A DNA stretch of 64,000 nucleotides from Sipunculus nudus (taxonomy: Eukaryota; Annelida; Sipuncula; Golfingiida; Sipunculidae). Shown piece after piece: positions 1-64,000 of this stretch. The position numbers and the translations under genes are program-made. The notes below the pieces were generated by a model that had not been told where the DNA came from, made no database searches, and worked only from the letters and a program-made list of their open reading frames with translations. Location of the stretch: positions 12,958,664-13,022,663 of the forward strand of contig CM049315.1 in the NCBI GenBank assembly GCA_026874595.1. The letters are read 5' to 3'. How positions within the stretch are numbered: position 1 is the stretch's first letter; each line of letters starts with the position of its first letter.

Positions 1-3000
1 TAACCTATAACATAATGTGGTCCCTGGTAAGGTGGATGTAACCTTTAACATGATGTGGTACCTGGTAAGGTGGATGTAACCTATAACATGATGTGGTCCC
101 TGATAAGGTGGATGTAACCTATAACATGATGTGGTCCCTGGTAAGGTGGATGTAACCTTTAACATAATGTGGTCCCTGATAAGGTGGATGTAACCTTTAA
201 CATGATGTGGTCCCTTATAAGGTGGATGTAACCTATAACATAATGTGGTACCTGGTAAGGTGGATGTAACCTATAACATAATGTGGTCCCTGGTAAGTTG
301 GATGTAACCTTTAACATGATGTGGTCCCTTACGAGGTGGATGTAACCTATAACATGATGTGGTCCCTGGTAAGGTGGATGTAACCTTTAACATGATGTGG
401 TCCCTGATAAGGTGGATGTAACCTTTAACATGATGTGGTCCCTGGTAAAGTGGATGTAACCTTTAACATAATGTGGTCCCTGGTAAGGTGGATGTAACCT
501 ATAACATAATGTGGTACCTGGTAAGGTGGATGTAACCTTTAACATAATGTGGTCCCTGATAAGGTGGATGTAACCTATAACATAATGTGGTCCCTGATAA
601 GGTGGATGTAACCTTTAACATAATGTGGTCCCTGATAAGGTGGATGTAACCTATAACATAATGTGGTCCCTGATAAGGTGGATGTAACCTTTAACATAAT
701 GTGGTCCCTGATAAGGTGGATGTAACCTTAACATAATGTGGTCCCTGATAAGGTGGATGCAACCTATAACATAATGTGGTCCCTGATAAGGTGGATGTAA
801 CCTATAACATAATGTTGTCCCTGATAAGGTGGATGTAACCTATAACATAATGTGGTCCCTGATAAGGTGGATGTAACCTTTAACATAATGTGGTCCCTGA
901 TAAGGTGGATGTAACCTATAACATAATGTGGTCCCTGATAAGGTGGATGTAACCTTTAACATAATGTGGTCCTTGATAAGGTGGATGTAACCTTTAACAT
1001 AATGTGGTCCCTGATAAGGTGGATGTAACCTATAACATAATGTGGTCCCTGATAAGGTGGATGTAACCTATAACATAATGTGGTCCCTGATAAGGTGGAT
1101 GTAACCTATAACATAATGTGGTACCTGGTAAGGTGGATGTAACCTATAACATGATGTGGTCCCTGATAAGGTGGATGTAACCTATAACATGATGTGGTCC
1201 CTGGTAAGGTGGATGTAACCTTTAACATAATGTGGTCCCTGATAAGGTGGATGTAACCTATAACATAATGTGGTCCCTGGTAAGGTGGATGTAACCTTTA
1301 ACATAATGTGGTCCCTGATAAGGTGGATGTAACCTTTAACATAATGTGGTCCCTGATAAGGTGGATGTAACCTATAACATAATGTGGTCCCTGATAAGGT
1401 GGATGTAACCTATAACATAATGTGGGTCCTGATAAGGTGGATGTAACCTATAACATAATGTGGTCCCTGATAAGGTGGATGTAACCTTTCACATAATGTG
1501 GTCCCTGATAAGGTGGATGTAACCTATATCATAATGTGGTCCCTGATAAGGTGGATGTAACCTTTAACATAATGTGGTCCCTGATAAGGTGGGTGTAACC
1601 TTTAACATAATGTGGTCCCTGATAAGGTGGATGTAACCTATAACATAATGTGGTCCCTGATAAGGTGGATGTAACCTATAACATAATGTGGTCCCTGATA
1701 AGGTGGATGTAACCTATAACATAATGTGGTACCTGGTAAGGTGGATGTAACCTTTAACATAATGTGGTCCCTGGTAAGGTGGATGTAACCTATAACATAA
1801 TGTGGTCCCTGATAAGCTGGATGTAACCTTTAACATAATGTGGTCCCTGAAAAGGTGGATGTTACCTTTAACATAATGTGGTCCCTGATAAGGTGGATGT
1901 AACCTTTAACATAATGTGGTCCCTGATAAGGTGGATGTAACCTATAACATAATGTGGTCCCTGGTAAGGTGGATGTAACCTATAACATAATGTGGTCCCT
2001 GATAAGGTGGATGTAACCTTTAACATAATGTGGTCCCTGATAAGGTGGATGTTACCTTTAACATAATGTGGTCCCTGGTAAGTTGGATGTAACCTTTAAC
2101 ATGATGTGGTCCCTTACGAGGTGGATGTAACCTATAACATGATGTGGTCCCTGGTAAGGTGGATGTAACCTTTAACATGATGTGGTCCCTGATAAGGTGG
2201 ATGTAACCTTTAACATGATGTGGTCCCTGGTAAAGTGGATGTAACCTTTAACATAATGTGGTCCCTGGTAAGGTGGATGTAACCTATAACATAATGTGGT
2301 ACCTGGTAAGGTGGATGTAACCTTTAACATAATGTGGTCCCTGATAAGGTGGATGTAACCTATAACATAATGTGGTCCCTGATAAGGTGGATGTAACCTT
2401 TAACATAATGTGGTCCCTGATAAGGTGGATGTAACCTATAACATAATGTGGTCCCTGATAAGGTGGATGTAACCTATAACATAATGTGGTCCCTGATAAG
2501 GTGGATGTAACCTTAACATAATGTGGTCCCTGATAAGGTGGATGCAACCTATAACATAATGTGGTCCCTGATAAGGTGGATGTAACCTATAACATAATGT
2601 TGTCCCTGATAAGGTGGATGTAACCTATAACATAATGTGGTCCCTGATAAGGTGGATGTAACCTATAACATAATGTGGTCCCTGATAAGGTGGATGTAAC
2701 CTATAACATAATGTGGTCCCTGATAAGGTGGATGTAACCTTTAACATAATGTGGTCCTTGATAAGGTGGATGTAACCTTTAACATAATGTGGTCCCTGAT
2801 AAGGTGGATGTAACCTATAACATAATGTGGTCCCTGATAAGGTGGATGTAACCTATAACATAATGTGGTCCCTGATAAGGTGGATGTAACCTATAACATA
2901 ATGTGGTACCTGGTAAGGTGGATGTAACCTATAACATGATGTGGTCCCTGATAAGGTGGATGTAACCTATAACATGATGTGGTCCCTGGTAAGGTGGATG

Positions 3001-5528
3001 TAACCTTTAACATAATGTGGTCCCTGATAAGGTGGATGTAACCTATAACATAATGTGGTCCCTGGTAAGGTGGATGTAACCTTTAACATAATGTGGTCCC
3101 TGATAAGGTGGATGTAACCTTTAACATAATGTGGTCCCTGATAAGGTGGATGTAACCTATAACATAATGTGGTCCCTGATAAGGTGGATGTAACCTATAA
3201 CATAATGTGGTCCCTGATAAGGTGGATGTAACCTATAACATAATGTGGTCCCTGATAAGGTGGATGTAACCTTTCACATAATGTGGTCCCTGATAAGGTG
3301 GATGTAACCTATATCATAATGTGGTCCCTGATAAGGTGGATGTAACCTTTAACATAATGTGGTCCCTGATAAGGTGGGTGTAACCTTTAACATAATGTGG
3401 TCCCTGATAAGGTGGATGTAACCTATAACATAATGTGGTCCCTGATAAGGTGGATGTAACCTATAACATAATGTGGTCCCTGATAAGGTGGATGTAACCT
3501 ATAACATAATGTGGTACCTGGTAAGGTGGATGTAACCTTTAACATAATGTGGTCCCTGGTAAGGTGGATGTAACCTATAACATAATGTGGTCCCTGATAA
3601 GGTGGATGTAACCTTTAACATAATGTGGTCCCTGATAAGGTGGATGTTACCTTTAACATAATGTGGTCCCTGATAAGGTGGATGTAACCTTTAACATAAT
3701 GTGGTCCCTGATAAGGTGGATGTAACCTATAACATAATGTGGTCCCTGGTAAGGTGGATGTAACCTATAACATAATGTGGTCCCTGATAAGGTGGATGTA
3801 ACCTTTAATATAATGTGGTCCCTGATAAGGTGGATGTAACCTATAACATAATGTGGTCCCTGATAAGGTGGATGTAACCTATAACATAATGTGGTACCTG
3901 GTAAGGTGGATGTAACCTTTAACATAATGTGGTCCCTGATAAGGTGGATGTAACCTATAACATAATGTGGTCCCTGGTAAGGTGGATGTAACCTTTAACA
4001 TAATGTGGTCCCTGGTAAGGTGGATGTAACCTATAACATAATGTGGTCCCTGGTAAGGTGGATGTAACCTTTAACATGATGTGGTCCCTTATAAGGTGGA
4101 TGTAACCTATAACATAATGTGGTCCCTGGTAAGGTGGATGTAACCTTTAACATAATGTGGTCCCTGGTAAGGTGGATGTAACCTATAACATAATGTGGTC
4201 CCTGGTAAGGTGGATGTAACCTATAACATAATGTGGTACCTGGTAAGGTGGATGTAACCTTTAACATGATGTGGTCCCTGGTAAGGTGGATGTAACCTAT
4301 AACATAATGTGGTCCCTGGTAAGGTGGATGTAACCTTTAACATAATGTGGTCCCTGATAAGGTGGATGTAACCTATAACATAATGTGGTCCCTGGTAAGG
4401 TGGATGTAACCTTTAACATAATGTGGTCCCTGGTAAGGTGGATGTAACCTATAACATGATGTGGTCCCTGGTAAGGTGGATGTAACCTATAACATAATGT
4501 GGTCCCTGATAAGGTGGATGTAACCTATAACATAATGTGGTACCTGGTAAGGTGGATGTAACCTTAAACATAATGTGGTCCCTGGTAAGGTGGATGTAAC
4601 CTATAACATGATGTGGTCCCTGGTAAGGTGGATGTAACCTATAACATGATGTGGTCCCTGGTAAGGTGGATGTAACCTTTAACATGATGTGGTCCCTGAT
4701 AAGGTGGATGTAACCTTTAACATAATGTGGTCCCTGATAAGGTGGATGTAACCTATAACATAATGTGGTACCTGGTAAGGTGGATGTAACCTTTAACATG
4801 ATGTGGTCCCTGATAAGGTGGATGTAACCTATAACATAATGTGGTACCTGGTAAGGTGGATGTAACCTTTAACATAATGTGGTCCCTGGTAAGGTGGATG
4901 TAACCTATAACATAATGTGGTCCCTGGTAAGGTGGATGTAACCTTTAACATGATGTGGTCCCTGGTAAGGTGTATGTAACCTATAACATAATGTGGTCCC
5001 TGGTAAGGTGGATGTAACCTTTAACATAATGTGGTCCCTGGTAAGGTGGATGTAACCTATAACATAATGTGGTACCTGGTAAGGTGGATGTAACCTTTAA
5101 CATAATGTGGTCCCTGATAAGGTGGATGTAACCTTTAACATAATGTGGTCCCTGGTAAGGTGGATGTAACCTATAACATAATGTGGTCCCTGGTAAGGTG
5201 GATGTAACCTTTAACATGATGTGGTCCCTTATAAGGTGGATGTAACCTATAACATGAAGTGGTCCCTGGTAAGGTGGATGTAACCTTTAACATGATGTGG
5301 TCCCTGATAAGGTGGATGTAACCTATAACATGATGTGGTCCCTGGTAAGGTGGATGTAACCTTTAACATGATGTGGTCCCTGGTAAGGTGGATGTAACCT
5401 ATAACATGATGTGGTCCCTGGTAAGGTGGATGTAACCTTTAACATGATGTGGTCCCTGATAAGGTGGATGTAACCTATAACATGATGTGGTCCCTGATAA
5501 GGTGGTTGTAACCTATAACAGGATGTGG
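1..5528. repeat. 38-bp satellite / minisatellite array, about 145 monomers
   Basis: The stretch is an uninterrupted head-to-tail array of a 38-bp monomer that begins taacctwtaacatratgtgg and ends in ggtggatg. Monomers differ at a few fixed positions: cctATaac or cctTTaac, catAatg or catGatg, ggtCcctg or ggtAcctg, and ctgGtaag or ctgAtaag. The array ends at about 5528, where sequence turns unique (tgcaatgagcaaag). It starts before the window, so its full length is unknown. The repeat is open over 70-116 codons in places on the minus strand because 38 is not a multiple of 3 and stops are rare. That is a by-product of the repeat, not coding. Confidence 0.97.
275..3830. repeat. Duplicated 1,785-bp block within the satellite (two copies of about 47 monomers)
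   Basis: Rare monomer variants recur at exactly 1,785 bp: aagttgg at 295 and 2080, cccttacgagg near 331 and 2116, gatgcaacc near 760 and 2545, aatgttgtcc at 811 and 2596, ctttcac at 1486 and 3271, gggtgtaacc at 1591 and 3376, and gatgttacc at 1860 and 3645. Copy 1 is about 275-2045 and copy 2 about 2060-3830. The two lose register at about 2050 versus 3835. The length is 47 monomers minus one base, matching a shared 1-nt deletion. Private changes (gtgggtcct near 1422) show that the copies have begun to diverge. Confidence 0.9.
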
Positions 5529-5862
5529 CTGCAATGAGCAAAGTGATGACAAACCCAATATAAACACATATAAAGAGTATACTTTTTTGTGAGCATTTAA
5601 GTGTACTGATATTTATTTATTTATAAACTACTGGCTGGCAAAGATGGGTCTGAAATTTGACAGACCACAAAACTGCAAAGCAATCACTTGAAAAGTTCTT
5701 TAGATGATGCATGAAGATGTGTGTGACAGACTCATGGATGGAAAATCTCATCAATTTATTGCACATAATAATTAAATCAATGCTTATCAAACAAGGCCAT
5801 GGTTTAGCTTATTAGGTCTGAATAGTTACTGCATGCATTTGCAATATTTCAAGATCACTCAC
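5529..5862. other. Unique intronic sequence between satellite and SLC36 exon 2
   Basis: This AT-rich sequence lies just downstream of the SLC36 exon 2 donor on the minus strand. I see no further exon, open frame or repeat here. Confidence 0.6.
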
Positions 5863-6980
5863 CCACAGTCCAGAGTTGCTGAGTGCACTTGGCATGGCCA
5901 ATATACCAGTCCCGATGTTTCCCTTCAACAGGTGCATAATGCTGTCAAGATTCCTATAACGCACAAATAATCTACATTAGTACTTTATTATTATCATTAT
6001 TAACATTAGCACTTGCACATTTATTTATCCCCATATCTGATTACCTTACAATCCTTCTATGATTTTATACTGTTGCTGTGTCCAAGGCATTGTGTGATTC
6101 TTGTCTCTTCTCTGCTGTTAAGGGTTCAATCCCTGTCTAATTTTCTCCACACATAGATTTACTCATTGGGTCTGCTGTTATCCATACCTCACATTAGTGG
6201 CAAGCATTTAAAAAGTTTCGACTTACTACCTACCATAATTGGTATGTCCTCAGACATGTCTCTGTGGACTGAAACTCGGACATTGCAACTTATGTAGGAA
6301 TTTAAAGAATACTGCTAGTGTAAAAACCTGTTGAAGGAACAAAGAGAACAAATGAAAGATAACTGAAAAGGTTTCCTACCCAGAAACAATTTGCCTATTT
6401 TACTCATTTACTTGGATTGCACCATTCAGGCAGTACTTAGCAATTCTATTTATGTTCTATAATTATGTCAACTTTACTCATGCTTCCAACAGATGGGTTT
6501 GCTGTGTATTGCCATCAGGGAACTGGTACTGGGCCTTGGCTGTTCCGACCAATGAGACTTGACCATTGGGGGTTTGAAACTTGGTCAGATCTCCTGATTC
6601 CACAGTCTCATTGGTTGTAACATTCTAGTTCCTTTACTGTTGAAGCTTCCTGGTGGCAATACACAGCAAACCCTGATATTTACAGCAGTGGAAATTTGGA
6701 AGGAAAAAATAACCAATGCAGAGTGACCCGAAGGAGTGTAAGGTTACAGTACCTTTATAAATAATCTTTAAAAATAAACTTACGTAGTTTGATGAGGAAA
6801 CTCCTCCCTTCTTACAAGTGGCTCACAGTCAGAGATATCATTGTCTTCTTGACAGCTCCCTATTGGATGCCATTTTCCCGTCACTCCTGCCCCGTCAGTT
6901 CCCCGTCTGCCCTCAGTGCCTGGACTGGCATCACTGTTGTCCGACAGCAGGGGCTTCCTCTCTATGTGCTGGTCAGCCAT
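5863..6980 (-). CDS. SLC36-family proton-coupled amino acid transporter, N-terminal part (two coding exons)
   Basis: Family members are 11-TM H+/amino acid symporters of plasma membrane and lysosome. Coding exon 1 is 6980-6784: start MADQHIERKPLL, a hydrophilic acidic N-terminal tail of 65 codons, donor AC|gtaagt. Exon 2 is 5953-5863, with acceptor ttatag and donor TGG|gtgagt. It encodes NLDSIMHLLKGNIGTG and then ILAMPSALSNSGLW, the hallmark first transmembrane segment of SLC36 (LMHLLKGNIGTGLL in vertebrate members). The split codon ACG joins the exons in frame. The start codon has a good context (aaacATGG), and an acceptor at 7027-7028 places the 5' edge of this exon at 7026, so more 5' UTR lies upstream. 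No later exons are in the window, so the next intron must extend through or past the satellite. Homology is clear, but the paralogue cannot be assigned. Confidence 0.88.
6495..6673. mobile_element. MITE-like element with about 27-bp terminal inverted repeats
   Basis: The left end gggtttgctgtgtattgcca (6495 onward) is matched as a reverse complement by the right end ending in cagcaaaccc at 6673. The inverted arms match over about 27 bp with two or three mismatches. The element is about 179 bp and has no coding capacity, which fits a miniature inverted-repeat transposable element. No clear target-site duplication is visible. It sits in the SLC36 intron between exons 1 and 2. Confidence 0.7.
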
Positions 6981-7279
6981 GTTTACAGATCCCTGCTCGG
7001 CCAGTGTGTCATTGCACTGTGGTAGCCTGAAATAAGAGCTCCTGTTAAACCATAGATTTATATCTAAATGTACCATAACAATTAAAATAACTATATAAAA
7101 ATCAAAATTACAAGAAACAAAGCACTTATATAATATTTAAATATGTTCTGCATGGTTAAAAGCTTCTGGTGGTGCAGTAAAAGGGGGGGGGGGGGTCTAT
7201 ATTCTATTAAGAGAAATGTTTGAATAAAACAAAATCTCTCATCTCTGTTAGCTCAAAGGAATTCAGAGGTAGAAAACAG

Positions 7280-8720
7280 ATATAAACTAGAATATGGGTA
7301 GTCCACAAGTGATTACATGTATCCACCAAAATCAGAGTAGGACTGGTGATGTGAGGCATGGATTGAGTGGCAAGTGAAAAAAGAGTTAGATGTGTTACAT
7401 TCAAGCATGGATGTCTGCCACGTAAACATGATTGTAGGTGGCGTCATCTGTTATTTAAATGAGAAACTATCCAAAGTTTATACACATGCAAAATTTCAGG
7501 TCGAAAAGTCAAACCACTGCCGAGATATGAGTGATTTTATCCCACAGCAGACAAATAGATGGACTCTGTGCAAAAATGGTCGCAGGTGGTGTCACCAGTT
7601 TCTTGTATGATAAAGAGCTATGCGAGATCTAAACACATGCATCACTTCAGGTAGGTAGGTCAAACCAATCTGGAGATATTAGCATGGATATCTGCAGCAT
7701 GAACGTTAATGTAGGTGGCGCCACCTGTCATAAAATCAAGAAAGCTATCCAAGATGTATATGCATGCCAAATTTCAGATGAATAAGTCAAACCACTGCTG
7801 AGATATGAGAGATTTTAATCAAAATCCAACGTACTGATGGACGCTGTGCAAAAATGGTAGTAGGTGGCGCCACCAGTTTCTTGTATTATAAAGAGCTGTG
7901 TGAGATCTAAACACATTCAAATTTTCAGGAAGATACGTCAAATCAGGCTGGATATATTAGCATGGATGTCTGCAACGTGAACATGAATGTAGGTGGTGCC
8001 ACCTGTCATAAAATCAAGAAAGCTATCCAGGATGTATAAGCATGCCAATTTCAGGTGAATAAGTCAAACCACTGCTGAGATATGAGTGATTTTAACCCAA
8101 GTCAAACTTACAGATGGACGCTGTGCAAAAAATGGTTGCAGGTGGTGCCACAAGTTTTGTGTATGATAAAGAGCCATGTGAGATCTAAACACATGCAAAT
8201 TTTCAGGAAGATATGTCAAACCAGTCTGGAGATATAAGCATAGATGTCTGCAGCATGAACTTGAATGTAGGTGGCGCCACCTGTCATAAAATCGAGAAAG
8301 CTGTCCAGGATGTATACGCATGCAGAATTTCAGGTGAATTAGTCAAATAACTGCAGAGTTATGAGTCAGTTTAACTCAAGGCAGACGAACAGATGGACGC
8401 TGTGCAAAAATGTGTGTACCACCATTTTTGTGTATGTTATAAAGCTATCCAAGGGCTACATTTGTGTATAATTTTTTGTCCTGATTGGTCAAACGAGTCC
8501 GAAGATATGTGGGTTAATATGTCAAAACAGATGCACAGATGGACACAGTGAAGAGGGGAAAGGTCAGAGGTCAACCGGAATGGTTAGGCACCAGTTCACT
8601 TGTGACCCGATAATTGGTGTAAGTTTAAGAAAAATCGGTCTAGTAGTCTCAGAGTTCTCTGGAAACGAATACGGCAATGGAATCTGGTCAAAAATGTAAT
8701 ATCCACAATCACGGATACAA
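7280..8720 (-). repeat. Inverted, end-less copy of the 278-bp-unit repeat element found at 24.4-28.4 kb
   Basis: Read on the minus strand this block matches the right part of the element at 26.8-28.25 kb. Shared landmarks include gaatatgggtagtc, gaggcatggattragtggca, ataaaatcaagaaagc and the ggtcagaggtcaac region near 8565. Internal units repeat at about 277 bp, with aggtggcgccacctgtcat-type anchors near 7434, 7714, 7991 and 8268. The terminal inverted repeats of the full element are not found here. Confidence 0.8.
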
Positions 8721-10242
8721 ATATCAAATTTATGTTAGCACATTTGTTACAAAAAAATGTTTTATGTCATTTGAAAATTAAGTTTTTTTTTTCTGACTGA
8801 ATAAGCATGTTTCGTAGTATGTATAAACTGCATATTCCCCTTTTTAAGCTGAACAATTGTAAATTGCACAGATATGATTAGGTGAGGCCATGCAAAAAAA
8901 CCTGTTATACTATGATTTTTTTTGTGAATCACTTTTTTTAATTTTGCAAATGAAGACCATTTGGCAGATTTGGTAATGTTGCTAATTTGTTCTTTGACAC
9001 AACTCCATAAAAATGGACCAAATTTATAATTATAATTTATGATTATAATTATAAACCCAATTTAAAAAATTGACAGGAATTGATGCCATTTTGTTGTATT
9101 ATCCAGCCCAGCTAGCAAAAAACCATGTAGTATGTCTCAACTGGCAAAAAAGGATACATTTCGCCCATGCACTCATATATTTTGTTCAAACAATCTATAA
9201 AATCTATAAAACAATATTTTTGTGTGTGTTTGCATGGCCTGATAGATTTCTTACTTAATGGACAGAATTTTACTGTTTAATGGACCTATAAGCAAGATAT
9301 AGTTCACTCCCTCCCAAACCTAACATCAGATCCACTAAACAAGCAGCCTTGTGAAGTCAGATTGATTTGCCTTGGCTATTTCTCCTAATCATTGGGCCTT
9401 ATACACAATATAAAAAAAAAAATTAACTTAACTATCATCTTTATTGTCTCCTTTAAGCGGAGGTTCCTGAATTCCTCAACTATGGCAATCTTTTCCTCTT
9501 ATAGCTTTAGTTTACTCCCACTGCTTGTTTTAGCCTACAGTCATAAGGCTGACCATCAGCCCCCCACCCCCCCTTATAAGTCATATACAAAGATTAACCA
9601 AAATATGAATACAGTTAGAATGTGAAAGTTTTTGAGTACTAGTTTCCTAAAGTAAATAATATTAGTAAAATAATATTAGAACTTATGGTACGCTGATTCA
9701 ATGACTGTTTGTGACTTTGTGAGGTCGTCAGCTTCCAGCTCTGGACCTGTATTCATATATCCAAGGTTGACATTTGTATACATGACGGTACATAAATAAA
9801 AAACTTCACGTTAACTATGGAAATATTACTATTAATCAAAGGGAAAAACAGGCAGTTAAAAACATGCAAAAACTGTATGTTAAACCAGTATTGTTTAGTT
9901 GTATACTGGGTTTAATATCACAGTTCATGCGTTAGTTAAATAATATATCAGGTACCATGGACACCAGTATAGGCTTATTTATAATCTACTCTTGAATGAC
10001 CTGGTAGTGCAATTTATGTGTATATTTGCTTAAAAAAAAACAAAATAAGCACTGTTCAGCCACCATAAAACAATTTGTAATAATTAGAACTGATGTATGA
10101 CTACCAGCTGCTAGCAGGAAATTATAATTAAATTGGCCCAAGTGGAACCATATTCTATGATATATGTTAATGCAGATCAGTCTACAAATTTATGTCCAGT
10201 GTTTAATTTATACAAGTGCTGATACAGAGAGCATATGTTAAA

Positions 10243-10323
10243 ACACAATACAAGTTTAAATTATCACAGTACTTAGCTCATGTCATGAGCTAAGTACTGT
10301 GATAATTTAAACTTGTATTGTGT
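10243..10323. repeat. Perfect 81-bp palindrome (40-bp arms, 1-nt centre)
   Basis: The arm 10243-10282 starts acacaatacaagtttaaatt and ends gctcatg. The arm 10284-10323 is its exact reverse complement, with a single t at 10283 between them. All 40 positions pair and flanking bases do not extend the symmetry. It could form a cruciform, or a hairpin if transcribed. Confidence 0.95.
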
Positions 10324-13300
10324 CATAAGCCTCATGATACAATAAATTATTAGTTCCATTTAAAATATTATTCAAGATTACATTAAAGCTGATGTACATC
10401 CTGGGTAATAGAGAGACAAACAATGTTCCATTCATAAAACATATTTCCAGAGCTTATATAAAACTTTATATAATATATAATATATAATATTTTGTTTCCC
10501 ATAAATACACTTCAAGATTTAAAACTGATAATGTATCTGAAATATTCCTGTCCAGTAGTACATTCACACATAAAATATCAATAAATTAGCCCATCAGTTG
10601 CCATTTTCCTTGTTTCTATTCTGGCCAATGATGTTTTACCAATGATGTTTTACCATATATACTGTTAGTACTTACCAGTAAATGCTCAATATTACTTAAC
10701 ATGATACAGTTATCAAATATCACCAACATATAAATTAAACAGGACATGTATCAAATTAGCAATTTTCACGATACCAATACAGTAAAGAAATTTAACTTTA
10801 TGTCATATTGTATACTGATGCACCTGCATATCCTTACATCACTTGTAAACTTCTTATAACATTACAGACTGTTTAAATGATATGCTGTTTATAGAAGGGA
10901 GTCCAAAGTGAAGGAATCTTGACCTGTTGGGACTCTGGGGAGGAATATCTACGAAGGGGATACCATATTTCGAAGGTGCCTAAAGCTGATTTGACCCCAG
11001 TGGGGTATACATGTGCTTTGTATGCTTTCTGCTACAATGCTGCCAATAAACTTGATTTAACTGCTTTCCACTACTAAGAGGTCATGCGATAAAGGTCAAG
11101 GATGTTGGGTTTGTAAAAGGAAGGTCAGTTTATGATTCATGATCATAAGTACACAAAGCAGTACCATATATTTTCTAACTGTACCAGTCATGAAAGCATA
11201 TAAAACATCTTAATTACAGATATGTTCAAACACCATTTAACAACAAATTTGACCATTATGAATAAAACAACAACAAAACAGTTTCTTTCTTCCAATACCT
11301 TACTTGACCTAATTCTGTACCTGCCCATGTTATGCAAACAACAATTTACCTTTCACTTTTGGCTTAGATTTTTTATCTTTGACCTTCATTGACTGTATAT
11401 AAGAAGTAATAAATTACCAAATGCTGGACTTTTAATGTTAATTAGCATGTAATTAAAATATTAATTAAATCAAAACTGAATTAAATATGATATAATGATA
11501 CAGTATGACAATACTGCTGCCTTCCTGGATCCACTTTCTCTGTATCTCCATCTGCTGAAATGCCAAATGTACCATGAAAGAGAACTGCAAGTCTGTGTGC
11601 CACATCAACTTTCAGTGAAATCAGTGGGAAAGGCAAAAACAGACCACTGTACTAAACATGTCTGTTTACCTGGCCCAGTGCTTGTGTTTGGTAAGCTTGT
11701 GTGATGGCCAATACATATACGTTATCATTTCACATCATAATACTGTATTTTTAGCAGTCAGCACAAGCTGCTTAACACATGCTTAACTTTATAGACATTC
11801 TGCTCATCATATAGTGTGAGTAAATACCTGAAGTCAAACCACAAGTCAAGGTAGGAAATTCATCTAGGACTGGCATTTGACCATGTGAGATTTTACAAAC
11901 TATTTAAAATTTAAAGTAGTTTTTTAAGTTGTTGAAACAATACTGATTATAAATAAATGATTTTAAATATATAATTTGAAGGGGGGAATATATATATAAA
12001 TATATATATGTGTGTCAAGCCCAGATCCTGATGAGGATTTAGTCTGGCCTAAATCCTGATCGGGATTTGGTTAGGACCAATTGCTGATTGGTAGAGATTG
12101 GAAAATGGACCTTGACATACCTTCCTATATTAATGTTCAAGTGTATAACAACTGAAATTTACCTTTCCAGCAATCACTGGTTTGAAAATTATTTTCTATT
12201 CTATATGCCTACTTTTATAATGTTCAGCGGGAGACAAGTTTAAGTCAGTTACCATGCCAGTACACATATATACAAATATCTGATGAAGATTCCTTCAGCT
12301 ATGAAAGATTAATTTAACAATATGGTCATATTGTGCCATGAACATTTTATTACTATTAGAGAAACTCTAAAAGTAGCGGTTACGCTGGGCAATACAATAC
12401 ATATAAGAGACCAGTAAATGGTCTTGTTAATTGCCGATATTATTTAAAGTACCAAACAGTATATTAAATGATTTTATTAAATAATCCTAAAGGATTATAA
12501 TTGAACATTTGGTACCCGTGATAACTCTTTGATAATTCATGTTAACTTTCCAACTATCCAATTATCAAGATTCCAATCAGACTTGTGAATCTTCAGCAAA
12601 TAAAGGAAATAAAGAATATCTATGATTTATCTATCTATCAAAATTCCTAGCAGGCTTACTAACCAATATCTTAAGATGAAACCCGGTACCTTTAAAAGGT
12701 ATTTAATAATAACCATATTCAACAACTCACATTATAGCACTGTATATTTACCTTGAATGTGCCAGTTTCCCATACACTAGTATGTCTAAGGTAAATCCAG
12801 TTGACCAGATTGATAATATTTACTTGCACTCACAGCTAGGCATTTGCCCCTTCACCCACACCTCAGACACCTGTGTAGTATATACTGTACACATGTAGTG
12901 ATTGGGTCACCTGGGGTGGGGGTGGGGGGTGCAATGATGTAACAGCCCCTTTGGCCTTTGTTGATTCTGTGATGTAACAATGACCCCAAAATCAAAGGTT
13001 ATTGGGACAATGTAAGATTGCTGACATGGTATGACTGAATACATGTACCAGTAAAGCAGTCTATTGTTACAATAAACAGCATGTAAATACACAGTACTAT
13101 AGTATTAACTACACACATCACCACTTTAGCAACAGCATAAAGAGGTAGACAATACATAGAGATATGTATCATAATTATAAATCTTTGTTTTTGGTCTAAG
13201 CGCAACTGCTAGCTCATCAGCACTTGAATCATACAAGAAATATGGAATATAACTTATCATACTACAGTTTTATATTTTTTTCCCATCAAAGGGTGCCTGA

Positions 13301-16135
13301 CAGCCATGGAACTATAATATGAAATTTCATTGTCTTCTCCAGCAAATGGCACTCTGCCAAAAGAAAATGGTCGGAACTTTATTCTAACTTTTTACTTGGC
13401 CCATTTTTTTTAATGATAATCATTCAATTAACACAAGTGAATACATCACAGCCTATCACATCTGAGTACAAGTCAACTTCGAACTTTCCTTGCCTCAATA
13501 CCAACCTCTCACATATTCATACAGGGTTGCCAACATAATCTCCTCTTAACTTAACACGGGGGGGGGGGGGGGGGGTATCATATAAGGGTAGGGTTGAGTC
13601 ATATGGCTAATTTCTCTGAGAGCTTTGTTTCCATTTCCTGTTGTACAACTCTCACTTCATCAAAGTGTGAAGCCTAGAGGGGTCAGGAGGTCATCATGTT
13701 ATGATGTTGTCTTATTACAGCACACAGGTACCCCTCAGGTTATCCACAGATTACTCTATGTTAAACTCCAGTGGAAAATTACCAGGTTTCAAACTGTGAA
13801 CTTTGACCTGGAGGCCAATAAGTGGAATTTATTCCCTCCACATGTTTTAACCAATGTTTTCACTGGTGTCTGTATACAAACTTGTCTTTTTTTAGCAGTA
13901 CTACACAAAACCACTGGACAATTTCCACAATACTTTATGGGGATCAAAGATGTGGGTCAAGAATGACCTCTTTAAATTTTGGGAAGATGCACATGTATCC
14001 AGTAGGACTGATTTCCTTGTTAGAGTTGTATTCTCCAATGAAGTTAATTTTATTAATGACTGTCAAATCTTGGTTTTGGTTATGTCAACTATTAGCAGCT
14101 GTTACAACAATTCACAATGAAGTGTGACAGAGTTTTTATAACCAATTTATTCCTTGTTGGTAAATGTTACAAAGTGTACATCAGATTTTTGTAATTTTGA
14201 ATCTGTCTCTAAATGGTTAATTACCTGTAGGTTTAATTAGCAATTAAATGAAGGCCAAAGCATGTTCAAGGAGGATGACACTTATATCAGAACTAATTAG
14301 CAGTTCAGGTAAAGGGCAATGAATCTTATAAAGAAAATCACACCTTTGTGTGTAATGCCAGTCAGGCTGAGAGATGTTCACACTTATGCAATTGGAGTTA
14401 TTTAAATTATTCTAGTTGCTTAGTTATCAAAGAAATAATAACTAGTTTAAAATGTTTTTATGGATTCGAAATCCAGTGATAGACAACAGGGACAGAGAGA
14501 GGTGTGCCCCCTGTGCATATCTGTCCTCCCTTGTAGGACATGGCCGACATGTGGCACACTGAGATGTAACTGGCTGCATCCTTGGAATAATTTTAAACAA
14601 GTTATGGACTTCAATCTCAACTTATAACAATAGAAGTGATAACCCTGATGTGATCCAAGAGCTGCCTTCTATGATTGTTATGTTCTGCTGAGTATCTGTG
14701 AAACTGTCATGTTCAGCCCGGAAGATGTAAGCTAAGCCTACAGCCGGAATCTGTAATTTAATGTTCTTCATGAACTTGTAAATGTGTGCATGACTTTCAA
14801 CTGGAATATGTATTTGTGATGTACAACCAAATGTGAGCCAAAATGTCAACAGGAACCATCTGTATTGTTCAACTGTGAAGCCATAAGTGTGTTGTTCAAC
14901 AGAATAAATTACGTGTTAAAGTTTCAAGGACTTACTCTTTAAAATCACCAAGATAATATGACAGCAACTATGCCATGTGACAGAAGCAAGAAATCACCAT
15001 GTAGTGATTACTTCATTACATGTTGTGTTCATGAATTGTGTTCCAATGCAACAGGTGACAATTCATAAAAATGTTGTATAACAGTATCTGCTATTTCAGC
15101 TGATTGATTTTCTGTTGATAGGCTTTGAATAATAGGTCTTTGATGATACCTTAATTCAATGTATTTTCAAACTTTTCTGTAATATTCTAACATTCCTAAA
15201 TGGTTTTGGGTTTTAATCTTCTATTACTCACAAGTGTTATCAAGAGCCAAGGTGAGTAGATATGATGAGGTAAAAACCATTACAGCATTAATAAATGTTA
15301 GCTTTTATTTTATTATTTTTCAATATAATTCAGAATTTAAATAAATATTACACCCTACTGCCTGCCAGAGCCATCATGGAAAATGCTGAACCCCAAAGAT
15401 TCTGTCAAAAACTGTAACTACGATTATGAAATTATGACCATTCCCACAGGATTATTCCTGGCCCTATGCATATCCCATCGGAAATACTGACAGCCTATCA
15501 ATAATAATTTTTATTTTTAATTATGTGTATACCTTCAGCCCCACAAAACTGAGTTCCACCAACTAGCCATCGATCTATCCTTCCCAAAAAGAAAATAATT
15601 AATGTAGGTTTGGGCCACCACCATTCCCATTTAATCCATCACCCTTGAACAGTTCTAACTTTGATTAGTATAAATTACCAGAAGTTTAAATTTTGATAAT
15701 CACAATCTTCCCCGTATAATACAAGGCAGGTTAAGGAATATTTTACAGTGAATTTTGATATTTTTTTTACAGTTTCTAGACAATATCTACCCAGAACAGA
15801 AGAATGACTTAAATATGTGAGAGTTATTACATATCAATGAAATCAAACCAGTGTTATACTCCCTTAAGACCAAAAAAGTGTGTGTCGGTGATGCTTAAAC
15901 ATTATGCTCCTTATCTAACTTGGACCAGAAGTATCAGTATACTCACCAATTTTCAAGCTCCATTTTTAATTTGGTTTGCATTCCCTGGGATGAACAGCAT
16001 ATATACAGGTTACCAAATACCATCACCTACTATGCATTATGAAACATTCAAGACCAACATTCAGGGATACCAGGGGATGCTTTTAACTGCACACATCTGT
16101 AGGTGATATCAAACCCACTGTATCAAATCCAGTGT

Positions 16136-16137
16136 CT

Positions 16138-16180
<43 letters not shown>
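16136..16180. repeat. (AT)n microsatellite
   Basis: A run of alternating ta with one break, flanked by unique AT-rich sequence. Confidence 0.95.
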
Positions 16181-16695
16181 GGGGTATATATGCATGGTGA
16201 CATTTTTGCTATAATGGGAAAAAGTATAAAGTTGTTGCCTTAATTGTAAGGAGGCACATTCCATGCACTTCTAATTTTCCCCTTTTCAAAAGTTTCATAA
16301 TTTATTTTAATAAAACAACTGTAACTTAATTATGATTTAAATGAATAGATTAAAATAATCAATTTTAAAATACTATATCCAGCACTGAAATGATAATTAA
16401 CAAGGAAAAGTCTCATTTGGCCTTGTCTATTTTTCTTTTAGATTTCTATAATGAAATGTATGATATTAACTTGCAATTTCTATAATGAAGTTAAAATATA
16501 CACAAACTTAAGAGTATATTTTGGGATACTTTCATATACGGTCCTAAACTTATGAGATCTGATATTTCTTGGAAAAGTTCCACTTTTTCAAATAATCTGA
16601 ATTAAGACACCTAAGTTTATATTTTCAAAAGGATGAACCTTCCAAAAGATATTTTTTCCAGTTTTACTAATTTTTTCTGATGAATACATATGTAT

Positions 16696-16727
<32 letters not shown>
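16696..16727. repeat. (CA)n microsatellite
   Basis: About 15 uninterrupted ca dinucleotides. Confidence 0.95.
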
Positions 16728-16730
<3 letters not shown>

Positions 16731-17224
16731 AAGCTCTTTTACTTTTTATCAAAATTATTAACTACTATCAACATCACTTCTACCTCAGATTCTTTCTTGG
16801 AGAACATATGAAAAATTAGGAAAATAAGGAACTACCTAAATTTTTTACTTAAATGTGTTCTGATGTGGCACAGTAAACCTTAGATTTAATTAATTAATTC
16901 AGAATAATTTATGCTTGCATGTTTAAGCTTTTCAAGTAGAAAATACATGTGGACTCTGATCTTATTGCCTATTATAGTATTAAGTGAACTTTGAGCATAA
17001 AAGCATGGTTGTCCAGCTGATCCCCCAATGCCTTAATAAATAACTAATGTATTAAATCAGATGCCTGTTTTAGTATTAATCATTCACATACTGATGGATG
17101 ACGATGGGAATTTTAATGCAAGTTAACAGGACACAAAATCAGAAAATTTCTTTTTAATTAGAAATCAAAGAGTGTTTTAATTCACATTAATCAAATTATT
17201 ATAAAGTAAAAAATTACTATTAAA

Positions 17225-17580
17225 TGTGCAAAGTACACATTTACCTAGTCAATCTAAAGTACACATTTACTCAATTACTGTAGAATATACAATTTTTCCA
17301 GTTAATATAATGTACACATTTATTGAGCTATTTTAATATTTATACACATTTTCCCAGTTACCCGAGTTATGATAAAGTACACATCTACTCAATTATTGTA
17401 GAATACACAATTACCTAGTTACTATATTGTACACATTTATTGAGCTATTTTAAATTGTATATTTACTCAATTATTGTAAAGTTCACATTTATTCAGTCAT
17501 TTTGTTAAAGTACACATTTACCCAGTTGCTGTAAAGTACACATTTATCTTGATACTTTCAAGTATTGGTATACATTATTC
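17225..17580. repeat. Degenerate tandem repeat around a gtacacatttacycagtta motif
   Basis: The phrase agtacacatttayyyagtta recurs with changes at irregular spacing of roughly 35-60 bp (near 17231, 17261, 17311, 17377, 17429, 17510 and 17536). It looks like an old, decayed minisatellite. I see no coding or RNA feature in it. Confidence 0.7.
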
Positions 17581-17720
17581 AGTTACTTTCAACTTATCAA
17601 GTGCAAAATTACAGACTGTAATAGAGAAATCACTGTGACAGAAGTAACATATATTGTATACCCCAATACCCTCATTATTCAGAGGGTACCTTAGATAAGT
17701 AAAATGTTGCACACACTACC

Positions 17721-17722
<2 letters not shown>

Positions 17723-17780
<58 letters not shown>
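17723..17780. repeat. (AT)n microsatellite
   Basis: About 29 uninterrupted ta dinucleotides. Confidence 0.95.
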
Positions 17781-17783
<3 letters not shown>

Positions 17784-18257
17784 TGTATTTATAAAGGAGA
17801 GTGAAATGTTATCAGGATATTATAGGCTCACAGCATTTTTCTTTCCACATATGACAATTAAGTGTGCAAACGTGTAGGAGGTGGCATGCAACAGTGATTA
17901 GGATACCGATGATGAAAATCCGATTTGAGAATGACATCATGGGGATTGTCATATCAGTTGTGGACTTGAAAGTTGAAACTTTGGGTGTCATAACTTCTTA
18001 TCGCATTCTAATAGTCGCAGGCGGCACTTTACCAAAAGTGACTAAATTTATAAGTTCTAAACGTAGCAAGGAGAGCGATTGTCAACATCTGCATCCTGAG
18101 TGAATGAAGCTTCATTCATTGAACCGGTCAACGTCAACTCCGCAGCTCAGGCGACTTCGAGTTTCTACCTTACTTTAAATCAGATCCCACAAATTATCAT
18201 AATTCCCGGGCCAAGATAATCAGGCATTACGAAAAAGAAAGAAAGATGGTGACATAC

Positions 18258-18300
18258 CTGAGGATGGCTTGAACTTAACCTCCAGGAAGCCCTGATTATA
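18258..18300 (-). other. Candidate 5' UTR exon of SLC36 (3' edge at 18258; 5' edge uncertain)
   Basis: On the minus strand the sequence ccatcctcag|gtatgtcacc is a near-consensus donor at 18258/18257. SLC36 coding exon 1 has a clear acceptor at 7027, so a non-coding first exon must exist upstream. This donor lies within 350 bp of the REP start codon, which fits a divergent gene pair. The outer edge is a guess. RNA evidence is needed to confirm it. Confidence 0.4.
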
Positions 18301-18598
18301 TAATCAATATTCCTGGATCAGTCGTTAACCCGACTGCCAACATGCACCGCCAGTGGTGGCCAGGTCATATGATCAACTGCCGTCATGTGACCGGTCACCA
18401 GAACAGGGATCAAGTTTTAGTTTTGCATATTTGATCATTAGTTGTTATACAGATAAATGTGTTATCTATTATCAATTTATTCGCCAACATATTACACATA
18501 TTTTAAAAGTATTAACAATCACGTTTTAGATTTATTTCATTCGAAACTAACTGACGTACCGGCGGCTCATCTCTGTGTCTGACATAAACAACATCATC
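18301..18598. promoter_or_regulatory. Putative bidirectional promoter between SLC36 and REP, with M-box/CLEAR-like site
   Basis: This region lies between the candidate SLC36 first exon and the REP start codon. It contains GTCATGTGAC at 18382-18391, a variant of the MITF/TFE M-box/CLEAR element (GTCACGTGAC consensus), directly followed by cggtcacc. A related ggtcatatga lies at 18363 and a CRE-like ctgacgta at 18551. It is richer in GC than the adjoining introns. Promoter function is inferred from position. Confidence 0.45.
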
Positions 18599-21500
18599 AT
18601 GGCAGAAGATCTGCCGGCTGAGTACGAAGCCATTGTGGTTGGCACTGGTATGTTCTCCAAGATATAATGTAATGATAATACCATAACTCCATGTTAGTAA
18701 TGAATTTATAGATATGTTGACATATGATAATACTTTGATATATAAGATAAAATTAGCCCACAAACATTAAACATTCAGGTGATGGGGATCTATCGGTACT
18801 GTCAGTCTGTGTACACTGAACAGTGCCTTAGGCTTTGGACTGGAGGATGAGATCATACAATGACTCACAGTAAATTGGACTGTTCACAGGAGATCAACAT
18901 AAATAAAAAAATACCAAATATAAATCAAGTCAAATCTCGATAGATTTGGATTGATGTTGTCATACACTTGTTTTGAAAATCAAATGGCCAATGTTTTTAC
19001 AGGTTTGGGATTACGTCCAGAATCCGGTCTTTTTTAAGATTTTGGAGAGCAGAAGTAGCATTTCAAAGTAGCCATATCACTCAAAATTTCAAGATAGGAT
19101 TTTTCAGTGAAATAAATATCACTGGATTGATTCTCATTTCAAGATTGTAAGTGTTTAAATGGAGGAAATAAGGATGCTGTTTCATTTATTAGCATTAATA
19201 TGAAAACTAAAATTTATACAAAACCATAAAGATGTTAAAAGCAAATTCTAAACTAGCATTTGATTTAACCACAAGGAGGCATGTACCCAAGACAACTTGA
19301 CATTCAGGCCTTTTAAAAATAAACTTATAGAGGCCTGTGAGTTTTGATACAAATTATGAGAGAACATTAAGATGTCAGTAACGTAATACCCCTGAGACAT
19401 GCTCATAAACATGTGGTCAAATATTGAACAAACTTGCAGGGAGCTGTACAAGTGGGCTGTGTTATAATAACTAGACCTAGCTTCCATGCTCTCTCCCTAC
19501 GCTTTGTTTCCCCTCCACTGTGAGAGAACCCAAGGGGATATTCCATTGGACAATAAATCTTTAATATCCTGGTTAAAAAGTGTCAGATATAAGAACATGA
19601 ATATGTCTTTATCATGTGGTAGCATAACATACCACTTAAACATTGTTATGTCCCTTAAATGAAAGAATTGGGCAGGTCTCCATATCAAGCGGGAAAAAAC
19701 AAACATTTCTAGTACAGGATTTCCCTTGGTTTGCACCACATAAAACTTCAATCCCTCGCTCAACCTCCAGCACAGAGTCAAGGTCTGTTGTATTTATCCT
19801 TGACATTCATGATAAATCTTCTGTATTGAAAATGATGCACCATACGCGCCACCTGGTAATTGTCCCAACTTTAGGAACAACTGTCAGGCCGAGGGAAGCT
19901 AAACTTTCAAAGTGAAAACTATTTAAGCACTGAAGCAGGAATTTCATCAAAATTTTTATTCATTCAATTACATTAACATTTTCTTGCCCCAAAAAGCATA
20001 GGTTTCCCTCTCATACAGTATTTGATTTTATACAACTTTTTTGTCCGGTACAGGATTTTAGTACTCCAGTTTTTTGTAGCTTTTTATGCACCGGGTATCT
20101 GTGGAACTGGACCTTTGCTGCATAATTTTCAGCTATGTTATAACATAATATGTTTTATTTTACTTGGTAGTGTTATTAGAAAGAAAGAAACATTTAATGG
20201 CTGGTTTGGGTTTATTCTAAGTGCTATGATACTTGTTAGCAGTGAGACATTGTAAAAAATGACAAAATATTTGTTTCCTCATCAACATTTCCTGTATGTT
20301 TTTTGACTTGGCATGTGATGCCACTCTAACTTATCAAAAGACACTGTTTTGTGTTAAAGGGGGAGAAAGTGCTGCTGCTTTGACCCTAGCCTCATTCTAT
20401 CCTCATTGAATATCAAATGCAAAAGAATGCAAGCTCCATCAGTGGGAGATTTTTGTTTTGTCTGAGTCACAGGCACTCTTTTCAAGTATTAAAAACATGA
20501 ACACAATATATGGACATCAAATGGGTGAAAAAAGAGCCCATTTGAATTCCACATGTTGTGTTCATAAGTTGTTTTTATTACTGGAAACTAGTACCTGTGG
20601 TCAGGGTTTAATTATTGTTTTACTCCTTCATAAAGATATAAAAATACAGTATTGCCTGGAAGCAGTAAATGTAAGAAAGCCATTAGGAAGGATGAGGGTG
20701 ATAGCCAGATAGGCACCGCCTAAGCATCACTATAACAATCTGTCAAAATCAAGGTTGGCAAAAAGGCATGAAATATTTGGAGTCCATGCCCAATGGGAAA
20801 TCCTTTTAAGATAAGATATACCGGTACATAATTAATCATTAATTTCATCTAGATTTGCAATAATAAACTATTTTATAATGGCAAAAAATACATATCATTG
20901 GAAAGCTTAAATAATCACTCCCTATGTCTTCATTAAAAATATAAGCCTTGCAAATATACTGGACTGCCTTTGGTAAATATACAAAGTTGAGTTGAGCGTT
21001 CAGGGATATAATATGTATTTTCTTCACTTCTTCTTTACTCCTCACCAGGTCCAGGGTTCTGTGTACATACTAGACAACTATCTACATGGGGCATGTAGGC
21101 AACCCTGTTCATCTCCTTTGTTGGTTGCCCTGTAATTGTGCTGATTATGCCACTATGAACTTCCTGTTTAGAGGCTGGTGCTTGACCACCTTGATAGCTC
21201 AGCTAGCCCACTCAAATTCAAAAGCAGCAGGCATGAATGCTACTTAATATGGGATATAGCTAATGCATGCAGCTTCTGGTGTAGATAGAGAGTAAAAACG
21301 ACTGGCTGGCGGCCTGGCGCAGCAGGAAGCTTGTTTTGTGCAGGCAAGCGTGATTTAGCCAGACATTCATTAGCACGGACAAAACTGATAGTCCCCACTT
21401 TGTAAGCTTATACGCGCTATGGAATCTCTTTAATTAATATGATCATTGAATAAATATGAGGTTACAATTGTTTCGTACCATTATGTACCATAATTCAAGG

Positions 21501-24500
21501 AAACTTGAAAAATATGACTTTAAAAATGACTTAGACCCTGTGTACATTTCTCTTATATTATCCCAACAAGGCAGTTGATTCAAGATCAAATTCTAATGCA
21601 AACCGTGCCAGAAGCATAATTTTATTATGTCTTTTCATGTTTCTGTATTATGGTTTAACACAGCATAATAAATATGATAAATAATAAGTATCAGGATGAT
21701 CAGCTATTACGACACTATGTCCAGTGCAGACACTGCTATGTTGAATCAATGGGGGTAATAGTTGTTTGCCTGGAGTTTTTCAAGCAGGCCTCCACACACA
21801 AGAATATTGGTACTAGCGATATCTCATATTACCCTTGCCTGAGATAGGTAACTGCCCTGACTTATAACAGGGTTGACAGCTTTGTACATGCAGTTTACCC
21901 AAGCCTGGTGTTCATTTGCAGTATCACACATGTACATGGAGTACCTTATACCAGGTACAGGTACTTTAGTTCCAGGTACAAGGTACTTCCTACTCATGAC
22001 AGCCAGGTACAGGTTCTCTGAATTGTATAACTTGGTACAAGTACCTGGCCCCAGCCCTGATTCTGATAAATTTAACCAATGAAATATAACACTGGGCAGG
22101 ATAAGTTCTGAAAGTAATTTGTTAGTGGGAGACTGATCTCTGCTGGTGCTACATCAAAGGTAAAATGTCATTTGATGTCTTCAGATATGACTGACAAATA
22201 AATTAGAGTCACCCAATTCAAGAATTACAAAGGAAAGTGTGTGTGATTCTTTAATGCTTGACAGTATTAAAGTATAAGGTAAAGTGTTATTTGATGTCTT
22301 CAGATATGAGAGACAAACAGATTAGAGTCACCCAATTCAAGAATTACAAAGGAAAGTGTGTGTGATTCTTTAATGCTTGACAGTATTAAAGTATAAGGTA
22401 AAGTGTTATTTGATGTCTTAAGATATGAGAGACAAATAAATTAGAGTCACCCAATTCAAGAATTACAAAGGAAAGTGTGTGTGATTCTTTAATGCTTGAC
22501 AGTATTAAAGTATAAGGTAAAGTGTTATTTGATGTCTTCAGATATGAGAGACAAACAGATTAGAGTCACCCAATTCAAGAATTACAAAGGAAAGTGTGTG
22601 TGATTCTTTAATGCTTGACAGTATTAAAGTATAAGGTAAAGTGTTATTTGAGGCTTCAGATATGAGAGACAAATAAATTAGAGTCACCCAATTTAAGAAT
22701 TACAATGGAAAGTGTGTGTGATTCTTTAATGCTTGACAGTATTAAAGTATAAGGTAAAGTGTTATTTGATGTCTTCAGATATGAGAGACAAACAGATTAG
22801 AGTCACCCAATTCAAGAATTACAAAGGAAAGTGTGTGTGATTCTTTAATGCTTGACAGTATTAAAGTATAAGGTAAAGTGTTATTTGATGTCTTCAGATA
22901 TGAGAGACAAACAGATTAGAGTCACCCAATTCAAGAATTACAAAGGAAAGTGTGTGTGATTCTTTAATGCTTGACAGTATTAAAGTATAAGGTAAAGTGT
23001 TATTTGATGTCTTAAGATATGAGAGACAAATAAATTAGAGTCACCCAATTTAAGAATTACAATGGAAAGTGTGTGTGATTCTTTAATGCTTGACAGTATT
23101 AAAGTATAAGGTAAAGTGTTATTTGATGTCTTAAGATATGAGAGACAAATAAATTAGAGTCACCCAATTTAAGAATTACAATGGAAAGTGTGTGTGATTC
23201 TTTAATGCTTGACAGTATTAAAGTATAAGGTAAAGTGTTATTTGATGTCTTCAGATATGAGAGACAAATAGATTAGAGTCAACCAATTCAAGAATTACAA
23301 AGGAAACTGTGTGTGATTCTTTAATGCTTTACAGTATTAGAGTATATATGAATCTCTTCAGTCACAAGTAAGCTATCTGGCTTTTCATGGCCATGGACCA
23401 TACTTGAAATAAGTAAGCAAGAGTGCAGGTTATATATTCCTTTTGCTTAAGGTGACAGACCTGTTAGACCAGAAGGTTAAAGCCCTCAGGTCTAAAAAGC
23501 AAAAATGGTGTAATGTTAATATAAAACCTCAGAGATTAACTCTAATATGACATTGTCATATGACAACAGTTTGTGATGTTTTAGTTATTCCTGGTCCAGT
23601 GTATATTAAAACCTGACATCTGGAAGGCTTAATTATAACATTAATTATTATTATGATAAGGTCATTGGTCACCTTGATCCTAATTCTATGGACAGTCCCA
23701 CTGACAGACTGTGTAGCTTTCGTTTAAGTTCTTCTTTAATTAAAAAAAGTGCTAGCTATAGTCCATGAGGTATCCTGTAACTTTATATTTCAGGTATGAC
23801 AGAGAGCATACTATAATCCATGGGGTAATCTGTATCTTTACTTTATATTTCAGGTATGACTGAGAGCTTACTGTAGTCCATGGGGTAACCTGTAACTTTA
23901 TATTTCAGGTATGACTGAGAGTATACTGTGGTCCATGAGGTAACCTGTATCTTTATATTTCAGGTATGACAGAGAGCGTACTGTAGTCCATGGGGTAACA
24001 TGTAACTTAACTTTATATTTCAGGTATGACTGAGAGCATACTGGCTGCTGCTTTGGCTCGTATTGGATACAGTGTCTTGCACATTGATAGGTGAGTCTCT
24101 TTATAAGTGTTGTGTCATTTGATTAATTTGTCTTTATGTGAAATTTTTATGACTTAAACATGTCATTGACTCATTGCTGTTGCCTATGAACCAGAATATG
24201 ATTGACTATATTCTACCAAGTATATATACTTGGTCAGGTTCACCTTGCATAAGCATGTACTGGTCATAATAATTATGAATGGCACAGTCTTCCCATTGAT
24301 CAAGGGGTCACCTGTGTCATAATGGTATATAATCTTTGATTTTAAATTATTTTAAGGTGATCCAGATAACCTCCAAAATAAATTGGATAATTCTTTGAGT
24401 ATTACACAAAATTTCATCAAAATCCAATCCCAACTTTTTAGCGAACCTGTGAGCTTATGTGATGGTGCGGCGTTGTCCGTCGTGCGTCGTACGTCGTGCA

Positions 24501-27500
24501 TCGTGCGTCGTCTGTACGTTAACCATAGCTATCTCAAAAACGGCACGACCTAGCATCACCAAATTTTTTGCAAATAATCAGTCATCCAAAAAACTATATC
24601 GGATTTTGTTTATTATTTTTTTTAACTGCATTTTTTTAGATTTTATAGGGAAAAAGCTAAAAAAGCTTTAAAAATCTTCTTCTCCGAAACTGTCCAGCCA
24701 AATTGTCCAATATTTCACAGAAATGATCCCTGGAACAATCGTTCTCAAGTTTGTTCGAATGGTTCCAGTTCGGAGATTTTTGGTCGAGTTACAGGAGGTT
24801 GAACTTTGTTAACTGTGCAATAAAGCATATTAAAATTTAAATCTCAGAAATGGCTGGAGCTATCATCACCAAATTTTATGCCAATGTTGGTCACATAGGT
24901 CATATCTGAAATTGAGGTATTGATGGCGCCACCTGCATCGGCCTTTTTTGTACGGGGTCATCAGTGCCTGTATCACACTGAGGGCTACAATAAACTTCTT
25001 CTCTGAAACCATATGGCCAAAATGTTTAATATCGCACAGAAATGATCCTAGGGTAGTGCTTTCTGAAGTTTGTTCAAATGGTCTCTTTTCAGTGACTTTT
25101 AGCCAAGTTATGGGAAGCTGAATTTAGTCATATGCCATAACAGCCCATTTTAGCTCAGTGGCTACAAAGATCTTCTTCTCAAAAACCACTTGGCCAAATT
25201 CTTAAATCTAACACATTAATTATCCTCAGATGTTGATAATTTAAGTTTGTTCAAATGGTTTTGGTTCAGTGCTTTTTGGCTGAGTTACAGGAAGCTGAAC
25301 TTAGCCAGTTTGCTGTATCTTCCTATATGAGTTATACACCTACGAAACGTTTTTTGACTGATGCCACTGAAGCCAGTTTGTTAAGTATTTTACAAGAATA
25401 ATTCCTACAATAATTCTTATAATAATTGTTATTAATGGTTCCACATGAATGATATTTGGCTGAATTATGGAGATTGAATTGAGTCATTTTACCATATATG
25501 TTAGCTGTGTTATGCTGTTACATCTAGCCTGGCACCAGTTTATCAGCATCTATTACATCATGCCACTAGACATTTAGATTTCAGGTTATATTTGGTTAAT
25601 ATTGACAAAACAGTTTTTTTTAAAGCTTTTAAAAAAAATTTAGAATTGTGATTTAAGTTATTCATTATACCAGGCAATGTTACAATCATGGATATTCAGC
25701 TCTCTGTGGCTATATAAAGACAACTGTGCGTGGATTATAAATTATTGGTATCCCTACTCAACCTAATTCAAGAATTTGCCATCAATGAGATATATCTGTA
25801 TTTTAATTTTGCATTCAGTATGCATCTGTAATAAATTTACATATATTCCTGATTTCTTTTTTATAAAAAGTCAGCTGAAAAGCATTTTGTATTGGTAAAA
25901 TAAATTTCAAAGTTATTTCAAGTAGGAACCACTTTTGTGTACAGATGGCAGCACTGGGTTTACCATTGGCAGATTGCCAGTGCCTTGATGTTGGCCATTA
26001 GCCTAGATGATGTCAGCTCTATAAATAGTTTTGGCACAGTGCCAGGATTGAAAAAAAGGGCAGCCAGGTAGAGGTCAAGAGTTCACTCAGTGCAGTAGCT
26101 GCATTCTATTTATAGCTTTGTAAGACTGCTAACTGCATCATATTTGACACCAAAGTTCAGCCTGAATCTATTTATAGCTTTGGCAGACTGCCAACTGTGT
26201 CAGATTATGCAATAGGTCAAGAGTTCACTCAGTGCAGCCAGGTACAGGTCAAAAGTTCACTCAGTCTAGCCAGGTGCAGGTCAAGAGTTCACTCAGTGCA
26301 GTAGCTTGAGGCAGCAATTTGTCACAGGTCACTCGGGGGCAACTGCCTTCCTCACCTTAGCCTTGTCAGCCTCAACTCTGGGGAAGTTTGATGTATTGGA
26401 CTGATATTTTGATCTGTCTATGCGTCTTTTATGGTATTCTTATTTACAAGACAGGTGGTGGCACCTACATTGAATTTGATACATCAGCCTAAAATTTGGC
26501 ATGTTTATACATATCGGGTAGCTTTATAGTGTACAAGACTGGTGGCGCCACCTACAATAATTTTTGCACAGTGTATGTCCCTGCTTATTTCACAGGAGGG
26601 GTTTGACATATCAGTCTGACATTGGGCATATTTATATATCTCTTTGTTGTATATAAGATTGGTGGTGCCAGCTACAATCATTGTATCCACCAAAACAGAG
26701 TTTTGCGGATACTATGTTTTCAGTCGGACGCTGACGCTGCCGCCATCGCCGCATAGGTTTCAGGAGAACTCCTCCATAACCAATGGGCATAATTTTTAAA
26801 ATTTGGAAATATGATCGGTCACATGTGAACTGCTGCGCCCATTTTTTTTGTTGACCTCTGACCTTTCCTCTCTGCCCAGCGACCATTTGTGCATCTGTTT
26901 CCACACATAAACCCACATATCTCGGGAACTGTTTGACCGATCAGGCTTAAAATTTTGCACAAATGTAGCCCTTTGATAGCTTTATAACATACACTAAAAA
27001 TGGTGGCGCCAACTGCAACCATTTTTGCACAGGGTCCATCTGTTCATCTGCTTTGGGATAAAATCACTCATATCTCAGCAGTGGTTTGACTTTTCCACCT
27101 GAAATTTTGCAGGTTTATACGTCCTGGACAGCTTTCTCGATTTTATGAAGGTGGCGCCACCTACATTCACGTTTACTCTGCAGACATCCAAGCTCATATC
27201 TCGGGAACCTTTTGACTGATTGAGCCAAAATTTTGCATGTGTATAGATCTCACATAGCTTTTCATCATAGGCAAAACTGGTGGCGCTACCTGCAACCATT
27301 TATGCACAGCATCCATCTGTTCATCTGCCTTGGGATAAAATCACTCATTTCTTAGCCGAGGTTTGACTTTTCCACCTAAAATTTTGCAGGTTTATACATC
27401 CTGGACAGCTTTCTAGATTTTATGACAGGTGGAACCACCGACATTCACATTTACTATGCAGACATCCAAGCTCATATCTTGGAAACCGTTTGACTGATTG

Positions 27501-30500
27501 GGCCAAAATTTTGCTTGTGTATAGATCTCTCATAGCTCTTTACATAGTCAAAACTGGTGGCGCCACCTGCAACCCTTTATGCACAGCGTCCATCTGTTCA
27601 TCTGCCTTCGGATAAAATCACTCATATCTCAGCAGTGGTTTGACTTTTCCACCTGAAATTTTGCAGGTTTATACATCCTGGACAGCTCTCTTGATTTTAT
27701 GACAGGTGGCGCCACCTACATTCAGGTTTACTCTGCAGACATCCAAACTTATATCTCAGGAACCGTTTGACTGATTGGGCCAAAATTCTGCTTGTTTATA
27801 GATCTCACATAGCTTTTCATCATAGGCAAAACTGGTGGCGCCACCTGCAACCACTTATGCACACTGTCCATCTGTTCATCTGCCTTGGGATAAAATCACT
27901 CATATCTCAGAAGTGGTTTGACTTATCAACCTGAAATTTTGCAGGTTTATACATCCTGGACAGCTCTCTTGATTTTGTGACAGGTGGTGCCACCTACATT
28001 CAGGTTTACTCTGCAGACATCCAAACTCATATCTCGGGAACCGTTTGACCGATTGGGCCAAAATTCTGCTTGTGTATAGATCTTACATTGCTCTTCATCA
28101 TAGGCAAAACTGGTGGTGCAACCTGCAACCAATCCATCCATGTTGATATGCAACACACCTCACTCTTTTCCCCTTGCCACTTAATCCATGCCTCACTTTA
28201 CCCGTCCCACTCTGATTTCTGCGGACACACAGTCGCTTGTTGACTACCCATATTCTAGTTTTAAAATGTCCTAGTCTGAAACTTGCAGGTCCGAAACATC
28301 CATTTTGCTGAAATCATAATGACTAAGGTAGATATGCAGGACTTAAGAGGATCAAAATTAAATTTAAAAAATAAACCTCCATTCATACTCCCAATCTTTG
28401 CACAGGTTCGCATTAGGCCTGTAGGCCTTGTTTTGTGTAATGTTGCTGGCAGAGGAACAAACCAACAAACCAAGGGAAATACATAATAACTTCCTGGTAG
28501 AGGTAAAATAAGAGGAGACTTACAAACATGTTTATTTTAGATATATTCTGGTACATATGATAAATAGATAATTGATAATTACAATATTCTTTTTTTTAAC
28601 ATTAAATAACATTTGGTAAATTAAATAAAATTGAGTAAATTAAGTTTTCCTGTTTACATTTATTTTAGATTTTGAACAAAATTGTAACATTATTCATATA
28701 CATCACATAGCATTTTTTATAGCTTTTGTTGTATCTAAACAAAGTTGTAACAGTTCTCACTGAGAGAGTTTGGTTGAAGTTATTGGGAATCTGTTTTTCA
28801 TAAAAATAAATATGTAATATGTACCAGAGAGAATTTATCCATCTGAGGGTGTTCTGTGTGTCAATTTTAAGTATGCTTTATTAAGCCTGTAAACACTGAG
28901 GGTTAATTAATTATTATATAATAAAGATTTTAAATTTGACATGGTTAAGTGTGATGAAAATGAGTTTTCCATTGTTTGCATTGTTTCCTTGCAAATAGTG
29001 GTGTTTATTTGTTTTTATCACTAGCAGAGACATCTGTTTGCAATCATTTTATAAATTCTGCTTAAGATAATAAAAAATATACAGATATTAAATATACAAC
29101 TATACTCTGTCAATTTGGAAAGTTGGCCATTATTTTGTTCTTAATGATTAATTATTTTAATCTAGAATTTCCTTTTTGCTCTTATTATTGTAGAAATGAC
29201 CATTACAGTGATGAATGGGCCTCCTTTCACTTCCAGGGACTTCAAGACTGGATTAAAACTGTGCAGGTACTTCATCATCAGGCTTTGTTGTAAAGATATG
29301 ATGATTTTAGTATTTCAGAAAAGAAAAATTGAATAATTAAAATATATTTGCATATTATGTATTCCTTTTTATCATCATGGCATCAACACCTGTATCAAAA
29401 ACCCTTTACTGCCAATAGTGCCCAGTGGGTCTCTAAAGTGTTCTAAAAATGGGCACCTAGAATTCCCTCATTAGCCTAGATTCTTGGATGTAAAACATAT
29501 TGAATACTTATTTTGCAGTTATAAACTAAATCAACCCCACTCTTTAGTGAGTGTTGAAAATTTTGTAAATATACAACAAAACTGGTGAAGATATCTACTG
29601 TAATATAAAGGTAAATGTTGTCAGAATTTGTCCCAATTCTAAAATAAATCTAAACCATAATGGATCAAAGACTGTATTACTGTTAATAACACATTAATAT
29701 ATATATTTGATTGGTGATAGGATTTGGTGATCCTTAGTTTTATTAAATATTAGAATAAATGGTACCTTTGGATTTAATCAGAGTGCACAGAATTTACACT
29801 TGTAGGAAAGTGACCTGTAGTTTTCTGACTCTACTAGTTTGTCTGGTGTTTTACCTTTCTATTCAAAATCTATGTCATATGTGATATTTAATGTAATTGA
29901 GCAATACTGTCTTGTCATATTTGGTAGAATTTCAAAATATAAAGTGTTAAGGGGAACAAAACATCATTTTTCATACATTCTCCAACATAACTTAGTGTAA
30001 TGTCATACAAACAGGATGGCCCGACTCCCCTGAAGTCTCCTTCATGCCAGGAGGTGGCAGCATTGTTACAAGATGCTGAGAGCACCATTCCTCTGCATCC
30101 TGCATCCCCGGATGTCAGAAATCTAGTTCTAAGGGTTTATGTCAAGTGAGTACTTTAATAAAGCTATTTAAATGTGTAATTAAAGACTTAAATTCCTAAT
30201 ATTTCAGTCATCTGGTAATATAATCATTGCATTAGTGTAATTTCATCAGGTGTAACTAGAATTACCAGATTACATAAATCATATATTTTTCCCTAATGTA
30301 AGAGGTTAAAGTGTCTTTAAGATAAAACTGATTTTACTGTTTCATCCTTTGGTAAACAGGTTATTCTGTGGATGTAGGACATGTATATTTGTCTATTGTG
30401 CATCAAGGAAATATTACATACAGTTAGAACTTTCCAATTACACACTGGGCAGAATTTGGATTTTCTGCTCATAATAAATGGTGCTTTATTTCAGAGATCA

Positions 30501-33500
30501 TATACCTCTAAATCTGTATTTAATGGGACAACCTCTGGTGTTTATAACAGTGAGGCATCCCCTGTAGAGAGGTGCCGATAAATAGAGGTTACCCTGTATA
30601 GACATAATCAGTGATGAACATGAAACATCAGTAATTCATTTGTCCTTGACATGATACAGAGAAAAATTAGAAAAAGCAGCAGAGGAGGAGAAGGTCAGTG
30701 CAGAAGATAAGCCATCAGTAATTCCAGCAGAGGATGAAAAAGATACAGAAGACAAGAGTAAAGAACCAGAAGCACAACCTGAATCTGAAGGTACCATCAC
30801 TGATAAAGAATCAGCAGATAACAGTGAGGACAATGCTGCCAAAGACAATGTGGTCAGTGACCAGTCTACTGAAACAAAGGATTGTGGGAACAGCCAGCCT
30901 GCAAATTTGCATGATGTACAGGAAGTACATCCTGCATCAGTCCCAGCTGCAGTACCTGAGCCACAGGCTAAATGTGAATCATGGACTCTAGAAAAAATGA
31001 ACAAATTGTGGAGGAAATATAACTTGGACCTCTCACCAAAGGTAGATATTAAAGCTAAAACTGTAGTTTATTCTCTAATATCATGTAAATTCATACAATC
31101 TTTAATATCACCCAATAATTAAAAAATTAATAAGAATAAAAATGTTGTACCAGTAATGCTGAAAATATATAATAAAATTTTTATATAGAAAATATGTCAT
31201 ATTGTAGGAGGTTATGCAAATACTCTTGTTCAGTACAAAGATTGTATTCTCATTTATCATGTAATGTGAAATCAGGTATGATATGCTGGTATTACCATGC
31301 GGTCTTGTAGTTATTTGTCATCATTATTGTACCAACAGGTAAAGATGAGCTTGATGTAGGTGGTGAGCTTCTTCTTGATGATGGCTTACTTTGGAAGAGA
31401 ACAATTTTCAGTACACCATTTTCTGGTTTAGTTACTGTGTGGCATTTTAATACAGGTGGTTTTTCCCTGTAGGTGCTGTTTTGTAATGGAGACATGGTGA
31501 AGCTGTTAATTTCCTCAGATGTTGCCAAATACTGTGAGTTCAAAACAGTTACTAGAGTCCTGACAGAAATCAACAACAAGCTTGAACAGGTATGTGCACA
31601 TAGCCCACAGAATGTACAGAATCAGTTGACCACACTAAATCTGTGTTCGAATTAGCCACAGACAGCGAAGCAACCTGTTTCTAAGTCTGCTGCACCACCG
31701 GGCCACCAAAGGGCTAACTGAGATTATAAGCACAAAACGTCCTGTTACTCTTAGAAAGTAAATTGAATAAAAATATTTCCTATGGTTGTAACATATCATT
31801 GTTCACATTATGTTGTATGTTGAAAGGTCTGTAATAAAAAATAACCATTCTGGAAAGGATGAAGCACCTGTAACATCATTAACTGATTTATTTGTCCTGA
31901 GAGAATTATAACATAAACAGCATTGTAGACATCTTGCATTTGGTGGCAATCCTTTGTGGAAGGCCTGCTCGATCTACTGTACAAATCTATATATCTGTCA
32001 ATTTACGTGCACATGGAAACGCACCTATTTTTTTCACACATATATGCACATACACATGTATGCACACAAAGAATCTCACCTTAATTCTAAGTCCTGTTCT
32101 CTAACACAGGTGCCCTGTTCTCGGGCTGATGTGTTTGGCAGTAAACAGGTGACGATGCTGGAAAAGAGAATGCTGATGAAGTTACTACAATTCTGCATGG
32201 AGTATGAGAAACATCCAGAGCAGTATCAAGGTAAAGAGTCAGAAAAGTCCATCATTTTCATTAATAGGCATCTTACCACAAGGTAATTTATTACCAGGCT
32301 TTCAAATTTTAATTTCTCTAAATCTTACGTTTGTCCTGTATGTGTATAAATGCCAGTGAATAGGGTGGTTAACTATTGCAGAGATTGCATTTTATGCTGA
32401 TAGGTTTCTATATTGTTCTAGAGTCTTGTTGGTAAGTACATAATTAGTAATATTATTATTAATATTTATCCTTAAGTTTCTTACTGTTATTACCTGTTAT
32501 TTAATTTTACTGCTCGTAATTTAGTCTGTATGCGTATTCTACATTTTATGGGCTCAGTTGACTTTTAATGCATTTTAAGCTATTGTGATGAGTCCCTTCA
32601 TTCAACTAGCCATCCATTAGCAGGATACATATCACAAATATTAGACCTAGAAAGTTATCATTTGAAATTCAGAAAGGTCCTGGTAAATATATTTTTGAGA
32701 CTTGAATTAAATCTTATGATTATGAAATTGCACAAAAATCAGTCAGTTTTGAACAAGATTTAAAACTGTAACTGACACTTAAATCTTCAGTTTGTGTTTG
32801 ATTCCAGGCTGAAATATCACTAGGTGCTCAGCAGCTTAGTCTCATGACCCTCTGGTGACTTTTTTTTGTAAATATACAGAACAATTTTATGCATATTGTA
32901 TTATAAGAACTTACCTGAGCAATGACCTAAATTAGACCATTGGTGTGTGCCTGTCTTTCAGACTATGCAGATAAACCCTTCACCACATTCCTTCAGTCTC
33001 AGAAGCTGACTGCTAATGTTAGACATTATGTTCAACAGGCAATAGCCATGGCTGATGAGGACACCACAACCACTGAGGTGGGCAATAAGTCACAAATTAC
33101 AGGCTTTAAAGGTTAGTAAAATTCTCAAATCAGGGACTTACATTGAACATAGCTGTAGCTTTTGACCGTATCACACGGTCATCCTCAGCAGCCTTTTGTG
33201 CTGAACAACTACTGTGTTGTCACATGACCACAAGCACACCATGATGATGATGACAGTGTAATATTATTGAAAGCTACATCTACTTACAGTATAAGACCCT
33301 GAGTTAAGAATTTTGCTAACCTCTATAGAATCTCCTGGGACAGGCTTCAACATATATAGTTTGGGACAGGCAATATGTTAATCTTAAATATGTATGTAGT
33401 TAAATTTTTAGTTTCTTAATTATAATTATATTTAGTTCTATAGTCCACTTATAGCATCTTGATTCAATACTTTATTTTCATATACCGTGATCAAAGTAGT

Positions 33501-36500
33501 TATAATAATTTATTTCATTCATGAAAATTAGGAGGGGAGAACAAATATGCTTACACATGCAATTAGTGTGTTTCACAACACTGTCATGATATGCCATGTG
33601 CTTCCTAGATGCTACTGATCTACTGCACTTTTTATTACTAAAGAACTGGTACATCCAACCAGTGTTTGTGCTGCTACAGCCAAAATATTCAGCTTTTTCA
33701 TTTTACAGTTTTGTTTTGTATTGGGCAGTATTTGACACAGGAACGGAGAACAGAGATAAAACTGTACAGTAAATATCATTAACTTTATATTCCCAGGGCC
33801 TACAGCATACTCAGAAATTTCTGCATTCCTTGGGCAGATATGGAAACACTGCGTTTCTGTGGCCTCTTTATGGTATTGGTGAACTTCCACAGTGTTTCTG
33901 TAGGTAAGGTTTAAAAAAAAGGATATTTGAATATTTCACATTTTTTTTCTTCATATTTGGGCTGGGTGAAATACAGTTGGGGATTCATTTAGTCATTTTC
34001 ATGAGGTAGTTTTCAGCAATGCTCCCATGTTAGAATATTGTGAGATTTTGAAGCTTAATGCTCATAAATAACAAACTGACCCACAACCTTATTAGCTAAA
34101 AAAGAACTAGAGGTAGTTCAGTAGAGCACTGTAGGTCCTTTTATTTATTTTAAAACTCTGAAACAATGAAACAATGAAAATTTGCTTAATTGTACCTCAG
34201 TATAAATTGGTTTCTGTCATATACTGGTACATAAATCAACCTGTATGAGATAAAAATGCAGTGAAATGGCATGGTTAAACTTCACACAAACTCTCCCATC
34301 AATTTTGTAAAGGCAAAAATAAGATGTTTATAAAAGTCACCATAGCTAGGTTAATTTCACTCCCAAATTGATGCAAGTAGGTGGCCAAGTTACAATGAAA
34401 ATTGTCAGTCTCATAATTATAATCATTTTGGATATAACCACTTTTCTTCAGTGTAGTTTTCATCCATCGCCTGTTGTATAGTTGAAATATCTCTTGCAAT
34501 ATTTATATTTCTTTGTATCTCAGGATGTGTGCAGTATTTGGTGGTGTGTACTACCTTCAGAAAGCTCCCACCTGTCTCTTAACAGATAATGAGAAAAAGT
34601 AAGTACCACACACACAGTTAACCCTCACCTTATATCTATATATATATGGACCATGATTGTGTGGCATCAGGATTTAAGTTTAACATTTTTGAATTAATGA
34701 AATATTGTAATGTATTGAGTGCCAGATGGTCAGCTCCTTTACACATGTCACATTATTGTTCTATACAGATTAAAGCAAGACCTCAAAAAATTTCATGACA
34801 CTGTTATCTTATATGATTCAATCTCCCGGTTATGAATTTATAAAAGTAACACTCAGACAGGAAGGGTAATCATTGCTCAGACTTAAAAGTTGATCTTCCA
34901 GCTTTATGTTTTAGATTAAACCATGCTGAATTAAAAAGATAATATTTTCATTATAAAATTATGCATTGCTTTATCCTGTGTCACTCCCTTGATCATTTAT
35001 GTATGCCATATTCATAGCCCACAGCCAAATCTTTTAGGGGAATAGATGATTATAATCATTATTGTGTAGCGTTGCCTTTCCATGATGAGATTTTTCTAGA
35101 AAGTTTCCACTTTTCCCTATTGTTCACATGGTTGGCATAATTTCCTTCCCCTGTCCCTGAAACTTCTAGTTTAGCTGATCTCTAGGTTTATTTATATTTA
35201 ATACTTGTGATTTTGTTTAGAAGACATGAGTCTTAAACTTTAGTGGTTTTGCCATGTTAAATGAAATGTCATTCCTCTGTGTACTACATGCATGGTATAT
35301 GAGATATGAGTCTTGTCAACTTAAGTGTTCCCACAGGAGCTTTATTGGCCTTTTATTACTTATTCAGCTGTTTTCCCATGGAAGTGTACCTGTCAGTTAT
35401 ATAAATAACACTAATTTAATGTTTCTATTCATCTAAATCATATTTTTAAATTTGTTTTTATCTACTAGTGACAGTCATTGTCATGTAGATATTGTGATTA
35501 TATTATTATTTTTAGGTACAAGGGTATAGTGGATACAGATGGATTAAGGTTGAAGAGCAAGTAAGTTGTAATTTTTAGATACATGCATGATACCCCAGTC
35601 TGCAAAGGTCCATACATCAGCATCTCATACAGTCAAGCCATTAAGAGCCCTTAATCTGAAAAGGGTCCATTATTTAATCACCATGTTTCAGAATACTTCT
35701 TTTTTGGTTAACTATTTTTTAATCAGTTGTCTTTTTGGAAGTTATAATATCTTATGTAATTATTTCTGTGATATTAAGTTTTTTTCCAAACCAGACCTTT
35801 GTCTTCTTTATTCTTCAGCTCTTTTACTGAAGATTAGAAAGAATTGCATTTGTCATTGGTCTGAAATGCATGAAAACGCAAGACTGTGGATGTTTGCTTA
35901 TATTTCACTGATCTTTGCATACAGTTATTTTCAATGTATGATTGCAGGTGGTTGATCATGAATGCTGCCTATGCTTCAAACAATGACCTTTCAACAGGTG
36001 TTAAAACCAGGTGAGTTTGTTTCATAAGTTTTCATCAGGTAGATTTTGTAATCCTTGAAATTTTACTACATCTACGATTCTTTCTAGTGTGAATGTTATT
36101 TTTTTTAAATTAAGTGGTTTTATAATAAAGATACTTTAAGACATTTCAGAATTATTGGGCTCCAAGATTTTCTTATGCTATAAAGGTTGCATGTGTATGG
36201 GTTTATGTCTTTAAATGTCCATACTAGAGTCTCTACCAGATGTTTGTACATATGTCAATGTGTCATTAACTGCAGAGTTATGTTATAATGCCTCTTTACA
36301 CCTTGTTTTTCTACAGGCTTGTATCTCGTGCAATACTGCTCACTGACAAAAGTTTGTTACAGTCTGACCAAGAGCATGTAAGTACTTGGAGGAGTAAATC
36401 TTAAATATTATTTGTACTGTTAAAGCTGTTCTTCAGCCTGCACTAAGGTGGCATTCCATAAATGCACATCTTTGTATGCAGCTAGGAATAGGAAACATCA

Positions 36501-39500
36501 TATTCTTTTGAGTGATTCCATGTATCGGTATGCAGTACATATGTGTATATATACATATGTGTATGCAGCACATTTCGATTGCTCACTGGAGTAACTGACA
36601 ACACATACCTATGGTAACAATAGGGGAACCCCACGTTTTGAAGTCAGTGATAGGGTAATCCTCTGGTAGATGACGTCTCTTCTCCTGCAGACCATAACTA
36701 TATCCCTAGTTTCACTTTGCTGCATACATTCTGCATATGTATTTATGGAATTAAAAGGGCTAAGTTTTCTAGCTGCAATCACATATGTACTGCATACGCA
36801 TATGTACTGCATACACATATATTGAACTCTAGCTTTATTTGTATTGTTTTCCCTCACTTCCTCAGAATGGACGACATTTGTCTGTCTGTCTCTCTGTCTG
36901 TCTCTCTGTCCATCTGTCAGGTTTTCATTTTTGTGCGATAACTTTTCTAAATATTATCAGATTTCATTCAAATTTTGGTTATTGATTGCTCTAATGCATA
37001 CCTAAGTTTTTAATGGTTTCCCAGTGTCTGTCTGAAAATTTTTTTCCCATCAGCTCCAAAACAGAAAAAAAAAATAAAATTTTGTTCACATTTCACAACC
37101 AAAATTACAACATGTGGAGACATCTTCAGGGCACTAAGAAAACTAAAACACAGCCTCTATGACATGTGGAGACATCTGCAGGCTAAAATAAAAAACTAAA
37201 ATGTAGATAGGGCAAGTATGAATGACAACAAGAGGCGAAAACAGGGGACATAAATTCCACGAATTTGCTTGTTCAAGCTATTCTTCAATCCATATTTATG
37301 GTTTACATACCAGAAGTCTTTGGTGCAGTGATGTAGGATACGAGTCTGGACTTGAACTTAGGTCTTGACTTGAGTCCACATTTCAGGAACTCCGTCCTGG
37401 CCTCGAGGGTTCTTGACTCAAGATTTGCACTTTGCAATTTGCATTGGAAGTAAAATGTAGTTCAATATTAAAGTGAGTCATGTGTACATTGACATTAGAT
37501 TCACATGGTTATCTCTGATTTATATTTTAAAGTGCTTTTAATTAAGACGACTTGGACTTGAGCTCCAGAAAACTTGGACTCGTAGTAGGCGGACTTGGAC
37601 TCAAACCTCAAGGACTTTGATTTGGACTTAGACTCGAGTAGCTTTGACTTGGACTTGCACTTGGACTAGGTTAATTTGGTATGGACAGCATCACTGCTTT
37701 GTTGGGTTGTAGGGGTTGTAAAAGAAAACTAAAAAGACAACTAAAAGATCTCTGAATGTTAAGCAGCAAGGGCAGGAATTAGATGGAACATATAAGTTTC
37801 ATTATCATCTTAAAATTTCAGGCTAAACCTTAGTTTATTGTACAGTATAATCCTAACCTGGAGAATTGTTAATACCAGTGCTGTGTTTTACAGATATCCA
37901 TGCTGCGGCTGCCTGCCGGTGAGGGCATTTCACAGCCAGTGATACTATTTGAACTTTCACATGTATCCCAAGCTTGTCCAAAGGGAATGTGTAAGTATAT
38001 TGTTTTCATAGCAGTCTGTTCTTCATACTTCAAAATACAAATCACAGGATAATACTTATGAAAAGATTACAGTTAATTTGTCAGGAAGATATTACAATAA
38101 ATAATCAGGAGGAGATCACAATAAATAGTAATAAATAGATTTGTGAAATAGTCATAAAGAAACTACAGTAAAATAGCCATAGAGGTTAAAAGTAAAAAAA
38201 AAAGTTTTATCTGATATATTTCATTCTGCCAGTATGTCATGCTTATGAAGTGTAATAACTGTATAAATTATTTTATATATTTTTAAATTTTCTCATGAGT
38301 TAATATGTTATTGAACCATTGATGCTAGCCAGCCTAAAACATTTCATATAAAAAAAATAAAGCAAAATTACTGAAACCCAATTTCCACACACACACAAAA
38401 TTAGATTTTAACTGAAAAGAAAGCATTTTGCCATCAAATTTACAGATTAATACATCAGTACATTTATCAGTGTTTCATTGTAATGTTTATAAAAATTCTT
38501 TTTTGTTTGTCACAGGAATGTTTCATTATAATTCACATTTTATAATTAATATTTATGAATGTTGTAGATGTTGTTCATCTGACAACTGTCAGTACTGGCA
38601 CAGCAGAGGAAGATCTGTGTGGAATCATAAAGAGAATGTTCTGGGAGTACAGTGAAGGTACGGTCATTTGAACTTGATGAAGCTGCTTATTAAGCAGATC
38701 AGCTGTATAGTTTGTTTTAATATATTTTGAAACAAGCAAGGAGGAACATGTACATAAGATCTGGTGTCATAACAAAGTCTTTGCAAATCTGTATCTTAGA
38801 TTTGTTACCTTCACTCTGTTTCAGTAAAACAGAACGTTAAATCCCAAGAGAAATTTGAGTGTGATGCTTTGTGTCATTATAATGATTTACTTTATGGGAC
38901 AGATATGATGAAATAGTTTGGGGGGATCAATACATCTATACAAATCGATGTGCTAGATCAGTACAGTTTGGGATAGGCTTGTATGTATGTATTGCAGGTA
39001 ACACAGGGACTGCTATCATTTATGAATACCACTATAACCTAAACTACAAGCTACCTAGTTACATGACAAAGAAAGTGTGGAGTGTGGCTGTATATTCTCT
39101 TTTATAATGTTGAAAATATCACCACCTTGTAAAGATGTATTTTTGCACTAACATTCATGTTTTGTTTCCATGGAGACACCTCAGTTTGCTTATTGTATTA
39201 TATTTTTCAGACAATGAAGACAGTGATGACAGACCTCAGATTCTATGGGCCTTGTACTACCAGCAGGTTGATGTCACCGAGGTCAGCTCAGGTTCACAGG
39301 TCCCAGAGAACGTGTTCCTGACATCAGGTCCTGGGAGTGGGATTGACTGTGATCATTGTGTCAGAGAGGTAGGTGGCTAAATGGTCATCAGTTATTTTAT
39401 TAGCGAACCTGTGAGCTTATGCGATGGTGTTGCGTCGTCCAGCGTCTGTCGTCTGTTCGTTAACCCATACTATCTTGAAAATGGCAAAAGTAAGCATCAC

Positions 39501-40588
39501 AAAATTTTATGCAAAAAATTAGTCATCTAAAAAACTATTGGATTTTGCTTATTTTTTGGCTAACTGCACTTTCTTAGATTTTATTGGGATTTAATGGTCA
39601 TCAGTTATTTTATTGATTATTACCTCTTGATTTGATTTTCAAATTGATAATCACAAAAAAAAAGTTGTAATATTATGTCAAATAAAGTATATCTGCTGAA
39701 ACAATTTGCTCCCAATGAAAAGACAAAGGATGAAAATGCTTGCAAATAAAATAATTGAAATTAATCAGTTATATCATTCATGATTTTATATTCAATTATT
39801 GACCAGATGCAGTTCAACCATTGAATCAACTACTGTATCAACTATTTGATGTATTTTTTGGGAGCATTCCAAGAGGTTTACAGTTGTCCATATACAGTAG
39901 CCACACCATCTGACTGACATCATTTGAATTAAGTAAAACCACTAAGTTAATAAAGCTATGTAATTCAGGACTATGGCCAGGATCTCAGTACACTGTTATT
40001 ACAAGCGGATGTGAGCTTATCTGATTCTGCGTGACACCATAGAATCAACAATGAGATTAATGTTCTTTTTTCATAATTTAAATTTGTTTTAACTTAATCA
40101 TCCTGTTAGTGCTATTGTTTTGTGTCATCACACTCTTCCAATTAAAATTATTGATCAATGTCATTTGGGAAGCTTTAATTCTGAAAGACAATATCCATTT
40201 AGTAAAACTAATTCATTATCGTGAATCATTGTCACTCTCACTTGTTATATAGGCAAAGGCCCTGTTTGAGAAGATATGCCCCGGGGAGGAGTTTTTACCA
40301 CGAGCACCAAACCCCGAAGATATCATATATTATGATGAGAACAATGAACAAGGAACACCAGCTGAACCTGGCTTTGGCTCAACCAATGAGGAAGCAGACT
40401 CAGCTAAATCCTCCAATCAAAGTGAAGGAGCTGCAGATGACAACAGTTCTGAGAAAACCAGTCAAAACACAGACAGCATAGCAAAAACAAGCCGTGAACC
40501 AACCCTTGAGGAACCTGATGATAAAAAATGTGATGATGTAAAATCAGGAGAAACTGATGATAAGACTATTTCTAATAAAGCAGAATAA
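18599..40588 (+). CDS. CHM: Rab escort protein (Rab geranylgeranyltransferase component A), 17 exons, 695 aa
   Basis: REP binds newly made Rab GTPases in the cytosol and presents them to Rab GGTase II. Exons: 18599-18647, 24024-24090, 29194-29266, 30015-30145, 30660-31041, 31473-31589, 32110-32230, 32962-33077, 33797-33903, 34524-34598, 35516-35560, 35948-36010, 36317-36377, 37894-37990, 38568-38657, 39211-39368, 40253-40588. All have gt/ag borders and phases join exactly (2,088 nt with stop). The GDI/REP fold is clear: dinucleotide-binding IVVGTGMTES (res 12-21), [12 protein letters not shown] (39-50), PCSRADVF (275-282), then GRYGNTAF and [11 protein letters not shown] (365-384), and PNPEDIIYY near 603. 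An acidic, low-complexity linker in exon 5 (about res 108-213) and a variable acidic tail (612-695) match the REP-type insert and tail, which GDIs lack. Human REP1 is 653 aa. Exon 8 ends at GAG|gtgggc. The alternative donor at 33112 would shift the frame. The start is preceded by an in-frame TAA. Confidence 0.96.
22157..23345. repeat. 119-bp minisatellite, about 10 copies, in REP intron 1
   Basis: Units begin aaggtaaagtgttatttgat and end in gacagtattaaagtat. Starts at 22157, 22276, 22395, 22514 and onward are 119 bp apart, one unit being a few bases shorter. Two main variants alternate. One has cttcagat, acagattag and caattcaag...acaaagg. The other has cttaagat, ataaattag and caatttaag...acaatgg. 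First and last copies are more diverged. Confidence 0.95.
23765..24030 (+). repeat. Tandem 55-60 bp repeat that duplicates the exon 2 splice acceptor four times
   Basis: The phrase ctttatatttcaggtatgac followed by wgagag occurs five times. The cag starts at 23791, 23851, 23906, 23961 and 24021, and only the last is the true exon 2 acceptor of the Rab escort gene. Each copy carries the polypyrimidine tract, AG and the first ~15 nt of the exon. The decoy copies then diverge into tactgtagtccatggggtaa instead of the coding sequence, whose frame soon meets stops. Confidence 0.9.
24441..28433 (+). mobile_element. About 4-kb non-coding repeat element with inverted ends (copy A), in REP intron 2
   Basis: The left end gcgaacctgtgagcttatg (24441) and right end cacaggttcgc (28401-28411) are an 11-bp perfect inverted repeat. 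The right end continues into attaggcctgtaggccttg, shared with copy B. A second, much shorter copy with both ends is at 42291-43160 and a left-end fragment is at 39401. The interior contains repeated sentence-like units (gttcaaatggtt, ttggctgagttacaggaag) and a block of 278-bp tandem units from about 26.99 kb. No transposase ORF is visible, so it looks non-autonomous. Confidence 0.75.
26990..28130. repeat. 278-bp tandem units inside the TIR element
   Basis: Four units share an aggtggcgccacctacattc anchor near 27150, 27428, 27706 and 27984, followed by tctgcagacatccaa. A second anchor, actggtggcgccacctgcaacc, falls between them. Units differ by scattered substitutions (27428 has ggtggaaccaccg). 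The same units occur inverted at 7.4-8.3 kb. Confidence 0.85.
31735..31965 (+). repeat. Dispersed repeat, copy 1 (partner at 47465-47690)
   Basis: From gttactcttagaaagtaaat to atcttgcatttggtggc this stretch matches 47465-47690 in direct orientation, with scattered substitutions. Shared landmarks are tatttcctatggttgta, gttgtatgttgaaa, agcacctgtaacatca and aactgatttatttgtc. No coding capacity is seen. The family is not recognised. Confidence 0.75.
37310..37690. repeat. Degenerate acttggactcgag-type repeat in REP intron 13
   Basis: Short variants of gacttggact, gacttgagt and ggactcgag recur densely from 37340 to 37675. They give a low-complexity, decayed tandem repeat. Confidence 0.7.
39379..39614 (+). 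mobile_element. 192-bp insertion (left-end fragment of the TIR element) flanked by 22-bp direct repeats
   Basis: The 22-mer starting aatggtcatcag and ending gttattttatt occurs at 39379-39400 and at 39593-39614. Between them lies agcgaacctgtgagcttatg...ttattgggattt, matching only the first part of the element at 24441 and 42291. The insertion begins 10 nt after the end of REP exon 16. The flanking direct repeat looks like a target-site duplication. Confidence 0.75.
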
Positions 40589-40780
40589 AATACAACAAAG
40601 TACACAAGGAAAACATTTCATTTCATCTGAATGTTGAGAGAGAAAAATTATCATATTTCACCTAAAGACATCTGGTACCGCTTTATGTATAAATCATGAC
40701 ATGTCAGTCAGTATGTAGTAAATGTAACACTCATATAAACATGAACAAAAATTAAATCTCATAATAACACTAGTCTTGTG
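40584..40780 (+). promoter_or_regulatory. Candidate polyadenylation region of REP
   Basis: An AATAAA overlaps the stop codon at 40584-40589. It is probably too close to act alone. ATTAAA at 40751-40756 is followed by a GT-rich stretch (tcttgtgtaagttattgttt) and is the better candidate. The true site is not provable from sequence. Confidence 0.4.
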
Positions 40781-40808
40781 TAAGTTATTGTTTCAAGATG
40801 TTACATAC

Positions 40809-40941
<133 letters not shown>

Positions 40942-42290
40942 AACTCCTAGCTGCAAAAGCTCCATGAACTCTTGAAGCTGGGGGCCAAGTATCAGAAAGC
41001 AAGTGAGAAAGACAATGTGTAAGGGATGAACACTGTTAATATTGTGCTGATCTATTTATTTGGTACGTACCACCCTAAATCATGGCAAAGGTATCAAATA
41101 TGTAAAACTAGGCCCACTTGAAATTGATAATGTACTAATATTATTGTTAATAAACTCCCGTCTCTTACGGCATCATGGTATACCCACGGTCCGTCCGTCT
41201 GTCTGCCAGATTTTAGTGTCACCACAATAACTTAAAGGGGCTTTCATTGATTTCATAAAACTCGCCATAACTACATACCAGTATAATATCTTGTAGTCGG
41301 ATCGTTGGAGGGTTCCAGGTGGAAAAAAATGGTAGAGAGCTGATTTTGGTGCCATTTGAAGCGCCAGTAACTGTAGAATTACAAATCCAAAATTTGCTAA
41401 AATCCGCTTTGGGGAAAGTTTTTACAGCAGTTTGAAATTTGAAAAATTTTTAAATAAAAAATTTGCATATAAAGTTCCTATTTTGTGATTTAAGATACCT
41501 GACTTCAAATTAAAATCTCATATAACATGCTATAGGCAATATGAGACGTCTTTGGCGTGAAAAGTTCATTTGGATAGTCTTCTGAAATTTTTTTAATAGT
41601 TCTAATTAAAAATTAAAATTAAAGAAAAAGTGATAAGTATTGATATGCAAAACATTGTTTTATGTATTTTTTTGAGGGATACTGAAACTTCCCTATAATA
41701 TAATTTAGTTTTGCTGAAAACATCAGAATCAATGGTCATGCTATATTTAATGCTATATTTGTGAACTATAAAATTGAAATTAAAATTTTTGTAAAATTTT
41801 AAAATGCTTGTATTTTGCATTTTATTCACATTTCTGTGAAACGCAGTATTTTATTAGTTAACATTATTGCGCTACATCTACAAGTGTGCCACATCCATTA
41901 GAATTGTCATATATTGTCAATAATTAAATATAAAATATTTGAGTCATTTAAAAAAAATAAGTGATCTGTTTAAATTACGTTTGAAATATTTGGTATGCCA
42001 AATTCATATGCAAATTATTTTACACTTGATTCCCCCCATTTTTGCCTGTTTTCAAAATATGTGAATATTTTATTTATTGTAGCTGTAATCTTGCACAACT
42101 TTTGTCACTGAAACCGTCGAATTCCATCAGCAAATTTGATTATTAGCATAACGTGATTAATGTAAAAAGCCAATAAGTTGGCTTGTCGAGTGGGTTTATA
42201 TGGAATAAATGGTAACACATTTACAGTATGAACATATATAACCAACTTGTAATGATATTTTTTTTTGGCGGAGACGATCGCCCCTTTTTA
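40942..42290. other. Intergenic, AT-rich; no gene seen
   Basis: The stretch holds a tccgtccgtctgtctgcc simple repeat near 41190 and AT-rich filler. Short open frames on the minus strand show no motif or splice support. Confidence 0.6.
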
Positions 42291-43160
42291 GCGAACCTGT
42301 GAGCTTATGCGATGGTGCGCCGTGGGTCGACTGTACGTTAACCATAGCTATCTCAAAAAGGGCAGATTTTTCAAAAATCTTCAAAAAGATTTTTTGCAAA
42401 AAATCAGTCATCAGAAAAACTCTATCTGATTTTGTTTATTTTTTTCTAACTGCATTTTCTTAGATTTTATAGGGAAAAAGCTTTAAAAATCTTCTCCGAA
42501 ACTGTCCAGCCAAATTGTCCAATTTTTCACATAAATGATCCCTGGAACAATCTCTCTCAAGTTTGTTCGAATGGTTCCAGTTTGGAGATGTTTGGCCGAG
42601 TTACAGGAGGTTGAACTTTGTCATCTTTCCAAAAAAGAACACTAAAATTAAAATCTCAGAAACGACTAGAGCTATAATCACCAAATTTTATACCAATGTT
42701 TGTCACATGTCATATCTGAAATTGAGGTATTGGTGGCGCCACCTACATTGATGTGTTTTTTACTAGCGAAAATGTAATTTTAAACTCTTCTAGCTTATAC
42801 CCTGATTTATGATGAAACTGTAAAGCTGATTGGTTTAAACTTTACAAGAATTATTCTCTGGTAGGGTTCTGCCAGTTTTATAAGAATAGATTGGGTGAAT
42901 ACAGCCTTTAAAAAAGCACTGTAGCCAATTGAAAAAGGCTTTCTGTGTTTGAAAACAGATTTGACCACATGCTGAGTTTCAGCAGCCAAGTCAAGAGTTC
43001 ACTCAGTACAAACAGGTCGGGTCCAGACATCACCATGGCAACTGACCTGGCTCTGATGGGTGTCTAGACAATGTGTCTATACGTCTAGGCACAGCACATT
43101 AACCTCCATTAATACTCCCAAACTTTGCACAGGTTCGCATTAGGCCTGTAGGCCTTGTTT
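42291..43160 (+). mobile_element. TIR repeat element, short copy (copy B)
   Basis: It begins gcgaacctgtgagcttatgc at 42291 and ends cacaggttcgc (43128-43138) plus attaggcctgtaggccttg. Its left 450 bp align with 24441-24960, including accatagctatctcaaaaa, gttacaggaggttgaac and ggtggcgccacctacattg. Compared with the 4-kb copy it lacks most of the middle and all 278-bp tandem units. Confidence 0.75.
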
Positions 43161-43375
43161 CGTTTACTTAACTAATCTTAACTAGAATTCACCCTTCTTG
43201 GAAAATGCCAGTTTCGCATCAACCTATTGATATAAGATTATGTTAGTTTCCATTCTATAATCTTACAGAATCAAGAAACACGGGTAAGCTATTGGTTTAG
43301 AAACAACAGCCCTTCCAACTGCTGACCATTTGTCAACCAACACTGGTCTCTGGAATTAACAATAAGAAATTATGG

Positions 43376-46300
43376 CTATCCAGCTTTGACTTCCTTAACG
43401 TGCATGAGGGAACACGTATTTAATATATTAGATTTATTGGTTAATATTTCATATACGGAAAGTATTAATTGGTCTTCTTCTTTTTCTTCTTCTATAATGA
43501 TCTTTTCGGCGTTTCTACAGCTTTCGCCTCTGCAATCTCCACATGCAGTAACACATTTGAGACCATTTTTGCGGCATGAACAGACAATTGTTCCGCACGG
43601 GTTTTTGGTCGACAGTCTACATTTGCACGTTATAAACTTAAGAATGCTGTCTGGTTCTGCAGCCAAATCCGTCATCAGTGGCGTGAGGCTGTTACCTAAC
43701 AATTTCCACCCCCAGTGCTCAGGGTCCAGTTCGTTGTTGTTCAGTTTCTTCCAAATCATCACCTGCAGGTGGACCCGTAAACTGTGAAAATGTGCTGCTC
43801 TTTCTGTAGGTGGTAGTTTCTGGGGATCAAGTGATGTTTTGCATGTTGAAATCATTTCCATGAATTTAGCATACCGCAGACTGTTCAAGGACTCACCTTC
43901 TCTGCCACCACAGAGTAGCACAAACAATCGGATGCCAGCTTTGCCGATTTCATCTGGTGACATCTTAGGATCATCCATTATACATGATATCTGCTGTATT
44001 ACCTCGGACTGTTTCATCTTTGAAAGAAAACTAGTTTTGTCCTGGCCAAAAGTGACAGAAGTAGTATCACAAACAGTCCATGCATGAAGAAACAATATGT
44101 GTTTTGTGACTGTTTTGCCAGCCTTGTTGACAAGATCACATATTTTCCATGATTTATTGGCCTTCTGTTTCACAGACGATTTTGCCTCAGACTTGAAACA
44201 TATATCTGCCATATCTTCATTCCAGTGGTACATCAAGAGAACTAGCAGGTCAGTGTCATCTGCTTCAACGGTGACTTCTCTACCCTGTGTTGCATACTGA
44301 AGAGCACACGCAACTATCTTGGTGTCAGCGTCTCCTGTGCTGACATGTACAATTTTACCATCATCTTGCAGGGAGCGACACAGCAATGAGATGAACTGTG
44401 CCTTGTTTTTCTCATTTGTAAGAAAAAGATCTGCTGGTTGTTGTGGGCCATCATAGATTCACTGAGGAATATATCCGCACACGTCTTGCCAAGTCTTCTT
44501 ACATGCTCGTGGTCTTTGATTGATGGGCTCTGACCATAGCCATCAAATACGACACAGCAGTCTCCGTACTTGGTCTGAACATAATCTACATATTGGTTGG
44601 CTATGTCTTTGTGCGTTGTTTTTTTTTTCATCCATTTTACCCTATGCAAAAGTGCCCCGCCATCAAGCACATGTATGGCCTCTTTAGTAAGCTCACATGG
44701 CTTCACACCTGAAGTCAGGAATTTAGCTAGCTGGGCCTTTGCTGGTTTTCGAATAGCATCATTTTTGAATAAAGAGGTTGGCACTGCTGTCAGTTCATAA
44801 TCAAAATACGGTGCCATATTTCCTGTCTCTGTACTATAGCAATCAGGCGAGGAAATAAAATATTTGGATCGATTTGAACCTTCTGCTTGTCAACTTTGAC
44901 CCCAGTGTACAAATGATCCAATGCTCGAGCTTGCTCGCTTCTTTCAATGGATGCCTTCGTGACACTCATATTGTCGAGTTGTTTGTAGATTTTTGCCCCA
45001 ACCTCCTCTGTCTGATGCCAGTTCAAATCCTCCTGAACCTGCCTGAAGCACTTAAACCAGAAGACAAAGAACGCAGTTTCTGTTCGTTCACATCAAAGGG
45101 GTCATGATGCTTGAACCATGTCTGGATGTTGTTCAGGTCTTTGAAATAACGCTGACATTTGGATTTTCCTTGAACCATGTCTGGTTGTTGTTCAGGTCTT
45201 TGAAATCACGCTGACATTTGGATTTTCCTAGCTCAATGTGTTGCTGCTCACTGGAGTCTAGCTTCATGTTAGTCAGCGTCGTCATGCCCTCATGGACTTC
45301 AGTACATTTGTGCATACTGTAGATCCACTACAGGCGGACGGACTCGGTCATGCCTCTTCCTCTGGTCAGTCCTCCTCGACTCTTGATAGACCGCATCATG
45401 ACTTGTTCAATGGTTAGATCCATCCAAAGACCTGCCCAGTATCTTCTAGTTCTGCGGACAGTGTGAAATCCATCCTCGGCGAAACAGTTACACAGCCAAG
45501 GATAGTCATTGGGCAAATCTTGCATCATTTGCAGATAAAGACGTGCACTTTTTGCATAGTTGGCCACCTGTCATAAAATGGCCAGTAGCAGTAAATAAAT
45601 TCAACATCCTACCAACCGCGATGAGATGAAGACTCCAATCTCTTGTCCTTTCAGCTCTAATGAATAACTTAAGAGTTTCAACATATTCTATATACTGCAA
45701 CCAAAGCCTTCTTGTTGGCGACCTGTCTGCAAGCATTGCTTTATATTTCGCCAAGCAGATCTCCAATTTACAAATTCATTTGATTCAAAGATGCAAGGAA
45801 CTGGTATAGATTTATCTCTTACTCCGTCATACAAAGCTTTCATCTTCTTTGTTTCTGTTTCATCAAGTTCATCCTCTAGGATTGTGATGTCTCTCTCCAT
45901 CTCTCCAAGATTCTTGTCATTTGGTCCATTATCTACACAGGTATGCTCAATGGAAGATGCATGCCCGACTCCACTGTCTCATACATGTTCTGCAAGTGGA
46001 TGCTCATCTATTTTTGTAAATGTGAAAGCTTGGTTCCCATTATGCAAGGCACATGGAACTTTTCCCATAAAATGCTGGTTCATTAAAGCGGCCTCCACCA
46101 TAAAATGCCCACGTAACGCCCTAGAAATTGCCTTTCCTGACATCATATGATGATCTGCATTTGGTCCATATACGATTTCTAGTGCCTCCTCTAATCCTGA
46201 ACCTTTCATCATGGATCCAATGCGACCAAGGAAACCCATCATTGTATGAAATCTGCCAAGTCTGCAAACTATCTTCATTGAATTAGCAGTAATTATTTCC

Positions 46301-47227
46301 ATAGCTTTCAGCCACAAAGGTTGATCAAATGTTATACATGGCGTTTGCATATTCAGTTGCCTAGCTTGGCTTTGAATATAGAGCAATGTAGAGTAGATGC
46401 ATTTTCATCCGAAAGATTCAAGTCAATGATTGGCTGAAGCAGCGTTTTGGATTTTGAAGCAGGGTACTGATCTCCAGAGAAAACATGCTGCATAAACCCC
46501 GACCAGTTTGGTCTAGGATTTTCAGCCTCACTGAATAAGCCACCTGAGTGCCAAAGAAAATCAGAGCACAGTTCCGAGGGCAATGTGTATGGAACCTGTA
46601 GTTCAATAATTGGTCTATAATTAACTGATGCCAGACCTTTTCCAGATGGTCCTATGTATTGATGAATGGGAACCCCCCTATCCTTTAAGAGATCATTTAC
46701 ACTCGGATTCGGAATTTAATTCGGATGGAATCAACATTTTCAAGAGGAATTGCAGATTGCGTGGGATCCATTTCTTGCCACGATTGGTATTTTCCATGTC
46801 CTCGCAGGTAGGATAATTGGATAGGTCATACTCCCTTTCTTAAATTTCTGCTCTTATGATCCTTGCTGCAGTCTTGATAACACGTTCTGTTTCATCTACA
46901 ATGTTATCTTCCTTACCTGCGTACCAGCTATCATTTATTATGAACTTTGCCATGTTTCTGAAACAAACAACAATTTTACGGCCTCTGATTTCAGCGAAGA
47001 AAATAAATCCCTTGTAATGTTCCTTAAGTTTTTGTTTGAGCCTCTTAACACCGTAAACTTCTGAATGACCAGCAAATGTTGCCATTTTTTCATGTAGTTC
47101 TGAAACTGTGTACAGTTCCATATCACCCTCATATTCGAGCCAATCACAAAGCATATCAAACCATTGCTTCAGCTGTTTTGCTTCGGGTCGGCCTTGAGTC
47201 TTCTTTATTGCTGATGCTCCGAATTAG
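43376..47227 (-). pseudogene. Decayed copy of a multi-copy invertebrate ORF family (nuclease-like motif plus C-terminal CXC cluster), probably transposon-related
   Basis: Successive minus-strand blocks in changing frames form one broken protein of roughly 1,250 residues: 47227-46840 (FIFFAEIRGRKIVVCFRNMA), 46606-46353, 46386-45979 (ITFDQPLWLKAMEI and RLGRFHTMMGFLGRIGSM), 45900-45688, 45766-45506 (FIRAERTRDWSLHL), 45567-45328 (FHTVRRTRRYWAGLWMDL, RGGLTRGRGMTESVRL), 45315-45133, 45026-44790, 44817-44314 and 44386-43376. The last holds STGDADTKIV and EADDTDLLVLL, which resemble acidic metal-binding motifs of PIN/FEN-like nucleases, then a cysteine cluster (CKCRL, VCSCRKNGLKC, ACGDCRGESC) like CXC/TSO1 domains. 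I recognise these phrases from uncharacterised, highly repeated proteins of corals and molluscs. No function is established. Lesions include a TAG in place of Gln at about 45328, a TGA near 46690, 1-nt shifts near 44400 and 46380, and a 59-bp duplication. Confidence 0.75.
45113..45230 (-). repeat. 59-bp tandem duplication within the decayed ORF
   Basis: The phrase tgaaccatgtctgg through ggattttcct occurs twice back to back with two mismatches. 59 is not a multiple of 3, so the duplication itself breaks the frame. Confidence 0.9.
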
Positions 47228-48476
47228 ATCATTAAAAAGTGGGGAATTGACGCTAATATTACTCTTTTTTCATGCTTTATTTCAAAGAAGTCGTCTCTTT
47301 TTTTACAGAGGACTTACCCTTTTTTCAGTCATTTACCTTTGTCAGGCCGCGGATGCTACTTAGTGTCATGATCTGCAATAGGTGTGCTGTATTCAACTGC
47401 AGGGAAAAAATCAGAATTTGAGGACAGTGACAGTGTGTTGTACCTGGGATTATTGCAGGCAGGACTATGTTACTCTTAGAAAGGAAATCAAATGAAAATA
47501 TTTCCTAGTATGGTTGTATAATACCAATGTTCACATTTCGTTGTATGTTGAAATGCCTGCAATCTAAAATGACCATATTGGAATGCATGGAGCACCTGTA
47601 ACATCAGTAACTGATTTATTTGTCTGGAGAGAATTGATGCATAAGCAGTCCGTTAGACATCTTGCATTTTTGCGGAAGGCCTGTATAATGCATCCGGTCT
47701 GTTTACTATTATGTACATATTTTCACTTCCTGGCTGCAAAGTAGTGCTGTGAATACGACAGTAATGTTTATCAATAGTCAAATATGCATTACACATAGAT
47801 GTACTGAGCATTAATCAATGGAAATATGTTAAATCGCATAGAGGTGTATAGAGTATTATAATCATAGTTAACTGCAGATGCAATTTATGGACTCCACATT
47901 GCCCGGTCACTACAAAAAGGAATCGAGGAGTCCATTCTTGTGGGCGACTGATGGTGGATATCATTTGTAATTTTTGTGCTGAAATTGATTCCAGATTTGA
48001 TACCATTAGGGATCGAAGTAACAAAAAAATCAAAGGATCTATATTTTTCGGGCCACACTACAACTTTACCCGGGCCCTTTTCATAATTGCCATCATCTAG
48101 CAGGCTTCAAAATCTTTTCTCATTAACCGGTTGTCGGACTTTGATGATTTTTGCATCTAGATTGAGCTTTTCGAGGGTACTAAATCTGAAAATAAGGGTG
48201 TGACATTTATTGAAGGTAAAAATTTGTCAGTCATAACTGTAATACAATAGCGAAGTAAAGGCGTTATACATGGCATCTGGTCTGCACATGCACTTTAAAA
48301 GTGCCAAATATTGAAAAATAGCTGTAATTAATACAGGCATGATCTATGATGTAAAAACAATATAGTTTTATACCAATTTAAGCATTATCAATTTACATCA
48401 GGACTGTAGAATGTTCACATGTTCTGTGTTCGCAAGAATAGATATAAACAGTCTGTATAGGTACAGCCTTGAAATC
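47228..48476. other. Intergenic; dispersed repeat copy 2 at 47465-47690, otherwise nothing recognised
   Basis: 47465-47690 matches 31735-31965 in direct orientation. The rest is AT-rich with no supported gene. Confidence 0.65.
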
Positions 48477-48942
48477 CGTGTGTCATCTGTATCCTACGCT
48501 TTTTTCACTGCGCTTTACCTATAGGCCTATACCTATATCGTAAGCGCTGTTTGTTTTGACCTCGTATCCTGAATTGCTACACCAGAGGGGAGCACTGTAT
48601 TTTTGTCCAATCAGATGAAACCCTGTGCTGGAAGACAAAACGGTTTACCAGCCAAGCGAGGAATACAGGGAGCCAATGTTGTTCATTTTGTTTTGAGTGA
48701 CAGCTCATCGTGTGTCATCTGTATCCTACGCTTTTTTCACTGCGCTTTACCTATAGGCCTATATCTATATCGTAAGCGCTGTTTGTTTTGACCTCGTATC
48801 CTGAATTGCTACACCAGAGGGGAGCACTGTATTTTTGTCCAATCAGATGAAACCCTGTGCTGGAAGACAAAACGGTTTACCAGCCAAGCGAGGAATACAG
48901 GGAGCCAATGTTGTTTATTTCGTTTTGAGTGACAGCTCATCG
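48477..48942. repeat. 232-bp tandem duplication (two near-identical copies)
   Basis: Both copies start cgtgtgtcatctgtatccta (48477 and 48709) and end gacagctcatcg. They differ at only a few sites (tatacctat/tatatctat, ttcattttg/tttatttcg), so the duplication is recent. The unit is less AT-rich than its surroundings. No coding or RNA gene is recognised. Confidence 0.93.
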
Positions 48943-50339
48943 CCCCGGCAACCGTCTCAACAGGCCACAGGTTCAGAGAGAATGGCCCACACGTGGTTTG
49001 CTTAGGGCCTCGGGCACACAGGATGCCCGGCCGGTGAGCTGTAATTAAAACGAAATGTAACAACAAAGGCTCCTTGCCCACCTTGCTGGTTGGTTTCAGT
49101 TCTGCAAACAACAGATACATGGCTACGCCAACATATATAGTCGTAATGTCATAATCTAATCAGTCGATGTTGCGAGAATACAAAGGGAGCAAATAAAATT
49201 CGACCATAAACTGTCATCAAGCGGCGCTTGAAGCACAGCTATGGGCTGAGGCAGGATGCCTGTCTAGTGTTTGTTAATTGGCATCTGGTTGGCAGCTTGT
49301 CACATCATACGCACATTTTTTCCAGCAGACAACGAAGAGCCACCTGGTGTCTAAATGCATCATAAACGGTCAAAGCAGGCAGCGGGAAAATAAGTTGCTT
49401 TTTAATAAGCACACGATAAATACATGGGCTTTGGTGCCCCCCAATTTTGCAGTGCATGTTACCTTTCTTTGAGAAAGACAAATTTCTTCAATTTGCCTGG
49501 AAAATCAATTGTATTTCTTTTCAGTCTGTATGACCCACGTGTAAATGACCGGGACTTCATTTCTGAATGAGTGTGTTTTGTGAAATATAGGACAGTATTG
49601 TGTAAATTTTAGACGTAAGGGAATTAAATGTAACTAATGCAATTTATTTAGTGAGTATGGTTAGAAATATATACTTGTATGCTTAATGTATAAATTGATA
49701 ACCTTCTAGACAGAATAACTTTGGAATATAACATTGTTTGTAATACTTAATGTGTAATTATATATAACTGAAATCAGGTCACTTTTCTTTAAATTAATTG
49801 TTCATGATCATACTTATTTGATAATTACAACGAAAAGTTCATGTAAGTTTGAAAATTGTATATCCATTTCCTCTAAGTAGACCTATATATTTGTTTCGTG
49901 CTTAATACTATGAACGCCTATCGGTTTGAGTAAAATTAAAAACCCAATAACGAATCTGAAGTTTTATTAAGATATGAAGACCTTATATAATTATTAGGGT
50001 ATCAATATTATCAATTTGGTGCACATAAAACTGTAAATTCCATTATGAATATCTGGTATTTTAGTGTGGGGTAACATGTGATGAAAGTACAAAACTGGTC
50101 GAAATACTGCATGGATAATGCATATTTTATGTTTTATTTTTCAAAATTTTCCAAACCATGTAAGGGGATACACATCCATCCCCTTCCGGACTCTTACGCG
50201 CCCTCAAACTCACTACACTTGCAGAATGAGTCCCCGCTTTTAACTAGGGACCCATGGGTCTTGACGCTCAGCTGCATTTGTCTATAAGGATATATGTTTA
50301 TGATGTTTTCCAAAATATTGGTCCTGTGATCAGTTTGAA
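48943..50339. other. Intergenic; no gene seen
   Basis: Moderately GC-rich to about 49.4 kb, then AT-rich. No motif-bearing open frame or repeat recognised. Confidence 0.5.
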
Positions 50340-51830
50340 GCCAACCTGTCTACCCAAACGGGAGTTATCATCCATAAACTAATTTGTGAATGGTTGGGCC
50401 CTGTGACCTTAACCTTTGACCTTGTGACCCCAAAATCAAAAGGAAACTTCCCCTATTCGCAGGTGCACCACATGCTGATGATGGAAGGATTGAGATGAAA
50501 AGTTTGGCTTAAAAGGCATCCACAATCTTTCAAAAGTAGTGGGTCATGTGACCTTGACCTTTGATCTCATAACCACAGAATCAACAGTTACTTTAGTGGT
50601 GGGCCATATAGAAGTCAAGTTTGAAACCAATATTTCAAACCATACTGGTGTTATCATATGGAAACTAATATGTGGATTGATGGCCCCCATGACCTTGACC
50701 TTTGACCTTGTGACCCTAAATCCATAAGTTACTTCCACTATTGGCAGGTGAGCAACATCTGGAAGATAGAAGGTTAGGGACAGAACGTTTGGCTGAAAAT
50801 ACATCGACAATCTTTTTAGAGAAGTGGGTCCTGTGACCTTGACCTTTGGCCTTATGACCCAAAAAATCAAAAGGGTTCTTACATTATTGGTGGGTCATAT
50901 ATACGTCAAAACTGAAACCAATATGTCAATCAAAACTTGAGTATCATCCAGAAACAAATATGTGGACATATGGGCCCCTGTGACCATGACCATTGGCCTT
51001 GTGACCCCCAAATCAATCAGGTTCTTCCCCTATTGGCAGCTCAGCTATATGTGCAAGATGGAAGGTTTGGGATGAAAAGTTTGCCTTAAAATTCATCCAC
51101 AATCTTTCTAAATAAGTGGGTACTGTGACCTTGACCTTTGACTTCAAATGCATATGCATTCTTTTTAAAGAAATGAGTCCTGTGACATAGACATTTGACA
51201 ATTGGACCCCGAATTGACACGCTTCATACTTTAGTGGTGAGTCATATATAAGTTAAGTTTGAAACCAATATGTCAAACTAACCTGGAGTTTTCATCTGGA
51301 AACCAATTTGTGAACAGATGGCCCCTGTGACCTTGACCTTTTACCATATGCCCCAAATTCATTTATGCTCTCCCAATACTGGCAAGTCAGCTAAATCTGC
51401 AAAATGGAAGGTTTGGGATGAAAAGTTTGGCTTAAAATGCATCCACAATCTTTCTAAATAAGTGGGTACTGTCAACTTGACCTTTGACCTCATGACCCCA
51501 AAAATTGAACAAAATCTTCCCCTACTGGCAGGTTAGCAATATCTTGAAGATGGAAGGTTTGGGATGAAAAGTTTAGCTTCAAATGCATATGCATTTTTTT
51601 TTAAAGAAATGAGTCCTGTGAACTTGACCTTTGACCTCGTGACCAAAAAATTATATAGGTTCTTGTTTTAGTGGTGGGCCACACGTAAGTCAAGTTTGAA
51701 ATCCATGTGTCAATACAACCTGGAGTTATCATCTGGAAACAAATTTGTGTGGATGGATGGATGGATGGACAGACAAACGGACACACAGACAAGGGTGATA
51801 ACTATATGGCATCCACTTGTGATCAATAAA
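50340..51830. repeat. About 145-bp tandem repeat array carrying gtgaccttgacctttgacc motifs
   Basis: Ten phrases related to tgtgaccttgacctttgacc occur near 50399, 50548, 50688, 50834, 50980, 51125, 51183, 51326, 51475 and 51617, mostly about 145 bp apart. Alternating halves carry ggtgggccatatagaagtca and gaagatggaaggtttgggat, so a ~290-bp dimer is the basic unit. The block ends in ggatggatggatgg and an acggacacacagacaagggt tail, resembling the terminus of a dispersed element. Confidence 0.85.
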
Positions 51831-52091
51831 CACACCAGGTTTTGGGACACTAGATGTAATTACAGCTGAGAAATGATTTTTGTCATTTTATAGTAAAAAA
51901 TAGAAACATATTCGTAAAAATAACAAAAAATAAAGGTGGCGCCACCACTTTTTGAGAACTGACAAAATTAGTCATGGTAAATACTCAAGGCAAGATTTAT
52001 GACAATCCATGCATTAATTATCAAGATATTGGAGGTTTTGTATTATAATACATTTTGCTAAAAATGATATACTATGCTTTGATATGCATAC

Positions 52092-52109
52092 GTAAATACA
52101 CACACACAC

Positions 52110-52168
<59 letters not shown>
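52092..52168. repeat. (CA)n/(AT)n microsatellite
   Basis: A short acacacacaca run leads into about 30 ta dinucleotides. Confidence 0.95.
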
Positions 52169-52170
<2 letters not shown>

Positions 52171-52849
52171 ACCTATGTGAGTCATTCTACAGAAAACGAC
52201 CCAATTCATGAAAATTCATGACTCCGGCATTCACTGTGTCAGAGTACATATATATTTATTCTTTAATTGTGCTTAATTTAGTACCTTGTATTTTCTGCTT
52301 AATTTGAGCTTATTTGTCTAGCAAAGTAATACCTAAATTTCTTCAAATCTATACTAAATGGTTCAAATGTCATTAAAAAGTAAATGTTCCCAGGCTTTAA
52401 TTAAAAAAATACTGATTATCCTCCTATTTTTATTAAAAATGGTATAGGCCTAGGACTTTTTTCACTCTTCATGTATAATAAAATCGTTCCTTAAAAACAA
52501 ATTTCTTTACATCCCTCTAATTTTTCCATTTTTATTGCGATTAAATGTGTGTCCCCAGATTTTTTTCAACACCATTATAAAGACGATTTGATCGACTTGA
52601 CACGATGTTGATTGATTCCTCTTTGTTTAAAACCCACCTAAGTAGAAGTAACGTCACTGAATGACTCCATAAAACCATCATTATCGGTATGTATTTGGTC
52701 ACTGTACAACAGGAACTTTCCATAATTGTGTAAAAATGTCCGTATATTTATTATACCTATATTTCTCCTAAATGATGAAGGTATTTATGCTTTTCTTAGT
52801 TTTGGAATATAACTCACACTATCAACACATTGTTACGAAGACAAATTGC

Positions 52850-52925
52850 TCAGGGGCCGATCCGGGATTCGAACCGATGTCGGTGGCGCACATGTCCGGC
52901 GTTCCAACCGCTATGGTCCGCTTTT
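52850..52925 (-). mobile_element. tRNA-derived SINE head or tRNA pseudogene
   Basis: On the minus strand it reads an A-box-like TAGCGGTTGGAAC (52913-52901) and a B-box GGTTCGAATCC (52875-52865), spaced as in tRNAs. The arms do not fold into a clean cloverleaf, so a functional tRNA gene is unlikely. No long SINE body was delimited. Confidence 0.5.
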
Positions 52926-54729
52926 ATGTTACCCCATATAATCCAGATGAACAGTTCACGTAAATCTTCTCAGAGAATAATGGTCCAATGTAATGTCGAA
53001 AACAATCTGTGGTAATCCAAAAGTTAAGTTCTTGCAATAATCCCAAAGGCAAACTGAGGACTGAATAAAATCTGATACAAAGTTCGAAGAATATCAATAA
53101 GTGCTGCAATTATCGGAAAGTTCCACAAACTGACTGCAATATTTCTCTCTCTTCTCTCTCGGCTCTAAACACAATCCCTTTTTATAACTTTTTATCCGAA
53201 AATACAAGAAAATGGAATATCCCAAAGAACAATACATATGTTACAAGAACAGACTTGAAACATCTAGAACAAAGAACGCTGTGTTTCTACACTTCAGACC
53301 CCACCTGGAGCCGGGCCAACTCGCGTGTCTCCCATGGCAACGAACTATGTTATTGCTACACAGACACATGCAAGACTCCTGCGCACAATAAACCAGGGCC
53401 GGCCCAACACGAACCAGAATGTCAACAGCACACAATAAAAGAGACACCTATAACAACATGTATGTACTGAATACTAGAAATGTTTAAGGAGTAATTAAGT
53501 TTCTTTGAATAAATATCATATTTTTTTTCAAAACCATTATAATTATACATCAACACCGTTACCTTTCACTTTTAACGGTGGTGAATGTCAAAGAACGGTT
53601 TTGAAACAAAAAGGTGACAGGATGGATGCAAGATCTAAATTCTACAAACTAGCATTGTTAGTAAGGAATTTCATAGTTTTTATAAGGATAACTGTGTTAT
53701 GTTTTTTTTTTTTAATATTAAACTTTAAAATATAATAATAGAAGTATATATGCTTGTTTTAAGTAATAATTTTGCCAGTGTTAAAATATATATTGCTATT
53801 CAGCACCGTTAAAAAAAATTATTTGAAACATATAAGAAAATGCTTTATCTTCCGTATTTTTATTTACTGAAGTAAATTGTTATATTTTTCTTCTATTTAT
53901 TGCATTATTTTTTCTGTGGTCTGCGCTTGTATTTTGTTTAAGGATTTAAATGTTACAAATAAAATAACAAATAAAATTAAAAATATGCATTTAACAAGGT
54001 TAAAATATATTTTTTTATAATATAATACATCGTACAGGTGAACCTTTCTTATTTTTTCCAAATTAATTATGTGGGACCGTGAAATTGGCATGAAAATATA
54101 CAACTCAATTTTTCATTATAATTTATAAGCTATCCTTTAAGTCTGTAACAGTGTTGAAATTGATAATACACATAGGGCATTAAATTAGCCAAAACTGTAA
54201 CTTTTTGATGAAATAAAGTGCTCTGCTAAAATTAATTTCATATAGTTTAAATTTTTTATTACCATTTGTGACTCGTTTTTCGTACAATGACCCATGTGTG
54301 TGAGGGTGTGTGTGTGTACGTGTGTGTCCCCCCCCCCCCCCACTTAAAAATGCTCCAAAGCCTATAAAAATATATGTAAACTTTATTTATTTTACATGGA
54401 AAGTTATATAAACTAGTTATATTAAAGGGATCGTCTCGCGCTGGCCTGCCTAAGACAGTCCCCAGATGGCGCAGTACTCGTTTTTCAAACTAGTAATTGG
54501 CTAAAACCCGGATGTCGGAAGCGGATGACGGATGAATCAGATGAGATAACATGCTGGACGTCAGTACTGTGTTACCAAGTTTCATGATGTTTGTACACCG
54601 CTGAACCCATTGCTTTGTCCAAATGTATTGTAAAAATAAAATATCACATTGCCCTAGTGTTCCTATGTAAAATTTTGTCTTACAATTATAAACGCTCCTG
54701 TATGGTAGGCCATTATCAGCAAAATGTAT
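52926..54729. other. Intergenic; no gene seen
   Basis: AT-rich with a poly-C tract near 54328. Short open frames show no recognisable domain. Confidence 0.5.
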
Positions 54730-54940
54730 TACACACACACACACACATATAAATATATATATATATTATTTCAAACAACAATTTTGAGTACTTTATAACT
54801 TTTTTATATTACCTGTTATATTAAATATAATTGCTAAATGTACAAATTTTACCTTTAGTTAGTGACTTTTAAGGAGATAAGTGCGATGATTGAAAATAAA
54901 ATTATAATAATATATAGGCATTAATAAATTAATAAATAAA

Positions 54941-54960
54941 TGTGTGTGTGTATATATATA

Positions 54961-55040
<80 letters not shown>
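54941..55040. repeat. Compound (TG)n-(AT)n-(AG)n microsatellite
   Basis: tg and ta dinucleotides, then about 18 at, then about 20 ag dinucleotides. The AT-to-AG junction parallels the array at 40811. Confidence 0.95.
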
Positions 55041-55041
<1 letters not shown>

Positions 55042-56645
55042 AGGCAGGGAGAGATCGAGACCGAGAGAGAGTGACCAAATATCAATAGCCCTTTACATTG
55101 CAACGATATATTGCATGTTTAATTCAGGCTGTATGATATATTATATATTCTTTTTAATCTTTTTATATCTGATATTTAGGTCACGTCGATAATGACATTT
55201 TAGGTCTAAAATATTACATGGGTTTCAGTGATCCACGGGTTGCTTTCAAGTTTCCGCCATCTATATTCAGACGTCCAAGTTTTAGGTCGCACATTCAAAG
55301 GAGGTGCGAAAGGACGTTTCCGGTAAACATCTGTTGCTGGGTAACAGATTGTGCGGAATCTGACAGGTTCTCGACATTTCTGCAGAAAACCCACAGTAAA
55401 AATGACGCAAATATGCTTCTGATGCAGAAGCAAAAGGAACAGAAGTTTTTATGAAAAAAATGTCACACACACAAATGTGTTTCTTGGAGAGGTGTGAGAA
55501 GAATGGGAGAGGCAGCCATTCTTGAGGCTGAGGTTGAAGATGGGCACGTCAGTTTGCACACGACAGCCAGGTGAGACATCTTTTTCAAGCAATATGTTAA
55601 CAGGCAATGCTAGCAATATTTAAGGAAAAGATTGTACTTTCAAGCCATACATTCGAGTAAAAACCAATTGTGGTTATATATATATTTCAGGTACCACATA
55701 TTTTATGAAAGAAAATGTGGGTTCAGTATATAATAGACAATCAACTTTTGAACTTCATTTTTATTTTTACGAAATTGCACATTGCTGCCTATGAACCCAC
55801 ATTTATTTTGAACAAAGTGAATCCGCTTTTTAAGTTCTTGGTATTTTTGTCAATGATGTCACGCAGCCCGTCCAGAAAAATAAGTAAAGAAGTGACATTG
55901 ATTCTTCCTATAAGGCTATATAACTAATACAAATGATATGACTCATCATTTATAGTAGAGTACATATTAGGCATTGACCCCACTTTTTAAACAAAATTGT
56001 AGGTTCAGTTACTGTTTTAGCCCCCTGATGTTAAGTCATGTATAATGCACATGTACCGTTCAAGATATTACAATAATTAAATGATATAAGTTACACTGGA
56101 ATAGAATGTGAAATACTTCTTTTCTCATTGGTAGACATGCTTGTGCACACTGACATCCTACACCAGTTTGATGTATGGCAGAGAAGTAAATCCCAATCAA
56201 AACATTAACTGCGGTGAGTACCCAGCTTCCCGGAAATTTTTGCCTGAGAACTTATTTTTTTAAAGAAAGGGAGTGTTAAATTATACTGTGATTGCCTGTT
56301 CGTTTCATATTTGTGTATTTGTGAAAGGAAAATTATCGCAAATATAAAACCATCATGAATAAGAGGCCTGATTGTTGAAGGCAAAGTTGAAAAGTAAAAG
56401 GTTGAAATTATGAAGAAAAATAAACTGTGTGTGTTCACAGATTGATATTTTAAATGATAATGTCTGCCATTAACAAACAGTAATTTGTTAATAAGATTTT
56501 GTGCACATAATATTTGATATAATTAATTCATGTAATAAAGGTAATACTCTGTGTATAGGTCTTTTGTTTTGTGAAACCTTAAAATGGAACGTTCATGAAA
56601 CAATGGGAAATTGCTTAAGTTCAACCTGTGAATATGAAGCAAACC

Positions 56646-56649
<4 letters not shown>
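55041..56649. other. No supported gene; a few splice-like signals only
   Basis: Consensus-like splice sites occur (donors after 55571 and 56213, acceptor before 56135), but the intervening sequence does not stay open across junctions. A non-coding transcript cannot be excluded. Confidence 0.35.

Positions 56650-56718
<69 letters not shown>
56650..56718. repeat. (AT)n microsatellite
   Basis: About 34 uninterrupted at dinucleotides. Confidence 0.95.
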
Positions 56719-56721
<3 letters not shown>

Positions 56722-58129
56722 AATTTGAAACAATGTGATATGATAATCTGGTGTTGAATAATAAATAATATGTATCATGTTGATATTGCATGAATGATGC
56801 ACTGCATAAGTTGATGTGATGTCAAGATTTCAGGCCTGGTGATCTTACATTATAATACAATCTTCCAGACAGATAGGCCTATCTTTGAATAAAGCAGTGG
56901 AAGTATGCACCCTCTTGCCTATTCATTTTTTATTCATTTTCATTAATTTTTAATGCAGCTACAGGGGATATACCCTAAGGAATGTCCCAGCAGCTATTGA
57001 CCAGAATGAGCACAATCGCGGTGAGCAAGTCAAGGACAAAGATCAAGGAATATTAGGTATGCTTTATTTGATTTTGGCTGTTTCTGTTGGAACATTGTTA
57101 AAGGTTAAAATAGATTGTGGTGGATATCATTTAACATTTGAATTTTAGTTGTTTTAATTCCATGTTTTTTTAGTATTGACTGTACTCTAGAATTTATATT
57201 TAAAATTTTATTTATTTATAAATGGCATCACCATAGGGTACAGATTTTTGTATACAAAAATAAGTTTGAATCTATACTAAGGAATATATTTTGACTATGT
57301 ATACAACAGATCACATTTGTTTAAAACTTGTTTACTTTTAATGATTGCAGGCTGAGGCTCAGAAACAGCAAAGTAGCATCCACCTGGATAGCTGTTCCAT
57401 TCCTGTTGTCAAAGAAATACTTGTATGTGCAAGGCCGGGTAGCTTACATTTTGGAGGAGGGTGTTATTCAGTGTAGAGAATTGACTTGAAGCCCAAACCC
57501 CTCCCTGGAGATTCCACATTTATTATAAAAGACATTGTTTCAAAGTCAAAGCCAACAGATCAGTGTCTGGCACAGTTATACTGCAGGAGAAAGAGCACAT
57601 TGATTGGATAATGACTTCAGTTCAAAATATTAAATGTGATCACCTGTCATATAAAGAATGTCAGAGCCACATGTCCCCATACTGCGTTTTCACTACCTCA
57701 GCTTCTATAGGTATTCTGCCACTCAAAGGAGGTCTCAATGTCTGAGTGGAGAAGTCAGTTGACCCTAGCAAATTATCACAATTTTTTTAATAGCCAGCAT
57801 CTTTAAAATAACTGACTCTTTCAAAATTATTACGTCTTTGCTTTTTCCATAAATGTTTCTCTGTTTTTCCTTATTTAAAGATACGGACCTGATCCTTGTT
57901 GTCTGTTGAACACAGAGTACACCACATCTTCACTCTTGCCAACTCAAAGACTGTCTGTCAGATGTTTTCCTTGGCTTATCATCATCATTGTATCAAAGTT
58001 GCAATGGTCCATTGGTTAAGCTATGGGAGCTCGCACACACACACACAAATATATGCTCCAGGAAAGTTTGGTGAAAGCATTGAAAAAAACCAGGTAATTA
58101 TTCACGGACCCCCGCCGCCCATCTTGTCA

Positions 58130-58131
<2 letters not shown>
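56719..58131. other. No supported gene
   Basis: Splice-like borders flank 56959-57056 (acceptor taatgcag, donor tattag|gtatgc), but no frame links it to neighbours. The remainder is AT-rich. Confidence 0.35.

Positions 58132-58168
<37 letters not shown>
58132..58168. repeat. (AT)n microsatellite
   Basis: About 18 at dinucleotides. Confidence 0.95.
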
Positions 58169-58172
<4 letters not shown>

Positions 58173-58705
58173 TGGTAGGAATTGATCTTAAAATCATAAT
58201 TGATGATTTAAATTGATAATGCAAAAATGCAATTGATTTAATCAATTTTGAAAGAAAACCACTAATCATAAATTTAATTGATTAATAGGCACACCACTTA
58301 TCTTCAATTCACTTCTCAATTCAGTTCTTATTTAATATTTTCATTTGTTAAAAAAAAATTACCAAGATGGATGTTGGTAAATTTCGGGGAATAAAAAAAA
58401 ATGTATCTCTCCCTCTGTTTGTCACCGCCATGTATGTGTCTGTGCTAGTGGAGTGGTCAACTTGCAAACATTTAAAGCAGATTTATGACATAGGCCTACA
58501 TCCGTTCAAGAGCTTTAGCATCCTATAACTGCTCTGTCGCATTTGAGAACTCACAGAGGATTTTTGAAATGACAGGAAAAAAAATCAAAATGATTTGATT
58601 CAGAGGTTAATAATCTAGTACAATATAATCAAGGGCTTGCACTTAAATGCATCGGTCAAGGCATTGTTACACCCCAAATATAAATATACATATATTTATT
58701 TGGGG

Positions 58706-58784
58706 ATCTGGCGTAGCTTAGTGGTTAAATCAGCCGACAAGAAATCTGAAGATCACGGGTTCGATTCCCACCGGCAGCGCCAGT
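58706..58784 (+). mobile_element. tRNA-like SINE head or tRNA pseudogene
   Basis: A-box tagcttagtggtt (58714-58726) and B-box ggttcgattcc (58758-58768) are both present. ctggcg (58708-58713) pairs with cgccag (58777-58782), like an acceptor stem. The loop region contains ctgaaga, as in tRNA-Phe, but the anticodon stem does not pair. It is probably a SINE head with an AT-rich tail from 58810, less likely a working tRNA. Confidence 0.55.
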
Positions 58785-60299
58785 GAACCAATTTTTCTGT
58801 GTATACCAGTTCTATATATATTTATATATATATATATTCATTAGTTCTGATGTGTGTAGTTATACTGAATAAAGATTTTTTTTTAAATCCTGCTGCCTTA
58901 ACTTATGTTTACTTGAAATCACAGCCATTCTAATTTTGCCAGATATGATGATTACAATATTAATATATGATCTTGCTGAATACTTGTGATTTGTTTTGCA
59001 TGTTAAGCTCAATATTTCTTGAATAAATTGTCTTTTTGTGCATCAATACTGATTTATTTAAACACGAATTGACTAAACCTTAGTACCATATTTATGTTCT
59101 GACTTAACTTTACATTATTTTATTACATTTTACATTATAAGCTCTACATTTCTTGAATGTCTTTTTTCCATACATCGATACTGAATTATTAAAACAGAAA
59201 TTGAATAAACCTAAGCATTATTGTTGTTGACGTTTGTTATGAAGATTATAAGTCACTTTTAGCCTAACTCTTGTTAATAATTTTGCTGTTCTATGGTTCT
59301 TTTATTTTTTATCCTCATTTCTCTCATTTTTCCTGTATATGGACCATGAGTCGGCATTAGATCATCATCATTATTATTATTATTATTATTTTATTGATAA
59401 AGTCGAGCTAAACTGTCACAATTATTTACACTGAATATAATTTTTAAAAAATATTTGTTTACCTATGTTACATAACCAAGATAATAGGCTTATGTTGATT
59501 TTAAATATGAATAGGCCTACTACAGAATAGTTCAAGGGCCCACTTCCATATTGGTGTCTCTTCTGCCCCTCTTCTATAATTTCCACGATCCTTTGCTTCG
59601 TGCATAGCCAGTCTGGTAGTCAGAATGGACTTTGGTGAGCAGGTTTGTTAGTTGAGCCCATTTTGACTGCCCGCAGCTTCCCTTCCGCGAGGCACGGACA
59701 AGCCCCCACCTACGACAGGATCGGATACCGGTGTTGCGGCTCTTGCCGCAAAGGCAGTTCTGAATTCTGTCACTTGCATGGTAGTAAACTAGTTAGATTT
59801 TCTGAGAGATCTCTTCGCGATCGCAGTTAATGTTGGACCGAGTATATTTTCAACCAAAAGGGGAACAGAGATAAATGCACCAAAGGAGTAGACCAGTGTA
59901 AGGTTAATGTTAATATAGGGCCTTTATAGAGGCCCCCGTAGTCGTGACAGCCAGCCTATAAGTGCACGCAGAACTGACAGATCGGCCACTGACGAAGTCG
60001 GTTTGGCTGATAAATATAAGTGAAAAGGTAATTCTTTGACACAGTTGGATTAGCAGTGCTGGATACAGGAGTCTTGAACTTCCATGGATTCATTTTTTAA
60101 TGACTACAAGATGGCCAGGGGTTAATTGCTGGCCGCCATCAGCAACACGACAAGTGACAGACCCTGTCAACGAACAGATCGCGCTCTTCGTAACCAAGGA
60201 AACGCCCGAACCCCGCATGCGTAGAACGCGTCATAGTTTCCCACTGATACCGCCAGTGCTGTAACTTCAGCTACTGTCACTGGTGCTGGCTTGCTGAAG
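58785..60299. other. Intergenic; AT-rich to 59.5 kb, then CpG-richer; no gene seen
   Basis: An (att)n-type run lies near 59365. From about 59.55 kb the sequence becomes richer in GC and CpG, as in promoter or first-exon DNA. No coding exon could be supported. An X-box-like gtaaccaaggaaac lies at 60190-60203. Confidence 0.4.
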
Positions 60300-60510
60300 T
60301 CGTATTCTAAATATAGCCAGCTCCCTGACTGGGCCATAGCGTCGGAGGACGTTAAGCCCCAGTCCCGGGGACGAGACTGTCCCTTTAACCACTACGAGGC
60401 ATTCTCAGCTACAACCCACTCTCATAGCCACGCCGGGAATCGAATCGGGTCGCCAGCGAGGAGGGCCGAGCGGCGTTTTATCATTCAGCTGTCCAGGTCC
60501 AGATGCATAT
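60300..60510 (-). mobile_element. tRNA-derived SINE-like repeat
   Basis: Read on the minus strand: atgataaaacgccg, then a B-box-like CCCGATTCGATTCCC (60449-60435), then a body with gagtgggttgtagctgagaa, tcgtagtggttaaagggac and ggggcttaacgtcc. A tRNA-like promoter followed by a non-tRNA body ending in a cttaacgtcc phrase is a common layout of invertebrate SINEs. Boundaries are approximate. Confidence 0.55.
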
Positions 60511-61132
60511 ATAGTCATTCTCTTGCAAGCACAATGAACCTTTACGAGGATACATACAGGCTTATAATTTAGCCTTAGTCTAAAAGAAATCCATGAGCTC
60601 CGGTATGTACCGGTATGTATACGTCACTGACACGCGTTTGCATGTGTGTGTCAGCGACGGATAAATTACCAACACGGCAGCTGTAGTTGTGTTGACAAAG
60701 CCACTGCATTATGGGATATAAGTACGGGAATTTCCATAGCGTGTACGCCTGCCGGCCTGGACACGTTCAACCACCGATAAGCATACGTCAGCGAGCAGCA
60801 TGCACTGACAAGCCCACCGTTGAATGCATATTCAATAAAGCAATACTGGAATTCCCGTCTCATGAATAAACAAGAAGCGGCAGTGTATTGCACTTTTGCC
60901 TTGTATTGATATATCATATATGCGGGAAGTCATCTTGGTTTACGCAGATATTGCGGCCGGGTCATGGTCGAATATCTGAATGATATTGCTACACAGATAA
61001 ACTACTGCAATCAGATCAGGAACCGGACTTATTTGAAGACACGCAACGGAGGTTCTTGGTGCAATTTTCAAATGGATCCATTGACATAAGTCATGAATAT
61101 GCATACTTAATTGTGTATGTCACGACTCCTTA
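60511..61132. other. Intergenic upstream of the E2 gene; no gene seen
   Basis: Mixed-composition sequence with tandem ggtatgtaccggtatgtata near 60602. No open frame with support. Confidence 0.5.
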
Positions 61133-61169
61133 GTCACATGACCGAGAGTCTCGTGTGTGTATATAAAGG
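61133..61169 (+). promoter_or_regulatory. Core promoter of the E2 gene: M-box-like E-box plus TATA box
   Basis: GTCACATGAC at 61133-61142 is the reverse complement of the GTCATGTGAC found at 18382. A TATA box, tatataaagg, starts at 61160. A start site near 61190 would leave a 5' UTR of about 30 nt before the ATG at 61221. Confidence 0.65.
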
Positions 61170-61220
61170 GCGAATCTTAGCTCAGCAGATAATTGCTGAT
61201 GGTTCGTTAGTAAGAGAAGC

Positions 61221-62541
61221 ATGGCCTGTAGTAACTTTACAAAACGGGTGACCCAGGAACTGGCCCAGCTCATGAAAAACGTGAACAGTTTCACGAATGG
61301 CCAGGTCGAAATTATCCCTGGCAATGAACTTACCGAAATTTCACTCTTCATTCGGCCAAATGATGGCCCATACAAACACGGAACGTTCAAATTCATGGCA
61401 AGTATATACTCGGCACTCATATTAGGCATACATATACCACATATATATTTAATCTTAATAAATTGTCCACTTTTTACACTTATTTCTCAATGCAGACTTC
61501 CCAAGCCTGCAGAATGTTTTTACAATTATTTCCCCAGGCTGATGTAATATGTATACAGTCAAATATCAATTGATATTAAACATTCAGTACTCACGCACAT
61601 ATACTAATAGTTTATTTAAAGTTTGAACTGTAAATTAACTTAATGAGCCCCCCCCCCCCCTTCCCAAATGATTTGTAAATATTTGTATAAATTTACCAGA
61701 TCATGTGTTGCAATTGGTGTATCCCTATACGTTCAAATATTTTACATGCTCATTTTTACATGCACAGTCAAATACTTTTTGTGTTATTTTTTTTTTATTT
61801 GTTTATTTTTATGTAATGAAGTCATCAACAAATTCCTGGAACTGAAGGCAAATATATTTAATCTTATCTTAATACTCCTATTGCCCAACTAATTTTACAT
61901 TTTCCTTATTACAGATCGATCTGAACGAGAACTACCCACGTGAGCCGCCAATTGTGATAGCACAGACGCATATCTTTCACCCTAATATATACCTGGAAAT
62001 AGACGAGGACGGCGGGCTGTCTGAAGGCGGCATCTGCTTCAGTCTCTTCAGCTCAGACTGGGAGGAAAATCTAACGTTAGAAGACGTCGTGCAAGGACTG
62101 CTATTCTTGTTATATAACCCGAACAGGGAAGATCCTCAATTAGGTTTCTTTGCCGATTACACGGACGAAGAATTCTTGAACCAAGTGCACAGATCCCTTC
62201 TTGGGGAAGAAGTTAAAGGCATTCAGTATCCAAGAAACTTTAACGGCCCGGAACATAGTGTACCCGGCGCTGACAAACAAAGTGAGAGTGAACTTGAACA
62301 AATGGACACTGATTGCACGTGTGAACAAATAGCTGAAAATATCCCGAATGGGTGCGCTCAGGGATCCTTTACAACTGTTCCGCTGAATAAGCAATCGAGC
62401 AACGCATGCTCATTCACTGTGGATAGGCCCAGTCTCTGCAGGTCACAGACTATGCCCGTGTTCCAGCATACGGGGTTTGGCGTCAGCAGTTACATGAACT
62501 ATGTGACGTCACTGCATTCACAGCGATCTCATGTGTGGTGA
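61221..62541 (+). CDS. E2 ubiquitin-like conjugating enzyme, UBE2M/UBE2F-like, two exons, 267 aa
   Basis: E2s carry ubiquitin or a ubiquitin-like protein on an active-site cysteine and pass it on with an E3. Exon 1 is 61221-61397 (59 codons) and exon 2 is 61915-62541, phase 0. The UBC fold spans about residues 7-155: FTKRVTQEL helix 1, IRPNDGPYKHGTFKF beta strands, YPREPP (66-71), HPN (81-83), GGICFSLF with Cys100 as catalytic residue, then DWEENLTLEDVV and NPNREDP (127-133). This layout matches NEDD8 E2s (HPN...VCLNIL...DW...L..I...L..L...PNPEDP). HPN-to-Cys spacing is 17 residues (Asn to Cys) instead of about 8, because of an acidic, Gly-rich insertion (89-98). The C-terminal 110 residues are polar with no recognised domain. 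The intron donor is GC (ATG|gcaagt) and the only GT nearby breaks the frame. Which modifier it uses is unknown. Confidence 0.85.
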
Positions 62542-64000
62542 AAACCTGACTATTATGACAGTTTAACGTTTTATAATAACATAAATGGTGCTATTAATGT
62601 TGTACCCGAATTTGGTCATATCTTGCCAATTAATATCATATATAGTGGATATATGTTATGTATACTATCTGAGATATTTTTTTCTGTTTTCTATGAACCA
62701 TTGTCTGTGTTGTATGAACTACACACATACGTGTTATATAAACGTGTTACCGTACATTCCGTGTATTTGTATACCTGTCTGTATGTGCAGTTTTATTTGA
62801 TGTGAGATGCCACTAAAGAGTTCACTAACGTTATACAGTTTGATACAAAATACAGATATCCTTAAATCAGTTCTCAACGTGTTGTCATTGGTGACGTGCA
62901 TGAAAGAGTTCAGCTGGAAACGTTATTAGCTTCTTATTTTACCTGCTATATCCTAATTCTAAGGAGACCTAAGACCTCGGCTAATGGCCCAGCTTTTCAT
63001 CCTATACATTGCAAAGTATCCGAGATTTTTGCGGTAAACAGGTTTCTGACATTTAATACAAGACCAGCGATAAACATGTCACGAAAGTCATTTCCTGACA
63101 GAACACACATTTAAGTACTGTATCAGTAATACAAGGCTGCCTCCCACTTTGATTGTCCGTTATGACAGAATCTATATTTATCGTTAGACCCTAAATCCAA
63201 CTTATATGACTAGCACCAGTCTAATTAGAAATAAGTACGAGTTATAAATGACCCCACAAATATGTGGACGTTAAAATTTTGTTTATCTACTCTGCGTTGT
63301 TTAAGAGAAAAAAAGTAAAAGTGAATACATTTCCAGTTTTTTTTATATAATTATGAAAGTTATATATTTTATTATATATAAATTGATGGAAATGTCTTCT
63401 TGATTTAAGTTGTCTTGCAAAGGTCAATTTGAAAGATCCCTTAACATGAATTAACAAATACTTAAAAAATAACATTACGTTTAATGTATTAGGCCTACAG
63501 TGACACAACAAAATATTTTCTGCATATATTACCTTGTTATTTTATCGGATTTAAGGTTATTTACACGCTAATACATAAAAACAAATACTCCGTAATTCAA
63601 CAGTAAAATATATTGGCAGCAGGGTTGCCAGCGGTGTTTAAACTTCAAAACCCATGATGATAGATAAGCAAATAAAATATTTGTGACAAAGTCATTTGTT
63701 GGAAACCAGATTTAAGCAACAGAAGTCACGAGGCTCATTGGTCATTGCCATGAATACGCAGATATGTACACTGTTATAAAATGTGTTTTTACATTAAAAC
63801 CCGTGGTGATCAAGTCCTGATGAGCATTGGGTCCTTAAATAGGCCTATATCCGGTTGTCAGTTGGACCAAGGCCTGCGAGATTTATCATTGTATTGAGAT
63901 TTCGTGATATGACCCGCTGGCCCGTACCTTTGTATATATACATTTTCATATGTATTTATATATGAACACAGCGATATTTTAAGTAATGTCTAACATGTCA
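62542..64000. other. 3' flank of the E2 gene; no further gene seen
   Basis: AT-rich sequence with no clear AATAAA close to the stop codon. Short open frames lack motifs. Confidence 0.5.

Follow-up and report, generated by a model that had tools for sequence, protein, structure and literature searches.

A tandem family of UBE2M-like E2 genes with a lengthened acidic loop before the predicted catalytic cysteine in Sipunculus nudus

Introduction

Catalytic E2 enzymes share a fingerprint consisting of an HPN motif, the catalytic cysteine, an invariant tryptophan and a CES/D residue, as set out in an excerpt of PMC4604453. The NEDD8 E2s bear in addition an N-terminal docking peptide for UBA3, which in the excerpted text of PMC8028724 has 26 residues and the motif LFxL in UBE2M, and the motif MLxL in UBE2F. 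The gene described here, gene A, resembles UBE2M/Ubc12 in several respects. These proteins are its best PDB match and its tree neighbours, they share with it HPN, Cys, DW and PN.DP, and both they and A have a turn that is one residue shorter than in UBE2D3 (RPNDGPY / CPDEGFY). UBE2M differs from A in that seven residues separate HPN from the cysteine and in that the docking peptide is present. UBE2F is likewise a tree neighbour, and is a NEDD8 E2 with extra residues in an active-site loop. Unlike the insert of A, however, these residues follow the cysteine, both in alignments and in the same excerpts (PMC8028724), while the loop before the cysteine has seven residues and a docking peptide is again found.

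Two further systems bear comparison. The family 3 E2s (Cdc34, UBE2R and UBE2G) also carry acidic extra residues near their catalytic cysteine, but according to part of the text of PMC3399832 this insertion of 12/13 residues lies downstream of the cysteine, and these enzymes fall elsewhere in the tree. In Ubc9 (UBE2I), three residues located between HPN and Cys93, namely Tyr87, Ser89 and Thr91, contact the target's acceptor motif (excerpts of PMC2928739 and PMC5714883). In contrast to A, Ubc9 is a SUMO E2 with a seven-residue loop that lacks an insert, and the tree does not group the two closely.

Here we describe gene A together with the cluster to which it belongs. Our preferred reading, which we hold with modest confidence on the basis of sequence comparison, is that A, by sequence a member of a tandem family, is a catalytically competent, UBE2M-derived E2 whose active site bears an acidic flap facing the acceptor.

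Results

Gene A carries a complete E2 fingerprint and a nine-residue insert

The window, a stretch of 64,000 nucleotides (C10:12958664-13022663), contains the two-exon gene A on the plus strand within its final kilobases (Table 1). The exons join to a product of 267 amino acids, in which Pfam recognized UQ_con as the sole domain (residues 9-134, E=7.8e-22, 77.8 bits against a cut-off of 27) and in which the E2 fingerprint is complete (HPN81-83, Cys100, Trp108 and Asp132-Pro133). The splice borders of the intron read ATG/GCAAGT...TTACAG/ATC, with a GC donor where all five other intact sisters have GT at the same place. GC splice donors are able to function, and the donor of A is rare but usable.

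An earlier note on this DNA had drawn attention to the residues that separate HPN from the cysteine. Coordinates and alignment bear out its count of 16 residues between HPN (81-83) and Cys100, against 7 in UBE2M; the spacing is 7 in human UBE2M, yeast Ubc12 and UBE2D3, and MAFFT opens one nine-residue gap relative to A. The insert is therefore real, but its position had been given as residues 89-98, which is off by one or two, since MAFFT places it at E87-S95 or equivalently at 88-96. The surrounding motifs YPREPP, GGICF, DWEENL and NPNREDP are all present as described. A long C-terminal tail is present as well, although it measures 99 residues after the conserved YPRNF motif rather than about 110. 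Counted from residue 160 it comprises 108 codons, a stretch that remained open in 0.22% of its 20,000 base shuffles. AlphaFold2, applied to exon 2 of A alone, returned a mean pLDDT of 36.

Table 1. Coordinates of gene A and of the eight loci of the cluster. Positions are those of the window unless preceded by C10.
Feature	Position	Strand	Remarks
TATA-like element TATATAAAG	61160..61168	+	61 bases 5' of ATG; consensus match only
Exon 1 of A, residues 1-59, start of UBC domain	61221..61397	+	joined protein hits Pfam UQ_con from profile position 1; similar exon 1 in five intact sisters
Intron of A, GC-AG, phase 0, 517 nt	61398..61914	+	position as in five intact sisters (GT donors)
Exon 2 of A, residues 60-267 and stop	61915..62541	+	
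HPN motif of A, residues 81-83	61978..61986	+	
HPN-Cys loop of A, residues 84-99, IYLEIDEDGGLSEGGI	61987..62034	+	net charge -5; UBE2M loop 9 residues shorter
Cys100 of A, predicted catalytic cysteine	62035..62037	+	sequence and alignment
Trp108 of A, invariant E2 tryptophan	62059..62061	+	alignments
CES/D site of A, Asp132-Pro133	62131..62136	+	alignments; site as in an excerpt of PMC4604453
Family end motif GEEVKGIQYPRNF in A, residues 156-168	62203..62241	+	
C-terminal tail of A, 99 residues	62242..62538	+	no Pfam hit at E of 1 or below; sisters' tails not clearly alike
Locus A	exons 61221-61397, 61915-62541	+	open through both exons
Locus B	exons at C10 13024741 and 13031221		open through both exons
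Locus C	exons at C10 13038377, 13040134		open through both exons
Locus D	exons at C10 13067547, 13069955		open through both exons
Locus E	exons at C10 13125844, 13127127		open through both exons
Locus F	exons at C10 12798512 and 12791858	-	open through both exons
Locus G	C10 13142138, 13144697		second exon breaks frame
Locus H	C10 13154013		contains stops

Elsewhere the window holds a satellite array with a 38-bp unit (positions 1-5528, about 145 copies, 94% matches), which reaches the first base, and a tandem array of a 119-bp unit (22157-23346, 10 copies, 96% matches). Two arrays with a 278-bp period lie at 7404-8412 and 26996-28131, and their consensus units are, by eye, partly mutual reverse complements. 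On the minus strand, two overlapping open frames of 360 and 191 codons (43376-44889) gave no Pfam match above the cut-off.

The family is likely UBE2M-like by descent

Searched against the PDB on its own, A matched Ubc12 best (1.2e-18), with UBE2M at 7.3e-17. A profile built from the six intact cluster proteins matched UBE2M (5.1e-27), Ubc12 (1.3e-25) and, after more Ubc12 chains, UBE2F (5.6e-20), and with this profile the three outranked every other PDB E2. A PDB search with a mixed alignment was set aside because the alignment itself holds UBE2M and Ubc12. In a tree of 19 rows calculated without the insert, A-F formed one clade (100/97), which was joined to UBE2M/Ubc12/UBE2F (97/91); with the insert kept, the cluster and the NEDD8 E2s were joined at 98/94. 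Within the family, A pairs with B (96/92). Moving the cluster over to the other E2s comes at a cost of 3.2 log units, an arrangement that the AU test does not reject (p=0.20), so that the placement on the NEDD8 side is likely but unproven. The cluster is thus likely to be derived from UBE2M-like E2s, and the genome keeps its own UBE2M-like exon (L038) in addition to the cluster. Pfam, the PDB searches and the tree all agree with the earlier proposal that A is a diverged, possibly active E2 near UBE2M/UBE2F, its activity being a prediction from sequence.

The N-terminal region sets A apart from UBE2M and UBE2F. Upstream of its ATG are just seven open codons with no Met, and the UBC domain (Pfam position 1) starts at residue 9. 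We found no LFxL/MLxL docking peptide of the NEDD8 E2 type in exon 1 of A or in these upstream codons, a further 5' exon being possible, and no in-frame upstream Met in exon 1 of B-E. In sister F, an in-frame upstream Met would add 20 residues that contain LFLC and no LFxL/MLxL, and loss of the docking peptide in F is not certain. We consider the family likely to be UBE2M-like by descent, and do not class A as a NEDD8 E2.

Eight loci form a cluster on one chromosome

The searches covered the genome that contains the window (1.43 Gb in 153 contigs). Pfam UQ_con gave at least 51 matches, including at least seven at C10 12.79-13.15 Mb. With exon 2 of A as the query there were eight: A itself, six further ones on C10 (12.791-13.155 Mb) and a single match on C1, to an ordinary E2 (3.7e-4). 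When E served as the query, 31 candidates were scored and 20 matches were kept; 16 of these lie in the cluster or at its edge, and the remaining four are weak (best 4e-8) and fall at E2 loci on C1 and C2. No family member was seen outside the cluster in the same genome by these searches with exon 2 of A and with E, whose counts are lower bounds. In total, eight loci, A-H, span about 363 kb of one chromosome (C10). The intron position is identical in all six intact loci (A-F), and Pfam assigns UQ_con to the five intact sisters of A at 2.5e-18 to 2.9e-21, while G and H look decayed. No relatives were confirmed in viral contigs and phage records. Among the open papers listed for mollusc E2 expansion, HPN-adjacent insertions and UBE2F/UBE2M-like arrays, none showed such a family, and this silence is weak evidence that the family is undescribed.

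Past the end motif, the members diverge. The tails of A, B, E and F comprise 99, 8, 187 and 75 residues, respectively. In C and D the frame stays open for 495 and 471 codons, for the full length of which we do not claim coding; codon structure is weak towards the end of both frames, and past the UBC domain they gave no Pfam match above the cut-off. Comparing the tails of the cluster members with each other yielded nothing better than E=0.02. The tail in exon 2 of C (L014) repeats a YPWNY-like end motif twice more, near exon residues 158 and 196.

Within the cluster there is also an extra copy of exon 1 of F (L020, C10:12811214-12811393, minus strand, 92% protein identity). The pieces searched at 12.78-12.84 Mb contained no second exon 2 to go with it, and on its sequence L020 appears to be a partial duplication.

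The long loop is shared by the cluster and absent from the other E2 loci read

The loop between HPN and the cysteine has 16 residues in A, C, D and F, 15 in B, and 13 in E, G and H, and comes in four kinds by its letters. In B, a second Cys lies inside the loop at the ordinary seven-residue spacing and the homologous Cys at 15; we took the loop as 15 because the alignment sets GYVCYEIF against GGICFSLF. With this second Cys, and with Glu for Asp at its CES/D site, B may have a different active site.

For comparison we fetched 27 loci from outside the cluster (L001-L008, L037-L050 and L052-L056), a set that does not include all UQ_con matches. Fourteen gave a reading, and in all of them the spacing was 7 (12 loci) or 8 (2 loci), with none longer; at three of the loci (L039, L040 and L043) the motif reads NPN or HPH rather than HPN. 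Among the 13 loci that gave no reading, the Cys is missing from L002 and L008, L006 has YHCN (with the Cys also at a spacing of 7), and the rest show no motif in the fetched stretch. The count leaves out four pattern matches in a non-E2 context (two in L002, the first in L047, and that in L052) as well as L016, which is the same place as L001. The readings include a UBE2M-like exon (L038) and a UBE2F-like exon (L049), named by their likeness to human sequences. Both have seven residues, and so A is not an ordinary UBE2M or UBE2F that shares its loop with all relatives, an outcome that the earlier note had held open. The long loop, varied in letters and in length, is common to a tandem gene family rather than a one-off oddity.

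Among the loci without a reading, L002 (C1:56040927-56041346) is a single-exon UBE2D-like frame in which HPN is kept and Asn (GNLNLDIL) stands in place of the catalytic Cys. An intact UBE2D-like frame (L001) lies some 10 kb away, and L002 is a candidate E2 pseudoenzyme.

Charge and position of the loop

The net charge of the loop is -3 to -5 in A-F, compared to -2 in UBE2M and UBE2F. If the insert were a regulatory gate, then an acidic loop would cover or open the cysteine much as loop 7 does in Cdc34, UBE2R and UBE2G, mirrored across the cysteine. The acidity of the loop in all six intact members is compatible with such a gate, as is the behaviour of the acidic insertion in family 3 E2s, which closes over the cysteine in simulations (PMC3399832, in part), and UBE2F too has extra residues near its cysteine, after it (alignments; excerpts of PMC8028724). 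The position of the insert argues against it. The known loops follow the cysteine, whereas the insert of A precedes it, and the Cys-Trp spacing of A is ordinary. We regard a gate as possible but unlikely, and less likely than an acceptor-side flap on a competent enzyme.

Conservation of the active site

HPN, Cys and Trp are invariant in the six intact proteins, and five of the six have Asp at the CES/D site; in B, Glu replaces it. Were the family made up of pseudoenzymes, with the E2 fold kept as a binding scaffold and conjugation lost, then long tree branches, the Glu of B and the missing NAE-docking peptide of A would all find a place. The fingerprint, however, is kept almost throughout the intact members, and the same genome provides examples, in L002 and L008, of E2-like loci in which the Cys has been lost. 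Wholesale loss of activity therefore strikes us as rather improbable, and catalytic competence with an acidic acceptor-side flap remains the reading that we prefer.

Evolution of the cluster

Synonymous difference exceeded non-synonymous difference (ps > pn) in 15/15 pairs for exon 1 and in 15/15 pairs for the exon 2 core, for example 0.98 versus 0.36 for the A/E core. This measure is coarse, with synonymous change saturated in most pairs, and points to proteins that have long been kept. Three members, C, D and F, share a tract of 293-333 nt with 90-93% DNA identity that runs from the PP loop through HPN, the insert and Cys to the end motif. Synonymous difference among the three is 13-15% inside the tract versus 66-94% in exon 1. 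The 3.3-kb stretches fetched for the three genes, compared on the plus strand at E up to 1e-6, matched each other nowhere else, and a separate comparison of C with D gave one further match of 34 nt. Some 250-280 kb separate F, which has the opposite orientation, from C and D. On these sequences, the tract is best explained by gene conversion rather than by selection on the protein. Other pairs show different patterns. E and H share one tract of 247 nt (86%) and G and H two tracts at 83%, while the match between E and G is broken into three parts across about 2.2 kb (68-75%), a pattern that fits plain segmental duplication.

These data bear on the view that the loci are neutral debris, that is, slowly decaying duplicates in which loop length drifted without function. 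Decay is visible in the cluster: two of the eight loci contain stops or a frame break, the donor of A is GC, and the extra exon 1 copy of F has no exon 2 that we could find. Yet six loci, A among them, have both exons open, ps exceeds pn in 30/30 comparisons, every intact member has an acidic loop, and this loop is held nearly identical in three of them by the conversion-like tract. We therefore consider debris improbable.

The earlier note had raised the possibility that the insert is spliced out. We scanned exon 2 of A for GT/GC-AG introns of at least 21 nt that start in the exon, end before the Cys codon and keep the frame. All five candidates start before HPN and none takes out just the loop, so that no in-frame intron of this kind drops the loop while leaving HPN. 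A gene-model or assembly artefact, in which intron sequence has been read as the insert or unrelated exons have been joined, can be set aside as very improbable, since we found no point in its support, suitable splice sites are absent, the eight loci agree, and the intron position is the same in the five other intact genes.

Discussion

We return to the reading of A as a competent, UBE2M-derived E2 with an acidic acceptor-side flap. In this scheme, A would take a ubiquitin-like modifier as a thioester on Cys100 and then pass the modifier on. It is doubtful that NAE alone charges A, because A lacks the NAE-docking peptide; charging by UBA1 or another E1 would be possible. As to the insert, we take it to open the HPN-Cys strip next to the position of Ubc9 Ser89, and Tyr85 of A presumably occupies the place of Ubc9 Tyr87. 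Because the insert falls inside the strip that contacts the acceptor in Ubc9, we assign the putative flap to the acceptor side of the active site, where it would choose or steer acceptor lysines. The C-terminal tails, being unlike, could each recruit other targets or partners.

Loops and tails that vary, together with the apparent death of genes and the conversion-like tract, suggest that the cluster may have a role in conflict or defence. A broader picture, which we offer as speculation and think rather unlikely in its entirety, is that of a lineage-specific array of UBE2M-derived E2s outside the NEDD8 pathway. Each enzyme would combine an acidic acceptor-side loop, partly homogenized by conversion, with an N-terminal part and a tail peculiar to it, target choice would have moved from E3 to E2, and the array would supply diversifying, E3-independent enzymes, perhaps for defence or genetic conflict.

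A natural lengthening of the HPN-Cys segment to 13-16 residues, with the rest of the fingerprint kept and with A lacking a docking peptide, provides a test of how much change an E2 active site tolerates. The cluster as a whole is a test case for whether the choice of target can reside in the E2 itself.
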